From: Bradyrhizobium sp. 170
GTDB taxonomy: Bacteria; Pseudomonadota; Alphaproteobacteria; Rhizobiales; Xanthobacteraceae
DNA length: 64,000 nt
Assembly: GCF_023101085.1 (NCBI RefSeq)
Contig: NZ_CP064703.1
Location: forward strand, 7,998,001 to 8,062,000
Direction of reading: 5' to 3'
Both the position numbers and the translations under genes were made by a program. The notes beneath the pieces are model-generated. The model made no database searches and had not been told where the DNA came from. It saw nothing but the letters and a program-made list of their open reading frames with translations. Of this stretch, positions 1 through 64,000 are shown piece after piece. Each line of letters opens with the position of its first letter. Position 1 is the first letter of the stretch.

Positions 1-694
1 GGCCTGGCCTGGGCCGTCGGTATCCCTCGTCACCTGAAGGTGTATCCGGTCGAGGTTAAACTGATCTGGCCGGTTGCCGGTCGGGGCCGTCCCCGCAAGC
101 GGCACATTCCGGATATCCTATCGAGGGCGGCCGAAGATATGCTGGCCAATGCCAAGTGGCAAAATGTGAGTTGGCGAAACGGTACCAAGGGCCGGCTGGA
201 AGCTCGCTTCGCCGCTGTTCGCGTGCGAACCGCCGATGGGCCACCTCAGCGGATCAAGGACATGGGCCAGCAGCATCTTCCGGGGGACGAAGCCTGGCTC
301 ATCGGCGAACACAGGACGTCGGGAGAGAAGAAATATTATCTCGCCAATCTGCCGGCCAAGACGAATCTGCGCACGTTAGCTGCCACGATCAAAGCCCGAT
401 GGATTTGCGAACAGGCCCATCAGCAGTTGAAAGAGGAACTCGGGCTTGATCACTTCGAGGGAAGATCCTGGCAAGGCCTCCATCGTCACGCGCTCATGAC
501 CATGATCGCTTACGCATTCCTCCAGCATCGGCGTCTCGCACAAGCGGGGCGGAAAAAAAAGAATCAATGGTCCACCGCCTCAGCCGAGCCTGCCGGCCGT
601 ACGCCAGGCCATCGTCGATCTCATCGTTCAACCACGACCTCAGCGATGCCCGTACTGCAGAAGACAAATCGGCGAAAAGCAGCGGCGTGAATAA
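1..694 (+). mobile_element. IS701-like insertion sequence, 3' part: DDE transposase, 5' cut by window edge and 3' frameshifted
   Basis: The reading frame is open from base 1, so the transposase start lies outside the window. It reads through the C-terminal half of an IS4/IS701-type DDE transposase: a beta-strand block (VKLIWPVAGRGRPRK) and then RWICEQAHQQLKEELG, which keeps the R-(3)-E-(6)-K spacing around the catalytic Glu. The frame continues to a stop at 688-690, but the last ~45 residues are Arg/Ser-rich and unlike the family. The neighbouring frame from about base 570 to the TAA at 692-694 gives a sensible tail with PPPQPSLPAVRQAIVDLIV and CPYCRRQIGEK. The switch lies at an A8 run at 553-560, so the gene is either frameshifted or uses slippage. 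The IS seems to end at 710, followed by CTAG at 711-714, which fits the YTAR target site known for IS701. Confidence 0.85.
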
Positions 695-710
695 ATCTGC
701 CAAAGTAGTG

Positions 711-714
711 CTAG
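711..714. repeat. Probable IS target-site duplication (CTAG), right copy
   Basis: CTAG lies directly after the apparent IS end (the bases before it read CAAAGTAGTG). IS701-family elements are known to duplicate a 4-bp YTAR target. The left copy is outside the window, so the duplication cannot be confirmed here. Bases 711-713, read on the minus strand, are the TAG stop codon of the next gene. Confidence 0.4.
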
Positions 715-1127
715 TTCGTATTGATGCGAAACCGTAGCGCTTTCGCGCCGACGAACGAGACGAAATCGCCTTGCCGCTTCCAGGTGCCTGCGTCGGTCAG
801 GGCCGCGATCAACTCGTCATCGGCCTGCGCGCGGTCCGGCGGACAGGGCCGGTTTGCCATCGCGCCGGCGACGAAGATCACGGTGTTGCCCGCCACCGAA
901 AACTGGCCCTTGCCGCCCTTGCACCAGAGTTCGAAGACCACCTCGCCGGCATCGCCGATCTCAAGATTGGGGATCCGCTTGGATCCGGGCTGGCGGTTCA
1001 CGTCGAGCTGCATTTCCGTTCCGAACGGAAAGCCGTCATCGGCCAGCGCCGGGCTGAAATGCAGGGCGGTGGCGATCAGCAGGAGCGAAGCGGTGCCTGC
1101 CCGGGCCGTGCGTGCGAATGAAATCAT
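711..1127 (-). CDS. Secreted META/HslJ-like domain protein
   Basis: 138 residues. A signal peptide is clear: MISFARTARAG, a hydrophobic core, and cleavage likely after SPALA. The mature part (about 30-138) is a small beta-rich domain with two conserved Cys, and the C-terminus (DFVSFVGAKALRFRINTN) resembles META/HslJ-like folds of periplasmic or lipoprotein proteins. Function is unknown; such domains are linked to envelope stress in other bacteria. It is transcribed towards the insertion sequence, and its stop codon falls inside the probable target duplication, so the coding sequence appears intact. The family call is by resemblance only. Confidence 0.7.
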   Translation of the reverse strand: MISFARTARAGTASLLLIATALHFSPALADDGFPFGTEMQLDVNRQPGSKRIPNLEIGDAGEVVFELWCKGGKGQFSVAGNTVIFVAGAMANRPCPPDRAQADDELIAALTDAGTWKRQGDFVSFVGAKALRFRINTN

Positions 1128-1399
1128 GCTACCTCTCGAAAAATACCAGACCTACCGCGCCGCGCGCCGTTCTATTGGACAATGACGTGATTGGCCAGAA
1201 AATTTCGAATGTGCCGCATGTCGACTTCGTGCCACTAGCGGAAGTCGCCGCTTCATTAGATTACCTCGTTGCCGCCGGAGAGAACTGGCGGCGGTATTTC
1301 GAGCCCGATCCTACGGGCAGCCTTTGTATTGATGATGAACTGGAATTTCGTGGGTTGATAGAACGGAATTTCAGCGGGGTTCTTGCAGACCCACGTTGA
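1112..1399 (+). CDS. Doubtful small ORF, hypothetical (95 aa)
   Basis: This is the only candidate in the 385-base stretch between two minus-strand genes (1128-1512). It starts at GTG 1112, overlaps the start of the META gene, and has no good ribosome site. The middle part (VPLAEVAASLDYLVAAGENWRRYFEPD) reads like real protein, so a decayed or unrecognised gene is possible. No family was recognised. If it is not a gene, this stretch holds nothing else I can name. Confidence 0.2.
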   Translation: MRMKSCYLSKNTRPTAPRAVLLDNDVIGQKISNVPHVDFVPLAEVAASLDYLVAAGENWRRYFEPDPTGSLCIDDELEFRGLIERNFSGVLADPR

Positions 1400-1512
1400 A
1401 GACCCGGGGATGTCGGCCTCTTGATCCAAAGCGGACATCGCCCAGGCTTAAAGTCGGCTAGCCGCATATGCTCCGACCATCATGCGGCAGGCACGAATCG
1501 AACTGCTTTGCT

Positions 1513-2028
1513 TCAGTCCTCGTCGTCAGACTGCGCACGACGCCGTTCTACGGATTCACTCATGTCGTGGAGTACAAAGATCGCGATGGCCGCCATGCGC
1601 TGCCGCTGTTCGGGACTGAACGTTTTATAGAGTGGCTGCCACGCCTCGGCGAGCTTATCCACATCGGCTGATCGTTGAGCCAATGCTTCCGAGCGTCGTT
1701 GCAAGAAGGCGATGGGGTCACGATTGCGCATGACTTCGACCGGGTTTTGGTCGGCCCGTCTGCCTACTGTTTCCGAGATTTTTGCAACACGGGCTTTCCG
1801 GTCCTCCGCCCTGGCGCGAATAGCGTTCTCTACAGCCGGCCAGTATTTTTCCTGGTCAGGTGTCAGTTGCAATGCGGCCTTTGCCAGATCAATCCGCAAG
1901 TCCATCAGGGTATTCCGGTCCGCTGCATTCAAGCGTTCCGGAGCAGCAGGAGAAGGAGTTTGCGCGTGGGCAATCGGCGATGCCGTAAGGAAGAGTGCAG
2001 TTGCTCCGACCACTACTATGTTCTTCAT
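1513..2028 (-). CDS. Periplasmic LTXXQ-motif (Spy/CpxP-like) protein
   Basis: 171 residues with a signal peptide (MKNIVVVGATALFLTASPIAHA, cleavage after AHA). The mature protein is almost all helical and charged. It carries two LTXXQ-like motifs, LTPDQEKYWPAV near residue 55 and FSPEQRQRMA near residue 140, the spacing typical of the Spy/CpxP family. Family members are periplasmic chaperones or metal/envelope-stress sensors; the exact role here is not visible. A Shine-Dalgarno-like AGGTCGCCG lies just upstream of the ATG. It is a single gene with no obvious operon partner. Confidence 0.85.
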   Translation of the reverse strand: MKNIVVVGATALFLTASPIAHAQTPSPAAPERLNAADRNTLMDLRIDLAKAALQLTPDQEKYWPAVENAIRARAEDRKARVAKISETVGRRADQNPVEVMRNRDPIAFLQRRSEALAQRSADVDKLAEAWQPLYKTFSPEQRQRMAAIAIFVLHDMSESVERRRAQSDDED

Positions 2029-2170
2029 CGGCGACCTCCTAGGTAAAAGTTATCCCCCAGGCACGCCGCAAAAAATGGTTACGCACGGCAGGTCGCGTTG
2101 ATTCAAATCAAAGGAACCAGAGAAGTTCGCACAGGCTACGCTGGCCGATTTCATAAATACGACACCGAAA

Positions 2171-2202
2171 AGAAAACCCCCGCGAGTGTCGGCCGCGCGG
2201 GG
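2171..2202 (-). terminator. Rho-independent terminator of the permease gene
   Basis: On the minus strand, CCCCGCG pairs with CGCGGGG across an 11-base loop and is followed by GTTTTCTTTT. It lies 29 bases after the permease stop codon. Confidence 0.75.
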
Positions 2203-2230
2203 ATCATGTCGGTTGCCCTTGCCGGCGTCG

Positions 2231-3895
2231 CTATTTCAAAACCATCATCGTGAACGGATGGACGTAGGCCTGCAGCGTCACCAGCACGCCGACGAGGCAG
2301 GCCAGCACGATCGAATGCAGGAAGACGTAACGCAGGATCGAGCCTTCATGGCCGTACCAGTTGGTCGCGGTCGAGGCGACGACGATCGATTGCGCGTCGA
2401 TCATCTTGCCCATGACGCCGCCGGACGAATTGGCGGCGGCCATCAGCACGGGGGACAGACCGAGCTGTTCGGCGGTGATCTTCTGCAGATTGCCGAACAG
2501 CACGTTGGAAGCGGTGTCCGATCCCGTCAGCGCCACACCGAGCCAGCCGAGCAGCGTGCCGAAGAAGGGATAGAGCACGCCGGTGGCGGCAAAGGCGAGG
2601 CCGAGCGTGGCGTCGACGCCGGAGAGCCGCGTCAGCGTGCCGATGGCGAGCATCGCCGAGATCGTGATCAGCGAGATCGCGCACAGCCTGATGGTGCGGC
2701 CATATTCCGCGACCATCTTCAGCGGCGAGAAGCCCATCAGGAAGCCGGAAATGATCGCGGCGATCAGCATCCCGGTCCCGGTGAAGGACAGATAGGTGAA
2801 GTCGAACAGCGCAGCTTCGGGCGTCGGTTTTGCGGCCACCGGCGGCACCTTGTTGATCAGGTTGTGCAGCTCGGGCACCTGATACTTCCAGACGAAGATC
2901 GAATTCGCCCAGGTCTTGAACGAGCCGGTGCCCCAGATCAGCATCACGACGCAGACGATGATCCACGGCAGCAGCGCGCTCCAGAGCTGTGCCTGGCTGA
3001 GCTTCGTCGTATCCAGCGGCTTGGCGGGCTTCATGGTCGCGGCCGATTCATCTTTTCCGCGCAGCGCCGGAGACAGCCAAAGTTCGCGGGGTTGCCACAC
3101 CTTGAGGAACAGGATGAGGCAGCCCATCGAGATCAGTGACGCGCCGATATCGACGATCCACGGATTGATGAAGTTCGAGATCACGAATTGCGGAACCGCG
3201 AACGAGACGCCGGTGACGAGAATGGCCGGCCAGATCGTGATCATGCCGCGCCAGCCCGCAAACGCCCAGGTCAGCCAGAACGGCACGATCAGCGAGAAGA
3301 ACGGCAGTTGCCGGCCGACCATCGCGCCGAGCACATAAGGATCGAGGCCGGTCACGGACGCCAGACCCTGGATCGGCGTGCCGAGCGCGCCATAGGCGAC
3401 GGGCGCGGTGTTGGCGATCAGCGAAAGGCCGGAGGCGGCCAGCGGCGAGAAGCCAAGCCCGATCAGGACCGCGCCGGTGATCGCCACCGGCGTGCCGAAG
3501 CCCGATGCGCCTTCGAAGAACGCGCCGAATGCGAACGCGATCAAGAGAAGTTGCAGGCGGCGGTCGGTGGTGACGCCGCCGATCGCCCGCTGCAGCAGTT
3601 CGAACCGGCCGGTCTCGACCGTGATGCGGTAGAGAAAGATGACGTTGAGCACGATCCAGCCGATTGGAAAGAAGCCGATCACAACGCCGAGCAACGAGGC
3701 GCGGATCGACATGTCGGCAGGCATGGTGAAGATGGCGATGGTGATGATATTGGCGACGATCAGCGCGATGATGGCCGCCAGATGCGCCTTGACCTTGCCG
3801 CTGGCGATCAGCACCAGCAGCGTGACCACAGGCACGGCGGCGGCGATCGTCGACAGCGCGGCGTTGCCCAGCGGATTATAGTGTTGATCCCACAT
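2231..3895 (-). CDS. lldP: L-lactate/glycolate permease (LctP family)
   Basis: 554 residues with about 13 membrane segments. The start MWDQHYNPLGN aligns with the N-terminus of E. coli LldP (551 aa). The frame stays open further upstream, but ATG 3893-3895 has GGGAG eight bases before it, which decides the start. Family hallmarks are visible: FGAFFEGASGFGTPVAI, a paralogous ALTGSDTASNVLFGNLQ and SSGGVMGKMIDAQSIVVA. The family imports L-lactate, D-lactate and glycolate by proton symport in the inner membrane. Because a glycolate oxidase operon begins 5 kb away on the same strand, glycolate (as for GlcA) is an equally good substrate. A strong terminator follows the gene. Confidence 0.93.
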   Translation of the reverse strand: MWDQHYNPLGNAALSTIAAAVPVVTLLVLIASGKVKAHLAAIIALIVANIITIAIFTMPADMSIRASLLGVVIGFFPIGWIVLNVIFLYRITVETGRFELLQRAIGGVTTDRRLQLLLIAFAFGAFFEGASGFGTPVAITGAVLIGLGFSPLAASGLSLIANTAPVAYGALGTPIQGLASVTGLDPYVLGAMVGRQLPFFSLIVPFWLTWAFAGWRGMITIWPAILVTGVSFAVPQFVISNFINPWIVDIGASLISMGCLILFLKVWQPRELWLSPALRGKDESAATMKPAKPLDTTKLSQAQLWSALLPWIIVCVVMLIWGTGSFKTWANSIFVWKYQVPELHNLINKVPPVAAKPTPEAALFDFTYLSFTGTGMLIAAIISGFLMGFSPLKMVAEYGRTIRLCAISLITISAMLAIGTLTRLSGVDATLGLAFAATGVLYPFFGTLLGWLGVALTGSDTASNVLFGNLQKITAEQLGLSPVLMAAANSSGGVMGKMIDAQSIVVASTATNWYGHEGSILRYVFLHSIVLACLVGVLVTLQAYVHPFTMMVLK

Positions 3896-4190
3896 TTGCG
3901 GTTCTCCCGACATTGTTATTGGCGCGCCCGCCGGCGTGGATGGCCGGGCACGAGTTGAACGATTCGCGGGAACAACCGTGGAAAAGCGGGGTTGAGCCGC
4001 CTTGGCATCGCCAACGCTCACAACCTCGCGAAGTTCGTTGGCCGCCGCCCCTCGCCGTCGCAGCCATGCTAGGGTCTCACCGGCACCTGCGACAAGCCGC
4101 CGCAGGCAGCCCATTCCATAACCTTAGTAGTAGAACCTAATTCCTCTATCCATTCAGGGCTTTAAGCCCCATTTCCGGAGACGCTGATCT

Positions 4191-5939
4191 GTGAACAACC
4201 TCCGCCCGACGCTCGCCACGGTGTGGCGCATCTCCGCCCCCTATTTCCGCTCCGAAGACAAATGGGCCGGCCGCGGACTGCTGGCCGCCGTGATTGCCAT
4301 TGAGCTTGCGATCGTCGGCATCAACGTCCTGATCACTCAGTGGAACGCCCGCTTCTACAACGCCCTGCAGGATCGAAACTGGGACACCTTCGTCAGCGAG
4401 ATCATCTATTTCTGCGTCGTTGTCAGCATTTTCATCGTGCTGGCGGTCTATCAGCTCTACCTCAATCAATGGCTGCAGATCCGCTGGCGGCAATGGATGA
4501 CCGCGCGCTATCTCGGTGACTGGCTGCATCAGGCCAATCACTACCGGATGCAGCTTCAGGGGGATGCCGCCGACAACCCCGACCAGCGCATGACCGACGA
4601 CGTCAAATTGTTCGTCGATCGCACGCTCAATATCGGCCTCGGCCTTCTGAATTCGGTCGTCACGCTGGCGTCCTTTGTCGTGATGTTGTGGGGCCTTTCG
4701 AATGCCGCGCCGCTGCACCTGTTCGGCCAGGAATATGCAATTCCCGGCTACCTCGTCTGGTGCGCGTTGATCTATTCGGTGCTCGGCACTGTGCTAACCC
4801 ATCTGATCGGTTGGCCACTGGTCGGCATCGATTTCCGGCAACAGCAATATGAAGCGGATTTTCGCTTCAACCTGGTGCGCGTGCGGGAAAACTCCGAACA
4901 GATTGCGCTATTGCACGGCGAGCAGGCCGAGCGCGAGCGCCTTCTGGTTCGCTTCGGACGCGTGGTGGAGAACTGGCTCGCCATCATGAACCGGACCAAG
5001 AAGATAACGGCGTTCACCGCCAGCTATAATCAGGCTTCGGTAATCTTTCCCTACATCCTGGTGGCGCCGGCTTACTTCGCGGAGAAGATCCAGCTCGGCG
5101 GCATGATGCAGACCGCATCGGCGTTTTCGAACGTGCAGGGCGCGCTTTCGTTCTTCATCACCATCTACCGCCAACTGGCGGAGTGGCAGGCCGTGGTCAA
5201 CCGTCTCGACGGGTTCGAGGCAGGAATTGCAGCGGCGCGCGATCTCGCAACCCGCGACGACCGGGTTCACGTGGTCGAGACCGCGGGGGCCGGCGCCATC
5301 GACCTCAAGGAGCTGGCGCTGCGGCTGCCGAACGGAACGCCGCTGGTGAACGCGAGCGGACTGAGTTTGCGCAAGGGCGAGCGCACGCTGGTGACCGGGC
5401 CCTCGGGCTCCGGCAAATCGACGCTGTTCCGTGCCATTGCCGGCATCTGGCCGTTCGGGAGCGGCTCGATTTCGATTCCGGCCGGGGCAACAATGATGAT
5501 GCTGCCGCAGCGACCGTATTTCCCGACCGGATCACTGCGAGGCGCGATCGAGTACCCCGCCAAGGAAGGGACGTTCACCGACGGGCAAATCGGCGGCGCG
5601 CTCGAGCAGGCAGGACTGCCGAGGCTCGCGTCGCAACTCGACGAACACGGGCACTGGAACCGGACGCTCTCGCTCGGAGAACAGCAGCGCCTTGGACTGA
5701 CCCGCGCGCTGCTACACACACCGCAGTATTTATTCCTGGACGAAGCGACGGCGTCGCTCGACGAACCTTCGGAAGCAGCACTGTATCAACTGCTCGAGAA
5801 GAAATTGCCGGCGACCACCATCGTCTCGATCGGCCATCGCTCGACACTGGATGCCTTCCATCAGCGCAATGTCAGCCTGGTGCGCGACGGCGAACGGTTT
5901 GCGCTACGGGACGAAAAGCCGACGGCACGAACGACATAG
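4191..5939 (+). CDS. ABC transporter with fused membrane and ATPase domains (YddA/ABCD, BacA-related)
   Basis: 582 residues. The N-terminal half (about 20-340) is an ABC_membrane_2/SbmA-BacA-like domain with around six membrane segments; the C-terminal half is the ATPase. Walker A is GPSGSGKS at 403-410, the signature LSLGEQQR at about 493-500, and Walker B YLFLDEAT at about 513-520, all intact. It starts at GTG with GGAG ten bases upstream. YddA-type exporters function as homodimers. In Bradyrhizobium the related BclA protein imports plant antimicrobial peptides and is needed for bacteroid differentiation, so this could be a paralogue. The substrate cannot be read from sequence. No operon partner follows; a palindromic repeat lies immediately downstream. 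Confidence 0.88.
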   Translation: MNNLRPTLATVWRISAPYFRSEDKWAGRGLLAAVIAIELAIVGINVLITQWNARFYNALQDRNWDTFVSEIIYFCVVVSIFIVLAVYQLYLNQWLQIRWRQWMTARYLGDWLHQANHYRMQLQGDAADNPDQRMTDDVKLFVDRTLNIGLGLLNSVVTLASFVVMLWGLSNAAPLHLFGQEYAIPGYLVWCALIYSVLGTVLTHLIGWPLVGIDFRQQQYEADFRFNLVRVRENSEQIALLHGEQAERERLLVRFGRVVENWLAIMNRTKKITAFTASYNQASVIFPYILVAPAYFAEKIQLGGMMQTASAFSNVQGALSFFITIYRQLAEWQAVVNRLDGFEAGIAAARDLATRDDRVHVVETAGAGAIDLKELALRLPNGTPLVNASGLSLRKGERTLVTGPSGSGKSTLFRAIAGIWPFGSGSISIPAGATMMMLPQRPYFPTGSLRGAIEYPAKEGTFTDGQIGGALEQAGLPRLASQLDEHGHWNRTLSLGEQQRLGLTRALLHTPQYLFLDEATASLDEPSEAALYQLLEKKLPATTIVSIGHRSTLDAFHQRNVSLVRDGERFALRDEKPTARTT

Positions 5940-5942
5940 ACC

Positions 5943-6067
5943 CGTAGCCCGGATGGAGCGAAGCGCAATCCGGGAAAAGTACCCGCTTGCGAGAGTGGCC
6001 CCGGATTTCGCGGAGCCTGTCATCGGGCGCGCATTCGCGCGACCCGTTGGCTACTCCGGGCTACGAT
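5943..6067. repeat. 125-bp palindromic intergenic repeat, family A (CGTAGCCCGGA ends)
   Basis: CGTAGCCCGGA at 5943-5953 is matched perfectly by its reverse complement at 6057-6067, and the interior is also partly self-complementary. Elements with GTAGCCCGGATGGAGCG ends are common between genes in Bradyrhizobium. It lies between two convergent genes and may end transcription from both sides. Confidence 0.7.
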
Positions 6068-6072
6068 CTTCT

Positions 6073-6594
6073 CTACCACCAGCGCCGCGGCCAGGGCTGG
6101 CGGCGCACCCCGCGGTGCCAGACGTAGCAGAACGCGGTCAAAAGCACTGCGCCGGCCAGCACCGGCGCCAGCAGGAACGTCGATGGCAGATTGCCTGATA
6201 CCACCAGCAGCGGGTTGATGCCGGCCGGCGGGTGAAACGTCCCGGTCACGTACATCGCCAGAATCGCAAGGCCGACGGCGGCGGCCGCGGCCCAGGCCTG
6301 CGGCCCGGTCAGCTTCAGCATGGCAAGGCCGACCAGCGCCGATATCAGATGCCCGCCGATCAAGGCCCGCGGCTGCGCCGGCTCGACGTCCGGCGATCCG
6401 ATCACCAGCACGATCGAGGTGGCGAACGGGATCACCGCGAGCGGATAATGCGCGGCGAACGAGAACAGCTCCATGATGCCGATGGCAATGGCGCCGCCGA
6501 GCCCTGCGACCGCGCCCGCCACGACGTTGCGGTGATCGTTGCGGGAGATCGCTTTCCGCAGCCCGCGCCGCCAATCCCGTTTCATCCGCGCCAC
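6073..6594 (-). CDS. HPP-family integral membrane protein
   Basis: 173 residues, about four to five membrane helices. The signature GTFHPPAGINPLL near residue 120 gives the family name (HPP). Early helices follow a short basic N-terminus (MARMKRDWRRGLRK). Some HPP proteins in cyanobacteria and plants are reported nitrite carriers, but most bacterial ones are uncharacterised, so no substrate is assigned. It follows the porin gene on the same strand but is separated from it by a strong terminator. Confidence 0.85.
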   Translation of the reverse strand: MARMKRDWRRGLRKAISRNDHRNVVAGAVAGLGGAIAIGIMELFSFAAHYPLAVIPFATSIVLVIGSPDVEPAQPRALIGGHLISALVGLAMLKLTGPQAWAAAAAVGLAILAMYVTGTFHPPAGINPLLVVSGNLPSTFLLAPVLAGAVLLTAFCYVWHRGVRRQPWPRRWW

Positions 6595-6595
6595 C

Positions 6596-6631
6596 CAAAA
6601 GAAAAGGGGCGGCAGATCGCTCTGCCGCCCC
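6596..6631 (-). terminator. Terminator of the porin gene
   Basis: An 11-bp perfect stem (6606-6616 with 6621-6631) closes a four-base loop. On the minus strand it is followed by TTTTCTTTT. It lies 20 bases after the porin stop codon. Confidence 0.85.
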
Positions 6632-6651
6632 TCGTCTTCGACAGGAAGATC

Positions 6652-7668
6652 TTACTTCAGGTTGGTCAGCGCGGTCAGGTCAGCTGAGAGCTTGACGATG
6701 CCGGCCGCGCCGCACCAGTTCGAACCGACGCCCGACGGATTGATCGGGGTGAGGAAGGTGCCCGACGATGCCGTTATGTTACCGCGAGCCGCGAAGTCGC
6801 TGGTGAAGGCGTTGCAATCACCCTTCGACAGGTTGGTGTCGGAATAACGGAAGTCCAGCGTGAACACCTTGTAGGTGAAGCCGATGCCGACGTTCCAGGT
6901 ATTGTAGTCGGCGTAGTTGATGCCGTTGGGGAAGAGTGCCGTCCCGTAGAACGAGTCTGACGTACCCAGCCACTGACGGCCGAACTCACCCGACACATAC
7001 ATGCCGATGCCGCTGGCGCCGAACCAGGTGCTCGGCGCGATCGCCTTGCCGACGATCGAAGCATAGGTGCCTTCGGCGCCGCTATTGAGGAAGCTCGGCG
7101 TATAATAGACGTTACCGCCGAGCGAGAAGTTGTCGTTGAAGGTGTAGTTCACCTTGCCATAGACCTCGAAGAAGCTGAGGTCCTTCTTGATGACGTTGCC
7201 GTTGACCAGAGCGTTCTGCAGACATTCGGCGCTGAGCGGAACGCCTGCGAAATCGGTTGGAGGAACAACGGGGCCGTAGTGGCAGGTTCCGCCCGGATAC
7301 ATGTAGCCCCAGGCGCCGACGTCGAAAGCAAATTGGCCAACCGTCAGGCGGGCGCCGCCGTAAGCGTCGACTTCAGCCGCCGCGCGGTTCGGGAACGAGA
7401 TGCTCGCGCCGCCCACGCCGACATAGAGCTGGAAGTCCTTGGTGACGTTGTAGCGCGGCTCGAAATAGACGTTGACCGAGGGCTTGTGATTGGACTGGGT
7501 GATGCCGCGGAAGATGTAATCGTTGGTGATCCCGCCGCCGAAGGCGAAATCCCAGGGGTCGAATGCCGGCGGCGGCGGAGCCTTGACGGCCTTCACCCGC
7601 AAATCTGCAGCAAGAGCCGAACCCGATATCATTGCCAGCGCCGTTGCTAACAAAGCCACTTTCTTCAT
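6652..7668 (-). CDS. TorF-family outer-membrane porin-like protein
   Basis: 338 residues. The signal peptide MKKVALLATALAMISGSALA decides the start at 7668 over longer upstream reading, with GGGG seven bases before the ATG. The mature part begins ADLRVKAVKAPPPPAFDPW and then FAFGGGITNDYIFRGITQS, the characteristic opening of the TorF/Gcw_chp putative porins. The rest alternates aromatic and glycine residues as in beta-barrels (e.g. NTWNVGIGFTYKVFTLDFRYSDT). It probably forms a barrel in the outer membrane; the solute is unknown. Four cysteines are present, unusual for a porin and possibly paired in the periplasm. Confidence 0.85.
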   Translation of the reverse strand: MKKVALLATALAMISGSALAADLRVKAVKAPPPPAFDPWDFAFGGGITNDYIFRGITQSNHKPSVNVYFEPRYNVTKDFQLYVGVGGASISFPNRAAAEVDAYGGARLTVGQFAFDVGAWGYMYPGGTCHYGPVVPPTDFAGVPLSAECLQNALVNGNVIKKDLSFFEVYGKVNYTFNDNFSLGGNVYYTPSFLNSGAEGTYASIVGKAIAPSTWFGASGIGMYVSGEFGRQWLGTSDSFYGTALFPNGINYADYNTWNVGIGFTYKVFTLDFRYSDTNLSKGDCNAFTSDFAARGNITASSGTFLTPINPSGVGSNWCGAAGIVKLSADLTALTNLK

Positions 7669-8026
7669 GACGATCCCCATCACCAGATAAAACAGCCCTG
7701 TTCCGGCGCCCCCCAAGGGCATGCGACAACCGACTGCGGCCAAATGTCTTAACGTGGTCACACAGTGGTGTGCGGCGTCACGATCGTGAAGCAAAAAAGG
7801 CAAGCATGTGCCGCCTTTTTAGGCGTTCGGGCGGTTTCGATAAATCTTCTCCGCATGTGTTGCATTCTCACAACAATTTTGGGGGTTTTGGTGCCGCCGG
7901 CGGCAACTGAAACCGGAAAAGGCAACGGCGGGCGACGTGCCGCAGGACGCGTTTTTGCGAATCAACCTTCCCGTGAAAATACGGCTCCGGTCGCCTCGGA
8001 CAGACCTCACGAACTCGGGACACACG
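7669..8026. other. Intergenic stretch upstream of the porin gene
   Basis: No convincing gene. An imperfect hairpin (AAAAAGGC / GCCTTTTT) lies near 7795-7818. The stretch must hold the porin promoter on the minus strand, but no clear -35/-10 pair could be chosen. Confidence 0.4.
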
Positions 8027-8059
8027 AAAAAGGCCGCAGCGCTGGATGCTGCGGCCTTT
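8027..8059 (-). terminator. Terminator of the H1-like gene
   Basis: A perfect 12-bp stem (8029-8040 with 8048-8059) has a seven-base loop. On the minus strand the second arm runs into TTTTT. It lies 29 bases after the stop of the H1-like gene. Confidence 0.9.
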
Positions 8060-8088
8060 CCGAGAAATTGTTTCCAGCAGGCGACCGT

Positions 8089-8460
8089 CTAGTTATGGTC
8101 GCCGCCGTTGGACGAGCCGGATCCCCATGAGGGTGTGGACGGCTCCGGGGTAGCCCAGCTCGGTGCGGGGGCGGGCTCCGGCTCGGGCGCCGCCATCGCG
8201 GGCTCCGCCTTGGGAGCGGCGGGCTTGGCAGCCGCCTTCCTCTTCTTCGCCGGGCTCTTCTTTGCGGCCTTCTTCGGTGCCGCAGCCTTTGACTTCTTGG
8301 CGGCCTTCTTGGCGGATTTCTTTGCGCCCTTCTTGACAGCCTTCTTTGCCGATTTCTTCGCGGCCTTCTTCGACGCCTTCCTGGCGGACTTCTTCTTCTT
8401 CGCCACTACGGCCTTCTTGGCCTTTTTAGCCTTCTTGCCCTTCTTACTCTTCTTCGCCAT
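8089..8460 (-). CDS. Histone H1-like Lys/Ala-rich protein
   Basis: 123 residues. MAKKSKKGKKAKKAKK is followed by about 60 residues of AKKAAKK-type repeats, then a Pro/Ala/Glu-rich acidic tail ending in WGSGSSNGGDHN. The start is fixed by AGGAGG five bases before the ATG at 8458-8460. Lysine/alanine tracts of this kind are seen in bacterial H1-like nucleoid proteins, which bind DNA by charge. The DNA is internally repetitive, so copy number of the repeats may vary between strains. The DNA-binding role is inferred from composition only. Confidence 0.8.
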   Translation of the reverse strand: MAKKSKKGKKAKKAKKAVVAKKKKSARKASKKAAKKSAKKAVKKGAKKSAKKAAKKSKAAAPKKAAKKSPAKKRKAAAKPAAPKAEPAMAAPEPEPAPAPSWATPEPSTPSWGSGSSNGGDHN

Positions 8461-8679
8461 CTGGTCCTCCTGTTGCCGCTGTCCATGTCTGTCGAGCGCT
8501 TCGAATAGTCCGTGGGCCAGACCGGGGCGACACTTCTTCGAAGTGCCCTCCCGCTCCATCCCTTGTCCGGGCGCGATCTCCGGACAAACGCTGCGCGTTT
8601 GTCCCGAGGAAACCGGATGCCGATCCCGCCATCCACACGCGGGGGCAGACGTTCCGGATCGCGCCCTTAGGCCGATCGA

Positions 8680-10008
8680 TCAATTCAATCCCTGGCCGAT
8701 CGATCCAGGCTTTGGACCTCCTGTCGCCCAATCGAGAAGCTCAATCGTGTGCACCACAGGAACTGACGTACCGCCGGCAATTTGAACCATGCATCCAATA
8801 TTGCCTGCAGCGATCATGTCCGGTTTGACTGTCGCAAGATTGGCGATCTTCCGATCGCGCAATCTGCTCGCAATGTCGGGCTGGAGAATGTTGTAGGTCC
8901 CCGCCGAACCGCAACACAAATGGCTCTCAGGCACATCTTTCACCACGAATCCATTCTTGGAAAGCAATTCTTTCGGAAGGCCTGTGATTTTCTGTCCGTG
9001 CTGCAGCGAACAAGCCGAGTGATAGGCGATTGTGACGTCGCCTTTTTGTGTCGTTGGCGCGAGCTCAATGCCGGCGAGAAACTCCGTGATATCCTTTGCC
9101 AGCGCGGAGATTTGCGCTGCAGGGCCAGCGAAATCGCGATCCTCGCGCAGCATGAAACCATAGTCCTTGATGACCGTGCCGCAGCCCGATGCCGTAATCA
9201 GGATGGCGTCGAGGCCACCTTGTTCCGCTTCCTTTTTCCACACGTTGATGTTGGCGCGGGCCCGCGCCAGCGCGTCGCCATCCTGCCCGAGGTGATGGGT
9301 GAGCGCGCCGCAGCATTGCTCGTCCTTGACCAGGACGACCTCGATGCCGTGGCGCGTCAGGAGATTGATGGCGGCCTGGTTGATGCGCGGCGCCAGCACC
9401 TGCTGGGCGCAGCCCTGCAGCAGCGCGACCCGCCCGCGCCGCTCGCCCGTGGCCGCAAAGACGCTGCCGCCCGAGGGTCCCGGCGCCGGGAGGCCGTTCG
9501 GCGCGAGCGCCAGCATCGCCTTGATCCGCCGCAACAGACCGGGCGTCGCCGCCGCCTTTGACGCCGGCAGCAGGGCCGCAAAAGGCCGGGCGAACCGCGC
9601 CATGATCATGCTGGCGCGAAACAGCTTTGGCCGCGGCAACACCAGCGCCAGCACCGCGCGCAACGCCCGCTCGGTCAGCGGCCGCGAATAGTCCCGCTCG
9701 ATCCGGACTCGTGCCTGATCGACCAGGTGCATGTAGTGCACGCCCGACGGACAGGTCGTCATGCAGGCGAGGCAGGAGAGGCAGCGGTCGATATGCTTGA
9801 CCACCTCCGCGGTCGGCGGCTTGTCCTTTTCCAGCATCTCCTTGATCAAATAGATGCGACCGCGCGGGCTATCGAGCTCGTCGCCGAGCAGCACATAGGT
9901 CGGACAGGTCGCGGTGCAGAAGCCGCAATGCACGCAGGCGCGCAGGATCTTGTCGGCTTCGGCGATATCAGGGTCGGCGAGCTGGGCGAGCGAGAATTCG
10001 GTTTTCAT
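8680..10008 (-). CDS. glcF: Glycolate oxidase iron-sulfur subunit
   Basis: 442 residues. Two 4Fe-4S ferredoxin-type motifs are intact: CVHCGFCTATCP at 25-36 and CLSCLACMTTCP at 76-87. Two CCG domains follow, with CCGALTHHLG and CCGSAGTYNILQP. This is the electron-transfer subunit of membrane-associated glycolate oxidase GlcDEF, which oxidises glycolate to glyoxylate and passes electrons to the respiratory chain. The start ATG overlaps the stop of glcE in an ATGA, showing translational coupling. It is longer than E. coli GlcF (407 aa), largely by an Ala/Pro-rich insertion around residues 120-165. Confidence 0.95.
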   Translation of the reverse strand: MKTEFSLAQLADPDIAEADKILRACVHCGFCTATCPTYVLLGDELDSPRGRIYLIKEMLEKDKPPTAEVVKHIDRCLSCLACMTTCPSGVHYMHLVDQARVRIERDYSRPLTERALRAVLALVLPRPKLFRASMIMARFARPFAALLPASKAAATPGLLRRIKAMLALAPNGLPAPGPSGGSVFAATGERRGRVALLQGCAQQVLAPRINQAAINLLTRHGIEVVLVKDEQCCGALTHHLGQDGDALARARANINVWKKEAEQGGLDAILITASGCGTVIKDYGFMLREDRDFAGPAAQISALAKDITEFLAGIELAPTTQKGDVTIAYHSACSLQHGQKITGLPKELLSKNGFVVKDVPESHLCCGSAGTYNILQPDIASRLRDRKIANLATVKPDMIAAGNIGCMVQIAGGTSVPVVHTIELLDWATGGPKPGSIGQGLN

Positions 10009-11270
10009 GACGCGGGCCCCCGCACCATCCGGCCGCGGTTGAGGATGATCTTGGGATCGAAGCTGTGGCGCACGCGCTGGCTCAGCGCGGCTAGGCCTGC
10101 AGCCTGCGGATGGAAGACGTCGACATTTCGCCTGGTCTGCTCGGACGCCCGGATCAGCGCCGCGTGGCCGCCGGCCGCCTCGACGCGCTGGCGCACCAGG
10201 GCGGCTAGCGCATCCGGCTTGGGCGGCAATGCCGCCCAGATCAGGCCGCCGCCCCAGTCGTAGATCACATCGCCCCCGGTGTCGCGCGCCAGCGCCTGGC
10301 CGAGCGCGCCGCCGGAAGCCGGCGGACAGACGATCCGCCACACCGGCCACGCACCGAGCGCGCCGCTGGCGGCGAAGGGTTCGACGTCGCGGATGGCACT
10401 CCACGCCGCAGCCGAGGCGCCGTCCTGCAGCATGTCCACCGACCCGAATGGCGCAAGCGTCCTGGCCAGCGAATTGGCGCGATCCGCCACCGAGGCGGCA
10501 ATGCCTTCGAGCCGCAGCATCGTGGCCGCCCGCCCCTGCGTCGAAAACCCCGCGAGCTCGCCGGTGGCGGGCCGGAATGCCGAGTTCGGCAGGTGCGCCG
10601 CGCCCGAGACGTCGTAGGGCGAGCCAAGTGCTGCGGTCATTGCCCGGTTCGCGCTCACATCGTCCAGCCCGCTTAGCACCAGCGTGCGCTCGCTCTCAGG
10701 TCTAGGCATCACCTTGAGGGTGACTTCCGTCATCACGGCCAGCGTGCCCCACGACCCCGCCAACAGCTTGCAGAGATCATATCCGGTGACATTCTTCACC
10801 ACCCTGCCCCCGGTTTTAAAACTGTCGCCAAAGCCGGACACCGCATGCGCGCCGAGCAGATGATCGCGGGCGCCGCCGGCCTTGATGCGGCGGGGACCGG
10901 CGAGCCCCGCCCCGATCATGCCGCCGATGGTGCCGTTGCCGGATACGCCCAGCAGCGCGGAGGTATCCATCGGCTCGAAGGCGAATTGCTGGTTCTTGGA
11001 ATCGATCAGCGACTGCACGTCGGCAAGCGGCGCGCCGGCCTGCACCGTGATGATCAGCTCGTTCGGCTCGTAGGCGGAGACGGCGTTCAGCGCCGACACA
11101 TCAAGCACAGCGTTGGTCGCCATCGGATGGCCGATCGCGCGCCTGGTGCCATGGCCAATGATCTCCAGCGGCTGCTCGCTGGCAATCGCCGCGCGCACCA
11201 CCTCTTCGACGTCTTTGGCGTCTCGTACTTTGAGCGTATCCACGCTTTCAAACCCGAACTCTGTCGTCAT
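10005..11270 (-). CDS. glcE: Glycolate oxidase FAD-binding subunit
   Basis: 421 residues from ATG 11268-11270, preceded by AAGGCGG; a TTG six codons earlier is less likely. The N-terminal FAD_binding_4 (PCMH-type) domain covers about 10-175, with EIIGHGTRRAIG and GNGTIGGMIGAGLAGPRR for the FAD pyrophosphate and VVKNVTGYDLCKLLAGSWGTL. GlcE is the second flavoprotein-like subunit of GlcDEF. It sits between glcD and glcF and overlaps glcF by four bases. A short palindromic repeat separates it from glcD. Confidence 0.95.
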   Translation of the reverse strand: MTTEFGFESVDTLKVRDAKDVEEVVRAAIASEQPLEIIGHGTRRAIGHPMATNAVLDVSALNAVSAYEPNELIITVQAGAPLADVQSLIDSKNQQFAFEPMDTSALLGVSGNGTIGGMIGAGLAGPRRIKAGGARDHLLGAHAVSGFGDSFKTGGRVVKNVTGYDLCKLLAGSWGTLAVMTEVTLKVMPRPESERTLVLSGLDDVSANRAMTAALGSPYDVSGAAHLPNSAFRPATGELAGFSTQGRAATMLRLEGIAASVADRANSLARTLAPFGSVDMLQDGASAAAWSAIRDVEPFAASGALGAWPVWRIVCPPASGGALGQALARDTGGDVIYDWGGGLIWAALPPKPDALAALVRQRVEAAGGHAALIRASEQTRRNVDVFHPQAAGLAALSQRVRHSFDPKIILNRGRMVRGPAS

Positions 11271-11339
11271 CGTCCGCCTTGTGCGCAATTGCGCACCGGG
11301 CGGACGATCCAGTAATCGCAGGAGCCGAGGACGAAAATC

Positions 11340-11385
11340 TGCGGCGCGGCGTACTGGATACCCCGCCTTCGCGGGGTATGACGAT
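11340..11385. repeat. Short palindromic repeat, family B (ATACCCCGC stem)
   Basis: ATACCCCGC at 11358-11366 pairs perfectly with GCGGGGTAT at 11371-11379 across CTTC. The flanking GGCGTACTGG and GACGATT match the kind of short dispersed repeat often seen between genes in Bradyrhizobium. It sits inside the glcD-glcE spacer and may stabilise or attenuate the transcript. Confidence 0.55.
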
Positions 11386-11408
11386 TGAAAAATTGGCGAA
11401 GTCCATGC

Positions 11409-12902
11409 TCAAAATCTCGGAATATCCGGAAACGCCAGTCTGCCGCCGTGCACATGCATGCGGCCGAGTTCGGCGCAGCGGTGCAGCGTCGGAAACACCT
11501 TTCCCGGGTTTAGCAGCCCCTGCGCATCGAACGCGCATTTCAGCCGCTGCTGCTGGTTGAGATCGATCTCGGAAAACATTTCCGGCATCAGGTCGCGCTT
11601 CTCGATGCCGACGCCGTGTTCGCCGGTGAGCACGCCGCCGAATTCGACGCAGGCGCGCAGGATGTCGGCGCCGAACGCCTCCGCCCGCTCGATCTCGCCC
11701 GGCTGGTTGGCGTCATAAAGGATCAAGGGGTGCAAATTGCCGTCGCCCGCGTGAAACACGTTGGCGACGCGCAGATCGTATTTCGCCGAGAGGTCGCGGA
11801 TTCGCGCGAGCGCCTTCGGCAGCGCGCCGCGCGGAATGGTGCCGTCCATGCAGAGATAGTCGGGCGAAATCCGGCCCACCGCCGGGAATGCCGCCTTGCG
11901 GCCGGCCCAGAACAGATTGCGTTCGGCCTCGCTGGTGGAGATCTGGCAGGTCGTCGAGCCGCAGCCTTGCGCGATCGCCTCGACGCGCTTGATCAGTTCG
12001 TCGACCTCGACGCTAGGGCCATCGAGTTCGATGATCAGAAGCGCCTCGACATCGAGCGGATAGCCGGCGTGAACAAAAGCTTCGGCGGCGTGGATCGCGG
12101 GCTTGTCCATCATCTCCATGCCGCCTGGAATGATGCCGGCGCCGATGATGGCAGCCACGCATTCGCCGGCGGGCTCGACCTCGGCGAACCCCACCATCAG
12201 GGCGCGGGCCGTCTCCGGCTTCTGCAGGATCCGCACCGTGATCTCGGTGATGACGCCGAGCAGCCCTTCCGAGCCGGTGATGATGCCCATCAGGTCGTAG
12301 CCTGAGTTCTCCGCCGCCTTGCCGCCGATCCGCAGGATCTCGCCGGACATCAGCACGATTTCGCAGCCCAGCACGTTGTTGGTGGTCATGCCGTATTTCA
12401 GGCAATGCACCCCGCCGGAATTTTCCGCGACATTGCCGCCGATCGAGCAGGCGATCTGCGACGACGGGTCGGGCGCATAATAGAATCCGGCATGCGCCAC
12501 CGCCTGGCTGATGGCGAGGTTGGTGACGCCGGGTTCGGTTACCACCACGCGATTGTCGAAATCGATCTCGCGGATGCGCTTGAACTTGCCGAGCCCCAGC
12601 AGCACGCCGTCGGCCAGCGGCAGCGCGCCGCCCGATAGCGAGGTGCCGGAACCGCGCGGCACGACCTTGATGCCCTGCTCGAAGCAGTATTTCAGGACCT
12701 GCGAGACCTGCTCGGTGGTGTCGGGCAGCACCACGACCATCGGCGGCTGGCGGTACGCCATCAGGCCATCGGACTCGTAGGGCAGCATTTCGGCCGCGCT
12801 GTCGATCACGCCCTCGCCCGGCACGATCGCACGCAGGGCTGTGACGATGGCGTCACGGCGATCCAGGACCGCCTGATCGGAAGCCGGCATCATGATGGCC
12901 AT
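11409..12902 (-). CDS. glcD: Glycolate oxidase catalytic FAD subunit
   Basis: 497 residues (E. coli GlcD 499). The start at 12902 has TTGAGGA about six bases upstream. The FAD_binding_4 domain (about 40-180) carries VVPRGSGTSLSGGALP and CSIGGNVAENSGGVHCLKYG. The FAD-oxidase C-terminal domain (about 220-480) ends with NVFHAGDGNLHPLILYD and GVLTGEHGVGIEKR, the conserved active-site His region. It oxidises glycolate (and often D-lactate) to the 2-oxo acid. It is the first gene of glcDEF and is divergent from a cytochrome c gene; the 228-base gap between them should hold both promoters. Confidence 0.96.
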   Translation of the reverse strand: MAIMMPASDQAVLDRRDAIVTALRAIVPGEGVIDSAAEMLPYESDGLMAYRQPPMVVVLPDTTEQVSQVLKYCFEQGIKVVPRGSGTSLSGGALPLADGVLLGLGKFKRIREIDFDNRVVVTEPGVTNLAISQAVAHAGFYYAPDPSSQIACSIGGNVAENSGGVHCLKYGMTTNNVLGCEIVLMSGEILRIGGKAAENSGYDLMGIITGSEGLLGVITEITVRILQKPETARALMVGFAEVEPAGECVAAIIGAGIIPGGMEMMDKPAIHAAEAFVHAGYPLDVEALLIIELDGPSVEVDELIKRVEAIAQGCGSTTCQISTSEAERNLFWAGRKAAFPAVGRISPDYLCMDGTIPRGALPKALARIRDLSAKYDLRVANVFHAGDGNLHPLILYDANQPGEIERAEAFGADILRACVEFGGVLTGEHGVGIEKRDLMPEMFSEIDLNQQQRLKCAFDAQGLLNPGKVFPTLHRCAELGRMHVHGGRLAFPDIPRF

Positions 12903-13130
12903 ACGTATCCTCAAAGCCTCGCGAACGAATTTGTGATGCCAAATCAAGCACGTCTACCAAGGTTTGGGTAGGCCATCCGAAAGTTGGATTGCCGTCCCTC
13001 CGAACGATGAGTTCTCTCTGGGGCAAGCCGGCCATGGGCAAAACTGTCAAAGTTTCGTGGCTTGTCCAATTCAAGCGGTCCTGCCACAAGAAATCCGCCT
13101 CTCTACCCGGGAAGAAACGAAGAGCACCAC

Positions 13131-13523
13131 ATGAAAACATCGACTTTGAGCGCGCTGGTTGTCGTTACCTCTTTGGCCACAGCAACGGGCGCGCTGGCGC
13201 AGGACGCTGCCGCCGGCAAGTCCTCGTTCAACAAATGCCTGGCCTGCCACGCGATCGGCGAGGGCGCCAAGAACAAGGTCGGCCCGGTGCTGAACGGGCT
13301 CGACGGCCGCAAGTCCGGCACCGTCGAGGGCTATAATTACTCCGACGCCAACAAGAATTCCGGCATCACCTGGAACAAGGACGTGTTCCTCGAATACATC
13401 AAGGACCCGAAGGCGAAGATTCCCGCCACCAAGATGGTCTTCGCCGGAATCAAGAACGAGAAAGAGGCCGGCGACCTCTGGGCCTATGTCGCCTCGTTCG
13501 ACAAGGACGGCAAGACGAAGTGA
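13131..13523 (+). CDS. Periplasmic class I cytochrome c (c2/c550 type)
   Basis: 130 residues with a signal peptide cleaved after GALA. The single haem site is CLACH at 36-40, and the likely Met ligand is Met102 in KMVFAGIKNEKE. Length and spacing fit soluble c2/c550 cytochromes, such as CycA of Bradyrhizobium, which shuttle electrons in the periplasm. It is divergent from glcD, but a functional link to glycolate oxidation is only a suggestion. The upstream ribosome site is weak. Confidence 0.9.
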   Translation: MKTSTLSALVVVTSLATATGALAQDAAAGKSSFNKCLACHAIGEGAKNKVGPVLNGLDGRKSGTVEGYNYSDANKNSGITWNKDVFLEYIKDPKAKIPATKMVFAGIKNEKEAGDLWAYVASFDKDGKTK

Positions 13524-13531
13524 GGTTGCCA

Positions 13532-13558
13532 GCGGCTCTGCACGCGTTGCGGAGCCGC
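13532..13558 (+). terminator. Possible terminator hairpin after the cytochrome gene
   Basis: GCGGCTC pairs with GAGCCGC nine bases after the stop codon. No T-run follows, so it may be only a stabilising hairpin. Confidence 0.35.
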
Positions 13559-13584
13559 GCTCCTCACCAGGAGCGACCGCTGCA

Positions 13585-13878
13585 TCAAGCCAGCGTGTGC
13601 ACGATCACGGGTCCGGCCATTGCGGTGGCCGGCCCGGTCAACAGCGGCGCCAGATCATGCTCGATCCACGCCAGCGCGCGCTTGTTGGATTCTTCGGCAG
13701 CCGCGAAATTGTTGAACAGGCTGATCGCGATCACCGTGTCATCGGGCGCATAGACCACGTAATAGCCCATGAATCCGTCGACCCCGCTGATGACGGGAAT
13801 CGCGCCTTCCTTGATCCTGCGTATGAGCTCTTCGGCCTTGCCGGCCTTGGCCTTGCCCTGACGAATGGCGGCGTACAT
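13585..13878 (-). CDS. Small ABM-like (dimeric alpha/beta barrel) protein
   Basis: 97 residues. MYAAIRQGKAKAGKAEELIRRI, then GFMGYYVVYAPDDTVIAISLFNN and AAAEESNKRALAWI, follow the pattern of antibiotic-biosynthesis-monooxygenase-like ferredoxin folds. A role in oxidation or haem handling cannot be claimed. It is convergent with the cytochrome gene and stands alone. Confidence 0.7.
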   Translation of the reverse strand: MYAAIRQGKAKAGKAEELIRRIKEGAIPVISGVDGFMGYYVVYAPDDTVIAISLFNNFAAAEESNKRALAWIEHDLAPLLTGPATAMAGPVIVHTLA

Positions 13879-14065
13879 GGCGCTCTCCCTCGAAGGTCGG
13901 CTGCCCGATAACGCGACTCTTAAGGTTCATCCACGGCGGGACGAGCAGCGGAATCCCGCGCCCACCGATCATATCCCATCCGCGGCCGTCAGGTCACGTG
14001 CGGCGTCACCGTCATCCTTGATCGCGCAAGAACGCGCGTCAACAGAAGCCGGGCTCGCGCACGCC

Positions 14066-15061
14066 TCAATGGGCCGCCGCCGCTTCCGCACCCGGCGCCG
14101 TCCCTGATATCATCGCTTCCACTTCCGCAACGACGAGATCTGGCGCCGCTTGCTGGACCATGTGACCGACGCCCGGCAGGACGATCAGTTTCGCGTTTGG
14201 CGCTGTGGCGGCGAGCGGCCGCGAGTGAATTCTGGTCGAGACCGTCTTGTCGGATTCATCACCCGAGATGATCGTGATCGGCGCCTTGATCTCGCCGTAG
14301 CGCGGCGCCTGCTCGACGACCGCCGCCTTGAGCGTCACGAGGTCTTGCGCGTTGGCGATGAATTCGCGCGGCCGCAGCAACAGCGGCGTGGCGGTGTTTT
14401 TGACAAAGCCGTCCGGCATCGTCTGCGGCAGGAAGACGCCGCGCACACCCGGTTCCGCCAGCAGGAGGCCGAGCGGCAGCGTGATGGTGTAGGCGAATAG
14501 CGGTCCGATCACCGGCGTGGCGATCAGCCTGTTGTAACGCCCGACGCCGCCGGGCCACGGATAGGCCACCGGCGCCAGCATCACGAGACCAGCGACGGCT
14601 TGCGGGTAATCCAGCGCAATCCGCGCCCCCAGCGCGCCGGCCCAGGAATGCACCACAAAGATCGCGCTGCTGACACCGAGCTTTGCCAGCGCGTCGGCGA
14701 TCATGCGGGCCTGGATTTCCGGGGTGGAGTCCTCAAGCCGGAGGCGCGTGCTCCAGCCATGCCCGGGACGGTCGATCAGAATCACGCGGTGCCTTCTGGC
14801 CAGCCGCTCGCCGACCGGCTGCCGCATCACCTCGAGATTGGAACTTGCGCCATGGAGCATCACGATCGGGGGACCGGCCGCATCGCGCGGGCCGATATCG
14901 AGGATGTGCAGGGTTCCGCCCGCCACCTCGACCATCCTGCCCTGGGGAGGATGGGCCCGCTGCGCCAGAAACACGCCGGCTTGCGTGACCAACGCCAGCA
15001 CCGCCAGCGCCGCCACTACAATGACTACCACCATCGAGGATTTCCGGCTGATTTTCTGCAC
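14066..15061 (-). CDS. Membrane-anchored alpha/beta hydrolase
   Basis: 331 residues. One N-terminal membrane segment (about 10-32) precedes an alpha/beta-hydrolase domain. VMLHGASSN forms the oxyanion region, and the nucleophile elbow is VVHSWAGALG, with His in place of the first Gly of GxSxG. A late Asp lies in ISGDESD and the catalytic His in PGVGHMVQQ. It could be an esterase, epoxide hydrolase or haloperoxidase-like enzyme held at the periplasmic face; the substrate is unknown. It is monocistronic. The tail is Ala-rich. Confidence 0.85.
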   Translation of the reverse strand: MQKISRKSSMVVVIVVAALAVLALVTQAGVFLAQRAHPPQGRMVEVAGGTLHILDIGPRDAAGPPIVMLHGASSNLEVMRQPVGERLARRHRVILIDRPGHGWSTRLRLEDSTPEIQARMIADALAKLGVSSAIFVVHSWAGALGARIALDYPQAVAGLVMLAPVAYPWPGGVGRYNRLIATPVIGPLFAYTITLPLGLLLAEPGVRGVFLPQTMPDGFVKNTATPLLLRPREFIANAQDLVTLKAAVVEQAPRYGEIKAPITIISGDESDKTVSTRIHSRPLAATAPNAKLIVLPGVGHMVQQAAPDLVVAEVEAMISGTAPGAEAAAAH

Positions 15062-15298
15062 CAGCGAGCTACGGCCCGGATGGAAGCAGGTTTCGGGGGT
15101 TGTCCACAGGGCCCCGCCCCTGTGGATAGCGGGGTCATAATGATGTCATCGTCAAATTTGTACAGTGACGCTGACACTTTCGCCATGTGTGCGCGTGCCT
15201 GATTGGGGGGTTAGTCGGGCGCCTGCATTGTACCCAACATCCACAGGAACAGGGGCGCTCACTACAAATTGTTCCAGCGTATCATCGGAGGACTGCTC

Positions 15299-15478
15299 AT
15301 GATTTCCGACGCAAGCGAAGCCGCCATCGATCAGATCGTAGCGAGTTGCAATGGCGACATCCGCGGCGCACTCAAGGCCCTGCTGCGGGTAAACGAGCAG
15401 CTTGAGGCCGAACTGGCGCAGTTCTACGCGGCGGTAGGCCTCGACGGCATGGCCCGCGGCAGCAACGCCGTACATTAG
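15299..15478 (+). CDS. Small conserved helical protein (59 aa)
   Basis: 59 residues with a good ribosome site (GGAGG, seven bases before ATG 15299). The protein is helical and acidic: DQIVASCNGDIRGALKALLRVNEQLEAELAQFYAAV. Similar small proteins with a GDIRGALKALL-type core recur in Bradyrhizobium, where they are called hypothetical. No function is known to me. Confidence 0.6.
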   Translation: MISDASEAAIDQIVASCNGDIRGALKALLRVNEQLEAELAQFYAAVGLDGMARGSNAVH

Positions 15479-15524
15479 AGCCTCCTGGGTCGACGCGTTT
15501 TCCCGACGCGGCTCGAAAAGCGCT

Positions 15525-15800
15525 CTAATTGGATTTGTTATCCGGCGTCTCTGCGGGCGGTTCTTCCACCGCCGGGCAGCTGCGGATAGTCGAACGGGCC
15601 AGCTTGGCGTCGTCGAGCGATTGGTACGGTCCGGATCCGAACCAGATATTTCCGCCGACCTGGGCGTTGATGACGGGATTGCTCGTGACAATTTCGCATT
15701 TGCTGGTCGCGCGGTTGCCGACCACCCAATAACCGCCTTGCGCCAAAGCGCAGGTTCCGGTCGCAATGATGATCGTGCCGGCCAGCAGCAATGATTTCAT
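15525..15800 (-). CDS. Small secreted protein (91 aa)
   Basis: 91 residues. The signal peptide is MKSLLLAGTIIIATGTCALA. The mature part starts QGGYWVVGNRATSKCEIV and has two Cys, probably disulfide-bonded, plus the motif IWFGSGPYQSLDDAKLARSTI. AGGAGC lies six bases before the start. It looks like a periplasmic or secreted protein of unknown role; the Trp/Gly pattern recalls SPOR-like small folds, but this is weak. Confidence 0.75.
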   Translation of the reverse strand: MKSLLLAGTIIIATGTCALAQGGYWVVGNRATSKCEIVTSNPVINAQVGGNIWFGSGPYQSLDDAKLARSTIRSCPAVEEPPAETPDNKSN

Positions 15801-15972
15801 GGCTCGCTCCTGTCACGCAGTCAGCCAATAATAGCGCGTTAGCTGCGCGGCGTTCCCGCGTGAAGCAAAGCGTCGGGAATCAAGGTTAACCGTGATCCCC
15901 TTGATCAAGCGCGATCTTATCGGTGTCCGCATTTGCGCTTCACGCCGGCCTTCGGGCCGGATCATGCGCGTG

Positions 15973-16629
15973 TCAGATATCGCGGCCTTCGACCTTTTCG
16001 GCGAGGGTCTTGACCAGTTCCGGCACCTTTTCGAGATGCGGATTGACGGCCAGCGCCTTGCGGAACGCTTCCAGCGCGCGCCTTTCGTCGCCGATCTCCT
16101 GCATGATCATGCCGAGCCCCGCCAGCGCGCCGAAATGCCGGGGCTCGCGGATCAGCACCTGCCGGATGTCCTCCAGCGAATGGGTGTAGTCGTTCTTCAG
16201 GTAATACAGCGTCGCGCGCCGGTTCCATGCCTCGACATAGTCGGGGCGCAGTTTGACGACGGCATCGAGCAGTTTCAGCGCGACATCGACCTTCTGCGCG
16301 TCCATCGCCGCCTTGGCGCGCAGCATCAACAGCGCAGCCGTATCGCTTGGGGTCTTCATCCACAGCGCCCAGATCCGCGCCTCGACGTGCTTGGCGCTGG
16401 CTTCATCGGGGGCGGCCTTCAACGCGCCAAACAGGAAATCCAGCCCGCGGGTGCGATCGGCCCCGACATTGGGAAGCTTGCTCGGCGCTTCCGGCAATTT
16501 CTTTTGGGCTTTCGGCGGGGGAACGACCTGGGTGTTGTTCTGGGCAAAAGCGGCCGCCGGCACGGCTGTCATGACAGCGGCGAGGACCACGATCCGGCAG
16601 TTACGGGCGCCTGGGAATCTCAAATCCAT
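15973..16629 (-). CDS. Secreted TPR-repeat protein
   Basis: 218 residues with an N-terminal signal peptide (cleavage near AAAFA). The mature part contains three to four TPR units at about 95-200, e.g. VDVALKLLDAVVKLRPDYVEAWNRRA, DYTHSLEDIRQVLIREPRHFGALAGLG and RALEAFRKALAVNPH. TPRs mediate protein-protein contacts, so this is probably a periplasmic scaffold. It precedes rpmJ in map order on the same strand, but a joint transcript is not evident. Confidence 0.85.
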   Translation of the reverse strand: MDLRFPGARNCRIVVLAAVMTAVPAAAFAQNNTQVVPPPKAQKKLPEAPSKLPNVGADRTRGLDFLFGALKAAPDEASAKHVEARIWALWMKTPSDTAALLMLRAKAAMDAQKVDVALKLLDAVVKLRPDYVEAWNRRATLYYLKNDYTHSLEDIRQVLIREPRHFGALAGLGMIMQEIGDERRALEAFRKALAVNPHLEKVPELVKTLAEKVEGRDI

Positions 16630-16752
16630 GGGCCAAGTCTAGACGCGCAAAATCGAGCCGCAAAGCGGCACGTCGTCAAAGACTTGTGAAACGAGGAAGA
16701 AAAAGCCGGCTCAGCGCCCAAGGCTAGCTGTGGCGGCTTAAACCTTGGCGGC

Positions 16753-16878
16753 TTAACCCTGGCGGGCCTTGAAGCGGCGCTGCACCTTGTTAATCACGTA
16801 TACCCGGCCCTTGCGGCGGACCAGACGGTTGTTGCGGTGACGACCACGCAGCGATTTCAACGAGTTACGGACCTTCAT
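16753..16878 (-). CDS. rpmJ: 50S ribosomal protein L36 (cysteine-free form)
   Basis: 41 residues: [17 protein letters not shown], then a basic middle and a [10 protein letters not shown] end. This is the alphaproteobacterial L36 of the C-minus type: it lacks the zinc-binding cysteines, so it does not depend on zinc. CAGGA lies upstream of the ATG at 16876-16878. An AAGCCG-type stem with a T5 run about 45 bases after the stop may terminate it. It stands alone, not in the spc operon. Confidence 0.95.
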
Positions 16879-17023
16879 GGGACAATCCTGATGCTTTGAA
16901 AGGCCGTGTTGAAGGCCGAACCTGAGCTACCCAAAAGTGGCAAAATGGGATTTATCCCGAAAGCGGCCAACCGCCCGGGACGGGGCGGTTTCTAAGCCAT
17001 GCCGGCCCCGAATGTCAATCCGA

Positions 17024-17045
17024 ATGGGCCCGTTTTCGGGCCCAT
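17024..17045 (-). terminator. Possible hairpin after the MaoC operon
   Basis: ATGGGCCC and GGGCCCAT form a perfect 8-bp stem around a six-base loop, 61 bases after the MaoC stop codon. There is no clear T-run. A second stem (AACCGCCC / GGGCGGTT) lies at 16969-16990. Confidence 0.35.
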
Positions 17046-17105
17046 CTGTCCCGTTCCGGACCTAACGCTGGGCGTCAAACCACGCTGCCGTAGAACTATT
17101 CGGAA

Positions 17106-17555
17106 TCACTGGCAAAACAGGTCGCGCGGGAATTCGACCAGGGCCTCGCCGGTCGCGACCTTCTCCGCAAGCTGGTTCTTCACCACCACGTCGATCAAAA
17201 CCCAGCGGGATTTTTCAGTCGTCTGCTTGGCCTTGATGATTCCCGATGGCTGGATGGTATCGCCCGGCCGGACCGGCTTGACCCACCGCGTCTCCAGCCG
17301 CCGGTGGATCGCACCGGCGGGGCAGGCCCAGTCGGTCAGCATTCGGGAGATCAGCCCGAAATTGTTCATGCCGTGCATGATGATGCCGCCGAAATTGGTC
17401 TTGCCGAAATTGCCCTTCATGTAGTCGTCGTCGAGATGCAGCGGGTTGTAGTCGAGCGAGGCATCGCAAAACAGGCGGATCGATTCGCGTGAGACCGCGA
17501 ATTTCGGGCCGTCGATGACGTCGCCGGCGGAGAGATTGTCGAACGTAGCAGTCAT
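17106..17555 (-). CDS. MaoC-like hydratase/dehydratase
   Basis: 149 residues, hot-dog fold of the MaoC_dehydratas type. The hydratase-2 signature is visible as YNPLHLDDDYMKGNFG (about residue 38 onward) with the catalytic-site Asp/His region, and HGMNNFGLI follows. GGAGGG precedes the ATG at 17553-17555. It lies 14 bases after the preceding MaoC-type gene, so the two are surely cotranscribed and may act as a heterodimer, as known for split R-specific enoyl-CoA hydratases. The acyl-CoA substrate is unknown. Confidence 0.88.
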   Translation of the reverse strand: MTATFDNLSAGDVIDGPKFAVSRESIRLFCDASLDYNPLHLDDDYMKGNFGKTNFGGIIMHGMNNFGLISRMLTDWACPAGAIHRRLETRWVKPVRPGDTIQPSGIIKAKQTTEKSRWVLIDVVVKNQLAEKVATGEALVEFPRDLFCQ

Positions 17556-17569
17556 TGATCGCCCTCCTC

Positions 17570-18046
17570 TCACATCGGCCGAATCGTCCAGCCGCGACCG
17601 GAACAGATTACATCGCCACGCTGGTTGAAGAAGACGTTGTCGTGCACCACGAACAGCCGTTCGCGCTTGATGAACTTGTCGAGCGCGCGGGCCTGCAGGG
17701 TGATGACGTCATTGGGTCTTGCCGGAAGGTTGTAGCTCCAGGACTGCCCGGCATTGACGGTTCCCGGCGAGCGCATCCAGTCGTCGGCCGGCGTGCAGGA
17801 GAACATCAGGAGGATATGGATCGAGGGCGGCGCGATCAGCCCGCCATAGCGGGTGGTCCTGGCATAGGCTTCATCGAAATAGATCGGATGATCCTCGCCG
17901 ACTGATTTGCAGTACAGCTCGATGGCTTCCCTGGTCAGCGTGTAGGGAATGGTCTTGCGGGGCTCGCCGGGAACGATGTCGTCCCAGACTTTGCGCAGAT
18001 TGGCGTCTTTCCAGAAATCGGTCTCGAAGGCCTCGGCCGGCGCCAT
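17570..18046 (-). CDS. MaoC N-terminal-type dehydratase (FAS1-like)
   Basis: 158 residues with the MaoC_dehydrat_N fold: YTLTREAIELYCKSVGEDHPIYFDEAYA, then YGGLIAPPSIHILLMF and a C-terminal VHDNVFFNQRGDVICSGRGWTI. These half-length proteins often pair with a catalytic MaoC partner, here the next gene. It is divergent from an amidohydrolase gene 107 bases away, which suggests one pathway under shared control. Confidence 0.85.
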   Translation of the reverse strand: MAPAEAFETDFWKDANLRKVWDDIVPGEPRKTIPYTLTREAIELYCKSVGEDHPIYFDEAYARTTRYGGLIAPPSIHILLMFSCTPADDWMRSPGTVNAGQSWSYNLPARPNDVITLQARALDKFIKRERLFVVHDNVFFNQRGDVICSGRGWTIRPM

Positions 18047-18153
18047 GCCACTCTCCCTTATTTTCCGCCTTTTATTCCTGCCGTCTTGCGGAATTTGTTA
18101 TATAGTATAATCAATTTTCCAGACCCAAAAATCAAGCCGCCGGGGAAGCCCAA

Positions 18154-19038
18154 ATGCCCAAGCTCAAACTGCCCGATATCGAAAAAGTCGTCGCGATCGA
18201 CATCCATACCCATGCGGAAGAACCCTGCGGCATGCATGGCGACGACGGCTATGACGATTTCCAGGAGCGCATGGCCGACTATTTCAAATCGCCGCACAAG
18301 CATCCGCCGACCGTGCCGGAAACCGCGGCCTATTACCGCTCGAAAAACATCGCGGCCGTGATCTTCCCGGTCGATGCCGAACGCGAGACCGGTTTCCGCC
18401 GCTACAACAATTACGAGATGCTGGAAGTCGCCTCCGACAATCTCGACGTTCTCATCCCCTTCGTCTCGATCGATCCGCACAAGGGTAAGCTCGGCGTGCG
18501 CGAGGCGAAGAAGCTGATGGAGGAATACGGCGTCCGTGGCTTCAAATTCCACCCGACCATGCAGGGCTTCTACGCCAACGACCGCATGGCCTATCCGCTG
18601 TACGAGGCGATCAATGACGGCGGCGCGATCGCGCTGTTTCACACCGGCCAGACCGGCGTTGGAAGCGGCATGCCCGGCGGCATGGGGATGCGCTTAAAAT
18701 ATTCCAACCCGATGTATATGGACGATGTGGCGGCGGATTTCCCCGACCTGAAGATCATCCTCGCGCATCCTTCCTTCCCCTGGCAGGAAGAGGCGCTGTC
18801 GGTCGCGACCCACAAGCCGAACGTCTATATCGACCTCTCCGGCTGGTCGCCGAAATATTTTCCGTCGATTCTGGTGCGCTACATCAACTCGATTTTGCAG
18901 GACAAGATGCTGTTCGGCTCGGACTGGCCGGTCATCACGCCGGACCGCTGGCTGGCGGATTTTGCAAAACTCGACATCCGCGAGGAGATCCGGCCGAAGG
19001 TGCTGAAGGCCAACGCGCGGAAGATTTTGGGTATATAG
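18154..19038 (+). CDS. Amidohydrolase-2 family metal-dependent hydrolase or decarboxylase
   Basis: 294 residues, TIM-barrel COG2159-type. The metal-binding HxH is IDIHTH (His18, His20). Other conserved parts are GFKFHPTMQGF, ALFHTGQTG, ILAHPSFPW and the late GSDWPVI Asp. Family members include gamma-resorcylate and ACMS decarboxylases and 4-oxalomesaconate hydratase, so the substrate is probably a carboxylated ring or its opening product. It is divergent from the MaoC pair. The 107-base intergenic region is AT-rich around TATATAGTATAATC, a plausible promoter. Confidence 0.85.
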   Translation: MPKLKLPDIEKVVAIDIHTHAEEPCGMHGDDGYDDFQERMADYFKSPHKHPPTVPETAAYYRSKNIAAVIFPVDAERETGFRRYNNYEMLEVASDNLDVLIPFVSIDPHKGKLGVREAKKLMEEYGVRGFKFHPTMQGFYANDRMAYPLYEAINDGGAIALFHTGQTGVGSGMPGGMGMRLKYSNPMYMDDVAADFPDLKIILAHPSFPWQEEALSVATHKPNVYIDLSGWSPKYFPSILVRYINSILQDKMLFGSDWPVITPDRWLADFAKLDIREEIRPKVLKANARKILGI

Positions 19039-19083
19039 TGCGACGTCCCATCACAGGCGGACTGTTGTGCGAGAGGATAGTCT

Positions 19084-19896
19084 GTGACGAAGCTCGCCAA
19101 TATCGCTTTCGTCGCCGTGCTTCTGATCGGAAGCGCGGCCGATTGCTTTGCGGCTGAAAAGCCCTCGATTGTCGTTGAAATCGACAGCCCGCTCGCCAGC
19201 TCAAACCCGCTTCAGGGTTACCTAAGGCAAACCACCGACGCGCGCCCTTCGCCTGCCGTCATCCTGCTGCACAGTTGCAACGGAAACTGGCGGCCGACCG
19301 ACGAGCGCTGGGGAAAGCGAATCGCGGCGTGGGGCTATGTGACTCTCACGGTAGATAGCTTGGGTTCGCGCGGCATCAATAGCTGCCGCAACACCACTCC
19401 CCATGATGTGGATAGGGACGCCTACCGGGCCCTGAAGTTTCTGGTACGCCTTCCATCCGTCGATCCCGCCCGCGTCGCCTTGCTGGGTTTCGCGCGCGGT
19501 GGTGCGACGGCGCTCAGGTCGGTTGAACATGGTCCCTTCGAAAAGACATCGCCAAACAAGTTCGGGGCCGCTATCGCCTTTTATCCACCTTGCAGCAGCT
19601 TCAAGGGCTACATGACAGTGCCGACGCTGATCCTGATCGGCGAACTCGATGACTGGACGCCCGCCGAGGAGTGCCGCAATATGGTTGATGGCCGGGACGC
19701 TTGGGGGATTTCACGGCAGGAGCGTGGTGCGCCGGTCAAACTGATCGTCTATCCCGGCGCCTATCACGCTTTCGATGCGCCTGGTCCAAAGAATCCGATC
19801 GAGGGTCACCACCTCGAATTCAACCAGTCGGCGACAGATCAATCGTCCGAGGCGCTGCGCGAATTTCTCGATGCAACGATCGGCGCCAAAGAGTAA
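19084..19896 (+). CDS. Secreted dienelactone-hydrolase-like protein lacking the nucleophile
   Basis: 270 residues with a signal peptide (cleavage near CFAA). It has an alpha/beta-hydrolase fold of the dienelactone hydrolase type: VILLHSCNGNW, then LLGFARGG at 134-140, LIGELDDW with Asp189/190 and YHAF with His228. In the family the elbow reads GxCxGG or GxSxGG; here the nucleophile position is Ala137 (codon GCG). It may therefore be catalytically dead or use another mechanism. The start is GTG 19084. Its stop overlaps the next start (TAATG), so it is coupled to the dehalogenase gene. Confidence 0.85.
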   Translation: MTKLANIAFVAVLLIGSAADCFAAEKPSIVVEIDSPLASSNPLQGYLRQTTDARPSPAVILLHSCNGNWRPTDERWGKRIAAWGYVTLTVDSLGSRGINSCRNTTPHDVDRDAYRALKFLVRLPSVDPARVALLGFARGGATALRSVEHGPFEKTSPNKFGAAIAFYPPCSSFKGYMTVPTLILIGELDDWTPAEECRNMVDGRDAWGISRQERGAPVKLIVYPGAYHAFDAPGPKNPIEGHHLEFNQSATDQSSEALREFLDATIGAKE

Positions 19897-20648
19897 TGAC
19901 AGTGACCATCAAAGCCGTTGTGTTCGACGCCTATGGAACGCTCTACGACGTCCAGTCGGTGGCCGACGTCACCGAGGATGCGTTTCCCGGCTATGGCGGA
20001 ATCATCACTCAGGTCTGGCGCATCAAGCAGCTTGAATATACCTGGCTGCGCTCGCTGATGCGCAACTACCGGGATTTCTCCGAAGTGACGCGCGACTCGC
20101 TGGCCTACACGCTTGATAGCCTCGGGCTCGAATATGACGATGACACGTTCGCGCGCATCATCGACAAATACCTGCATCTCGATCTCTATCCGGATGCGCT
20201 CGCGACGCTTTCGGCGATGAAGGATCGCAAGCTTGCGATCCTGTCCAACGGCAGCCCCGACATGCTGGATGCGCTGGTGAGCAACAGCGGACTCGACCGA
20301 CTGCTCGATGCGGTCATCAGCGTCGATGCGAAGAAAATCTTCAAGCCCAGCCCCGAAGCTTACGCGTTGATCGAGGAGGTGCTGCACGTGCCGCCGGCCG
20401 GGGTGCTGTTCATCTCGGCCAATCCCTGGGACGCCTGCGGCGCCAAGGCGTTCGGGCTCAACGTCGCCTGGATCGAGCGGGTGACACCAGGAGCGATGGC
20501 GCTGGCCTGCCTCGAAAGCGTGACGCTGCCGCCATTGACGATGTTTTGGGCGTTGCGTACCCAGATGGATGAACTCGGCGTCGTGCCCGATCACCGCATC
20601 CACGGCCTTGCCGAGCTCCCCGCTCTGGTGTCTGCCCAAAGGTCCTGA
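19896..20648 (+). CDS. Haloacid dehalogenase type II (HAD superfamily)
   Basis: 250 residues. The nucleophile is Asp11 in VVFDAYGTLYD. Further L-2-haloacid dehalogenase marks are LSNGSPDMLDAL, KIFKPSPEAYAL and FISANPWDACGAKAFGL. It would hydrolyse L-2-haloalkanoic acids to D-2-hydroxy acids in the cytoplasm; related HADs act on other small substrates. ATG 19896 shares its A with the stop codon of the upstream gene. The next gene starts one base after its stop, giving a tight three-gene operon. Confidence 0.9.
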   Translation: MTVTIKAVVFDAYGTLYDVQSVADVTEDAFPGYGGIITQVWRIKQLEYTWLRSLMRNYRDFSEVTRDSLAYTLDSLGLEYDDDTFARIIDKYLHLDLYPDALATLSAMKDRKLAILSNGSPDMLDALVSNSGLDRLLDAVISVDAKKIFKPSPEAYALIEEVLHVPPAGVLFISANPWDACGAKAFGLNVAWIERVTPGAMALACLESVTLPPLTMFWALRTQMDELGVVPDHRIHGLAELPALVSAQRS

Positions 20649-20649
20649 A

Positions 20650-21150
20650 ATGAGTCTTGAGTCCGTCCGCGCCTTCTTCGCCGAGAAGGCGCCCGATATC
20701 TCCGTGATCGAATCCAGCATGAGTTCCGCCACCGTCACGCTCGCCGCCGAAGCTTACGGCGTCGAGCCGGCGCGGATCGCAAAAACGCTGAGCTTGCGGA
20801 TCGGCGAGCGCGTTGTGTTGATCGTGGCGGCCGGCACTTCGCGGATGGACAACAAGAAGGTGAAGGCGCTGTTCGGGGGAAAGCCGAAGATGCTCGGCCT
20901 TGAGGAAGTCGCCGAGATCACTGGCCATGAAGTCGGCGGTGTCTGTCCGTTCGGATTAAAGACGCCGCTGCCGGTTTACTGCGACGTATCGCTGAAGGCG
21001 TTCGATGTCGTGGTGCCGGCCGCAGGCTCAACGCATAGCGCGGTGAAAATCACGCCGGCGCGCATGGCGGAACTGACGTCGGCCGAGTGGGTCGATGTCT
21101 GCGAGATCAGGCCCGCGCAGGAAGCGCCGGCCTATTCATCCTCCTCATAG
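20650..21150 (+). CDS. YbaK/EbsC-type aminoacyl-tRNA deacylase
   Basis: 166 residues, a complete YbaK/ProX-like domain. ARIAKTLSLRIGERVVLIVAAGTSRMDNKKVKALFGG carries the conserved Lys, and ITGHEVGGVCPFGLKTPLPVYCD holds the GG-CPFG motif of this fold. Such enzymes clear mischarged tRNAs (e.g. Cys- or Ala-tRNAPro). The start at ATG 20650 lies one base after the upstream stop. The last 19 bases overlap the convergent gene's 3' end. Confidence 0.88.
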   Translation: MSLESVRAFFAEKAPDISVIESSMSSATVTLAAEAYGVEPARIAKTLSLRIGERVVLIVAAGTSRMDNKKVKALFGGKPKMLGLEEVAEITGHEVGGVCPFGLKTPLPVYCDVSLKAFDVVVPAAGSTHSAVKITPARMAELTSAEWVDVCEIRPAQEAPAYSSSS

Positions 21151-21491
21151 AACGGTCGCGGCTGGGGCCGCACTGCCTGCGGCTGCACTTGTTGCGGCGC
21201 GCGCGAACGAGGCACCGTCTGCTGTGGCACACGCTGTGTTGGCTGCTGCGCATTGGCCTGCGATTCGAATACCGCGCGGCAACCACTGGAGAGCTGCGGC
21301 GTGTTCTGCCGCAAGCAGGCCACGATCCGGCTGACATCGGGGATCTGATCGCCGCAGAGGCGCCAGACGTCGGGCGTGCAGGCCATCTGCTGTTCCCAGG
21401 TTCCGCGATATTCCTGCGCAGATGCGGGGGCGACAGCGCCGATGCCGGCGATCGCAACGGCAAAGCCCAGGACAATCCGTTGCGTTTGCAT
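21132..21491 (-). CDS. Secreted four-cysteine protein with a Gln/Pro-rich tail
   Basis: 119 residues. The signal peptide ends ASAQ. The mature domain has four cysteines at 38, 46, 59 and 71 in the pattern CTPDVWRLCGDQIPD... CLRQNTPQLSSGC, similar to a single Golgi-type Cys-rich repeat seen in some alphaproteobacterial proteins. A Q/P/R-rich low-complexity tail ends in FYEEDE. Role unknown. Confidence 0.75.
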   Translation of the reverse strand: MQTQRIVLGFAVAIAGIGAVAPASAQEYRGTWEQQMACTPDVWRLCGDQIPDVSRIVACLRQNTPQLSSGCRAVFESQANAQQPTQRVPQQTVPRSRAPQQVQPQAVRPQPRPFYEEDE

Positions 21492-21617
21492 GGATCAAGT
21501 CCTTTCTTTTCGATTTTCAAGTTGGCGCGGAACTCCGCGCGGCGGCGGCGTTCAGCCTGACGAATGAATGCGGCCACGCGACGTTTGTGCGAACAAAAAA
21601 AAGTGAAGCGGGTTCCG

Positions 21618-22607
21618 CTACTCGACCTTGCCGATCTTCTTCACCGCCGCGACCAGCCGCGCGCTGTCTTCCGCAACGAATTTTGAAAATTCCGGCGCGT
21701 CCTGATAGGCGACCGGGCTTCCGGCGGTTTCGAAAGTCTTGACCACCTCCGGCGCCTTCACCGCTTGCGCCATCGCTTCGCGCAACCGCGTCATGATCGG
21801 CGCGGGCAACGCACTCTGCGCGAATAGTCCAGCCCAGATGTAGAACTCGACATCCTTGTAGCCGAGTTCGCGGAACGTCGGCAGGTCGGGGAAACTCTTG
21901 ACGCGCACGGCGCCCCAGTTGGCGAGCACGCGCATCTTGCCGTCATCGACCTGCTGCTTCAGCGTGCCCGGTGCTGACGCCATCGCCTGTACGGTTCCGC
22001 CCAGCAGCGCAGCCAGCGCGGGGCCGGCGCCGCGGAACGGCACGTGCAGCAGCTTGATGCCGGCACTCGCCGCGAACATTTCCATCGCCACATGCAGCGT
22101 GCCGTAGGGACCGGACGAGCCATAGGGAATTTGTCCTGGACGTTTTTTGGCATCGTCGACGAATTCCTGCAGCGTCTTCCACGGTGCCGAGGCCGGCACG
22201 GCGAGCAACGTGGGATCGGCGAGCACGCGCGCGATCGGCGCGAACTGCGAGACCTCATACGCCACCGGCCGATCGAACAGCCGGTCGGCTTCCGGCAATA
22301 CGGCGAGCGAGGACAATGTCATCAGCAGCGTGTGACCGTCGGGCTCGGCGCGCGCGGCGGCCGCATTGCCGACCGATCCGCCGCCGCCGCCGGCGCGGTT
22401 GTCGACGATCACGGGCTTGCCGAGAATCCGCTCGAGCGCCTGCGCGATCGGCCGCGCCGCGAGATCAGCCTGGCCGCCCGGCGGGAATGGGACGATCATG
22501 GTGATGTTGCGCGAGGGGTAAGGGGCTTGCGCGAAGGCGGTGTTGGAGAGAGCAGCTTGTGCCAGCGGCAGAGCAGCGGCGGCTTTCAGGAGTTCGCGGC
22601 GGTTCAT
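21618..22607 (-). CDS. Bug/TctC-type periplasmic solute receptor
   Basis: 329 residues with a Tat-like N-terminus (MNRRELLKAAAALPLAQAAL). The Bug fold is clear: ITMIVPFPPGGQADLAARPIAQALERILGKPVIVDNRAGGGG and later YGSSGPYGTLHVAMEMF. These receptors bind carboxylates and, in some cases, deliver them to TctAB. No TctAB genes lie nearby, so it is an orphan receptor, common in this group. A dispersed repeat lies upstream of its start. Confidence 0.92.
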   Translation of the reverse strand: MNRRELLKAAAALPLAQAALSNTAFAQAPYPSRNITMIVPFPPGGQADLAARPIAQALERILGKPVIVDNRAGGGGGSVGNAAAARAEPDGHTLLMTLSSLAVLPEADRLFDRPVAYEVSQFAPIARVLADPTLLAVPASAPWKTLQEFVDDAKKRPGQIPYGSSGPYGTLHVAMEMFAASAGIKLLHVPFRGAGPALAALLGGTVQAMASAPGTLKQQVDDGKMRVLANWGAVRVKSFPDLPTFRELGYKDVEFYIWAGLFAQSALPAPIMTRLREAMAQAVKAPEVVKTFETAGSPVAYQDAPEFSKFVAEDSARLVAAVKKIGKVE

Positions 22608-22664
22608 TGGTGGTCTCTCCCCGGTGATTTTGTTTTGGTTATTGGGCGCAGCCTAGCCTCAAAT

Positions 22665-22787
22665 CGTAGGGTGGGCAAAGCGCAGCGTGCCCACCATACT
22701 TCGGGTCTTCATGCTCATTGTGTGCGTTCAACGAATTTCAGACCGTTCGTATCAGCGGTGGGCACGCTTCGCTTTGCCCACCCTACG
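22665..22787. repeat. 123-bp palindromic intergenic repeat, family C (CGTAGGGTGGGC ends)
   Basis: An 18-base terminal inverted repeat is perfect: CGTAGGGTGGGCAAAGCG at 22665-22682 and its reverse complement at 22770-22787. The right end supplies the TAG stop codon of the LysR gene. A related, more diverged copy lies at 27333-27421. Confidence 0.8.
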
Positions 22788-23703
22788 AAGTCTTTCCTCG
22801 CTTCTTCGCCTTCGCAAAATGCCTGGCCAGAAACTCCGCCAGCACTTCGACGCGCGCAGGCCGCGGGCCGCCGGGCGGGGTTACCAGATGCACCGCGCCT
22901 TCCGGCTGGTGCCAGCCTTTCAGGATCACCTCGACCTCGCCCGATGCAATGGCGTCGCCGACGATGAAGTCCGGCAGGTCGGCGACGCCGAGGCCGGCGA
23001 TGACCGACGGCAACACCGCCTCGCCATTGTTGACGCGGAGCTGGCCCGCAGGCCGGACGCTGGCCTGCTCGCCAGCCGCATTGGTGTAGTGCCAGACGCC
23101 TGCCGTCGAGAGATAGGCGTAGCCGAAGCATTTGTGCTCTGCGAGATGCATCGGATGCGTCGGCCTGCCGTTCCGCTTCAGGTATGACGGCGCCGCCACC
23201 GTATAGCGCGGCATCGCGCAGAGCCGCCGCGCGATCAGCGACGAGTCCGGCAGCCGTGCGATGCGCAGGCCGGCATCGAACCCTTCGCCGATCAGGTCCA
23301 CCGTTGCGTCGCTCAGATGAAGATCGATCGAGACTTCCGGGAAGGCGCTAAGAAACTCCGGCAATAGCGGCGCCACGGCTTTCACGCCGAACGTCATCGG
23401 TACCGCGAGCCGCACCAGCCCGCGCGGCGCCATCGATTGCGACAACGCTTCGTTCTCGGCGTCCTCGCCGTCGGCGAGCAGCCGCGTGGCGCGCTCGGCG
23501 AGCCGCTGCCCGGCATCGGTCAGCGCCAGCCGCCGCGAGGTGCGGTTGAACAGCCGCGCGCCGAGCCGCTGCTCCAGCCGGCTGACCGCCTTGGACACCG
23601 TGGCCTTGGACAGCGCCAGTTCGGCCGCGGCCGCTGCAAACGACCGTAACTCCACGACTTTCGCGAAAATCGCGAGCGCCTCGAAATCCGGGAGCTTTGA
23701 CAT
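22783..23703 (-). CDS. LysR-family transcriptional regulator
   Basis: 306 residues. The HTH at about 18-45 reads SFAAAAAELALSKATVSKAVSRLEQRLG, and the LysR substrate domain covers about 90-295. ATG 23701-23703 is chosen because GGAGG lies eight bases upstream. It is divergent from an SDR gene (starts 116 bases apart), so it most likely controls the SDR-pirin genes. The last codon and stop (TCG TAG) come from the end of a dispersed repeat, so the C-terminus may have been changed by that insertion; AKAKKRGKTS is a plausible new tail. Confidence 0.92.
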   Translation of the reverse strand: MSKLPDFEALAIFAKVVELRSFAAAAAELALSKATVSKAVSRLEQRLGARLFNRTSRRLALTDAGQRLAERATRLLADGEDAENEALSQSMAPRGLVRLAVPMTFGVKAVAPLLPEFLSAFPEVSIDLHLSDATVDLIGEGFDAGLRIARLPDSSLIARRLCAMPRYTVAAPSYLKRNGRPTHPMHLAEHKCFGYAYLSTAGVWHYTNAAGEQASVRPAGQLRVNNGEAVLPSVIAGLGVADLPDFIVGDAIASGEVEVILKGWHQPEGAVHLVTPPGGPRPARVEVLAEFLARHFAKAKKRGKTS

Positions 23704-23724
23704 TCGGATCGCCTCCAAGGCTCA

Positions 23725-23760
23725 TTTTTGGAAACAATGAGTTTCAATAGTTTCTATTTA
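23725..23760. promoter_or_regulatory. Candidate LysR operator between the LysR gene and the SDR gene
   Basis: GAAAC at 23731-23735 and GTTTC at 23741-23745 form an inverted repeat around five bases. A further AGTTTC follows at 23749. The region is much more AT-rich than its surroundings and runs into TATTTATATA, a possible -10. LysR proteins usually bind such dyads in the divergent spacer. Confidence 0.4.
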
Positions 23761-23819
23761 TATACCATGCCGGGCGGCATATCCAAAGGCCATCGGAATT
23801 CAAGCAACGGAGAAATCCA

Positions 23820-24572
23820 ATGACCAAGAAGCTCTCAGGCAAGGTAGCCCTCGTCACCGGCGGTTCGCGCGGCATCGGCGCGGCGTCTGCCCGCGCCCTC
23901 GCCGAAGAAGGCGCCAACGTCGCCATCAGCTATGTGGCGTCCCCCGCAAAGGCGGAAGCCGTAGTCGCCGAGTTGAAGGCCAAGGGCGTCAATGCCCGCG
24001 CCTACAAGGCCGACCAGGCCTCCTCCGTCGACGTCGACCAACTGGTCAAGAACGTCGCCAAGGATTTCGGCCGGCTCGACATCCTCGTCAACAATGCCGG
24101 CGTCGCCGTCGGCGGCGCGGTCGACGATCCCAACGCTGACACCGCGGCATTGGCCCGCCAGAGCGCCGTGAACGTCGATGGCGTCATCACCGCGATCCGC
24201 GCGGCGGCAAAGCTGATGGGTGAAGGCGGCCGTATCGTCACGATCGGCTCCGATATCGCAACCCGCGCTTCATTCCCCGGCCTCGCCGACTACGCCGCCA
24301 CCAAGGCCGCGGTCGTCGGCTACACGAAAGGTGCGGCGCGCGATCTCGGACCGCGCGGCATCACCGTCAACGTGCTGCAGCCGGGCTCGATCGACACCGA
24401 CATGAACCCGGACGACGACCGCGATTTTGCTGACCTCCAGCGCAAGCAGCACGCGCTGCAGCGCTTCGGCAAGCCGGAAGAAATCGCAGCCGGCGTGCTG
24501 TTCCTCGCGAGCCCCGAAGCCTCCTTCGTGACCGGCACGGTGCTCAATGTCGATGGCGGCTTCGGCCCCTGA
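23820..24572 (+). CDS. Short-chain dehydrogenase/reductase
   Basis: 250 residues, classical SDR. TGGSRGIG at 13-20 is the nucleotide-binding loop, NNAG at 91-94, and the active site Ser144, Tyr158, Lys162 is intact (YAATK). SYVASPAKAE suggests NADP preference only weakly. The C-terminus VTGTVLNVDGGFGP is typical of FabG-like reductases. It is divergent from the LysR gene and 73 bases upstream of the pirin gene; a role in aldehyde or quinone stress is inferred from these neighbours. Confidence 0.92.
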   Translation: MTKKLSGKVALVTGGSRGIGAASARALAEEGANVAISYVASPAKAEAVVAELKAKGVNARAYKADQASSVDVDQLVKNVAKDFGRLDILVNNAGVAVGGAVDDPNADTAALARQSAVNVDGVITAIRAAAKLMGEGGRIVTIGSDIATRASFPGLADYAATKAAVVGYTKGAARDLGPRGITVNVLQPGSIDTDMNPDDDRDFADLQRKQHALQRFGKPEEIAAGVLFLASPEASFVTGTVLNVDGGFGP

Positions 24573-24645
24573 TTCAAATCCAGCGAGGCCGGGCGCATGC
24601 CGCGCGGCCGCCTAATTCAAGAAACTTTCAACGAAGGAATATCCC

Positions 24646-25344
24646 ATGATCGAACTCAGACCATTTGCAAAACTCGGCAGCGCCGATCACGGCTGGCTGA
24701 AGGCAAAACATCACTTCTCGTTCGGCAGCCATTACGACCCCGACAATATGGGCCACGGCTCCTTACGGGTGTGGAACGATGACGAGATCGCGCCGAACTC
24801 AGGCTTTCCCGCCCATCCCCACGCCAATATGGAAATCATCACCTATGTCCGCGAAGGCGCGATCACGCATCAGGACTCGCTCGGCAACAAGGGCCGGACG
24901 GAGGCCGGCGACGTGCAGGTGATGAGCGCCGGAAGCGGCATCCGTCACTCCGAATACAATCTGGAAGCTTCGAAGACGAAGATCTTCCAGATCTGGATCG
25001 AGCCGACGACGAAGGGCGGCCAGCCGACCTGGGGCGCGAAACCGTTTCCGAAGTCGGATCGCTCCGGCAAGCTCGTCACCATCGCCAGCGGTATTGCCGG
25101 CGACAAGGATGCGCTGCCGATCCGCGCCGATGCGCGGGTGCTCGCCACCACACTGAAGGCCGGCGAGAGCGCGGAGTATACGCCGAACGAAGCCCGTCAC
25201 CTTTACCTGGTGCCGGCGGCCGGCAGCATCGAAGTCAACGGCGTACGCATCAACGCCCGCGACGGTGTTGCGATCCGCAACGAGGCGAAGCTGACGATTA
25301 CCGCGCTGGAAGATTCCGAACTGGTGCTGGTCGACGCGGCGTAG
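24646..25344 (+). CDS. Pirin-family protein (YhhW-like cupin)
   Basis: 232 residues, bicupin. Metal ligands fit the pirin set: His57, His59 (HPHANMEIITY), His101 and Glu103 (GIRHSEYN). E. coli YhhW with the same ligands shows quercetin 2,3-dioxygenase activity, so an iron-dependent dioxygenase or redox sensor is plausible. It follows the SDR gene on the same strand and probably shares its LysR control. GAAGGAAT lies before the ATG. Confidence 0.92.
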   Translation: MIELRPFAKLGSADHGWLKAKHHFSFGSHYDPDNMGHGSLRVWNDDEIAPNSGFPAHPHANMEIITYVREGAITHQDSLGNKGRTEAGDVQVMSAGSGIRHSEYNLEASKTKIFQIWIEPTTKGGQPTWGAKPFPKSDRSGKLVTIASGIAGDKDALPIRADARVLATTLKAGESAEYTPNEARHLYLVPAAGSIEVNGVRINARDGVAIRNEAKLTITALEDSELVLVDAA

Positions 25345-25366
25345 GGGCGTCAATCGAACCAACCGC

Positions 25367-25449
25367 CGTCATGGCCGGGCTTGTCCCGGCCATCCACGCC
25401 TTGACGCAAAAGCAAGACGTGGATGCCCGGCACAAGGCCGGGCATGACG
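25367..25449. repeat. 83-bp palindromic repeat, family D (CGTCATGGCCGGG ends)
   Basis: The first ~37 bases from 25367 are imperfectly complementary to the last ~37 ending at 25449; both arms contain CATCCACG-type and GGCCGGGC-type blocks. Such CGTCATGGCCGGGC elements are frequent in Bradyrhizobium. It separates pirin from wrbA. Confidence 0.75.
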
Positions 25450-25500
25450 ACCGATTTTTTTCTCGAGCACCTCAAACCCAAACCCAAAAGGAAAGCCATC

Positions 25501-26100
25501 ATGGCCAAAGTACTCGTACTCTATTATTCCGCCTACGGTCACATCGAGGCGATGGCGAATGCCGTCGCAGAAGGCGCACGCAAGGCCGGCGCCGCCGTCG
25601 ACATCAAGCGCGTGCCGGAACTGGTGCCCGAAGCGGTCGCCAAGGCTTCCTATTACAAGCTCGATCAGGCCGCGCCGATCGCAAAGATTGAGGACCTCAC
25701 CAATTACGACGCCATCATCGTCGGCACCGGCACCCGCTTTGGCCGGATGGCGTCGCAGATGGCGAACTTCCTCGATCAGGCCGGCGGCCTCTGGGCAAAG
25801 GGCGCGCTGCACGGCAAGGTCGGCGGCGCGTTTACCTCGACCGCGACCCAGCATGGCGGGCAGGAAACCACGCTGTTTTCGATCATCACCAACCTGCTGC
25901 ATTTCGGCATGACCATCGTCGGCCTGAACTATGGCTTCGCCGGCCAGATGAAGCTCGACGAAGTCACCGGCGGCGCGCCCTACGGCGCGACCACGATTAC
26001 CGGCGGCGACGGCAGCCGCCAGCCCAGCGAAAACGAACTCGCCGGCGCGCGCTATCAAGGACGCGTGATCGCCGAGACCGCGAACAAACTGCGTGGCTGA
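25501..26100 (+). CDS. wrbA: NAD(P)H:quinone oxidoreductase WrbA
   Basis: 199 residues, flavodoxin-like fold. [23 protein letters not shown] is the FMN phosphate loop, [24 protein letters not shown] and [15 protein letters not shown] are WrbA signatures, and [20 protein letters not shown] is near the end. It reduces quinones by two electrons with NAD(P)H and FMN, protecting from redox cycling. GGAAAG lies upstream of ATG 25501. It lies downstream of pirin but is separated by a dispersed repeat. Confidence 0.95.
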
Positions 26101-26108
26101 TGCGATAT

Positions 26109-26145
26109 GGGCGGCATTCTCATTCGGGAATGCCGCCCTATTTCG
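26109..26145 (+). terminator. Terminator of wrbA
   Basis: A perfect 11-bp stem (26109-26119 with 26128-26138) has an eight-base loop and is followed by TATTTCG. It begins nine bases after the wrbA stop. Confidence 0.6.
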
Positions 26146-26166
26146 TCCCTCAGGGCGACGGAAACA

Positions 26167-26301
26167 ATGATGGTCGAAATTCTCTTTCTCGCTCAACAGG
26201 CACGCCGGCCGCTGCAGGCCCTGGCGCGGCGCTGGTGGTGCAGGAGCCTGTACCGCGCCTCGCGCGGACAGCGGCGCTGCCGGGAGTGCACTAAATCGTG
26301 A
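26167..26301 (+). CDS. Possible small basic protein (44 aa)
   Basis: ATG 26167 with GGAAAC before it opens a 44-residue frame: MMVEILFLAQQARRPLQ, then an Arg/Trp-rich helix and RRCRECTKS at the end. The pattern looks protein-like, but it is short and unrecognised. Confidence 0.3.
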   Translation: MMVEILFLAQQARRPLQALARRWWCRSLYRASRGQRRCRECTKS

Positions 26302-26376
26302 GGCGCGGTTTTTAAAGGCCGCGTGAATTCGTGATACGCCTTCTGCCTTCACGGCAGACACGCGCAGGGTTGTGGC

Positions 26377-27324
26377 ATGAGTAACAATTCGCAAGTCCCG
26401 TGGCCGGAGTTGCCGACCGCGGCGTGGCGTGACACCTGTGTGACGCTGCAGCTCTGGACCCAGATCGTCGGCAAGATCCGGCTGACCAAATCGCCCTGGC
26501 TCAATCATTCCTGGCATGTGACGCTCTACGTCACGCCGCGCGGATTGACGACGTCGCCGGTCCCCGACGGCGCGCGAACGTTCCAGATCGACTTCGATTT
26601 CATTGACCACACGCTGCGCATTTCAACCAGCGACGGCTCGCTGGAGCAATTTACGCTAGCAGGACATTCGGTCGCCAGCTTCTACGTCGCCACGATGGCA
26701 GCGCTTGCCGAACTCGGCATTGCCGTTGCCATCGACGAGATGCCGAACGAATTGCCGGAGCCGGTGCGCTTTTCAGAGGACACCAAGCACGCTTCCTACG
26801 ATCCCGATGCTGTCGGGTGCTTCCTGCAAATTCTCGTCAACTGCGACCGCGTCTTCAAGCAATTCCGAACCGGCTTCCTCGGCAAGGCCAGCCCGGTGCA
26901 TTTCTTCTGGGGCAGTTTCGATCTCGCGGTGACGCGCTTCTCGGGCCGCCGCGCCCCGCGCCATCCCGGCGGCGTGCCGAACCTGCCCGATGCGGTCGCA
27001 CATGAAGCCTATTCACACGAAGTCAGCAGCGCCGGCTTCTGGCCGGGCGGCGGCGCGATCGATTATCCTGCGTTCTATTCGTATGCCTATCCCGAGCCAC
27101 CGGGTTTCCGCGCAGCGAAGGTGCGACCGAATGCGGCCTTCTTCAGTGAAGCGCTGGGCGAATTCATCCTGCCCTACGATGCCGTGCGAACGGCAACCGA
27201 TCCCGACAAGGCGCTGCTCGATTTCCTGCAAAGCACCTATGAGGCCGCGGCAATATCGGCAAAGTGGGATCGCGACGCGCTGGAGTGCGATCCTGGCCGA
27301 CCGGCCGTAGTGCGGCGGGTTTAA
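26377..27324 (+). CDS. DUF5996 family protein
   Basis: 315 residues. WPELPTAAWRDTCVTLQLWTQIVGKIRL and NHSWHVTLYVTPRGLTTSPVP are the family's hallmark opening, with SPVHFFWGSFDLAVTRFSGRRAP and EFILPYDAVRTATDPDKALLDFLQSTYEAAA later. The biochemical role of DUF5996 is unknown; it is a soluble cytoplasmic protein by appearance. It is monocistronic. Confidence 0.85.
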   Translation: MSNNSQVPWPELPTAAWRDTCVTLQLWTQIVGKIRLTKSPWLNHSWHVTLYVTPRGLTTSPVPDGARTFQIDFDFIDHTLRISTSDGSLEQFTLAGHSVASFYVATMAALAELGIAVAIDEMPNELPEPVRFSEDTKHASYDPDAVGCFLQILVNCDRVFKQFRTGFLGKASPVHFFWGSFDLAVTRFSGRRAPRHPGGVPNLPDAVAHEAYSHEVSSAGFWPGGGAIDYPAFYSYAYPEPPGFRAAKVRPNAAFFSEALGEFILPYDAVRTATDPDKALLDFLQSTYEAAAISAKWDRDALECDPGRPAVVRRV

Positions 27325-27332
27325 AGCTGCTG

Positions 27333-27421
27333 CGTAGGGTGGGCGCAAAGCGCGTGCCACCATCCCCGTCCATTTTGCGAAGGGAAGGTGGGCACGGCGC
27401 GATGCGCCCTTGCCCCCTACG
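27333..27421. repeat. 89-bp imperfect palindromic repeat, family C relative
   Basis: It begins CGTAGGGTGGGCGCAAAGCG and ends in an imperfect inverse (CCTTGCCCCCTACG). It resembles the element at 22665-22787 but is shorter and more diverged. Confidence 0.6.
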
Positions 27422-27432
27422 GATTCCCCAAG

Positions 27433-27624
27433 CTAATGCCGCAGTTGCGGCTTCACGATGGTCTGGCGAACTTCGGCGCCGCAGTCGGCGCACTCATACG
27501 TGAAGTCGATCTTCGCCATGCTCCAATGCGGCTCGACGTCGCGCACATACATCGGAACTCCGACGCAGCTCGGACAGATGACGAAGGCCGGTTCGATATC
27601 GTGATGATGGATATAGGCTGGCAT
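27433..27624 (-). CDS. Small zinc-ribbon-like protein (63 aa)
   Basis: 63 residues from ATG 27622-27624, preceded by GGGGAGAG, which favours this start over a longer frame. Two CxxC pairs (Cys17/Cys20 in CPSC and Cys45/Cys48 in CADC) form a probable zinc ribbon. HHHDIEPAFVICPSC resembles small conserved rhizobial proteins of unknown function. Nothing in the neighbourhood points to a role. Confidence 0.6.
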   Translation of the reverse strand: MPAYIHHHDIEPAFVICPSCVGVPMYVRDVEPHWSMAKIDFTYECADCGAEVRQTIVKPQLRH

Positions 27625-27803
27625 GTCGGCTCTCCCCAAGAAGACAATCAAGAAAGCATTCACCAGTAGTCCCTGACCCGTAGCGCAGCCTACGCCTCTG
27701 GCGTGCAGGCGATCATGAACTCTCGCGAACACAGGCAGAACGTCCCCACAATCCCGGCATGTGTTGCAAATTTGCACGGCTGTTCCCGTGCGGCAAGAAT
27801 ATG

Positions 27804-28991
27804 TCAATTCTCTTCGCGTGACAGCGGTTTACCGAGCGCGCGTTTCAACCAGTCATCGAGCCGCGGATAGTTGCGCACTGTACGCACCATATGATCGCGC
27901 AGCGCGTAGGGCCATCCGCGCCAACTCAAGGCGGCGCTGATGTCGATCAGCGGCAGCCGCGTCACACCGAAGCGGCGCTTGTAGGTGTAATTGCCGACAG
28001 AGAAGTCGAACTCGCGCACGCCGTCCTGGTGCAGAGCCGCCATGGTGCGCTCGATGATCAGCCGGCCCGGCGAACAGTTCGACCATTTCTCGCCGGCATT
28101 GCTGATGCGGATCATCACGTAGCGTGAGCCGGTCCTGATGCCGAGCAGCGTCGCCACGATCTCGTCGCCGACCGTGAGCGCCGAGACCAGCGCATAGCCA
28201 TTGCCGACGCCATCGCGCACCAGGTTGCGGTAGAATGCCGCGCAGGTCTCGTCATTGAGGGCGTAGTTCCGCCCGATGCTCTGCATCCGCGCGGCTTGCT
28301 GAACCTCGGTGGTCGCGAGAATCCGCAACGCTTCACTGGTATCGGTGACGATCGCAAAGGATGCGGCGGTATCGCGCGTGAAGACGCGCCAGCTCCGTTG
28401 CAGCTCCGTGCGCACGACTTTTTGCAGCGTGTAGCGCCAGGCGTCGTAATCCTCGCCGGTGGTGACGAGATTGCCGTTGAGCAAGCACGGACCGCCGGTG
28501 TCGAGCAAGGCGAGCGGGTTGGGCCTGCCATCGAGATCGATGGGCACCTTGCGAAGGCGGATGAGATCGGCCGCCTCAGGCATGCGGCGCAGCGCCGACA
28601 GCAGGCAGCGCCACAGCGCGCGCATCGCTTTGGCATCACGCGGCGCGGCGCTGCCCAAGATCGGCGCGTTGTAGTCGGTCAGATTGAGATCGGCGAATTC
28701 GACCGTTGTGATCTTGTCTTGCCGGCGGCGGATCAGCGGCAGCAGCATCGCCGGTTCGCCGGTCGATGCGTCCGTGACAACAGCGATTAAAGGCGCCACG
28801 CCCTCGGCACCGGCGAAAGCGGCGTACCACGCGTCATACCATTGCGGATGCTGGAACGGCGTCGACGGGCTGATATCGTGCCAGCGCGCGACGGCCTGCT
28901 TCCAGTCGCGCGGCAGCTCGACACGGAATCCGGCCGAGCGGCTCGTTGATCGCGCCGCCACTTGCCCCGCATTGGTCGTCAGCACCGTCAT
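27804..28991 (-). CDS. CelD/BcsL-type GNAT acetyltransferase
   Basis: 395 residues. An N-terminal region (about 20-170) and a C-terminal acyl-CoA N-acyltransferase domain (about 185-345) fit the BioF2-like/GNAT_6 family: HPQWYDAWYAAFAG, ALVSALTVGDEIVATLLGIRTGSRYVMIRISN and FDFSVGNYTYKRRFG. These proteins occur in exopolysaccharide and cellulose loci and are thought to acylate sugars. It is 12 bases downstream of the cupin-like gene on the same strand, so the two form an operon at the edge of the polysaccharide locus. Confidence 0.85.
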   Translation of the reverse strand: MTVLTTNAGQVAARSTSRSAGFRVELPRDWKQAVARWHDISPSTPFQHPQWYDAWYAAFAGAEGVAPLIAVVTDASTGEPAMLLPLIRRRQDKITTVEFADLNLTDYNAPILGSAAPRDAKAMRALWRCLLSALRRMPEAADLIRLRKVPIDLDGRPNPLALLDTGGPCLLNGNLVTTGEDYDAWRYTLQKVVRTELQRSWRVFTRDTAASFAIVTDTSEALRILATTEVQQAARMQSIGRNYALNDETCAAFYRNLVRDGVGNGYALVSALTVGDEIVATLLGIRTGSRYVMIRISNAGEKWSNCSPGRLIIERTMAALHQDGVREFDFSVGNYTYKRRFGVTRLPLIDISAALSWRGWPYALRDHMVRTVRNYPRLDDWLKRALGKPLSREEN

Positions 28992-29003
28992 CGGCGTTGC
29001 GAC

Positions 29004-29936
29004 CTATGCCGCCTTCGGCAGATCGACGATCCTGCCGGGCTCAGCGGCGTCAAGGCGGAAATCGATCGCGCGGCGGGCGTTGCGCTCGCGCTTGACCCAC
29101 TTGCTGTCGCGCACGAGCTTTTGCAGCACCGCCTTGGCGAAGAAGGACGGCCCGCGCAGATTGCTGGTCTTCGGCGTATAGCCGAAGCGATGGCGCAGCA
29201 GGCCGTTGGCGAGGTGGACGATCTGGGCGCGGCGGATCTCGTCGTTGCCGTAGGATACCGTCATGGAAATATTGACGGTGCCGAGATTCTCGACGCGGTG
29301 CGGCGCGTTCAGCGGCCAGTTCAGCATCTGGCCGGGTTCGAGGTCGAACACCTGCGCATGCCGGTCGTACCAGGGCGCGTAGGGCAGATCGACCTCGACG
29401 TCGAACAGCGCGATGTCCTCGAGGTGTTGCGGCTTGATGAACGGCGCGGTGTTTGGATAGACGTAGACCCGCTTGCGCCCGGCGATCTGGATCAGGCCCT
29501 GCCCCGGCAGGTCGGCATGATAATAGACCTGCGCGTCCGGCGAAGAGATCAGAATACCGGCCTGGTGGTTCGGCACCACGAACCCAGGAACGTTGGCCGC
29601 AATCTCCTCGAACATCCGGTCGATCAGCTTGCGGTAGCGGCTATCGACCGAACCGACATTGCGCATGTTGAGCCAGAGCCCGCCCCGGGAAATCGCTTCG
29701 ATGACCTGCCGGCCGGAGAGGTTACCGATATCGCCCTCGCGCCACACGCGGCTGGATCCCTTGGCGCCCGTCTTCACCAGGCTGTAGTGCTCGCGCGGAT
29801 AGCTCTCGATCAGTTGGGCGAGATCGTCCATCGAGAACGCCGGCGATTTGTGCATCTCGTGTTGGAGCCGGATCGGCTGGTGGCTCCAAAGCTCGGAATG
29901 CGTCTCATCCCAAGTGCTGAAGATCTTGCCTGTCAT
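29004..29936 (-). CDS. JmjC/cupin-8-like Fe(II) oxygenase-type protein
   Basis: 310 residues. The cupin core (about 125-235) shows YYHADLPGQGLIQIAGRKRV with His140 and Asp142, then PGQMLNWPLNAPHRVEN with His213. This gives an HxD...H metal triad as in JmjC-type 2-oxoglutarate oxygenases. It might hydroxylate a protein or a sugar precursor. Its neighbours are the CelD-like acetyltransferase (same operon) and a divergent glycosyltransferase; similar pairs sit in other rhizobial polysaccharide loci. Substrate unknown. Confidence 0.75.
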   Translation of the reverse strand: MTGKIFSTWDETHSELWSHQPIRLQHEMHKSPAFSMDDLAQLIESYPREHYSLVKTGAKGSSRVWREGDIGNLSGRQVIEAISRGGLWLNMRNVGSVDSRYRKLIDRMFEEIAANVPGFVVPNHQAGILISSPDAQVYYHADLPGQGLIQIAGRKRVYVYPNTAPFIKPQHLEDIALFDVEVDLPYAPWYDRHAQVFDLEPGQMLNWPLNAPHRVENLGTVNISMTVSYGNDEIRRAQIVHLANGLLRHRFGYTPKTSNLRGPSFFAKAVLQKLVRDSKWVKRERNARRAIDFRLDAAEPGRIVDLPKAA

Positions 29937-29969
29937 CGCCGCGCTCCTGCTTCCCGTTACCTGGCCCGC

Positions 29970-30045
29970 CCATTCCGACTGTCCCGAAATCGCGGCCGGC
30001 CACCATTGCCGGGACCGCTCGATGTCCCGTTATGAGACGGTCGGA
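29970..30045. promoter_or_regulatory. Divergent polysaccharide-locus spacer with TGTCCCG motifs
   Basis: ACTGTCCCGAAAT starts at 29978 and GATGTCCCGTTATGAGAC at 30021. The spacer at 33619-33680 carries ACTGTCCCG (minus strand), TCGTCCCGAAACGGG and an ATGAGAC-type block too. A shared operator is possible. Confidence 0.3.
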
Positions 30046-30121
30046 CGGCCTTCATGGTCGGATTGGCAAGAACGGTGCCGGGCGGACGCCGGCGCTTACC
30101 GGAAGCTAATGTCTGGGATGT

Positions 30122-31255
30122 ATGGCTAACGCCGACAGTTCCTGGAAACCCCGCCGCCGCACGATGACTGGAGAAACCCGATATCGGGCGCTGTTTCTAG
30201 GCGCGGGACCGCAGATGCATTGCGGCGTCGGCCAGTTCACCCGGCTGTTGCAGGAGGCGATCGAAAAGCTCGAGCCCGGAACCAGCGCGACGTTAACCCT
30301 GACGCGCAGCGAAGGCTCGCTTTCCGAGATCTGGCGCGCGGTCGGCACGGCGCAAAGCGTGGTCTGCAACTTCCCGATCGTGGCCTGGAAGCGCGTGATG
30401 TTCGCGCCGCTCGCAGCGATGGCGATCGCCAAGCTGCGCCGACGTAAGGTCGTCCTGATCCAGCACGAATGGGACGGGCTGCATTGGCTGCGCCGCATCA
30501 CCTACATGCCGGCGCTGCTGCTGGCCGACACCATCATCATGTTTTCGCCGCTGGTGCAGCGCGAGCTGGCCAGCGACCGCCTGCTCGGCTGGACCGCCAG
30601 AAAGAGCGTGCTGGCGCCACTGCCGCCGAACATCGAGGCCCCGGCGGGAATTGAAGATTCGAAGTTGCGGCATCGCCTGATCGCCGCGAAAGGTGACGGG
30701 CGGCTCCTGATCGGTCATTTCGGGTCGATCTATCCGGGCAAGCAGCCCAACGCACTGCTCGAGATCGGCGCCCTTCTGAAGCAACGCGGGCTCAAGCCGC
30801 TGATCGTCTATATCGGCTCCTTCATCCGCGGCGTCGACAAGGTCGAGCAGGAGTTTCATGCCCGCGCCCGAGAACTCGGCATCGCCGACGACGTGATCGT
30901 CTCCGGCTTTGTCGCCTCCGATCACGAGGTGTTCGGCCTGTTCAGCGAGATCGACGCATTCTGCTATCCGCTCGACGAAGGGCTCACCGCGCGGCGCTCC
31001 AGCATTCTCACCTGCGTGCAATCCGGCCGTCCGCTGATCGTCGCAGGTCCCGCGCTGCCGGAGGAATTCGACCACCATCCGCGCTTCAAGGAATTGATCG
31101 GCCGCGGCGCCATCGCGCTGGTCGCGCGCGGCGCTGATAACGAGGCCTATGCCGACCGGATCGCTTCGGTGGTCAAACGGCCGCCGGTACACTTGCCATT
31201 CGATTTCGACGGCTGGTGGAAGGACGTTGCCGAGGCGGTGCGGGCGCAGCTCTGA
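30122..31255 (+). CDS. GT-B glycosyltransferase (family 4-like)
   Basis: 377 residues. The N-terminal Rossmann half opens RALFLGAGPQMHCGVGQFTRLL, a donor/acceptor glycine-rich loop. The C-terminal half has LLIGHFGSIYPGKQPNALLEI, VIVSGFVASDHEVFGLFSEIDAFCYPLDEGLTARRSS, where the E-x7-E region of GT4 enzymes appears reduced. It would add one sugar to a lipid-linked intermediate in the cytoplasm. ATG 30164 (MTGETRYRALF) is an alternative start. It is convergent with the polymerase gene. Confidence 0.85.
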   Translation: MANADSSWKPRRRTMTGETRYRALFLGAGPQMHCGVGQFTRLLQEAIEKLEPGTSATLTLTRSEGSLSEIWRAVGTAQSVVCNFPIVAWKRVMFAPLAAMAIAKLRRRKVVLIQHEWDGLHWLRRITYMPALLLADTIIMFSPLVQRELASDRLLGWTARKSVLAPLPPNIEAPAGIEDSKLRHRLIAAKGDGRLLIGHFGSIYPGKQPNALLEIGALLKQRGLKPLIVYIGSFIRGVDKVEQEFHARARELGIADDVIVSGFVASDHEVFGLFSEIDAFCYPLDEGLTARRSSILTCVQSGRPLIVAGPALPEEFDHHPRFKELIGRGAIALVARGADNEAYADRIASVVKRPPVHLPFDFDGWWKDVAEAVRAQL

Positions 31256-31258
31256 GCC

Positions 31259-32572
31259 TCAGGCTTTCGCCCGAAACCGGGCGAGGTAGTGCAGGCCGAA
31301 TACCGCCAACAGGAACGTGAACCACGAGGGTTCGGAACGGTCGAGGAAGAAGCTTTCCATCGCCGACAGATAGAGCCCGAACAGCCAGATCCGCAGCAGC
31401 ATCATGGCGAGCGGCCCGTTGTTGCCGCCCTCATCCGCCCGCTGAAAATTCCTTAAAGGAAGGATCACCAGCACCAGGATGAGCAAGGCGAGCCCGGGCA
31501 GGCCCGTGCCTAGCGCGGTGTCGAGATAGCCATTATGGCTGTGCGCGGCAAAGCCAGCCCACTCCTTGCCTTCCGGCAGATTTTGAATGGCGCTGCTGCC
31601 CCAGAAGGACGCAAAGCCATAGCCGGTGAGCAGCCGCGCATGGAGCGACTGCAATGCAAACGCCCAGATGTCGGTGCGGCCGGTAAATGTCGAATCGAAC
31701 GGCAGCAATTTGGAAATCCCGGCGAGGCCCTCAGACATCACCGCGCCGATGCTCAACAGGTTCAGCAATACCAGCGGCGTGAGCAAGATGATCGCGCGAA
31801 GCCAGAGCATGCGGATGAAATGGATTGTCGACGTCAGCAGCAGCACCACAAAGCACAGGGTCAGCGAGCTCTTTCCGGCCGAATACAGCAGAAACAGCGA
31901 GGCGAGCACGATGATGGCGGCACCGGATAGCCACAGGCCGGAGCGGATGACGTAGACGCCGAGAAACAGCACCACCACCATGATGGACGCGGCCTGGTTC
32001 TTGTGGCCGAACGCGCCGCGCCAGTTGCCGGCGAGGCCGGGCTCCTGCGGATCGGACGCCAGGTGAATCGAAAGATCGGGGGCCAGCAATATTCCGAGAT
32101 AGCAGATCGCCAGCAATGCGAGCGCGGCGACCGTGAACCAGTGCATCAGTTCCTGCTGCGACCTTGGCAGCAGCATGAGAGCAGCAGTCACCGCGATGAC
32201 GCAGATCGTCAAGGAAAGACGCTTGATCGACGTCGTCGGATCGAACGACAACACGACCGTCACCAGGAGCCAGGCGCCGAACAGGACAAACGCCGGCGAC
32301 AACAACGTCACCAGTCCCCGCGCGTCATTTCGCATCGCGAGCGCAATCGTCAGCACGCTGAGGGCGCCGAACACCGCATAGGTCGCCAGCTCGTTTCCGG
32401 TACCGGCATCGCCAATCTGCATATTGCCGAGGCTTTCAAACGGATGCAGCGATATCCAGCCGAGCAGCAGCGTTCCGACAAATGTCGCGCCGCGAACGAT
32501 ATCCATCACCTGCTGGCGCTCTATCCCGGCGGCCAGCTTACGGATTTCGGATGCGTCGACGAGCTGGCTCAT
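31259..32572 (-). CDS. O-antigen ligase/ polymerase family membrane protein (Wzy/ExoQ-like)
   Basis: 437 residues with 10-12 membrane segments. The Wzy_C signatures are in the second half: GNWRGAFGHKNQAASIMVV, a large periplasmic loop with TFTGRTDIWAFAL and AAHSHNGYLDTALGTGLPGL. It likely polymerises repeat units in the periplasm. ATG 32570-32572 overlaps the stop of the upstream GT2 gene (ATGA), so the two are translated together. Confidence 0.88.
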   Translation of the reverse strand: MSQLVDASEIRKLAAGIERQQVMDIVRGATFVGTLLLGWISLHPFESLGNMQIGDAGTGNELATYAVFGALSVLTIALAMRNDARGLVTLLSPAFVLFGAWLLVTVVLSFDPTTSIKRLSLTICVIAVTAALMLLPRSQQELMHWFTVAALALLAICYLGILLAPDLSIHLASDPQEPGLAGNWRGAFGHKNQAASIMVVVLFLGVYVIRSGLWLSGAAIIVLASLFLLYSAGKSSLTLCFVVLLLTSTIHFIRMLWLRAIILLTPLVLLNLLSIGAVMSEGLAGISKLLPFDSTFTGRTDIWAFALQSLHARLLTGYGFASFWGSSAIQNLPEGKEWAGFAAHSHNGYLDTALGTGLPGLALLILVLVILPLRNFQRADEGGNNGPLAMMLLRIWLFGLYLSAMESFFLDRSEPSWFTFLLAVFGLHYLARFRAKA

Positions 32573-33618
32573 GAGACGATCTTCGAAGCCTTGTACGGTT
32601 GCGGTTCGAGGCCGAACGCGGCCAGCGCGCTGCCGATCGCAACCGTGACGGGATGCATCGCAATGGTCCGCTCTCGCTCGGTCAGGACGGCACACACGGC
32701 ATAGACCAGCGAAAGCGGCAAGGCCGCCAGCAGTTTGGCGGTCAACTTCGCCCGCAGCCAGGCCGTCGGCGTCGCCTTGCGCTGGACGTGATAGTTGATC
32801 GCGCCGATCCGCAGGCCGCGCATGACAAGCCATTTCAGGCTGGTGCGGCCTTGCGGCACGGTCTCCGAGATCACGGCTTCGTTGACCCAATGAAAGCGCA
32901 ACCCGAGCCTTCGGCAACGGTAGAAGAAATCAGTGTCGCCGCCGCCCAGAAAATTGAAACGGAGGTCGAACGCCGGCATGCCCAACCGCGCAAACACCGA
33001 GCGCCGGATCAGGCAATTGCCGCAGCCATAGATCACCGGCACCGGGCCTGAGGCATCGTAAGCCGGCGCAAAAGCCGGGTGGCGCCGCAAGCCGCGCTTC
33101 CGTGCGTCATCGAATTCGGGGAATACCGGTCCGCCGACGATGTCGGCGCCGGTCGCATTGGCGGTCCTTACCATCTGCTCCAGCCAGTCCCGCGACGCGA
33201 TTTCATCGTCGTCGATCATCAGGAAGCTGGTTGCCGCCGGGAACATCTGCAGCGCCGTCTCGAAGGCGGCGTTGATCGCATGGCAATTGCCCTGCCGCGG
33301 CTCGATCACGCATAGCCCTGTGAATTTTCCCGACGCGAGGTACTCGACGGCAACCGGGACGCTCTCGCTCTTCGAGGCATCGTTCTCCACCATGACGACG
33401 GCGAAGCGGCGGCTGGTGCGCTGCGCGGCAAGCGACTCCAGCGTCCGGCGCAGGTACTGCGGCCGGCGGAAACAGGGGATGCAAACCACGATTTCGGTTG
33501 CGGGATCGAGCGCCGGCGAAGCCGCCACCAGCGCGCGCAAAGCCCTGACCGATGGCTCGGGCCCGTCCATCCGGAGATCGTTGGTCGAAAGCTCTGCCAT
33601 GACGCTCAGGTCGTTCAC
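32569..33618 (-). CDS. GT2-family glycosyltransferase with membrane-tail
   Basis: 349 residues, GT-A fold. VVCIPCFRRPQYLRRTLESLAAQ is the nucleotide-sugar entry, FLMIDDDEIAS the metal-binding DxD region, and GGGDTDFFYRCRRLGLRFHWV the acceptor motif. A C-terminal hydrophobic stretch (LAALPLSLVYAVCAVLT) suggests membrane contact. The start is GTG 33618 with ATG 33600 as an alternative; neither has a strong ribosome site. It is coupled to the polymerase gene. Confidence 0.88.
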   Translation of the reverse strand: MNDLSVMAELSTNDLRMDGPEPSVRALRALVAASPALDPATEIVVCIPCFRRPQYLRRTLESLAAQRTSRRFAVVMVENDASKSESVPVAVEYLASGKFTGLCVIEPRQGNCHAINAAFETALQMFPAATSFLMIDDDEIASRDWLEQMVRTANATGADIVGGPVFPEFDDARKRGLRRHPAFAPAYDASGPVPVIYGCGNCLIRRSVFARLGMPAFDLRFNFLGGGDTDFFYRCRRLGLRFHWVNEAVISETVPQGRTSLKWLVMRGLRIGAINYHVQRKATPTAWLRAKLTAKLLAALPLSLVYAVCAVLTERERTIAMHPVTVAIGSALAAFGLEPQPYKASKIVS

Positions 33619-33630
33619 GAGTATGTCTCA

Positions 33631-33680
33631 TCGTCCCGAAACGGGATGGCCGGCGTAATCGCGGGACAGTTCCGTCTCGA
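33631..33680. promoter_or_regulatory. Inverted-repeat motifs upstream of the GT2-polymerase operon
   Basis: TCGTCCCGAAACGGGA at 33631-33646 is a short dyad (TCCCG / CGGGA around AAA). CGGGACAGT at 33662-33670 is the reverse of the ACTGTCCCG found at 29978. It lies just before the GT2 start on the minus strand. Confidence 0.3.
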
Positions 33681-33832
33681 TAAAGTCGTTCGTTCCGGGG
33701 TTGATCCGGCCGTTCCGAACGTAACGCTGGCAGCGGTGCAATATTCGGTCCGATGCCGAAACGTGAAGCAGCGAACTTCGACGACGGTTAATGGACGGGG
33801 TTAATCCGCGCTGAACGAACGCTCGCCGCAAA

Positions 33833-34780
33833 TCAGCGGCTAAACAACTTACGGAATAGCCGCTGCGAATCTGGAAACTGGCCGTTGTCGATCTGGGTAG
33901 GCCACGCACCGTTGACGTCGAAGTAGGCGGCGTAGGCAATGCTGCCTTCGTTCTTCATGAACCAGTCGTGCATCTGCTGAATGAAGAACGGGTTGTCGCC
34001 GGCATTGCCCACGCCCCATTCAGGGTAGCTCATCGGCTTGCCGTGCTTGCGCGCAAAATCGCGGTGCCATTCCAGGCCATATGGCGCCTTGACGTAGAAG
34101 GTGTTCCAGCGCTCCTCGGGCGTGCCCTCCTGCTTGAAATCGTAGACGTCGAGACCGATGTAGTCGACGACGTCATCGCCGGGATAGCTCGCGTCCGCCG
34201 GCATCTCCTGCGGCCCCCACCCCGGACACCAGTCGAACTTGAAGGTAGTGGAGTGACGCCTGAATATTTCCACGACGCGGCGGAACGCCTTGATGTAATC
34301 GGCTTCATGGCCTTTGGCGAACCACGCCATTTCAGCCAGATTCATCTCCCAGCCGAGCCGAATGACCGCCTGCGGATGCGCTTCCGAAATCGCCCGGGCG
34401 GCAGCCTCGAATTCGGCATCGTGAAGCCCATCGGCCACGTCGGCGAGAGGCGTCCCCTTCATCGTCAGCGGGATCGACCAAACCACATTGCGCGCGGGAT
34501 TGAGCTTCTTCCATATGCCCGGAACCCAGCTCAATTTGGAAGAGTCCTCCCAGGTCGTCCCGCCATAGAAGTCGACGCCGAGCACCGAGGACGGCTTCTG
34601 CTTCAGCCATTTTTCCCATGCCTGCAGCGTATGCTCGCGTCCTATCGGACCCCAGTTGACGAAGGCGCCCGCGAACTTCGGCGGGTTGGAGACGGCGCGT
34701 GAGGCGGCGTTGCTGTCGACATGCGCCAGCAGCAGCACGGTCAGCACGAAGGCTGCCAGAAACAGCACCAGCCGCTTCAT
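33833..34780 (-). CDS. Secreted GH26-like glycoside hydrolase
   Basis: 315 residues. A signal peptide or anchor (MKRLVLFLAAFVLTVLLLAHVDS) fixes the start at 34780. The domain has AGAFVNWGPIG, a probable acid/base Glu145 in RLGWEMN, and a probable nucleophile Glu254 in SYPEWGVGN; the spacing suits GH26 beta-mannanases and related bacterial polysaccharide enzymes. In a surface-polysaccharide locus it may trim or release the polymer in the periplasm. It starts 25 bases after the acyltransferase stop, so it is the last gene of that operon. Confidence 0.8.
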   Translation of the reverse strand: MKRLVLFLAAFVLTVLLLAHVDSNAASRAVSNPPKFAGAFVNWGPIGREHTLQAWEKWLKQKPSSVLGVDFYGGTTWEDSSKLSWVPGIWKKLNPARNVVWSIPLTMKGTPLADVADGLHDAEFEAAARAISEAHPQAVIRLGWEMNLAEMAWFAKGHEADYIKAFRRVVEIFRRHSTTFKFDWCPGWGPQEMPADASYPGDDVVDYIGLDVYDFKQEGTPEERWNTFYVKAPYGLEWHRDFARKHGKPMSYPEWGVGNAGDNPFFIQQMHDWFMKNEGSIAYAAYFDVNGAWPTQIDNGQFPDSQRLFRKLFSR

Positions 34781-34805
34781 ACCGAGCCCTTTGCGCCGCC
34801 TTGGA

Positions 34806-36701
34806 TCAGTTCGAAACATCTACCCTCGCATGCTTTCTGGCAAAGGCCGCCGATAGCCTTCGTCCTACCTCGATCGCGCCTTCGGCCGTGAGATGCCCCG
34901 CATCGAATTGCATGGGGATGTCGCCCCGCACAAATTCGTCACAACGATCGTCGCGGCAAACGGCATCGTAAACGGAAAGATAGGTGGCGCCTGCAGTCGT
35001 CACCATCTGCTTCAAGGCCAGATCTCGTTCGCGAATTCCGGGCGTACGCCGCGCACTCGCACGCGACGGCATGTCGTGCAGGATACCGTCCACGAGAAGC
35101 CGCGGCAGCGCCGCATCATATTCGACGATCGGACCAAGCACTGTGACGTCGATCGCTCTTGATTTCAAAAATTGCAGCGTCGCCGACAGAAACGGCAGAT
35201 CCTCATCCTTCCACGATGCGGCAAGCAGTACGCCGTCGACCTCGTTATGGACAAGAAAATCGCTGAACACGAATTCCATCAGATGGCGGCAAACCGGTGT
35301 GTCATACCGCGAACCCGCTGCGACGGCCGGGCGGCAAAGGCTGGCGGTCGCCTGCATGAGATTGATTTCCGGCATCGCCAGCGAAAGCCCGGACCAGAGA
35401 TGCGCGGCGTGGCTGTCACCGACGAGCAGGTAGTTCGGCCGCGCCGGATCAGGCTTCAGGCAGGTCTCGACATCGAGCTTCTGGCGGTTGCTCGACAGAA
35501 AGCAGCGGCCGGTGCGAACCGCGACTGAAGAATCGTAGGCCAGAAAGGAGCCGATCTCGACAATGCGCTTGGAAAAGCGGAACGGCGCGCCGCTGAACAG
35601 GATCACCAACCCGCACAGCCCGACCGTCGAGGCCATGGTGGCCGAGGTCGCGCCGAAAATGGCGGCCTTCGACGTTCCCTTCGCCAGGTTGCGGAACGGC
35701 GCCTCGACCAGCTTCCACGACAAACAGGCGATGCCGATGGAGAGCGCGATCAGTATCAGTTTTGCCGATGCGGACGACTCCGTGAAGAAAATGGCGTCGG
35801 TTCGCTGAAACACGGTAAGCGGCCAGTGCCACAGATAGAGCGAATAGGATATCAGCCCGACAAACACGAACGGCCGCAAGGACAGCAATCGCCCTGCCAC
35901 CGAGACGGCACGCTCGCTGGACGCAATCACCAGCACCGTGCCGACAGCGGCGAGACCGGTCATCGCCAGTAACGGCACCGCCGGCGACCCGAATATGATG
36001 ACGCCAAGCAACAGCGATAATCCCGACACGCCGCTGGCGTTTCGCCAGAATGCGGTTTCCGGCACGGGAACAAATTCGACCGAGAGCAGCGCGCCCAGCG
36101 CCAGCTCCCAGGCCCGGAACGGGGCAAGATAGAACGCAAATGCGGGATTTCGCGCGCTCATCGCCAGTGCACCGGCAAACGAAGCCGCGGCGACGATGGC
36201 GAACAGCAGCCCGGCGCGCTTCGGCGCGAAGCGATACACCAACAGCATCAACAGGGGTGCAGCGAAGTAGAACTGCTCTTCGACGCCGAGCGACCAGGTA
36301 TGCAGCAGAGGCTTGGTTTCGGCCGGAGCGTCGAAATAGCCGGCGGTCTGCGCAAAATAGACATTCGAGACCGACGCCACGGCGCTTGCGAGACTCCTCG
36401 CGTAATCTACGAGTTCAACCGGCAGGCAATAGAGCGCGGCAAGGACGCTGGTGACGAGAAACATCACGAACAGCGCCGGCAGGATACGCAGGATCCGGCG
36501 CTTGTAGAAATTGGCGAGCGAGAACGATCCTTTGCGGATGTCCGCATCGATCATGCCGCAGATCAAATACCCGGAGATGACGAAGAAGATATCGACACCG
36601 ACAAAGCCGCCGGAAAAGCCGGGGACGCCGACGTGGTAGAGCAGCACGGGGATGACGGCGATCGCGCGCAGGCCGTCGATGTCGGCGCGGTATCTCGTCA
36701 C
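34806..36701 (-). CDS. OafA/YrhL-type acyltransferase with SGNH domain
   Basis: 631 residues. The acyltransferase-3 domain (about 1-370, ten membrane helices) starts YRADIDGLRAIAVIPVLLYH, with the catalytic His in VLLYHVG and the GVDIFFVISGYL block. A periplasmic SGNH domain (about 400-620) has LVGDSHAAHLWSG and a late DAGHLTAEGA for the Asp-His pair. It O-acetylates or otherwise acylates sugars of the growing polysaccharide. The start is GTG 36701, inside a GTGA overlap with the small upstream frame. Confidence 0.9.
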   Translation of the reverse strand: MTRYRADIDGLRAIAVIPVLLYHVGVPGFSGGFVGVDIFFVISGYLICGMIDADIRKGSFSLANFYKRRILRILPALFVMFLVTSVLAALYCLPVELVDYARSLASAVASVSNVYFAQTAGYFDAPAETKPLLHTWSLGVEEQFYFAAPLLMLLVYRFAPKRAGLLFAIVAAASFAGALAMSARNPAFAFYLAPFRAWELALGALLSVEFVPVPETAFWRNASGVSGLSLLLGVIIFGSPAVPLLAMTGLAAVGTVLVIASSERAVSVAGRLLSLRPFVFVGLISYSLYLWHWPLTVFQRTDAIFFTESSASAKLILIALSIGIACLSWKLVEAPFRNLAKGTSKAAIFGATSATMASTVGLCGLVILFSGAPFRFSKRIVEIGSFLAYDSSVAVRTGRCFLSSNRQKLDVETCLKPDPARPNYLLVGDSHAAHLWSGLSLAMPEINLMQATASLCRPAVAAGSRYDTPVCRHLMEFVFSDFLVHNEVDGVLLAASWKDEDLPFLSATLQFLKSRAIDVTVLGPIVEYDAALPRLLVDGILHDMPSRASARRTPGIRERDLALKQMVTTAGATYLSVYDAVCRDDRCDEFVRGDIPMQFDAGHLTAEGAIEVGRRLSAAFARKHARVDVSN

Positions 36702-36865
36702 CTCGGACTCACCAGCCGCGCAACGACGCGCCGCAGGAAGCCGGCGGGGTGGTGGGCGCTCACCGTCGCAAAAGGATACAGGCCGGACAGGTCGGCTGTA
36801 TCAAAAAGAACAGGAAGCTCGCAGCCCGCTTCTTGCGAAATGGGTTTTCGTTGGAAATTGGTCAT
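36698..36865 (-). CDS. Small ORF translationally coupled to the acyltransferase (55 aa)
   Basis: 55 residues from ATG 36863-36865 to a TGA at 36698-36700 that overlaps the GTG of the acyltransferase (GTGA). It reads MTNFQRKPISQEAGCELPVL, then FDTADLSGLYPFATVSAHHPAG and a basic amphipathic end. No family was recognised. The four-base overlap is the best reason to think it is translated; it may only serve to couple translation. Confidence 0.45.
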   Translation of the reverse strand: MTNFQRKPISQEAGCELPVLFDTADLSGLYPFATVSAHHPAGFLRRVVARLVSPR

Positions 36866-37283
36866 CTGAAATCCAATCGTCGAAGATGTCGACGATGCCA
36901 GGGACCGGTTTGCAATATCCGGTCCATCATGGGCGCACGCGCAAACGGCGCTTCCGCCATGGTTACCGCGGAGCCGGAGCGGCACCAGTGTGTCGCAAAT
37001 GCGGACACCGCGGACGGAGCGGGTGTACCGGAAATTGCCGGCCTCGCGGGGCCGCAGCGCTCTAGCCGTAAGATACGCAGGAAAAAACGGCAGGTTAACC
37101 AAGCCGACGCGCCGCAACACGCAGTGCGCCGGTCCGGCACCGATCTTGCTCAATGGGTACCGCGGAAGGAATCCGCCGGTTAACGGCGCGCTTCCAGCAG
37201 ATTGTCGAGATGAATTGCAACGTGTCGTTAACCCTGAACCCATTGCCGAAGCGAAGTTCCACGCTTCAAAGGCCGAAAGTATA
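36866..37283. other. Divergent promoter region between the two polysaccharide blocks
   Basis: 418 bases without a convincing gene, between the minus block (acyltransferase, GH26) and the plus block (Wzx onward). It must hold promoters for both. No clear -35/-10 pair or palindrome stood out. Confidence 0.5.
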
Positions 37284-38759
37284 ATGCTCAGCCAGACGTT
37301 CCATTATTCGGTTGCGAGCATCGTATCGGCCGTGATCGGCTTGCTGAGCGCGGTCGTATTCACGCGCCTGCTCTCGCCGGAAGAGTATGGGGTGTACGTC
37401 GTCGGTCTGAGCACCGCGGGCATCGTCTCGGCGCTCCTGTTCACCTGGGTCCGCGTCTCTGCCCTGCGCTTCCAGTCGGAAGGCGGCACGATCGACGTCA
37501 GGAAGACCATCTTCGTCGCCTATCTCATCTCCGCCCTTGCCGCGCCGATCGCGCTCCTCGTCGCCACATTGACGACGTCGGTATCGCTGGAGCGAAATCT
37601 CGCGGCCATCTTTTTCGCGCTGGGGCTCGGCCTGTTTGAACTCGGACAGGAACTGCTGAAGGCGCGGCTGCAATCATTCGCGTTCATGTCGGCGTCGATC
37701 ATTCGCGCTGGCCTGGCCTTCACGCTGTGCCTGGCCGCGGCGCTACTCGGCGGCGGCGGACTGTGCCAGCTCGCGATGGTGACCATCACCTATTTCGTCA
37801 CGACGACGCTCTTTGCCAGCACGATCCTGCGATCCCCCGTAGCCGGGCCGAAAATTTCCGATTTGCGGACGTTCGCGGGCTTCGGCATTCCGATCACGCT
37901 GTCGGGCATCGTCTTTGCGCTCCACGCCGCGCTCGACCGGATGCTGGTGTTTCATTTCATGGGCGACCATGCGGCAGGCCAGTACGGCGCGGCCGCCGAT
38001 CTCGTCCGGCAGATCATCCTGATCCCCGCGGTAAGTATCGCATCGGCAACGATCCCGCTGGCGGTGCGTGCGTATACTACCGGCGGCACCGCCGAAGCGC
38101 GGCCGCATCTGGAGTTCAGCCTGGAAATTCTGCTGGCCGCCGTCTTGCCGGCCGTCGCCGGCGTGGCGCTGACGAGCAGCTATATTGCCGGCGTGATCCT
38201 TGGCAGCGAGTTCCGGGAGACCGCGGCGCAGATCATGCCGATCCTGGCTTTTGCCTGGCTGTTTCAGTCGATTTCCCAATCCTACATCCACGCGAGCTTT
38301 CATCTCGCCAAGACACCTTTCATGATGACGACGCAGAGCATCGCGATGCTGATCGCGAACTTGCTGGTCATGCCGGTCCTGCTCGCCAGATTTGGCCTGG
38401 TCGGCGCGGCGTCGAGCCTCGTGATCGTGGAAGCATTCGGCGCGGGCCTCGGCTGGTTTCTCACGCACAACGCCTTTCCGCTTCCCTTCAACGCGTTCCA
38501 GGTCCTGCGCATCGTCTCGGCGACGGCGATCATGGCGCTGGTGCTGACATTCCTCAAACCGCTGCTTCCGATCGGCGTGGTCTCGTTCGGCGTGCTGGCC
38601 GCAACCGGTTGCGTCGTCTACGTCGCCGCAGCCTTCGCGTTCGACATCGCCGGCCTGCGCAAGGCCGTGATCGCCTATGTCCGGCGTCGCAATCTCCCGG
38701 CCTCGTCCATCAGCGCCCCGGCCACGGGGCTACCCAGCATGTCGATAAGAGAACCATGA
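37284..38759 (+). CDS. Wzx-type polysaccharide flippase
   Basis: 491 residues, MATE/MOP fold with 12-14 membrane helices. It starts MLSQTFHYSVASIVSAVIGLLSAVVFTRLLSPEEYG, the usual opening of polysaccharide flippases, and contains FGIPITLSGIVFALHAALDRMLV. It moves undecaprenyl-linked repeat units across the inner membrane. ATG 37284 is chosen because upstream in-frame codons do not resemble protein. The next gene begins inside its stop (ATGA). It is first in the plus operon. Confidence 0.9.
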   Translation: MLSQTFHYSVASIVSAVIGLLSAVVFTRLLSPEEYGVYVVGLSTAGIVSALLFTWVRVSALRFQSEGGTIDVRKTIFVAYLISALAAPIALLVATLTTSVSLERNLAAIFFALGLGLFELGQELLKARLQSFAFMSASIIRAGLAFTLCLAAALLGGGGLCQLAMVTITYFVTTTLFASTILRSPVAGPKISDLRTFAGFGIPITLSGIVFALHAALDRMLVFHFMGDHAAGQYGAAADLVRQIILIPAVSIASATIPLAVRAYTTGGTAEARPHLEFSLEILLAAVLPAVAGVALTSSYIAGVILGSEFRETAAQIMPILAFAWLFQSISQSYIHASFHLAKTPFMMTTQSIAMLIANLLVMPVLLARFGLVGAASSLVIVEAFGAGLGWFLTHNAFPLPFNAFQVLRIVSATAIMALVLTFLKPLLPIGVVSFGVLAATGCVVYVAAAFAFDIAGLRKAVIAYVRRRNLPASSISAPATGLPSMSIREP

Positions 38760-39967
38760 TGCGGCTAGCGAGTAAAAATACGGTCGTCGCAGCCGACAAT
38801 CGACATGTCATTTGTCGAACCAATCCGGTTTCGCTGCCGGACTTCACCGACAAGCGGCGCGAGGCGACGCGCCCGCCCGCGTTTCGGGGCGAGAATTTCG
38901 AGCGCGACTTCGACAGCAATACGCTGTTCTACGACGCAGTGCAGGTGAGCAAATCGAAGGTTGCCCTGTTTGCGCCGCCATTCTTCAATCTCGCGCGCGA
39001 TGTCGCGACGACAAATTTCATCAGCGGCGCCGGCACCCGCAAGGCGCGGACGAGGCACCTCGACCGCCACGCCCAATTGTGGCTGGACATTCCCGAGCAG
39101 GCCGGCCCCATCCAGGCGTTGGGCGAACTGGGGAGCTTCACGTTCCAGGTGTCGCCTAACGAGTCGGAAATGTTCCGGGATCGCCGCGTCATCTTCACGA
39201 TGTCGAAGGACAATCCGATCGAATGGATCCTCGACTGGGTGAGGTTCAACCGGGACATTCACGGCGCCGATGCCGTTCTGATTTATGACAACGGCTCCAG
39301 CGCCTACGACAGCGCCACACTGAGCGCGGCGCTCCGGTCGGTCGCGGGCATCCAATGCTCAGTCGTGATGGAGTGGCCTTTCAAATACGGCCCGCAGGGC
39401 GCCAATAGCTGGGACCACTGGGATTCCGATTTCTGCCAGTTGGGGGCGTGGGAGCACGCACGATGGCGCTTCCTTCAGAATGCCCGCAGCGCCATGAACT
39501 CCGACACCGACGAACTGGTGCTGTCGAAGACGGGACAATCGGTGTTTGAAGCCGCCGAACAATCATGGACCGGGCTTGTCCGATATCGCGGGCGATGGAT
39601 CATCGGCGTCGACGACGGTATCCGCGACATGCACAAGGCGCCGTATCGGCACGCCGACTTCTCGATTCTCATGCCGCCGAAATACGAGTTCTCAAGGCTC
39701 GTAATGCGGCGCGACGCGAATGAGTGCCTGCCGAAATGGACGGTGGTTCCCGCCCGATGTCCCACGCATGCGCAATGGCATGTCCATTCGATCTTCTCCT
39801 GGTGGGCATCTTATTTCTGCACCAGGGACTTTTCGTTTCGGCATTTTCGCGAGATCGGCAGCAACTGGAAATACCAGCGCACCAACCGCGTGCCGTTCGA
39901 CCCGTCGATTCACACGGCGGACCAGGCATTGATGGACGCTTTTCAGCGCGTCGATTGGGAAAACTAG
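38756..39967 (+). CDS. GT92-like glycosyltransferase
   Basis: 403 residues. RRVIFTMSKDNPIEWILDWVRFNRDIHGADAVLIYDNGSS is the typical start of the GT92/DUF23-type catalytic core, here at about 140-180, preceded by ~130 residues with a conserved N-terminal region. A C-terminal HWHVHSIFSWW-like block (HAQWHVHSIF) closes the domain. It probably transfers galactose or a related sugar. It overlaps wzx by four bases and is followed by the methyltransferase two bases after the stop. Confidence 0.75.
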   Translation: MMRLASKNTVVAADNRHVICRTNPVSLPDFTDKRREATRPPAFRGENFERDFDSNTLFYDAVQVSKSKVALFAPPFFNLARDVATTNFISGAGTRKARTRHLDRHAQLWLDIPEQAGPIQALGELGSFTFQVSPNESEMFRDRRVIFTMSKDNPIEWILDWVRFNRDIHGADAVLIYDNGSSAYDSATLSAALRSVAGIQCSVVMEWPFKYGPQGANSWDHWDSDFCQLGAWEHARWRFLQNARSAMNSDTDELVLSKTGQSVFEAAEQSWTGLVRYRGRWIIGVDDGIRDMHKAPYRHADFSILMPPKYEFSRLVMRRDANECLPKWTVVPARCPTHAQWHVHSIFSWWASYFCTRDFSFRHFREIGSNWKYQRTNRVPFDPSIHTADQALMDAFQRVDWEN

Positions 39968-39968
39968 A

Positions 39969-40793
39969 ATGAACAAGGCAACCCCCACGTCAGAATGGAT
40001 GAAGCCGATGAACGAGGCAGTCACGATCGACCACCGGCAGGCAGCCGAAACCGTACAGCATCCGCAGGCGCTGCTCGAGCTGGCACATGGCGAGGCACGG
40101 CAGAGCCTGTTGACCGTTCACGGCATTCTCGAAGCGAGACTGCCTGAGGGCGAACTCTCGATTTACGAGGCCGGCGGCGGCTCGACCAGCTTCCTGCCGC
40201 TCAAGGTGCTGCATCGTGCCCACGTCACCGTGGTCGACATCGACGAGGACCAGATCCGCAACAACGACTATGCGCAGGAGGCAATCCTCGGCGACATCCA
40301 GACCCATCGCTTCAAGCCCAGCAGCTTCGATCTCGTGATCTGCTACAACGTGATCGAGCACGTACCCGATGTCGAAGCAGCCCTCCTGAACTTCTGCGCA
40401 TCGCTGAAGCCGAACGGGCTGATCCTGATCGGCGCGCCCAATCCAAGGTCGCTGTCCGGCGTCGTCACCAAATACTCGCCGCACTGGTTCCACGTCTGGT
40501 TCTACCGCCATGTCCGCGGCGACAAGAAAGCCGGCCTGCCCGGCCACGCGCCGTTCCCGACGCTGTTCCATCCGCTGGTCACGCTTTCCAACCTGGAGGC
40601 GTTTGCCGAGCAGCACGGCCTGCAGATGATCTACCGCAAGCAGTATGAGAGCCCGCGTTATCCGGAGATGCGGCTGCGCAAGCCTCTGTTCGCGGCAATG
40701 GTCGATGCCGCAGCGAAGGTGATGAACTTCTTCCTCCCCGGCAAGACCGACGTGCGGCACGGCGACTACCACGTGATCCTGCGAAAGCGTTGA
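39969..40793 (+). CDS. SAM-dependent methyltransferase
   Basis: 274 residues, class I fold. Motif I is IYEAGGGSTSFLPL, the acidic loop VTVVDIDEDQIRNN, and motif IV FDLVICYNVIEHVPD. LILIGAPNPRSLSGV is motif V. It likely methylates a sugar of the repeat unit (O-methylation), judged from its position between a glycosyltransferase and a deacetylase. ATG 39969 lies two bases after the upstream stop, with the alternative MKPMNEA start ten codons in. Confidence 0.85.
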   Translation: MNKATPTSEWMKPMNEAVTIDHRQAAETVQHPQALLELAHGEARQSLLTVHGILEARLPEGELSIYEAGGGSTSFLPLKVLHRAHVTVVDIDEDQIRNNDYAQEAILGDIQTHRFKPSSFDLVICYNVIEHVPDVEAALLNFCASLKPNGLILIGAPNPRSLSGVVTKYSPHWFHVWFYRHVRGDKKAGLPGHAPFPTLFHPLVTLSNLEAFAEQHGLQMIYRKQYESPRYPEMRLRKPLFAAMVDAAAKVMNFFLPGKTDVRHGDYHVILRKR

Positions 40794-40797
40794 GACC

Positions 40798-41550
40798 ATG
40801 AACGCGATGTTGTCAGAGGCAAGGGCAAAGGTCGGCCACCGGCTGGCGATGCATCTGCGCGTCGATCTGTTCCGTCTGCGCAACAGCACGCCGATGGTCA
40901 GCTTTACCTTCGACGATCTTCCAAAGAGCGCGGCGACGACCGGCGCCGGGATGCTCGAAGCGCATGGCGCGCGGGGGACGTTCTATGTCTCGGGCAGCCT
41001 GGTCGGCGCCGACGCGCCTGATTGGGAGGCGGGCGAGACCGATGATGTGGTCTCGCTCCACCGCAGGGGTCACGAGATCGGCTGCCATACGTACTCGCAT
41101 CAGCGCGCCTGCGACCTCGACGAAGCCGCGATGAGACAGGAAATCATTCGCAACCGCGGTTACCTTCGCGCACTCGACCCTTCGATAAAGGTCGATAGTT
41201 TTGCCTATCCGTTCGGATACGGCTCCTACGCACGCAAGTATCAGCTCAGGGAGGAATTCCAGACCTGCCGCAGCATCGTACAGGGCGTCAACGCCGGCAG
41301 CGTCGACCTGCAGTTCCTGCGCGCCGTGCCGCTGATCGATCGCGAGATGGATCGCGACGGGATCGACCGTGCGTTCGACGGCGCGCAAACCAATAACGGA
41401 TGGTTAATTTTCTACGGCCACGACGTCACCGACCGGCCGAGCCCCTATGGTTGTTCGCCCGCCTTGCTCGCCCATGCGCTCCGCGCGGCGACGAAGCGGA
41501 AGATTCCAGTCCTGACGATGGCGGAGGCGATGCGATGCGCCCGCGCTTAA
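40798..41550 (+). CDS. NodB-type polysaccharide deacetylase
   Basis: 250 residues. The NodB motifs are present: SFTFDD with Asp39 and Asp40, HTYSHQ with His97 and His101, and YPFGYGSYA. A late FYGHDVTDRP provides the catalytic His region. It removes acetyl groups from N-acetylated sugars of the polymer. No signal peptide is visible, so it may act on lipid-linked intermediates in the cytoplasm. It lies four bases after the methyltransferase gene. Confidence 0.88.
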   Translation: MNAMLSEARAKVGHRLAMHLRVDLFRLRNSTPMVSFTFDDLPKSAATTGAGMLEAHGARGTFYVSGSLVGADAPDWEAGETDDVVSLHRRGHEIGCHTYSHQRACDLDEAAMRQEIIRNRGYLRALDPSIKVDSFAYPFGYGSYARKYQLREEFQTCRSIVQGVNAGSVDLQFLRAVPLIDREMDRDGIDRAFDGAQTNNGWLIFYGHDVTDRPSPYGCSPALLAHALRAATKRKIPVLTMAEAMRCARA

Positions 41551-41568
41551 ACGCTTTGTTTGCCAATT

Positions 41569-41608
41569 CAGGGAATAGTCCCTTGGTGAGTATGGTTAAT
41601 TTTCCCTG
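41569..41608 (+). promoter_or_regulatory. Inverted repeat before the Wzz gene
   Basis: CAGGGAA at 41569-41575 and TTCCCTG at 41602-41608 face each other across 26 AT-rich bases, in the 156-base gap between the deacetylase and the Wzz gene. It may be an operator or an attenuator hairpin; the gap suggests a second promoter here. Confidence 0.35.
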
Positions 41609-41706
41609 TTGCGTTTGTTCAGCGCTTTTTTTCGGCGCCCGTGGCGTAACCCGAAGAGTAACCCCTCAGCCGATGCGTGCGGCAGTTCGAATGGAAGCTG
41701 GGGTCG

Positions 41707-44007
41707 ATGCTTAACTATGACCAGCCGATAGAGCGGGCGAAGCCTGAGGCCGGCCCCGCGGCAACAGCCGCGCCGGCGGGCTTCAGCGTGCTCGATCTGA
41801 CCCAGCTGCTGTGGCAGCGCAAGGTTGCGATCGCCTCGGCGGCGCTGATCGCCGCCTGCGTCGCGGTTGCGATCGGCAAAGGCCTGACGCCCAAATACAC
41901 CGCCTCCACCCAGCTCTACGTCGATCCCCGCGAACTGCAGTTGGTCGACCGCGAACTGACGCCGCGCGCCCAGGATACTTCCGGCCTCGCGATGGTGGTG
42001 GAGAGCCAGGCGCGCGTCATCACCTCGAACAATGTACTGCTGCAGGTGATCCGCGATACCCATCTGGAAAAGGATCCGGAGTTCGGCGGCGGCGATTCCA
42101 GGGGCATCCTGGGATCGCTGCTCGGCCTGATCGGGGTCGAGCTGCGCCCCACCGCCGAGCAGCAGAAGCAGATCCAGATGGGCGCGCTGGAAGCGCTCAA
42201 TCGCCACATCAACGTCAAGAAGACCGATCGTACCTTCATCGTCGATATCGACGTCTGGTCGTATGAGCCGGCCAAGGCGGCGATGCTCGCCAACGCGATC
42301 GCGAAGGCCTATCTCGCCGAATCCAAGCAATCGCAGGCCGCCGCCGCGCGGCGCGCGACCACCGACCTTTCCGGCCGTTTGAAGGAATTGCAGGAACGGC
42401 TTCGCAACGCCGAGAACACGCTCGCGGTCTACAAGGCGCAGAACAATTTCGTCGGCAGCCAGGACACGCTGATCAGCGACCAGCAGCTCTCCGCCAGCAA
42501 CCAGCGGCTCGCCGCCGCCCGCGCGCTGACGCTGGACGCGCAGGCCAAACTCGACCAGATCGCAGCCAGCCGCAAGGCATCCTCCGACGCCGGCGCTATC
42601 CCCGAGGCGCTGCAGTCGCAAACCATCGCCAATCTGCGCGCGCAGCATGCCGAAGCGCGGAAGCGCCAGGCGGAATTGCAGAGCGAACTGGGGCCGCGTC
42701 ATCCGGCGCTGCGCCAGATGGAGCAGCAGGTGCAGGACCTGCGCCGCGCCATCAACGAGGAAGTCGAGCGCTTCGCGCAGTCCGCGAAGAACGACCTGAT
42801 CCGCGCCCGCGACTATGAAGCCTCGCTCGGCAAGGCGCTGGAAACCCAGAAGCGCCAGAGCGTCCAGATGAGCCAGGCCTCGGTGCGCCTGCGCGAACTC
42901 GAACGCGAGGTTGAGGCAAGCCGCGACGTCTATCAGTCGTTCCTGAAGCGATCGCGCGAAACCGAGGAGCAGGAGAGCCTGAACACCTCGAACGCACGCA
43001 TCATCGGCGACGCCACCGTGCCGCAGCGGCGCACCTTCCCGCCGGCCATGAGCCTGCTCGCGATGATCGGTTTTGTTCTGGGCGGGCTCGCAGCCGCCGG
43101 CTGGTTCGTCGCGGTCAACCAGTTGACGCCGCGCACGAACGCCGTTCAGCCTCGGAACAACGCGCCATCGGAGGCTTCGAAGGAACCGACTGCACCTGCG
43201 GCCGCGACGCAGCCCGTTACCGAACCGCAGCCCCAACCCGCGGTCAGCCTGATCGAAAAGCCTCCGATCGTCCGGCTACAGGAAACCGACGTGATACGCA
43301 CGCTCGGCGGCATCCTTGCAACTGATGGCACCGCCGACGTCACGCGGCTCGGCTGGCCGACGCTGCGCGCGGGCTTCCCGCTGATGACCGTCCTCACTGC
43401 CATGCGCGAGATGCGCGCGGCGCTGGCCAGGCGCGCCGGCGGGGAAACCTTGCCTGTGATGGCTGTGATCGGCGCAGGTGCGGATCAGGACCGCAGCATC
43501 GCCGCGCTGAACATCGCGCTCGCCGCGGCGCGCGACGGCGCCAGGGTGCTGTTGATCGATGCCGATCTCAGGGAACGCGCGCTGTCGGGCAAGGTTGGTC
43601 ACCTGACCAGCAGCGAGCCCAGCCGTTTCGGCTGGCTCGGCATCGGCGCCAAGGCCGCCCGCGTGATCCAGACCGCCAACGGAATTTCGATCCTGCCGGC
43701 CGTCAATGCCACCGATGCGAAAGCCTGTGACGCCATCCGAAAGGCGATTGCGCAGGCCCGTTCCGCCGGTGGCTATGATCTCGTGATTCTCGACGGGCCG
43801 GCCATGCCGTGGAGCCCGACCGACCGCAAACTGCTCGACATGGCCGAGGGACTCGTTGCGATCCTCCCGGTGCATCTCGACATCAACGACAGCATGGAAG
43901 ACATCATCGCAGCCCTCGGCGGGACCGAGCGCAAGCTCGTCGGTGTCGTCCTCAGCGAAGTCAACCCAACGGCGGGCAATCCGCAGCGAGACAAGCAGTA
44001 TGCCTGA
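41707..44007 (+). CDS. Wzz/GumC-type chain-length regulator fused to a degenerate BY-kinase-like domain
   Basis: 766 residues. The Wzz domain (about 25-465) has two membrane segments near 39-58 and 448-468 and a long coiled-coil between them (e.g. DLSGRLKELQERLRNAENTLAVYK). The C-terminal P-loop-like domain (about 585-760) keeps Walker A' (LLIDADLR, Asp618/Asp620) and Walker B (VILDGP, Asp696). But the Walker A site reads GAGADQDRSIAALNIAL with Arg596 where Lys is expected, and the C-terminus has only one Tyr. It is probably not an active tyrosine kinase but still a structural regulator of polymer length and export. The linker is Pro/Ala/Gln-rich. Confidence 0.85.
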   Translation: MLNYDQPIERAKPEAGPAATAAPAGFSVLDLTQLLWQRKVAIASAALIAACVAVAIGKGLTPKYTASTQLYVDPRELQLVDRELTPRAQDTSGLAMVVESQARVITSNNVLLQVIRDTHLEKDPEFGGGDSRGILGSLLGLIGVELRPTAEQQKQIQMGALEALNRHINVKKTDRTFIVDIDVWSYEPAKAAMLANAIAKAYLAESKQSQAAAARRATTDLSGRLKELQERLRNAENTLAVYKAQNNFVGSQDTLISDQQLSASNQRLAAARALTLDAQAKLDQIAASRKASSDAGAIPEALQSQTIANLRAQHAEARKRQAELQSELGPRHPALRQMEQQVQDLRRAINEEVERFAQSAKNDLIRARDYEASLGKALETQKRQSVQMSQASVRLRELEREVEASRDVYQSFLKRSRETEEQESLNTSNARIIGDATVPQRRTFPPAMSLLAMIGFVLGGLAAAGWFVAVNQLTPRTNAVQPRNNAPSEASKEPTAPAAATQPVTEPQPQPAVSLIEKPPIVRLQETDVIRTLGGILATDGTADVTRLGWPTLRAGFPLMTVLTAMREMRAALARRAGGETLPVMAVIGAGADQDRSIAALNIALAAARDGARVLLIDADLRERALSGKVGHLTSSEPSRFGWLGIGAKAARVIQTANGISILPAVNATDAKACDAIRKAIAQARSAGGYDLVILDGPAMPWSPTDRKLLDMAEGLVAILPVHLDINDSMEDIIAALGGTERKLVGVVLSEVNPTAGNPQRDKQYA

Positions 44008-44824
44008 GCGTCGCGTAAATCTCGTCGGGAGAGCGGCCACGGCCAACGTGCCTCGCATCACGTTGGGCGGGCTGCGGCTTGCCGTGCTGGATCTCGAGCA
44101 GACCGCGAACTTCATGATCGAAATGGTGTTCCCGCAACGCCGTGTCGACCGCCCGCTCTATCTGACCTCGGCCAATGGCGAGGTGCTGGCACGCTGCTCG
44201 ACCGAGCCGATGACCGACCGGCTGTTTCGGGCCGCCGACCTGATCAATGCCGACGGCCAGCCGCTGGTGACCGCGTCGAGGTTCAGATCAAAGACGCGGC
44301 TGCCCGAACGCGTCGCGACCACCGACCTGTTTCACCTCGTTGCCCGCAAGGCACAGGCGGCCGGTCTGACCTTCTACATGCTGGGCGCGGACGAGGCGGA
44401 GAATGCCGCCGCGGTCGCCAGCGTGCGCGAGCAATATCCTGACCTCAAGATCGTCGGCCGTTGCCACGGCTTTCTGCGGGGCGAGGCGCTTCGTGCCAAG
44501 GTCGCCGAAATCGACGCGCTGGCGCCGGACTATCTCTGGGTTGCGCTCGGCGTTCCCTATGAACAGGCCTTCGTCGAGGAATTTACCCCTGCCCTCTCCA
44601 ACGTCGGCGTCATCAAGACGTCGGGTGGGCTGTTCAATTTCCTGTCAGGCAGCCGCGCCCGCGCGCCGCGGTGGATGCAGCATGCGGGCCTCGAATGGGC
44701 CTGGCGCATCTGGCTGGAGCCGCGCCGCCTGTTCTGGCGCTATCTGACTACCAATCCGCGCGCGCTCTATCTGTTGCTGAACAGGAACCGATCGGCTGAT
44801 ATCGGCGGGACACACGATCGATGA
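44000..44824 (+). CDS. WecG/TagA/CpsF-family glycosyltransferase (GT26)
   Basis: 274 residues. The family marks are YLTSANGEVLAR, INADGQPLVTASRF, VATTDLFHLVARKA, FYMLGADEAENA and the C-terminal GGLFNFLSGSRARAPRW / LEWAWRIWLEPRRLFWRYL block. It adds a sugar (ManNAc in WecG/TagA) from a UDP-sugar to a lipid-linked primer. ATG 44000 overlaps the Wzz stop by eight bases. Its stop overlaps galE by four bases, so this end of the operon is tightly coupled. Confidence 0.9.
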   Translation: MPERRVNLVGRAATANVPRITLGGLRLAVLDLEQTANFMIEMVFPQRRVDRPLYLTSANGEVLARCSTEPMTDRLFRAADLINADGQPLVTASRFRSKTRLPERVATTDLFHLVARKAQAAGLTFYMLGADEAENAAAVASVREQYPDLKIVGRCHGFLRGEALRAKVAEIDALAPDYLWVALGVPYEQAFVEEFTPALSNVGVIKTSGGLFNFLSGSRARAPRWMQHAGLEWAWRIWLEPRRLFWRYLTTNPRALYLLLNRNRSADIGGTHDR

Positions 44825-45831
44825 GCAGCCGTCCGGCCATTCTCGTCACCGGCGGTGCCGGCTATATCGGCTCGCACTGCTGCAGGGCGCTGGATGCGGC
44901 GGGCTACCAGCCCGTCACCTACGATAATCTTTCGTCCGGCCACCGCAGCTTCGCCGCAGGCGCGCTGGTGGTCGGCGACATCGCCGACCAGGCCACGCTG
45001 GCGCGGACCTTCGCCGAACATGACATCGTGGCCGTCATGCACTTCGCCGCGTCGAGCCTGGTCGGCGAATCCGTTGCCGATCCGCAAAAATACTACATCA
45101 ACAATCTCGCCGGCACGCTGTCGCTTCTGGCGGCCATGCGCCAGGCCGGCTGTAACCGCCTGGTGTTTTCGTCGACCGGCGCGGTCTACGGCAATGCCGA
45201 CAGCAAGGCGCTGCGGGAGGACTATCCCTGCGCGCCGATCAATCCCTATGGCGCCTCGAAATGGATGATCGAGCGCGTGCTGGCGGATTATCGCGCAGCC
45301 TATGGCTTCGGCTCGTTCGCGCTGCGCTACTTCAACGCCGCTGGCGCCGACCATGCCGGCGGCATCGGTGAATTGCGCGAGGTCGAGACACACCTCATCC
45401 CGCGCGCCATGATGGCGCTGCAAGGGCATGTCCCCGACTTCGCGCTATTCGGCGACGATTACGACACGCCCGACGGGACGGCGATCCGGGACTACATCCA
45501 TGTGACCGATCTCGCGGCTGCCCACGTGCTGGCGCTCAAGCTGCTGCTCGAGGGACATTCAGGCGGCGCGTTCAATCTCGGCACCGGCAACGGTTTTTCG
45601 GTGCGTGAGATCCTCGCCGCGATCGCGGCCGAGACCGGCCGCAAAGTCCCGCATGTCGTCAAACCGCGGCGATCAGGCGATCCGACCTATCTGGTCGCCG
45701 ATCCCTCCGTCGCACGCGCGACATTAAACTTCCGTCCCGCTCATTCGGATCTGGCCACCATCATCCGCACCGCCTGGGCGTGGCACAAGAAGGCGCATCC
45801 GCTGAAGACCGGTGCGCCGGTTCGCGATTGA
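44821..45831 (+). CDS. galE: UDP-glucose 4-epimerase
   Basis: 336 residues, extended SDR. ILVTGGAGYIGSH is the NAD loop, FSSTGAVYG and YGASKWM the catalytic Ser/Tyr/Lys, and ALRYFNAAGAD, RDYIHVTDLA and FNLGTGNGFSV the GalE-type motifs. It supplies UDP-galactose (or UDP-GalNAc) for the polymer; in rhizobia the homologue is often named exoB. It is the last gene of the plus polysaccharide operon. Confidence 0.93.
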   Translation: MSSRPAILVTGGAGYIGSHCCRALDAAGYQPVTYDNLSSGHRSFAAGALVVGDIADQATLARTFAEHDIVAVMHFAASSLVGESVADPQKYYINNLAGTLSLLAAMRQAGCNRLVFSSTGAVYGNADSKALREDYPCAPINPYGASKWMIERVLADYRAAYGFGSFALRYFNAAGADHAGGIGELREVETHLIPRAMMALQGHVPDFALFGDDYDTPDGTAIRDYIHVTDLAAAHVLALKLLLEGHSGGAFNLGTGNGFSVREILAAIAAETGRKVPHVVKPRRSGDPTYLVADPSVARATLNFRPAHSDLATIIRTAWAWHKKAHPLKTGAPVRD

Positions 45832-45864
45832 GACCAGGCAATCTCCTGCTGCCTGAGCGCCGGC

Positions 45865-46467
45865 CTACAGCGGCTTGATCTGCACCTTGCGCCACTTGAT
45901 CACGCCAGAACCGTATTGCAGCGCGAACGGGCCGCTGGCGTGTTTTGAATCCTGGACATCGACGGTCTTCTGGCCGTTCAGCACGACGACGAGCTGCGAG
46001 CCCTTGGCCGTGATTTCGTAGGTGTTCCATTTGCCGCCCGCCTTCGGCATCGGGTCGACCTTGGCCACATCGACGATGGCGCCGGTGCCGTAGGTCGGAT
46101 CGGGCCGCTTGTCGAAGATATTGACCTCGTAGCAGATCTTGGCATCGATCTTGGCCGACTGGTCGCAGCGAATGAAGATCCCGCTGTTGGCGTCATCGTC
46201 GGCCCAGAACTCGACCTTCATCTCGAAATCCTTGTACGAGTTCTTGCTGACGAGATAGGAGGGATCCTTGCCCTCGGTGATCTTGTCTGCGACCAGCGCC
46301 CCGTCCTTCATCGCCCAATTGGCTTTACCGACCTCGGTCCAGTCGCCCATCTTGGTGCCGTCGACAAGCGTCACCCAGCCATCGCTCTGGCCGGACGCCA
46401 CGCTGGAGAATTGAACAGCGGCGGCGCCGATCAACAGACCGGCCGCAAGTATCGACAAACGCTTCAT
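45865..46467 (-). CDS. Secreted DUF1080 (3-keto-disaccharide hydrolase-like) protein
   Basis: 200 residues. The signal peptide starts MKRLSILAAGLLIGAAA, with GGAGGG nine bases before ATG 46465-46467. The DUF1080 lectin-like fold covers about 35-200: WVTLVDGTKMGDWTEVGKANW, DFEMKVEFWADDDANSGIFIRC, GKWNTYEITAKGSQLVVVLNGQKTVDV and FALQYGSGVIKWRKVQIKPL. Some members hydrolyse 3-keto-glycosides, others just bind sugars. It is convergent with galE. Confidence 0.88.
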   Translation of the reverse strand: MKRLSILAAGLLIGAAAVQFSSVASGQSDGWVTLVDGTKMGDWTEVGKANWAMKDGALVADKITEGKDPSYLVSKNSYKDFEMKVEFWADDDANSGIFIRCDQSAKIDAKICYEVNIFDKRPDPTYGTGAIVDVAKVDPMPKAGGKWNTYEITAKGSQLVVVLNGQKTVDVQDSKHASGPFALQYGSGVIKWRKVQIKPL

Positions 46468-46694
46468 GAACGTAACCCTCCCATGGCTGCTTTTAGTTGG
46501 GCCGCAACCTATCACCGCGGCGCGCGGCGTAAATCCGTTTTTCATGCTGCAGCTGCGTTGTGCGACATTTCGCTTACCGCGGCCGCCGATCACGCATGCG
46601 CCCGCGCGCCTTGCTCCGCGGGAACGAGACCGGCTAGCATCGCGGCAACAGAGATGAGCGCATCTCAGTTCACGAGACGGCAAGGGAGGAGACC

Positions 46695-47162
46695 ATGAAG
46701 GCGATACCCCGCTCCTGGCGATACCTCATGACGCCGCTGGCTTTCGCCGGCATGTTGAGCATCGGCTCCGCTGCGGAACTCAATCCGGCCGCCGTCATCT
46801 ACAAACTGCCGGACCAGATTCCCTGGGGTCCGGTCAATGCTGCCGGCGCGCAAAGCGCTGTTGTCGTAGGCGATCCGGCCAAGCCCGGCTTCTACATGGT
46901 CTACAACAAATGGACCAAGGGCAATCATTTCAGCCGCCCGCACTTCCATCCCAACGATCGCTACATCGTCGTGCTGCAGGGCACGTGGTGGGTCGGCTCG
47001 GGGCCGAAATTCGATCCGGCCAACACGACGCCGATGCCGGCCGGCAGCTTTGTCACCCATTTCGCCAAGCAGGTGCATTGGGACGGCGCCAAGGATGAGG
47101 ACGCCGTTCTGCTGATCATCGGCGAAGGCCCGGCGACCTCAACGGCGGCGGAAGAGAAATGA
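46695..47162 (+). CDS. Secreted cupin-domain protein
   Basis: 155 residues with a signal peptide (cleavage near GSAAE). The cupin core has HFSRPHFHPNDRYIVVLQGTWWVGSG, with metal-type His residues, and later SFVTHFAKQVHWDG. Role unknown. Its last 38 coding bases recur at 51772-51809, beyond the four-gene insert; this copy is the one joined to a full gene. GGGAGGA precedes the ATG. Confidence 0.85.
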   Translation: MKAIPRSWRYLMTPLAFAGMLSIGSAAELNPAAVIYKLPDQIPWGPVNAAGAQSAVVVGDPAKPGFYMVYNKWTKGNHFSRPHFHPNDRYIVVLQGTWWVGSGPKFDPANTTPMPAGSFVTHFAKQVHWDGAKDEDAVLLIIGEGPATSTAAEEK

Positions 47163-47172
47163 CCCCGGCGCA
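47114..47172 (+). repeat. Direct repeat, left copy (3' end of the cupin gene)
   Basis: Bases 47121-47158 match 51772-51809 at 37 of 38 positions in the same orientation. Flanking similarity extends to roughly 47114-47172. It forms the left border of the low-GC insert. Confidence 0.85.
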
Positions 47173-47279
47173 GCCAGTCTATTCCTGCAACTAGTTTCCA
47201 CGGCTCTTCACATGCTGCTTCAATGCAGTCTGCGGGCCCGCGAACAGACAGGTCAGGGTCAGGAGCGACGCGGCTTCGA

Positions 47280-48140
47280 CTACGCGGGCCGGAACACAAT
47301 GCCCAGCGAATCGAAAAGGTTCAGTGGCACGACCATTCTCTCAAGCATGGGCAGTTGCATCTTTCGAACTATCGGCAAATAAGCTCCAAGACGCTGGCTC
47401 AGATAATCGGCAGTGAAGTACCAGGACGGGCGAAAAATGGCGATGGGCTCCAGACCTGCGTGCCGCAACGCCGCCAAAAGTGTCTCCCGCTCAAAATAGC
47501 ATATGTGGGCCATACGATAGTGCCACCAGTGCTTACCCATGGCTCGAGCAGCCACTGACGCCACGTCGGGGGTGATAACAAGTCCTGTACCGTCTGGCGC
47601 CAGCACGGTGCGCGCCTGCACAAGCAACTCGATGGGATCAGAAACGTGCTCGATGACGTCCACAAGGGTGACCACGTCATAGGGTCCGGCAATCCCCTCG
47701 TTAGGCAGAACACCCGCCTGTATCTTCAGACCGTGAGCCGCCGCGCTCCGAACCATCCACTCACTAGGCTCTATCCCTTCGGCGCGATATCCCAAGCGGG
47801 TCGCGACTTCGACCAAAATTCCGCTGCCGGCACCAATATCCAGCAAACGACCGTCAGGACGATAACGACGTACCAACTGGAGGAGACGTTCGGCTTGTAA
47901 GGAGCGCGGCGCACGGCTAGCTTCATAACCTGGGTCGTCCATCGCCTGATAAAACGACAGGACGTCGGAGAAATCCGAACACTGGCGAAAGCCGCAAGCA
48001 GTGCATTGGTATATCGCTGCGCACTGACCATAGTTCGCGTCGGTAACGCGGAACGCGGCGGCGTCGACGGTCGATGGAACGTCAGCCGCCTTCACGCAGG
48101 TCAGCTTGACTTCGCCGCACAGCCAACAATTCTTTTTCAT
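47280..48140 (-). CDS. Methyltransferase with N-terminal zinc finger
   Basis: 286 residues. The N-terminus carries CWLCG and CTACGFRQC, two CxxC pairs likely to bind zinc, as in many sugar C- or O-methyltransferases. The class I SAM domain (about 75-230) shows LLDIGAGSGILVEVA, AEGIEPSEWMV, YDVVTLVDVIEHVSDP and LVITPD. It is divergent from the membrane glycosyltransferase, 245 bases away. It probably modifies the sugar or lipid made by the cassette. Lower GC than the surrounding locus suggests transfer. Confidence 0.85.
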   Translation of the reverse strand: MKKNCWLCGEVKLTCVKAADVPSTVDAAAFRVTDANYGQCAAIYQCTACGFRQCSDFSDVLSFYQAMDDPGYEASRAPRSLQAERLLQLVRRYRPDGRLLDIGAGSGILVEVATRLGYRAEGIEPSEWMVRSAAAHGLKIQAGVLPNEGIAGPYDVVTLVDVIEHVSDPIELLVQARTVLAPDGTGLVITPDVASVAARAMGKHWWHYRMAHICYFERETLLAALRHAGLEPIAIFRPSWYFTADYLSQRLGAYLPIVRKMQLPMLERMVVPLNLFDSLGIVFRPA

Positions 48141-48385
48141 TCAGCACTCTCGCGTTGCAAGCTAAATCTACAATCTTAAGTTTCGTTTAACGCTGATACA
48201 TTTATTGTGCTGGCGGGCGTACCGTTCCGAGAGTCTTATTGTCGGGCTGGTCACGTTGACCGCGCTATATATCCAAAAAATAGCGACAGCATCGCAACGA
48301 TGAGCAGGCAGTCAACACGCATGAATTTTCGACGCCTGATGTTGCCTTGAATTAATTGGGGTGGCGCTTGAAAAGCGGGGTTACG

Positions 48386-50023
48386 GTGGCACAAGTCTCT
48401 GTCAGCACGAAAGCGGGCGCGGGCGAATCCGGAATAACGGCTCAGTTGCTTGGCTATGCGGTCACCTGGATACTGCCGGTTCTGGCGGGCCTGCTGATTA
48501 TTTGGCTGGCGCTAAGTCTCACAGACTTCTACTACCCGCACGCTTGGGTTAGTGCGCATATAGCGACAATCGCGCATTCCTTTGCCACCCACGGAATCAT
48601 TGATCTTCACGGCATACCAATCGAGAACTTTGATCCCTTAACGACCCAGCCGGACAATTATCTGCATTGGCCGCCGTTCTTCTACTACGTCTTGAGTCTG
48701 GTTCTGCGCGCATTTCCGGATTCCATTCGAGCGATGCACCTCTTTATGGCGGTCATCGCCATCGCCAACGCTTATCTGATGTGGAACATCGCATCGATGT
48801 ACTTCAAGCCCAGAGCGGCAATCGTTTGCGGCAGCGCTTTCCTGCTCATGCCCGCCACGCTCCGGTACGGCTTGATTCTTCTGCCGGCCAACCTGGCCAT
48901 GCTGGGAGTTTCGTTGGCGCTGTTGTTTATGTTGCGTTACCTGCAAAGTGCCGATGCCGGACGCGAAAGGTTGCTGGATCTCGGACTCAGTGCGCTCGTC
49001 TTTTTTCTTGCTTGTGTTGCCTCCTGGGAGCCGTTTCTGGCGCTGCCTGGATTGCTGCTCGCGTACGTCTTCAATCGCCGATCGGAGATTTTGAAGACGT
49101 GCTTTTGTTGGGCAATCGCGGCAATCGCAGCAGGCGCGAGTACATTAGCCATCTATGCCTTGTCCGACCCCACGTTCTTATCGGACTTGTGGTCGATCTT
49201 CACGTTTCGGCTGGGGCTGACCCAGTATTTGCCCATGTCGGCGCGGGTTCACCCCGTAGAACGGCAGCTGGAAACCATAGACAGCCTCAACGTATTTTCC
49301 TCGGCACCTCATTTTTTTGAAGCTTACGTCATACGTACGCAGTTGTTCTGCGGATCGCTCGGTATCGTCGGCATCTTTGCGCTAGTTTTAACCGCGCTCC
49401 GCCGCCGTCGGAGCTTTCCCAACAACTCTTTCGATGCGGTCCTGCTACCGCTCTGCACAGTCTGGTTGGGGTGGGCGGCCATCATGCAGGGGCATTACAT
49501 CATACACGAATATCAGATGATCCTCGCCAGCCCCATACTCGCCATCGGCGTGGCCTGCCTCTATTCGCTGCTTGACGACATCCCTCTGGCTACGCGGGAT
49601 TCCTGGCTGCGCGAAAATCTCGCAATGCTGACCAACCTTGCCTTACCCTGCGCGTTGCTTTTTTTGGGCATTTCCGCGGTGGCCATCACTGTTCGTGGCG
49701 ACGGCGAGGCATGGCACCTTGCAAATTTTGGCCGCCGTATCAAGGCTGAGGTTCCGACAGGTGCGATGGTCGTCACAAATGAGATGAGCATGGTGCAGAC
49801 CTATTACGCGGAGCGGCACGTCATACGCGGCGTTCCGGACGGAGCCCATTTGGAGAGCAAGCTGGGAATGATCCAGGACATATGTCCCGGTTGTGCACTT
49901 TATCTCGCTGTGCGCCGCCAGAGCGCGCAGAAATTTCGCGACGCGCTCGATCGCCTGCAGCCGGTCTTTGAGGATGATAACTTCATTATCAAGAAAATCA
50001 GTCGCGCTGAACACAGCCATTAG
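48386..50023 (+). CDS. GT-C-like membrane glycosyltransferase (ArnT/PMT-like)
   Basis: 545 residues with about 11 membrane helices and a C-terminal periplasmic domain. After the first helix comes FYYPHAWVSAHIATIAHSFATHG, then NFDPLTTQPDNYLHWPPFFYY, the layout of GT-C enzymes with an acidic first extracellular loop. These use polyprenyl-phosphate sugars as donors on the periplasmic side. GTG 48386 with GGGG six bases upstream is chosen; an in-frame TTG at 48356 is an alternative. The prenyltransferase gene follows 72 bases later, so the donor may be made next door. Confidence 0.75.
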   Translation: MAQVSVSTKAGAGESGITAQLLGYAVTWILPVLAGLLIIWLALSLTDFYYPHAWVSAHIATIAHSFATHGIIDLHGIPIENFDPLTTQPDNYLHWPPFFYYVLSLVLRAFPDSIRAMHLFMAVIAIANAYLMWNIASMYFKPRAAIVCGSAFLLMPATLRYGLILLPANLAMLGVSLALLFMLRYLQSADAGRERLLDLGLSALVFFLACVASWEPFLALPGLLLAYVFNRRSEILKTCFCWAIAAIAAGASTLAIYALSDPTFLSDLWSIFTFRLGLTQYLPMSARVHPVERQLETIDSLNVFSSAPHFFEAYVIRTQLFCGSLGIVGIFALVLTALRRRRSFPNNSFDAVLLPLCTVWLGWAAIMQGHYIIHEYQMILASPILAIGVACLYSLLDDIPLATRDSWLRENLAMLTNLALPCALLFLGISAVAITVRGDGEAWHLANFGRRIKAEVPTGAMVVTNEMSMVQTYYAERHVIRGVPDGAHLESKLGMIQDICPGCALYLAVRRQSAQKFRDALDRLQPVFEDDNFIIKKISRAEHSH

Positions 50024-50095
50024 TCAGCGTGCTGCGGCCTGAAACTTCCGACCGCTGGCGCGTCAAGGAAACCAAGATTTGCGTGGTGTTATTCC

Positions 50096-51076
50096 ATGAA
50101 TAAGAACACCGGCGTTGCCGCAATGAAGTTGCAAGAAACTGCTTTGGCCTACCTGGCCATGGCTCGCCTGGACCACAGCACCAAGCACATCTTCATTGTT
50201 CCCGGTATCATGCTGGCCTATCTGCTTCGGGGCGTTCATACAGATTTGTTGGGAGTTTCCGTCGCGCTCGGCTTGATGACAGCGGTATGCGTTGCGTCGG
50301 CCAACTACGTCATCAACGAATGGCTCGATCGGGATTTCGACAAGTTCCATCCGACGAAGGTCCGGCGATCTGCGGTGCAGAACCAATTGGAACGAAACAT
50401 CGTTCTGGTTGAATGGGCCGCCTTTCTTGGCGTCGGGCTGGCTTGCGCGTTTGCGAACAGCAAGTCGATGTTCATCATTGCGAGCATCTTCGCTCTGCAA
50501 GGCGTCGTCTACAACGTTCCTCCGCTCCGGACGAAGGACAGGGCGTATCTCGACGTAATCTCCGAATCCATCAACAATCCTCTACGATTGATGATCGGAT
50601 GGGCAATGGTGGACCCGACGACGTTACCACCCTCTTCAGTCATCCTGACGTATTGGGCAGGCGGTGCATTTCTGATGGCGGCGAAGCGGCTTTCAGAATT
50701 CCGCGAAATTGTGGCGTCGCACGGCAGAGAACTATTGGAACGATACAGAGCCAGCTTTATCAGCTACTCGGAGACGTCGCTCGCCGTCTCATGCCTGGTT
50801 TACGCGCTTTGTTCTGTCTTCTTCCTGGCGGTCTTTCTCATCAAGTACCGGATCGAATATATACTGACGGTACCGATCGTCATCGCGCTGTTCGCGAAAT
50901 ACCTCGCCCTTTCGATGGAACCAGGATCGTCGGCACAGAAACCAGAAAAATTGTTCAAGGAAAGCGGTCTGATCGTTTTGGTTGTCTGGTTAACCGCGCT
51001 CTTTTCGGTCACGACATTCACCAACATTCCTGAGCTCGAAGTTTTCACGACTCAACGGTATATCAGAGTTCAGTAA
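50096..51076 (+). CDS. UbiA-family prenyltransferase (DPPR-synthase-like)
   Basis: 326 residues with eight to nine membrane helices. The first aspartate motif is NYVINEWLDRDFDKFHPTK, with the HPTK end shared by decaprenyl-phosphate phosphoribosyltransferases (mycobacterial Rv3806c, Azorhizobium NoeC). A second conserved region is YNVPPLRTKDRAYLDVISESINNPLRL. It may join phosphoribosyl pyrophosphate to decaprenyl or undecaprenyl phosphate. The HAD gene begins within its stop codon (shared A at 51076), a tight pairing; in other bacteria UbiA and HAD are found fused. Confidence 0.85.
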   Translation: MNKNTGVAAMKLQETALAYLAMARLDHSTKHIFIVPGIMLAYLLRGVHTDLLGVSVALGLMTAVCVASANYVINEWLDRDFDKFHPTKVRRSAVQNQLERNIVLVEWAAFLGVGLACAFANSKSMFIIASIFALQGVVYNVPPLRTKDRAYLDVISESINNPLRLMIGWAMVDPTTLPPSSVILTYWAGGAFLMAAKRLSEFREIVASHGRELLERYRASFISYSETSLAVSCLVYALCSVFFLAVFLIKYRIEYILTVPIVIALFAKYLALSMEPGSSAQKPEKLFKESGLIVLVVWLTALFSVTTFTNIPELEVFTTQRYIRVQ

Positions 51077-51762
51077 TGCCGTTGGACTGGGATAACGTGC
51101 ATTTTGTCGTGTTCGATGTAGATGGGACGCTCTACCGACAACGCCCATTACGGATCAGGATGACGCGGGACATCCTGCTCTATACGCTTCTGAAACGGGA
51201 CCTGAACGTTATTGCCGTGCTCGCCGAGTATCGCCGTATTCGAGAGCGGCTGGGTGATGAGCAGGTCATCGATTTCGAACGTGCGTTGATCACGCAGACA
51301 GCGGCAGCGACAGCCAATTCTCCGGATAGAGTGCGTTCTATCGTGTCCGAGTGGATTGAACGGAGACCACTTGGATATCTCGCCGCCTGTCGCCATCCAG
51401 GTCTGTCCCAACTGTTTGCCGGTTTGCGGCGCAGTGGCAAATCCATCGGCATCCTCTCGGACTATCCGGCGGAAGCGAAGCTCGAAGCGCTAGGTTTATC
51501 CGCAGATCACATCGTATATGCCGGAGACGAGAGTATCGGATTACTAAAGCCACATCCCCGAGGTCTTGAGTCGCTGATCGCCGCCGCGGGCGTGACGCCA
51601 CACGAAACCGTGGTCATCGGGGACCGCGTAGATCGCGATGGGCTCGTCGCGCGACGGGCCGGAGCCCATGCCTTGATCAGGTCTTCAAAGCCCATTGAGG
51701 GATGGCAAACCTTCGCCAGGTTTGACGATGCATTGTTCACTCCCATTCTTGCATCTTCATGA
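51076..51762 (+). CDS. HAD-superfamily phosphatase
   Basis: 228 residues. The nucleophile and general acid are Asp14 and Asp16 in VVFDVDGTLY. GILSDYPAEAKLEALGL is motif II (Ser), KPHPRGLESLI motif III (Lys) and VVIGDRVDRDG motif IV. All four motifs are intact. Its coupling to the UbiA gene suggests it removes the 5-phosphate from polyprenyl-phosphoribose phosphate; this is inference. It ends two bases before the right direct repeat. Confidence 0.88.
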   Translation: MPLDWDNVHFVVFDVDGTLYRQRPLRIRMTRDILLYTLLKRDLNVIAVLAEYRRIRERLGDEQVIDFERALITQTAAATANSPDRVRSIVSEWIERRPLGYLAACRHPGLSQLFAGLRRSGKSIGILSDYPAEAKLEALGLSADHIVYAGDESIGLLKPHPRGLESLIAAAGVTPHETVVIGDRVDRDGLVARRAGAHALIRSSKPIEGWQTFARFDDALFTPILASS

Positions 51763-51764
51763 CC

Positions 51765-51823
51765 GATCATGGGCGAAGGTCCGGCGACCTCAACGGCGGC
51801 GGAAGAGAAGTAATCGCCGGCGC
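51765..51823 (+). repeat. Direct repeat, right copy (orphan cupin 3' end)
   Basis: It matches 47121-47158 over 51772-51809 with one mismatch. Here it follows the HAD gene directly and has no cupin gene in front. It even keeps an in-frame TAA at the same place as the cupin TGA. Confidence 0.85.
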
Positions 51824-51909
51824 AACGGGACCGACTTGAGATCAACGGCCGGGCAACCATTTCAGCGGCGGCGCGTTTCATGTTCCCAACCAAATCAGGG
51901 ATATGAAAC

Positions 51910-52149
51910 ATGGCTTCTGCTTCACAGATCCGGGAACACATGGACGTTATCTCGTCGGACAAGAAGACGGTCGGAAAAGTCGATCATCTGGAAGGAGCCG
52001 ACAAGATCAAGCTGACCAAACAGAGTTCGCCCGATGGCCAGCATCATCACTTTATCCCGATGTCGTGGGTCGACCACGTCGATCAGCACGTCCACCTCAA
52101 CAAATCCGGTGCGGATGTGACTTCGCACTGGCAGCATGGCCGCCAGTAA
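51910..52149 (+). CDS. DUF2171 domain protein (79 aa)
   Basis: 79 residues, almost all DUF2171: IREHMDVISSDKKTVGKVDHLEGADKIKLTK then HHHFIPMSWVDHVDQHVHLNKSGADV. The fold is thought to be PRC-barrel-like and its role is unknown. A GGGATATGAAAC leader precedes the ATG. It probably lay next to the cupin gene before the cassette entered. Confidence 0.85.
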   Translation: MASASQIREHMDVISSDKKTVGKVDHLEGADKIKLTKQSSPDGQHHHFIPMSWVDHVDQHVHLNKSGADVTSHWQHGRQ

Positions 52150-52209
52150 CCGGCTAACGCGCATTGCGCCGCGCGCGGATGCAGATATCATCTGAGATCA
52201 GGAGATAGA

Positions 52210-52551
52210 ATGCATCCGGCGGCGCGACTGCAATTCGAACGCATGATTGGCGAATATGCTCGCTGGCGTGGCGTTCCCGAAAAGGAACGATCGCCCGCCC
52301 CGGCCTGGTGGTGGGGACCGGCGATGGAGTTGCGCAACGCGCAGCAGACCCTGCCGGCGGAATGGTGCGCCGAGCTCGGTCTTCCCGATCATGCGACGTA
52401 TGCGGCGGGGGCGGAAGTCTTCTTCAAAGCCTTCGCGGAACAGACGTCGCTGCCCTGGCCTTACGATTTCCCGCGCAAGACCGAAGTTCCGGATCCGGCG
52501 GTCCGTGAGCTGCATCCGCAGCCGTCAGACGACAGCGCCTTTCAGCCCTGA
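52210..52551 (+). CDS. Hypothetical protein (113 aa)
   Basis: 113 residues, soluble, with many Trp and Pro: MIGEYARWRGVPEKERSPAPAWWWGPAMELRNAQQTLP. No family was recognised. AGGAG lies seven bases before the ATG, so expression is likely. Its 3' end overlaps the convergent GGDEF/EAL gene by 27 bases. Confidence 0.6.
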   Translation: MHPAARLQFERMIGEYARWRGVPEKERSPAPAWWWGPAMELRNAQQTLPAEWCAELGLPDHATYAAGAEVFFKAFAEQTSLPWPYDFPRKTEVPDPAVRELHPQPSDDSAFQP

Positions 52552-55500
52552 GCCGGCCTCCGGCTGCAACGGCGGCGGAGCGAGCCGCGGCTCGGCGCGA
52601 AGCAAATCGGCCATCTGCCTGGCGGGCAGCGGCTTGGAGAACAGAAAACCTTGCATTTCGTCGCAGGCGTGGTTGCGCAGGAAGGTCTCCTGCTCCACGG
52701 TCTGGACACCCTCCGCGATGACGGTCATGCCAAGCGCCTTGCCCATGCTGATGATCGCCTGCGCAATGGCCTGGTCTTCGGTATCGACGGGCAGGTCGCG
52801 AACGAAGGAGCGATCGATCTTGATCGTGTCGATCGGGAACTGCTTCATCAACGACATCGACGAATAGCCGGTCCCGAAATCGTCGATCGCAAGGCGAATG
52901 CCGCGGGCCTGGATCGCGTCGAGTATCTTGATGGCGCGCGAGACATTCCGCATCACCATGCTTTCGGTGACTTCGAGCTGCAGCAGCACCGGCGACATGC
53001 CGCTCGCCAACAGCGCCTCGTCGACGTCGTGCAGCAGATGCGGGTCGGCGAATTGCCGCGGCGACAGATTGACCGCCACCGTCACCGGCCGCAGGCCGCG
53101 ACGCTGCCAGGCCATGTTCTGAGCGCAGGCTTCCTCGAGCACCCAGCGGCCGATCGGAACGATCAGCCCGGTTTCCTCGGCCAGCGGAATGAACTGCCCC
53201 GGCGACACGATGCCGAGTTCGGGATGATTCCAGCGCAGCAGCGCTTCAACGCCGGTGATCTGGCCGCTCGCCATGTCGATCTTGGGCTGATAGTGCAACG
53301 AGAACTGGTCGCGCTCCAGCGCGCGGCGCAAGGCGCTCTCCAGCATCAGGCGTTCGATCGACTGCGTCTTGATCTCCTTGGTGAAGAAGCGGAAGCCGTT
53401 CTTGCCGTCCTCCTTGGCGAGATACATCGCCATGTCGGCGTTCTTGGTCAACGTCTGCATGTCGGTGCCGTCGGACGGGTACATCGCGATCCCGATCGAG
53501 GCGGTGGTGTGGCATTCGTGACCGCTGAGCTGCAGCGGCTGGCTCAACACGGAAAGAAGCTCGCCGGAAATGCGCTCGACCTCGTGACGCTCGGCGGTCT
53601 CCTCCAGAATGACCACGAACTCGTCGCCGCCGAGCCGCGCCACGACATCGCTCGAACGCAGCGCACGGCGCAGCCGGCCGCCGATCTCCACCAGCAGCAT
53701 GTCGCCGGCGTCGTGTCCCAGCGAGTCGTTGATTACCTTGAACCTGTCGAGGTCGATGAACAGCAGGGCAAACTGCCGCTGGTAGCGCGCGGCGGCATCG
53801 ATCGCACGGCGAAGCATACCGTTGAACATTTCCCGGTTCGGCAGGTTGGTCAGGCTGTCGTGCGACGCCAGATATTCGATCCGCTCATCGGCCTTGGTTT
53901 TTTCGTCGGCACGGTCGAAATTTTCCAGTGCGAACGAAACGTTGTCGACGAGCCGCTGCAGCAATTCGGCAAACTCGGGCGTGAACGTGTCCTTCTCAAG
54001 TGACATGAAAGACATCACGCCGACGACCTGCCCATGCACCCACAGGGGGAATGAAGCGCCGGAATTCGTGCCATCAAGGCGCGCTCTATGGTGAAACGCC
54101 TCGGCGCCGGGATCAGCAAGGTAATCGTTGATGATGCAGGCCCGCTGCGAACGGACAGCCTGGCCGCACAGCCCGCGTCCCTCCGGGTGTGCCTCATTGA
54201 TGGATATCTTCGCCAGGCGCGCGCTGAGCCCAGTCGGACCGGCGGCAGCCGCGACGTCGAGATAATCGCTGCCGGGTTTCATCAACGTGATGGACGTCAA
54301 GGTGAACTTGCCGCCGTTGGCCGCGGCCTCGCACACCAGCTCGAACAACTCGGCCCGCGACGTCGCGCGGATAATCGCCTCATTGGTCGCACTCAGCGCC
54401 GCCAGCATGCGCGTCAGGCGCTCCTTCTGGATTTCGGTCCGTGCCTTGTCGTCGGCGCGGTCGAAATTCTCCAGCGCGAACGACACATTGTCGGCCAATC
54501 GCTGCAGCAGTTCCGAAAATTCAGGGGTGAAGGTGTCCTTGTCCAGCGACATGTAAATCATGACGCCGACTGGCTCGCCGCGAACCAGCAGGGGAAAGGC
54601 GGCGCCTGACCGAGCGCCGTAGCTGCCGACGATGGCCTGGAAAGCGGCGACGCGCCGGTCGGCCACATAATCATTGGTGATACAGGGCCGCCTGGTCCGG
54701 AATGCCGTTCCGCTGAGCCCACGGCCCTCGGGACGGGCTTCATCCACCGACAACCTGACGTGCCGCGTCGTCTCGGCAGCCGGACCCGCGGCGGCGACGA
54801 TCCTGAGCAGGTCGCTGCCGGGAGAGGCCAATGCGATGGTGGCCGAGGTGAACCGGCCGCCGCTCGCCGCAGCTTCGCACACCATATCGAACAGTTCGTT
54901 GCGGGATTTAGCCCGCATGATGGCTTCGTTGGTTGCACTGAGTGCGGCGAACATCCGCGTCAGGCGCTCCTTCTGACCTTCGGTCCTCGCCTTCTCGTCA
55001 GCCCGGTCGAAGGTCCCGATGGCGTACGACACGTTGCCGGTGAGCCGCTGCAGCAGTTCGGCGAATTCGGGCGTAAACGTACCTTTCTCGGAGGAAATGA
55101 AGAACATCACGCCGACCGCCTGGCCGGAAACCATCAGCGGGAACGCCGCGCCTGACATTGCGCCGTCACTGTGAATGAACTGGTGAAACGCCGACCCGCG
55201 CGGGTCAGCGCGCAAATCGTTGGCGATGCAGGGCTGGCGGGAGCGGAAAGCGTTGCCGCACAGCCCGCGCCCTTCCGGATGGTCCGCGTTGATCGAAACC
55301 TTCACCTGGCGCATGTTGCCGGCCGTCGGCCCCGCCACGGCCATCATGTCGGTGTAGTCGCTGTCGGATCTGGCCAGCAAGATGCTGGTCGAGTTGAACC
55401 GTCCGCCCTTCGCGGCGGCTTCGCATACCAATTCGAACAGCTCCGCCCGCGACGTGGCACGAACGATGGCTTCGTTGGTCGCACTGAGCGCCGCCAGCAT

Positions 55501-56613
55501 GCGCCCCAGACGTTCCTTCTGGGCGTCGGCTCTCGCCTTTTCGCCAGCGCGATCGAAATTGTCCAGCGCGAACGAGACGTTCTCCGCGATCCGCGCCATC
55601 AGAGCGACGATCTCCTCGTCCTCCGCCCACAGTTTCCCGACAAAGAACATCAACACGCCGATGCTCTCGTCGGCCTTGATCAGCGGAACGGCGACGCAGG
55701 CGGTGACGCCGGTCTCGCGTGCGGCCTGATGCCAGGGCTGCCCCTGTGTCGAGCTGAGGATATCGTTATTGACGGCAGGCTGCTGCGTTCGGAATGCCCT
55801 GCCGCAGACGCCCGTTCCATATGGGTTGCCCGCATCTATCGAGAACGGCGCCCGCATGATCTGTTCGACGATCGCGCCAGTCCCGGCAACCGGCTTCAAC
55901 CAGATCGAGTCCGGCTCCGCAAGCAGGACCACGGTAGCCGCGGATTTTCCGCTGTGTACTGCGGCATCGCAAACCCGCTGATAGAGATCCTGTTCGGTCT
56001 TGGCGCGCAGAATGGCTTCGTTGGTCGCGCTGATGGCGCCGAACATCCGGTTCAATCGCCGCATCACGCGCTCGCCGTTCTTGCGCGCGGCCTCATGGTT
56101 GAAATTGTCGAGCGCAAACGAAACGTTTGCCGATACGCGCTCCAGCATCGAGACGAGCTGCCCGTCGATCGAGTGCGCCTCGCGCCGCGAAACGAGCAAC
56201 ACGCCGACTCTCTCGCCATTGCAGGTCAGCGGCAGCGCTGCCGCCGCGCCCACCTGGTTGGCCTTGGCCCCCTCGCGCCAGGCCAGCGAGCGCCGATCGT
56301 TCAGGAAATCGTTGCTGACGCATACGTGCCGGTCGCGGAAGGCCTGCCCGGCAACCCCGGATCCCTCAGGCTTACCGGCCACGATCGAAATGTCGATGCT
56401 GCGCAGCCGAGGGACGTCATCGCCACAGCCGGCAGCGAAGCGCAAGAGATTGGTTTCCGGCTCCAGCAGGAAGACCGCCACAGCCAGGAAGTCCCCGACC
56501 GAGAACGCGGCTTCGCAGACCTTTGTGTACAGTTCTTCGGGCGATTTGGCGTACAGAATCGCTTCGTTGGTCGCATTCAACGCCGCGAACGTGCGCGCGA
56601 TATCGGTCTTCAC
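52525..56613 (-). CDS. Five-GAF diguanylate cyclase/phosphodiesterase (GGDEF-EAL)
   Basis: 1362 residues, cytoplasmic. Five GAF domains in tandem, each about 175 residues, begin with the same SATNEAI-type phrase (AALSATNEAIVRATSRAEL and relatives). The GGDEF domain (about 920-1085) is RLGGDEFVV with an RxxD inhibitory site (RSSD) five residues upstream. The EAL domain (about 1095-1345) has EALLRW, NLSPRQF, LEVTES, DDFGTGYSSM, IKIDRSFV and AEGVQT, all intact. It may make or break cyclic di-GMP in response to several small signals. GTG 56611-56613 with GGGAG upstream is chosen; an in-frame TTG at 56622 is less likely. Confidence 0.92.
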   Translation of the reverse strand: MKTDIARTFAALNATNEAILYAKSPEELYTKVCEAAFSVGDFLAVAVFLLEPETNLLRFAAGCGDDVPRLRSIDISIVAGKPEGSGVAGQAFRDRHVCVSNDFLNDRRSLAWREGAKANQVGAAAALPLTCNGERVGVLLVSRREAHSIDGQLVSMLERVSANVSFALDNFNHEAARKNGERVMRRLNRMFGAISATNEAILRAKTEQDLYQRVCDAAVHSGKSAATVVLLAEPDSIWLKPVAGTGAIVEQIMRAPFSIDAGNPYGTGVCGRAFRTQQPAVNNDILSSTQGQPWHQAARETGVTACVAVPLIKADESIGVLMFFVGKLWAEDEEIVALMARIAENVSFALDNFDRAGEKARADAQKERLGRMLAALSATNEAIVRATSRAELFELVCEAAAKGGRFNSTSILLARSDSDYTDMMAVAGPTAGNMRQVKVSINADHPEGRGLCGNAFRSRQPCIANDLRADPRGSAFHQFIHSDGAMSGAAFPLMVSGQAVGVMFFISSEKGTFTPEFAELLQRLTGNVSYAIGTFDRADEKARTEGQKERLTRMFAALSATNEAIMRAKSRNELFDMVCEAAASGGRFTSATIALASPGSDLLRIVAAAGPAAETTRHVRLSVDEARPEGRGLSGTAFRTRRPCITNDYVADRRVAAFQAIVGSYGARSGAAFPLLVRGEPVGVMIYMSLDKDTFTPEFSELLQRLADNVSFALENFDRADDKARTEIQKERLTRMLAALSATNEAIIRATSRAELFELVCEAAANGGKFTLTSITLMKPGSDYLDVAAAAGPTGLSARLAKISINEAHPEGRGLCGQAVRSQRACIINDYLADPGAEAFHHRARLDGTNSGASFPLWVHGQVVGVMSFMSLEKDTFTPEFAELLQRLVDNVSFALENFDRADEKTKADERIEYLASHDSLTNLPNREMFNGMLRRAIDAAARYQRQFALLFIDLDRFKVINDSLGHDAGDMLLVEIGGRLRRALRSSDVVARLGGDEFVVILEETAERHEVERISGELLSVLSQPLQLSGHECHTTASIGIAMYPSDGTDMQTLTKNADMAMYLAKEDGKNGFRFFTKEIKTQSIERLMLESALRRALERDQFSLHYQPKIDMASGQITGVEALLRWNHPELGIVSPGQFIPLAEETGLIVPIGRWVLEEACAQNMAWQRRGLRPVTVAVNLSPRQFADPHLLHDVDEALLASGMSPVLLQLEVTESMVMRNVSRAIKILDAIQARGIRLAIDDFGTGYSSMSLMKQFPIDTIKIDRSFVRDLPVDTEDQAIAQAIISMGKALGMTVIAEGVQTVEQETFLRNHACDEMQGFLFSKPLPARQMADLLRAEPRLAPPPLQPEAGSGLKGAVV

Positions 56614-57003
56614 CGTCCCCAAGCTCCCTGCCGGCAGCGCCGGGCTGCCCCCTCCGGATTTTATGCGTGCAGGAGGCCTAAATGCTCGTTATTGGCGCCC
56701 CTGAGTCGCGATTCAGAGTAAATGTCGGACCAACGAACAGCGACGTCGCTCAGGAGAACTACGGGCTCATTCACGATTTGTCAGCCATACCGCCGGCGCC
56801 GGCCGGCCGGGATGCGGGCCGGCCGAAGGCCATTTTCAAATTTTGCAGGATGAAATTCGAAAGCCCTCGAGGGCCGTGCCGGCAGCATGGCTAGCAGGAT
56901 ATTTCCACGCTTGCCCTGCTGCCGCCGCTTTGAGAGCATGCCGGCTGCGCTAACAAGCAAGACCCGCCGTTCGCGCGGGCATTAAAAGGTAGAGGAAACT
57001 CCC
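56614..57003. other. Intergenic stretch between the GGDEF/EAL gene and the catabolic operon
   Basis: 390 bases without a supported gene. GGCCGGCC occurs twice near 56805-56825, forming a short GC dyad. AATTAAAGG-type bases just before 57004 may hold the ribosome site of the next gene; nothing else is recognised. Confidence 0.4.
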
Positions 57004-58056
57004 ATGCCGATGGTCCAGGCCGACCGTCTCACGCGAATCGGCGCGGCGCTGCTCAAGGCCGCCGGCGCGTCGGAGGAGGAGGCTGATGCAGTAGCTGTCG
57101 GCTGCGTCAACGCCAATCTCGCCGGCCATGACTCGCACGGCGTGATCGCGATCCCGACCTATATCGATCGTATCAAGGCCGGCCATATCGTGCCCGGCGC
57201 CAAATGGGCCATCGTCCAGGAATCGCCGACCACGGCCGTGATCGACGGTCATTGGGGGTTCGGCTTCCACGTCAACGCCAAGGCGATGTCGCTGACGATT
57301 GAAAAGGCGAAGACCGCCAACGTCGCCGCTTGCACGGTATTCCGCCAGAGCCATGTCGGGCGGCTCGCCGCCTATCCCTTGATGGCGATGCGGGCGGGCA
57401 TGATCGGCATTGCCACCGCCGATTCCGGCCGCTCGCCGAAGCATGTCGCGCCGTTCGGCGGCCGTGAGGCACGGCTCGGCACCAATCCGATCTCGATTGC
57501 GGTGCCGTCCGATCTGGAAGCGCCGTTCTACCTTGACATGGCGACCTCCGCGGTCGCGGCCGGCAAGATCGCGTTGTCGGTCGCGCGCGGCGAACAGATT
57601 CCGCAAGGCTGGATTATCGACGCCGAGGGACGGCACACCACTGATCCAACCCAGTATCGCAAAGGCGGCGCCCTCCTGCCGCTTGGCGGCAGCGAGGGCT
57701 ACAAGGGAAGCGGCCTCGCCGCGATGGTCGAAGTGCTGTGCGGCCTGCTCACGGGCTTGGGCTTTGGCGTCGAGCCGACCGGCCGTCACAATGACGGATG
57801 CTTCATGGCGGTGTTCAATGTCGCAGCCTTCCGCCCGCTGAAGGATTTTGAAAAAGAAGTTGGCGAATTCGCCCGCTATCTGAAATCGACGCCGCCATCG
57901 GAAGGCTCGCCAGGCGTATTCTATCCCGGCGAGATCGAACATATTCGCGAGCAACAGCGCAGGCGGGACGGCATTGAGGTCGAAGACGCGACCTGGGACA
58001 GGTTGAAGGCGCTCGCCACCGACTACAAGCTCGCCGCCGAACTCGACCTGAAATGA
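57004..58056 (+). CDS. Ldh2/YlbC-type malate/lactate dehydrogenase
   Basis: 350 residues. The Ldh_2 fold shows GHDSHGV at 41-47 with the catalytic His, GFGFHVNAKAMSLTIEKAKT, the NAD region RQSHVGRLAAYPLMAMRAGMIGI and GTNPISIAVPSDLEAPFYLDMATSAVAAGKI. It oxidises a 2-hydroxy acid such as malate, lactate or ureidoglycolate with NAD(P). It is first in a three-gene operon with a flavin monooxygenase and an FAH hydrolase; GTAGAGGAAA precedes the ATG. The physiological substrate is not evident. Confidence 0.9.
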   Translation: MPMVQADRLTRIGAALLKAAGASEEEADAVAVGCVNANLAGHDSHGVIAIPTYIDRIKAGHIVPGAKWAIVQESPTTAVIDGHWGFGFHVNAKAMSLTIEKAKTANVAACTVFRQSHVGRLAAYPLMAMRAGMIGIATADSGRSPKHVAPFGGREARLGTNPISIAVPSDLEAPFYLDMATSAVAAGKIALSVARGEQIPQGWIIDAEGRHTTDPTQYRKGGALLPLGGSEGYKGSGLAAMVEVLCGLLTGLGFGVEPTGRHNDGCFMAVFNVAAFRPLKDFEKEVGEFARYLKSTPPSEGSPGVFYPGEIEHIREQQRRRDGIEVEDATWDRLKALATDYKLAAELDLK

Positions 58057-58081
58057 ATTCCGCCAGCACAAGGAGAACCGC

Positions 58082-59449
58082 ATGACACGGCAAATGGCGC
58101 TGGTGGGATTCCTGCAGGCGCAGAACTGCACCAATCTGCCGAGTTCGTGGCGGCACCCGGAATCGCGCGACGATTCGATGTCGGCCGACTACTATCAGGA
58201 GATCGCAAGAATTCTCGAAGCCGGCAAGTTTCACATGGCGTTCTTCGACGACCGGCTGGCGATGCCGGATCGTTACGGCAACGACCACGCCCACACCGTC
58301 GAGTACGGAATCCGCTGCGTGAAGATGGACCCGATCGTGGTGCTGACCACGATGGGGATGGTCACCGAAAAGCTCGGGCTCGCCTCGACCTGCTCGACCA
58401 CCTATTACGAGCCGTTCGACGTCGCGCGCCGTTTCGCCACCCTCGACCTGATGTCGGGCGGCCGCGCGGGCTGGAACGTCGTCACCTCGCTCAATGACGG
58501 CGAGGCCCACAACATGGGCAAGGACGCCCATCTCGAACATGACTTCCGCTACGATCGCGCCGACGAGTTCATGGAAGTCGTGCTCGGCCATTGGGACACC
58601 TGGGAAGACGGCGCGTTGATCATGGACAAGACGAGCGGCCGCTTCGCCGATCCCGCCAAGGTGAAGCGGCTCGACCACAAGGGCGAGTTCTTCAAGTCGC
58701 GCGGTCCGTTCACGGTGCCGCGCTCGGCGCAGGGCCATCCCGTCATCATCCAGGCCGGCGCGTCCGGCCGCGGCCAGCGCTTTGCGGGGCGATGGGGCGA
58801 GGTGATCTTTACCGCCGCGCGCAACGTGGCCGCCGCCAAGGATGGCTATGCGGCAGTCCGCAACGAGGCCGCGAAAGCCGGCCGCGATCCCGACCAGATG
58901 TTCCTCTGCAACCTCACCACACCCGTCTGCGGCGCAACCAGGACGGAGGCCGAGGACAAGATGGCTGTCATCAACAAGCTGCCGCTGCAGATCGATGCGC
59001 TGTCGCTGCTCGCGGAGGCGCTGAACTACGACTTCGCCTCCAAGCCGCTCGACGAGCCACTGACATCAGAGGAGCTCAAGAGCATGCAGGGCATTTTGGG
59101 CATTCGCGACGGCGTGCTCAAGAATTCAGGCAAGACCAATCCCAGCGCGCGCGACTTCGTCACCTTCTCCGGCCGCGGCCAGGTGCAGGATGCGATCGTC
59201 GGCGGCCCGAAGGAGATCGCCGACAAGTTGGAGGAGATGTTCGTCGAGCGCGGCTGCGACGGCTTTGTCATCGCGGCCACCATCGTGCCGGGCTCCTACG
59301 CCGATTTCGTCACGCATATCGTGCCGGAACTGCAGCGCCGCGGCCTGTTCCACAAGGATTACACCGGCAAGACGCTGCGCGAGAATCTCGGCCTGGCGCG
59401 GCCTGCCGCCGGCGCCTGGAAAACCAGTCCGCAGGCCGCGGCCGAATAA
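58082..59449 (+). CDS. LLM-class flavin-dependent monooxygenase (NtaA/SnaA/DszA family)
   Basis: 455 residues. Marks of the NtaA/DszA group are MALVGFLQAQNCTNLPSSWRHP, FFDDRLAMPDRYG, ATLDLMSGGRAGWNVVTSLND, HLEHDFRYDRADEFMEVV and HKGEFFKSRGPFTVPRSAQGHPVIIQAGASGRGQ. These enzymes use FMNH2 from a separate reductase to oxidise N- or S-containing substrates such as nitrilotriacetate or dibenzothiophene sulfone. No reductase gene is close. It begins 25 bases after the dehydrogenase gene. Confidence 0.92.
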   Translation: MTRQMALVGFLQAQNCTNLPSSWRHPESRDDSMSADYYQEIARILEAGKFHMAFFDDRLAMPDRYGNDHAHTVEYGIRCVKMDPIVVLTTMGMVTEKLGLASTCSTTYYEPFDVARRFATLDLMSGGRAGWNVVTSLNDGEAHNMGKDAHLEHDFRYDRADEFMEVVLGHWDTWEDGALIMDKTSGRFADPAKVKRLDHKGEFFKSRGPFTVPRSAQGHPVIIQAGASGRGQRFAGRWGEVIFTAARNVAAAKDGYAAVRNEAAKAGRDPDQMFLCNLTTPVCGATRTEAEDKMAVINKLPLQIDALSLLAEALNYDFASKPLDEPLTSEELKSMQGILGIRDGVLKNSGKTNPSARDFVTFSGRGQVQDAIVGGPKEIADKLEEMFVERGCDGFVIAATIVPGSYADFVTHIVPELQRRGLFHKDYTGKTLRENLGLARPAAGAWKTSPQAAAE

Positions 59450-59463
59450 CAAGAGGTCCCTTC

Positions 59464-60250
59464 ATGCGTTGGCTCAAATTCACCGCCGCCGGCGAGACAT
59501 CCTGGGGCATTATCGAGGGCGACAACGTGATCGCCGTCAACGGCGATTCCCTTCGGCGAATGGCAGCGCGGGACGCAGTCACATGCGCTCGAGGATGTGA
59601 AGATCGAGCTGCCGCTGATTCCTCGGACCTTCTATTGCGTCGGGCTGAACTATCTCAAGCATCTCAAGGAAGCCGCCGACAAGGCCGGCACGGTGCCGAA
59701 CGTGCCCGACCGACCCGAGATCGGCTATCGCGCGCAGAACGCGCTGATCGCCCATGACGAGGATGTGGTGATTCCGGCGAGCGCGACCGAGAAAATCCAT
59801 TACGAGGGCGAGCTCGTGGTCGTCATCGGCAAGAAGGCAAAGCATCTCACCGAAGCCAACGCGATGGATTGCGTGTTCGGCTACACCATCGGCAACGACG
59901 TCAGCGAGCGTACCTGGCAAAAGGCGGACCGCAGTTTGTGGCGCTCCAAGAACGCCGACACCTTCAAGCCGATGGGTCCGTGGATCGAAACTGACGTCGA
60001 TCTCGACGGGATGGAAACCGTGCTCCGGGTCAACGGCAAGGAGACCGGCCGCTTCCATACCAACGACATGATCTTCGGCATCGTGCCGTTCCTCGTCGAA
60101 CTGACCAAATATTTCACGCTGTCGCCGGGCGACGTGATCTGGATGGGCACCGACGGCGCCTCGCCTGACCTGAAGGCCGGCGACGTCGTCGAGATCGACA
60201 TCACGGGGATCGGGACATTGCGGAACAGGTTTGTGGCGGAGAAGGTCTGA
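59464..60250 (+). pseudogene. FAH-family hydrolase with a frameshift near its 5' end
   Basis: Start ATG 59464 gives MRWLKFTAAGETSWGIIEGDNVIAVNGDS, the standard N-terminus of FAH-type hydrolases. Near 59545-59550 the frame breaks: reading one base later gives PFGEWQRGTQSHALEDVKIELPLIP, which continues through FYCVGLNYLKHLKEA, YEGELVVVIGKKAKH, GYTIGNDVSERTWQ and GDVIWMGTDGASP to the stop at 60250. One extra T around 59547-59548 would explain it. The catalytic domain is intact and could start at GTG 59597 (GAGGAT before it). It is the third gene of the catabolic operon. A sequencing error is possible. Confidence 0.8.
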
Positions 60251-60251
60251 C

Positions 60252-60269
60252 GTCCTCAGAAATGAGGAC
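60252..60269 (+). terminator. Possible hairpin after the FAH gene
   Basis: GTCCTCA and TGAGGAC form a perfect 7-bp stem with a GAAA tetraloop, one base after the stop. No T-run follows. Confidence 0.35.
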
Positions 60270-60334
60270 AGGCGCCGGAACCGGCAGCGGGTAAAGTTCG
60301 TCCGGACAGGTACTCAGTTCTACGGAGGATCATC

Positions 60335-60852
60335 ATGGCTCGCAGCTCAATCCTGCTCGGCTCGGCCTTTACGAGCCTAGTCCTCGCCGCGGCATCTCCT
60401 GCCGCAGCCCAGCCAGCAATCAATCTGGATCAACTGACCGCAACCCAAGCCGCCGCCGATTTGTGCGCGGGCAAGATCACCAGCAAGGCGCTGACCACGG
60501 CGGCGCTGGCGCGCGCCAAGGCAAAGGGCGAACTCAATGCTTTCATCACGCTCGACGAGGCCGGCGCGATGAAGGCCGCCGAAGCCTTCGACGCTGGCCG
60601 CAAGAAAGGCTCGTGCAAGCCGCTCGGCGGCGTCCCCGTCGTGATCAAGGACAATATCGAGGTGGCCGGGCTTCCCGCCAGCGCGGGAACGCCGGCGTTC
60701 CCGGCATCCAGCTTCCGATCGCACTTGGCGCGTCGAGCAAACTGCCCGTCGGCCTCGAACTCGATGGACCCGCGGGGAGCGATCGCAAGTTGCTCGCGGT
60801 TGGCATGGCGATGGAGAAGATATTCGGCCGGCTGCCACCGCCGTCGCGCTAG
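60335..60852 (+). pseudogene. Amidase pseudogene with a large internal deletion
   Basis: The first ~121 residues are a normal secreted amidase N-terminus: signal peptide ending AAAQ, then KITSKALTTAALARAKAKGELNAFITLDE and KPLGGVPVVIKDNIEVAGLP with the catalytic Lys105. At about 60689-60700 the sequence jumps to the far C-terminus in another frame: GVPGIQLPIALGASS, LPVGLELDGPAGSDRK and MEKIFGRLPPPSR, stop at 60850-60852. The two catalytic serines and about 300 residues are gone. The joint lies in a GCCGGCG sequence, suggesting deletion between short homologies. Confidence 0.85.
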
Positions 60853-60867
60853 GCTGTGCCCGCGACG

Positions 60868-61611
60868 CTAATGCCTGGCAAACAGGCTCGCGACGCCGCT
60901 GCGGCGGCGGACACCGAGCTTGGCGAAAATCCGCTCGATATGGGTGCGGACGGTCGATACCTCGACCCGCAGCCGGTGCGCGATCTCCTTGTCGCTGAGA
61001 TCGTCTGATATCATCCGCGCGATCTCGAACTCGCGCACCGAGAGTTTCAGGATCGGTGAGCCGTCCGTCGCGATGGCCGCAGCCCCGCCGGCCGCGCGCA
61101 CCAGCGCCCCGGTGAAGGCCGGCTCGATCAGCCGCAACAGCTCCAGCGTATGGCCGTCGAAATTCTCGCGCCGCCGGCCGCGCCAGATCCTGACGTCGCC
61201 GATATTGCGGCCGCCGACGAAACTATAGGCATTGACGCCCCAATGCAGTCCGTCGCGAGCGAGAAAATCGTTGAAGAACTCGGTTCGCATCAGGTCGCGT
61301 TGCGGCATCACCTGCGTGACCAACGTCGCCTCGCGGCGGGCCTGGAGCTTGGGGGTGATCGGATCGTGCTGCTGATAATAGCGGTCGTAGGCCGCGATGT
61401 TGGCCGGGTCCATGTTCAGGTAGACGGCCTTCTCGAAGCGGCCGGTCGTGTCCTGCCAGACAAACGAGGCGTAGTGATCGGCTTCCAGCAATTCGAGCAA
61501 ATGGCGGCCGACCGCCTCGCGAACGTCGCGCTCGCTGAGGTCTTCGGACAATAGCCCGAAGATGCGCGCCAGCACCCGGCTCTCGGAAGCGCTCACATAC
61601 ATGCAGGCCAT
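60868..61611 (-). CDS. LuxR-family transcriptional regulator
   Basis: 247 residues. The C-terminal HTH (about 183-245) reads LSVREFEIARMISDDLSDKEIAHRLRVEVSTVRTHIERIFAKLGV, a full LuxR domain. The N-terminal part (about 10-170) is a ligand- or PAS-like region with DHYASFVWQDTTGRFEKAVYLNM; it does not show the acyl-homoserine-lactone pattern (WYDPEW) of quorum-sensing LuxR. The signal is unknown. It is convergent with the amidase pseudogene and stands before the TctC gene on the same strand. Confidence 0.88.
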   Translation of the reverse strand: MACMYVSASESRVLARIFGLLSEDLSERDVREAVGRHLLELLEADHYASFVWQDTTGRFEKAVYLNMDPANIAAYDRYYQQHDPITPKLQARREATLVTQVMPQRDLMRTEFFNDFLARDGLHWGVNAYSFVGGRNIGDVRIWRGRRRENFDGHTLELLRLIEPAFTGALVRAAGGAAAIATDGSPILKLSVREFEIARMISDDLSDKEIAHRLRVEVSTVRTHIERIFAKLGVRRRSGVASLFARH

Positions 61612-61662
61612 CCTAGCGGGGAACCGCGATCAGGGGAACCGGGTTCGCGCCGCCCTGCCCGT

Positions 61663-62646
61663 CTACTCGATCTTGATGCCGGCCTCCTCGATCACCTTGC
61701 GCCAACGCTCCACCTCGCTGCGGTAGTAGCGGCCAAACTCCGCTGGCGGCGCCCCGATCAGGACGAGCCCCTCGTTGACGCTGAGCTTCTTGAAGGCGTC
61801 GGCCTGCACGGCCTTCGCCGCCGATCGGTTGAGACGGTCGATGATGTCGGGCGGCGTTTTCGCCGGCGCAAACAGGCCGTACCAGGTTTCGGCCTCAAAG
61901 CCCGGAAGGCCGGTTTCGGCGACCGTCGGCAATTGCGGAAAGGCGGGCGAGCGTTCCGCTGTTGTCACCGCCAGCGCCCGTAGCTGACCGCCCTCGATCA
62001 GGGAAGCCGCGCTGGCCACCGTCGTGAACATCACCTGGATCTGTCCGCCGATCAGGTCGATGATCGCAGGCGCCGAGCCCTTGTAGGGGACCATCGTCAT
62101 GTTGACCTTGGCCATATGCTTGAACATTTCGCCGGCGAGGTGCGCCGAGGTGCCGGTGCCGAACGTGCCGTAGGAGATCTTGTCGGGCTCGGCCTTCGCC
62201 GCTGCGATCAGATCGGCGATGGCGCGGAACGACGATTTCGGATTGACGACGACGATGTTGGGGGAACGGGCGACCAGTGCTACGGGCGCAAAATCCTTGT
62301 TCGGATCGAACGGCAGTTTGGCGTTCAGGCTGGGATTGACGGCATGGGCAAATGTTCCCATCAAGAGCGTGTAGCCATCGCCTTCGGCGACAGCGACCGC
62401 CTGCGCGCCGATAATGGTGCCCGCGCCCGGCTTGTTTTCGATGATAATGCTGGCGCCGAGCTCCTTTGCCATCTCCTGCGCCAATACGCGCGCGATGGCG
62501 TCCGTTCCGCCGCCCGGCGCAAAGGGAACGATGATCTTGATGACGCGGTCCGGATAGGCGGCGATTGCGGGAGAACCCGATATCACGACGCACGCTGCGA
62601 GAACGAGCAGAGCGAACAGCTTCTTCGCATTTCGACGAAATTGCAT
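61663..62646 (-). CDS. Bug/TctC-type periplasmic solute receptor
   Basis: 327 residues with a signal peptide (cleavage after PAIA). RVIKIIVPFAPGGGTDAIARVLAQEMAKELGASIIIENKPGAGTIIGAQAVA and LLMGTFAHAVNPSLNAKLPFD, then SYGTFGTGTSAHLAGEMFK, are typical. It binds an unknown carboxylate. No membrane partners are close. Only 28 bases separate its start from the stop of the upstream acyltransferase gene, so a joint transcript is possible. Confidence 0.92.
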   Translation of the reverse strand: MQFRRNAKKLFALLVLAACVVISGSPAIAAYPDRVIKIIVPFAPGGGTDAIARVLAQEMAKELGASIIIENKPGAGTIIGAQAVAVAEGDGYTLLMGTFAHAVNPSLNAKLPFDPNKDFAPVALVARSPNIVVVNPKSSFRAIADLIAAAKAEPDKISYGTFGTGTSAHLAGEMFKHMAKVNMTMVPYKGSAPAIIDLIGGQIQVMFTTVASAASLIEGGQLRALAVTTAERSPAFPQLPTVAETGLPGFEAETWYGLFAPAKTPPDIIDRLNRSAAKAVQADAFKKLSVNEGLVLIGAPPAEFGRYYRSEVERWRKVIEEAGIKIE

Positions 62647-62674
62647 GGCCGGAATCCACGGAGTTCAGATCGAT

Positions 62675-63877
62675 CTAGATCATTCTCGACACAATCGGAA
62701 TTTTCCGCAACAGCGCCGTGACCGCCCAGCTCAGGGCCAGCGTGCCGGCGAAAACGACGGCAAACTTGACGAAGGCCGGCCAGGAATAATCGTAGACGGC
62801 GTATTGCAGCCAGATGATGAAGATATAGTGCGCGAGAAAGATACCATACGCATTTGGCCGCATGGCATCGAGCAGCTTCATGCGCGATGAGGCGAAGGCC
62901 AGAGACACGGTCAGCACCGTGAACGTCATCGCTGCACTGAACAGCGAGAAGGCAAGGCCATAACCGGCTTGCCAGGCTAGCGGCGGCGAATCGAAGTCCG
63001 CGATCCAGTTGTGATGGGCATAGACCTGCAGCAGGATCGCGCCGTAGAACAACGACGCAAAGGCAAGCCAAAGCGGCCAGCGCCTGGCCAGCGCACCTTC
63101 CTCGCTCAGGATTCCGGCGCGAAGGCTGACCGCGCCGATGCCGAAACCGGTCAGGAAATAGCCGGCATAGAGCAAGATCCGGCTGGTCTGGATCGGCAGC
63201 GGATAGCCGTCGGGCTCCAGCCAGCTCATATCGCCAACGATCAGCCGCATCGGCACGTAGATGACGACCGAGGCGGCGAGGAACGCCGCAAACGCCGTCC
63301 ACGGCCGGTCACGCAGCGAAAAGATCAGCAAGCCGGACGTCTTCAGCAGGCGCGGTGACACTGCCTGCAATACCGCGGCTGCGATGTTGAGCGCCAGCAG
63401 CACCCACAGGAACCATGCCGGACCCGAGGGCCAGGGGCCGACAGTGAGCGTGCGCCACCAGAAATGAAAGAAGCTAAAATCGGTAGTGCCAGGCAAATGA
63501 TAGCGCAGGAAGGTCGGATAATACGCAATCGGCATCAGCACGAAGATCGAAACCAGAAAGGGAATGCCGAGCCGCCACGCGCGGTTGCGCACGAAGTCCG
63601 CCGCTCCCCTGGGGGTCAGGCTGCCGTGAACGAACAGGCCCGAGATCAGGAACATGCAAGCCATGAAGAAGCTGTCGTTGAACAGCACGATGAGGTCGAA
63701 CCCCAGCCAGCGCATTTTGTCGCCGTTGCCGAAATGGGTGTAGTTGACCGCGGAGTGATGGATCAGCACCAATAGCGTGATGAAGGTGCGGGCGCGATCG
63801 AGCGCGACGATGCGCCCCCTCACCTTGAGGGTCCGGTCGCTCCGATCGGTCTTGCGCAGCATCTTGTTACTTCCCAT
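62675..63877 (-). CDS. Acyltransferase-3 family membrane protein
   Basis: 400 residues with ten membrane helices. RIVALDRARTFITLLVLIHHSAVNYTH carries the double His of the Acyl_transf_3 family, and FFMACMFLISGLFVHGSL the usual second block. No SGNH domain. It resembles OpgC/glucan-type acyltransferases, which transfer succinyl or acetyl groups to periplasmic sugars. The start at 63877 (MGSNKMLRKTDR) has an alternative ATG six codons in. It follows a gene cut by the window edge. Confidence 0.85.
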   Translation of the reverse strand: MGSNKMLRKTDRSDRTLKVRGRIVALDRARTFITLLVLIHHSAVNYTHFGNGDKMRWLGFDLIVLFNDSFFMACMFLISGLFVHGSLTPRGAADFVRNRAWRLGIPFLVSIFVLMPIAYYPTFLRYHLPGTTDFSFFHFWWRTLTVGPWPSGPAWFLWVLLALNIAAAVLQAVSPRLLKTSGLLIFSLRDRPWTAFAAFLAASVVIYVPMRLIVGDMSWLEPDGYPLPIQTSRILLYAGYFLTGFGIGAVSLRAGILSEEGALARRWPLWLAFASLFYGAILLQVYAHHNWIADFDSPPLAWQAGYGLAFSLFSAAMTFTVLTVSLAFASSRMKLLDAMRPNAYGIFLAHYIFIIWLQYAVYDYSWPAFVKFAVVFAGTLALSWAVTALLRKIPIVSRMI

Positions 63878-63892
63878 CGAGCCTGCGCCCGG

Positions 63893-64000
63893 TCATTTCT
63901 CGAACGCGTCGTAAATCAGCTTCTTGACGTTCACCTGCACATGCAGGCGTCCGGATGGCGCGTTCTGCAGCACGACGAAGAACATGTCCTGCGCGCGGTC
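63893..64000 (-). CDS. C-terminus of a gene cut by the window edge, probably a serine hydrolase
   Basis: On the minus strand the last 35 residues read DRAQDMFFVVLQNAPSG, then RLHVQVNVKKLIYDAFEK and TGA at 63893-63895. The ending (FFVVLQNAPS... LIYDAFEK) resembles the C-terminus of secreted beta-lactamase-like serine hydrolases in Bradyrhizobium. Too little is visible for a firm call. Confidence 0.45.
   Translation of the reverse strand, partial: DRAQDMFFVVLQNAPSGRLHVQVNVKKLIYDAFEK

Follow-up and report, generated by a model that had tools for sequence, protein, structure and literature searches.

A four-gene block in Bradyrhizobium sp. 170 appears, with somewhat better than even confidence, to lie in a chimeric locus assembled from two natural alleles of the same chromosomal spot, in which allele-A donor DNA carrying the block would have entered an allele-B recipient by one-sided recombination. 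Remains of two forms of the adjoining DNA point to ordinary recombination, rather than a jumping element, as what placed the block there. Allele A consists of a cupin gene, spacer A and an amidohydrolase gene (followed, where present, by DUF2171), and allele B of a cupin gene, spacer B and DUF2171, without the amidohydrolase gene. The features of the locus are listed below, with positions in the window (the whole stretch of DNA that was analysed, 64 kb).

46695..47162, + strand: cupin-like gene, 155 aa, intact, the left homology anchor (ORF; Cupin_7 E 7.6e-5, below the Pfam cut-off)
47114..47158, + strand: left repeat copy, the end of the intact cupin gene (repeat search)
47163..47243, + strand: allele-A spacer and 5' remnant of an amidohydrolase gene (locus alignment)
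47280..48140, - strand: class I SAM methyltransferase gene (Methyltransf_23 E 1.4e-27)
48380..50023, + strand: PMT_2 / GT-C-like membrane glycosyltransferase gene (PF13231 E 3.4e-7)
50096..51076, + strand: UbiA prenyltransferase gene, decaprenyl-phosphate phosphoribosyltransferase relative (PF01040 E 3.6e-16)
51076..51762, + strand: HAD phosphatase gene, its start overlapping the UbiA stop by one base (PF00702 E 2e-17)
51765..51813, + strand: orphan cupin 3' end of allele B, last 15 codons and stop, containing the right repeat copy (repeat search, locus alignment)
51814..51909, + strand: allele-B spacer upstream of DUF2171 (92% to locus L003, 89% to L005)
51853..51877, + strand: GCAAC-N16-CGTT, present ahead of DUF2171 in 16 of 17 scanned loci
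51910..52149, + strand: DUF2171 gene, the native right neighbour (PF09939 E 9.6e-28)

The repeat search revealed a 45-nt direct repeat (47114–47158 and 51765–51809; 43/45 bases, 96%) with a spacing of 4651. The initial annotation had reported that the last 38 bases of the cupin gene recur with one mismatch, and this core was recovered at 47121–47158 and 51772–51809; the second copy lies two bases after the HAD stop codon and has no full cupin gene in front, as had been described. A 121-base probe (47060–47180) matched the 9,195,219-bp genome twice at E ≤ 0.001, at the cupin gene and at the second copy, among the 40 of 64 first-look candidates that were scored. In 12 sampled 20-kb genome pieces, the best ungapped match to the 45-mer was 25–27/45. 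A common dispersed repeat, which the annotation had considered, was rejected, the probe matching just two places in the genome among the candidates scored.

Four ORFs were found between the repeat copies, encoding a methyltransferase, a PMT_2-type membrane protein, a UbiA protein and a HAD protein. Pfam analysis detected no recombinase among these four genes, in agreement with the initial annotation, and ARAGORN detected no tRNA gene in the 64-kb window. The differing base use noticed earlier was borne out, G+C being 0.554 in 47254–51764 versus 0.646 and 0.633 in flanks of equal length; 48 sampled 4.5-kb genome stretches had a G+C of 0.622 (s.d. 0.022, lowest 0.569), none below the block. The block genes had GC3 values of 0.60–0.67, versus 0.79–0.85 in the galE, 3-keto-disaccharide hydrolase, cupin and EAL genes, and intermediate values occurred outside the block in DUF2171 (0.69) and orf113 (0.71). 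The block is foreign in composition. An assembly error or binning artefact is highly improbable, as the locus lies in a single 9.2-Mb contig and the four genes are open; a GT-C-like protein from another source (P0001, 98% identical) shows that gene to be real and is silent on the joints.

Comparative analysis showed that the nearest relatives carry an empty site, with DUF2171 about 100 bp after the cupin gene; this arrangement, proposed in advance as a check, was seen in the close relatives examined, where the block is absent. The near relatives are mostly of allele B (G217, G207, B. algeriense, G119, G251 and G223). Allele A also occurs in the near relative G022 (93% over the EAL gene), so the lineage of the window itself may once have been allele A. 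Kinship over the EAL gene was scored in 265 genus genomes minus 31, G030, G053 and G027 being among the 31.

At the left joint, the sequence past the cupin stop matched the allele-A loci G022, G030, G101, L009, L011, L015 and L016 (E 3e-18 to 8e-6) over spacer A and the amidohydrolase start, about 80 bp beyond the left repeat copy; the left joint is thus not at the repeat. The 47163–47243 segment was 83% identical to the G022 and G030 loci (E 3e-18 and 9e-18), and alignments with two allele-A loci scored 94 and 95, and no score above 30 came from 500 shuffles per locus. The amidohydrolase-start piece alone matched, at E < 1e-3, only amidohydrolase loci apart from the window's own records. The remnant has an ATG at 47212, a 2-base deletion inside, and about the first 10 codons. 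The amidohydrolase gene is whole at the same place in several relatives. That the left cupin end is followed by the start of another, broken gene is invisible from the window sequence alone.

The cupin body (46875–46994) had 0 differences to G217 and 9 to G030, and the last cupin codon is AAA, as in 5/7 A loci, with AAG in four aligned near-relative B loci. A G217-like body with an A-type last codon fits an allele switch within 46995–47159. The last codon and spacer A are not wholly allele-specific: beyond the near clade, the cupin genes of the B loci L014, L020 and L063 also end in AAA, and the B locus G038 shares the first 23 bases of spacer A (87%). At base 47141 the window has an A, the state of 7/8 B loci and 1/7 A loci; at face value this B-like base puts the left switch inside the repeat, and a short-repeat crossover fits equally well.

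Such a crossover would have occurred if the block had arrived on a circle together with some 130 bp of chromosomal DNA (cupin tail, spacer A and amidohydrolase start) and this circle had recombined once within the recipient cupin tail. A direct repeat would then stand on both sides, and reversal would excise a 4,651-bp circle. The geometry and spacing of the repeat are as one crossover gives, and the switch from B to A in the left copy may lie within the repeat. However, this requires a pre-existing circle with a HAD/cupin-tail joint, the block has no replication or transfer gene by Pfam, and a 45-bp stretch offers little length for homologous exchange. Matches in the plasmid collection were limited to 19 records (65–84%), of which 18 fell under UbiA genes and one had no annotation, and each covered at most 18% of the query. 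Entry from such a circle is accordingly considered rather unlikely, and these records were rejected as evidence of a plasmid donor.

At the right joint, the orphan cupin tail was 94, 98, 96 and 98% identical, and the spacer 93, 85, 89 and 83% identical, to loci L003, L004, L005 and L044, respectively; the intact cupin gene was 97% identical in L003, L004 and L005. At E < 1e-4, the first 39 bases of spacer B matched only the G217, G207, G251, G119 and B. algeriense loci, besides the window's own. The right side of the locus is B-type. The GCAAC-N16-CGTT pattern there resembles a general-stress (EcfG) promoter. The HAD end abuts the cupin tail at 51765, and in G023, the nearest relative of the block, the sequence after HAD is unrelated.

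Cupin tails 84–98% like the right copy were present in 18 loci (for G022, across 70% of the length); a repeat of this kind would thus arise from any pairing of alleles. The best reading of the repeat is two allelic cupin 3' ends that may have been brought together, not a pair of attachment sites. Integrase-type genomic islands duplicate the 3' end of their target gene, and the present locus resembles them in having a gene 3' end directly repeated around foreign DNA, with an empty site in relatives. Unlike such islands, the block carries no integrase or other recombinase by Pfam on its four genes, the homology beyond the left repeat continues into an ordinary chromosomal gene start, and other occupied loci have no repeat. 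Among 148 tail-bearing locus records, a second cupin tail was found only in the window (and its duplicate record), G083 and one tandem-cupin locus, with none in the amidohydrolase- or DUF6492-occupied loci examined. The earlier proposal of entry by a vanished site-specific element, an integrase having been lost, is hence unsupported by the left homology and the other occupied loci, and we regard it as very unlikely. The other earlier proposal, recombination with a donor carrying a similar junction, comes close to the chimera favoured here, except that the two joints look different in kind.

Gene content between the neighbours of the cupin spot varies in the genus. Among 77 distinct loci, drawn by nearness and not at random, 31 were cupin-DUF2171, 19 had a cupin without DUF2171, 10 carried the amidohydrolase, 6 carried DUF6492 (one has both), 1 carried the four-gene block, and 11 had no cupin or cupin remnants only. 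The flanks of the block also appear mosaic elsewhere: the 52165–52464 tract was 85–95% identical to G053, G030 and G223, and 68–85% to G217, G207, B. algeriense, G119 and G022. The window grouped with G053 (support 0.73), not G217, in the right-flank tree (20 loci), and with G217 (0.99) in the left-flank tree (19 loci, G223 being absent because of a short galE match); the two trees disagree, and several nodes have support of 0.48–0.75.

A mosaic right flank and its differing tree, together with allele A in G022, would also suit two steps in one lineage, in which the block displaced most of the amidohydrolase gene in an allele-A ancestor and an allele-B segment then replaced the right flank. 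This is possible but improbable, as the beginning of the right spacer occurs only in near relatives of the window, six of them B, and an illegitimate joint at 51765 is still required.

Remnant loci were also compared. A cupin tail was detected in 8/11 loci scanned for remnants and in none of L181, L182 and L184 at E 0.05, and G038 keeps the first cupin codons as well as the tail. Truncated cupins with different left neighbours begin near the palindromes GGCGCC and TGATCA, as judged by BLAST ends only, and the G056 tail begins one base from the right joint of the window. A common breakpoint at TGATCA was rejected, since by a rough estimate one coincidence in eight remnant loci is not unlikely by chance. 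It is doubtful that the cupin 3' end is a recurrent end point of illegitimate recombination in Bradyrhizobium, with the block captured at TGATCA and the spot gaining and losing genes by repeated one-sided recombination without a mobile element.

Under the favoured chimera, the block would already have replaced most of the amidohydrolase gene in an allele-A chromosome. Homologous recombination between incoming DNA of that chromosome and the recipient would have taken place towards the end of the cupin gene, and the other end of the incoming DNA, just past the HAD stop, would have joined without detected homology into the recipient cupin, 45 bases before the stop. Such a one-sided event would be homology-facilitated illegitimate recombination, leaving an intact cupin gene, the new genes and, as a scar before DUF2171, the recipient's cupin tail. 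We infer the direction from donor A to recipient B, a single event and an illegitimate right joint; the donor state of the block is likewise something we infer, since no donor with both the amidohydrolase remnant and the block was found.

In 265 genus genomes (two candidates scored each), a PMT-UbiA-HAD run was found, besides Bradyrhizobium sp. 170, only in G023. There it lies on a contig other than that of the cupin gene, without the methyltransferase or a cupin tail, and the cupin site is empty; G023 was rejected as the donor within the genus on these grounds. In a 391-genome family sample (with or without G023), the GT-C gene was found at E 1e-60 only in Bradyrhizobium sp. 170.

The four genes are probably surface-sugar genes. 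The methyltransferase had one other match at E ≤ 1e-40 in the 265 genus genomes (G032, 51% identical). The GT-C-like gene, whose ORF is open from 48356, encodes a protein 77% identical in G023, and 7999 scored candidates included 149 relatives at E ≤ 0.001. The UbiA protein is related to decaprenyl-phosphate phosphoribosyltransferase, its match to NF008977 (E 9.5e-21, 74.5 bits) falling below the NCBIfam equivalog cut-off of 234; its best PDB profile match was 8j8j (E 3.1e-10). HAD adjoins UbiA in G023, G223, G032 (there in two pieces), G115 and two Rhizobium plasmids. The UbiA-HAD-GtrA runs on Rhizobium plasmids (e.g., pRL10) are similar in their UbiA (60% identical) and in the HAD gene directly after it, but they continue with GtrA, whereas the present block has a GT-C-like protein in front and a methyltransferase in addition. 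The relatives of UbiA and HAD, taken with the GT-C-like protein, point to a cargo whose most likely role is the synthesis or use of a pentose linked to polyprenyl phosphate, destined for a surface glycan.

The block at the cupin spot is a fresh example of an already known kind of event. In the study of integrase-free transfer hotspots (Oliveira et al. 2017, PMC5635113), the model is double homologous recombination at both flanks. The present locus agrees with the hotspots as described there in its variable genes between conserved neighbours (77 loci), its block without a mobility gene and its mosaic flanks, recombination in the flanking genes being judged descriptively from the 52165–52464 tract and the differing trees; it differs in that only the left joint looks homologous, with a scar at the right. 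Homology-facilitated illegitimate recombination was proposed for Vibrio cholerae T6SS immunity-gene arrays (PMC5361080). These arrays likewise have a conserved upstream anchor gene, new genes brought in and a displaced native 3' part kept downstream, but the piece kept here is the last 15 cupin codons, not a whole gene, and the present case is known from sequence alone. With both alleles, the broken gene and the scar visible, the locus is a readable case of chromosomal gene entry without a visible mobile element, and it cautions against reading every duplicated gene 3' end that flanks foreign DNA as an attachment site.

A repeat search showed that the last coding bases of the cupin-like gene (47114–47158, 45 bases) reappeared at 51765–51809 with two differences, so that the duplicated cupin end reported in the initial annotation was sound. 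Whether it was a dispersed repeat was checked with a probe of 121 bases spanning the end of the cupin gene, which matched these two places alone in the whole 9,195,219-bp chromosome. Between the two cupin ends lay a block of four genes, in this order:
SAM methyltransferase gene, within the block, minus strand, open gene with Pfam match
PMT_2-type membrane protein gene, within the block, plus strand, open gene with Pfam match
UbiA prenyltransferase gene, within the block, plus strand, open gene with Pfam match
HAD hydrolase gene, within the block, plus strand, open gene with Pfam match

The deviant base use of these genes was confirmed: the block G+C was 0.554, below all 48 of the 48 sampled 4.5-kb genome stretches (mean 0.622, s.d. 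0.022), and third-position G+C was 0.60–0.67 versus 0.79–0.85 in galE, the 3-keto-disaccharide hydrolase, the cupin and the EAL gene. Upstream neighbours included polysaccharide genes (WecG-type, GalE, acyltransferase, flippase-like, and deacetylase). At 26377–27321, a DUF5996 gene that Pfam matched very strongly (E 5.9e-144) had no relation to the block.

The genome scan with the cupin protein gave 118 confirmed loci, of which 80 were kept by name. As had been predicted, nearest relatives carried an empty site, with the cupin followed directly by DUF2171: in loci L003, L004, and L005 (nearest) and L044, about 100 bp without insert separated the cupin stop from the DUF2171 start, and the insert-free site was also found in genomes G217, G207, G251, G223, and G119, chosen as nearest by the EAL gene; G217 and G207 probably represent the same genomes as L003 and L005.

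On the left side, 81 bases 3' of the cupin stop matched the spacer and initial codons of an amidohydrolase gene (Amidohydro_2), which adjoined the cupin 3' side in G030, G101, L009, L011, L015, and L016 (allele A), and was preceded by a cupin remnant in G022. The match scores were 94 (G030) and 95 (G022), versus 30 or less in 500 shuffles each. The matching gene start was:
ATG at 47212, fading by about 47243–47253: amidohydrolase 5' remnant with a two-base deletion inside

The gene-start piece alone matched amidohydrolase loci only, besides the window's own records (E < 1e-3); specificity was lower for the spacer, whose first 23 bases matched G038 too, a locus without amidohydrolase. The homologous chromosome therefore ran about 80 bases past the "repeat" into the amidohydrolase start, which places the left joint in or just after this broken gene. 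Entry of a site-specific element at the cupin 3' end, one of the two routes first proposed, was not supported.

On the right side, the window from 51765 had a cupin's last 15 codons and stop codon, followed by the spacer that characterizes near relatives lacking the amidohydrolase (allele B). Against L003, L004, L005, and L044, the tail matched at 94–98% and the spacer at 83–93%. Apart from the window's own records, the first 39 bases of this spacer had matches at E < 1e-4 only at loci of G217, G207, G251, G119, and B. algeriense; allele-A loci, and B loci beyond the near group (e.g., G053 and L013), matched its later part only. Thus, the window had an A-type left side joined to a B-type right side. 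The motif GCAAC-N16-CGTT at 51853–51877, upstream of DUF2171, was present in 16 of 17 loci scanned and resembles a general-stress (EcfG) promoter. A 19-base near match (17/19) between 46919–46937 in the mid-cupin gene and 51851–51869 in the DUF2171 promoter region may be chance or an old duplication; such short matches were also present in several relatives.

Within the cupin gene, the window showed zero differences from G217 and nine from G030 at 46875–46994, and was about equally near both at 46995–47114 (four and three differences, respectively). Its last codon was AAA, as in five of seven A loci and in L014, L020, and L063, three B loci that do not belong to the near clade; all four near-relative B loci aligned ended in AAG. 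A homologous crossover in 46995–47159 would fit this pattern. Base 47141 was B-like; because the allele-A locus G022 shares this base, there may have been an A-type ancestor within the clade itself.

The spot was variable among 77 distinct loci with the EAL gene and upstream marker, which were fetched by nearness, so that counts are not genus frequencies: cupin-DUF2171 occurred in 31, cupin without DUF2171 in 19, amidohydrolase in 10 and a DUF6492 gene in 6 (both in one), and the four-gene block in the window only (1/77). The cupin was absent or left only remnants in 11. In a scan of 11 loci for cupin remnants, 8 kept a 3' piece of the gene but not the whole of it, with differing left neighbours. 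Most of the gene was lost and the 3' end kept beside differing left neighbours in L178 (G056), L176 (G176), L180 (G206), L130 (G038), L179 (G142), and L131 (G027), and the G056 tail started one base away from the window's right joint. Such recurrent truncation makes an orphan cupin tail a usual rearrangement scar at this spot. At 3262–4050 of locus L129 (G083), two cupin 3' tails lacked the cupin gene and were separated by about 0.6 kb. Immediately before each stood a ~103-bp stretch that ended in CACTGTCACCGTAATT and had terminal inverted repeats of 19–22 bases (19 nt with 100% and 22 nt with 91% complementarity); it looks as though a small transposon-like element had on two occasions carried the tail or come to lie against it.

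Just right of the insert, 52165–52464 (over orf113) was 85–95% identical to G053, G030, and G223 and only 68–85% to G217, G207, B. algeriense, G119, and G022; this is probably a separate recombination patch from a further exchange. The window grouped with G217 in the left-flank tree (support 0.99) and with G053 in the right-flank tree (0.73), several nodes of these trees being weakly supported.

The PMT-UbiA-HAD run was found at 80% DNA identity elsewhere in the G023 genome, without the methyltransferase and followed by a LysR regulator-like gene (by eye). Among 265 genus genomes, the methyltransferase (E 1e-40) occurred only in the window's genome and G032 (51% identical). Of 7999 candidates scored in a large protein collection, 149 were relatives of the GT-C-like protein, mostly from unnamed sources; identity was 74–98% among the 120 that were listed. 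This gene, at least, is thus widespread in environmental sequence, though rare in the genomes searched. The best NCBIfam match of UbiA, below cut-off, was decaprenyl-phosphate phosphoribosyltransferase, of which it appears to be a relative; a profile match in PDB was 8j8j. HAD adjoined UbiA in G023, G223, G032 (HAD in two pieces), and G115, and on two Rhizobium plasmids, where GtrA comes next. Judged from these similarities, the cargo is a putative polyprenyl-phosphate pentose module for surface glycan.

The locus is laid out as PMC5361080 proposes for homology-facilitated illegitimate recombination, with a single conserved anchor, then new genes, and downstream of them the displaced native 3' piece; according to that paper, such events occur far less often than homologous recombination of the ordinary kind. 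The integrase-free hotspots of PMC5635113 offer a similar setting. A literature search of open-licence PMC papers returned no paper joining Bradyrhizobium with the term homology-facilitated illegitimate recombination. Because the donor was not found, the direction of transfer and a single event are what we infer. The locus represents gene capture of an ordinary kind, whose history can be read with unusual clarity.
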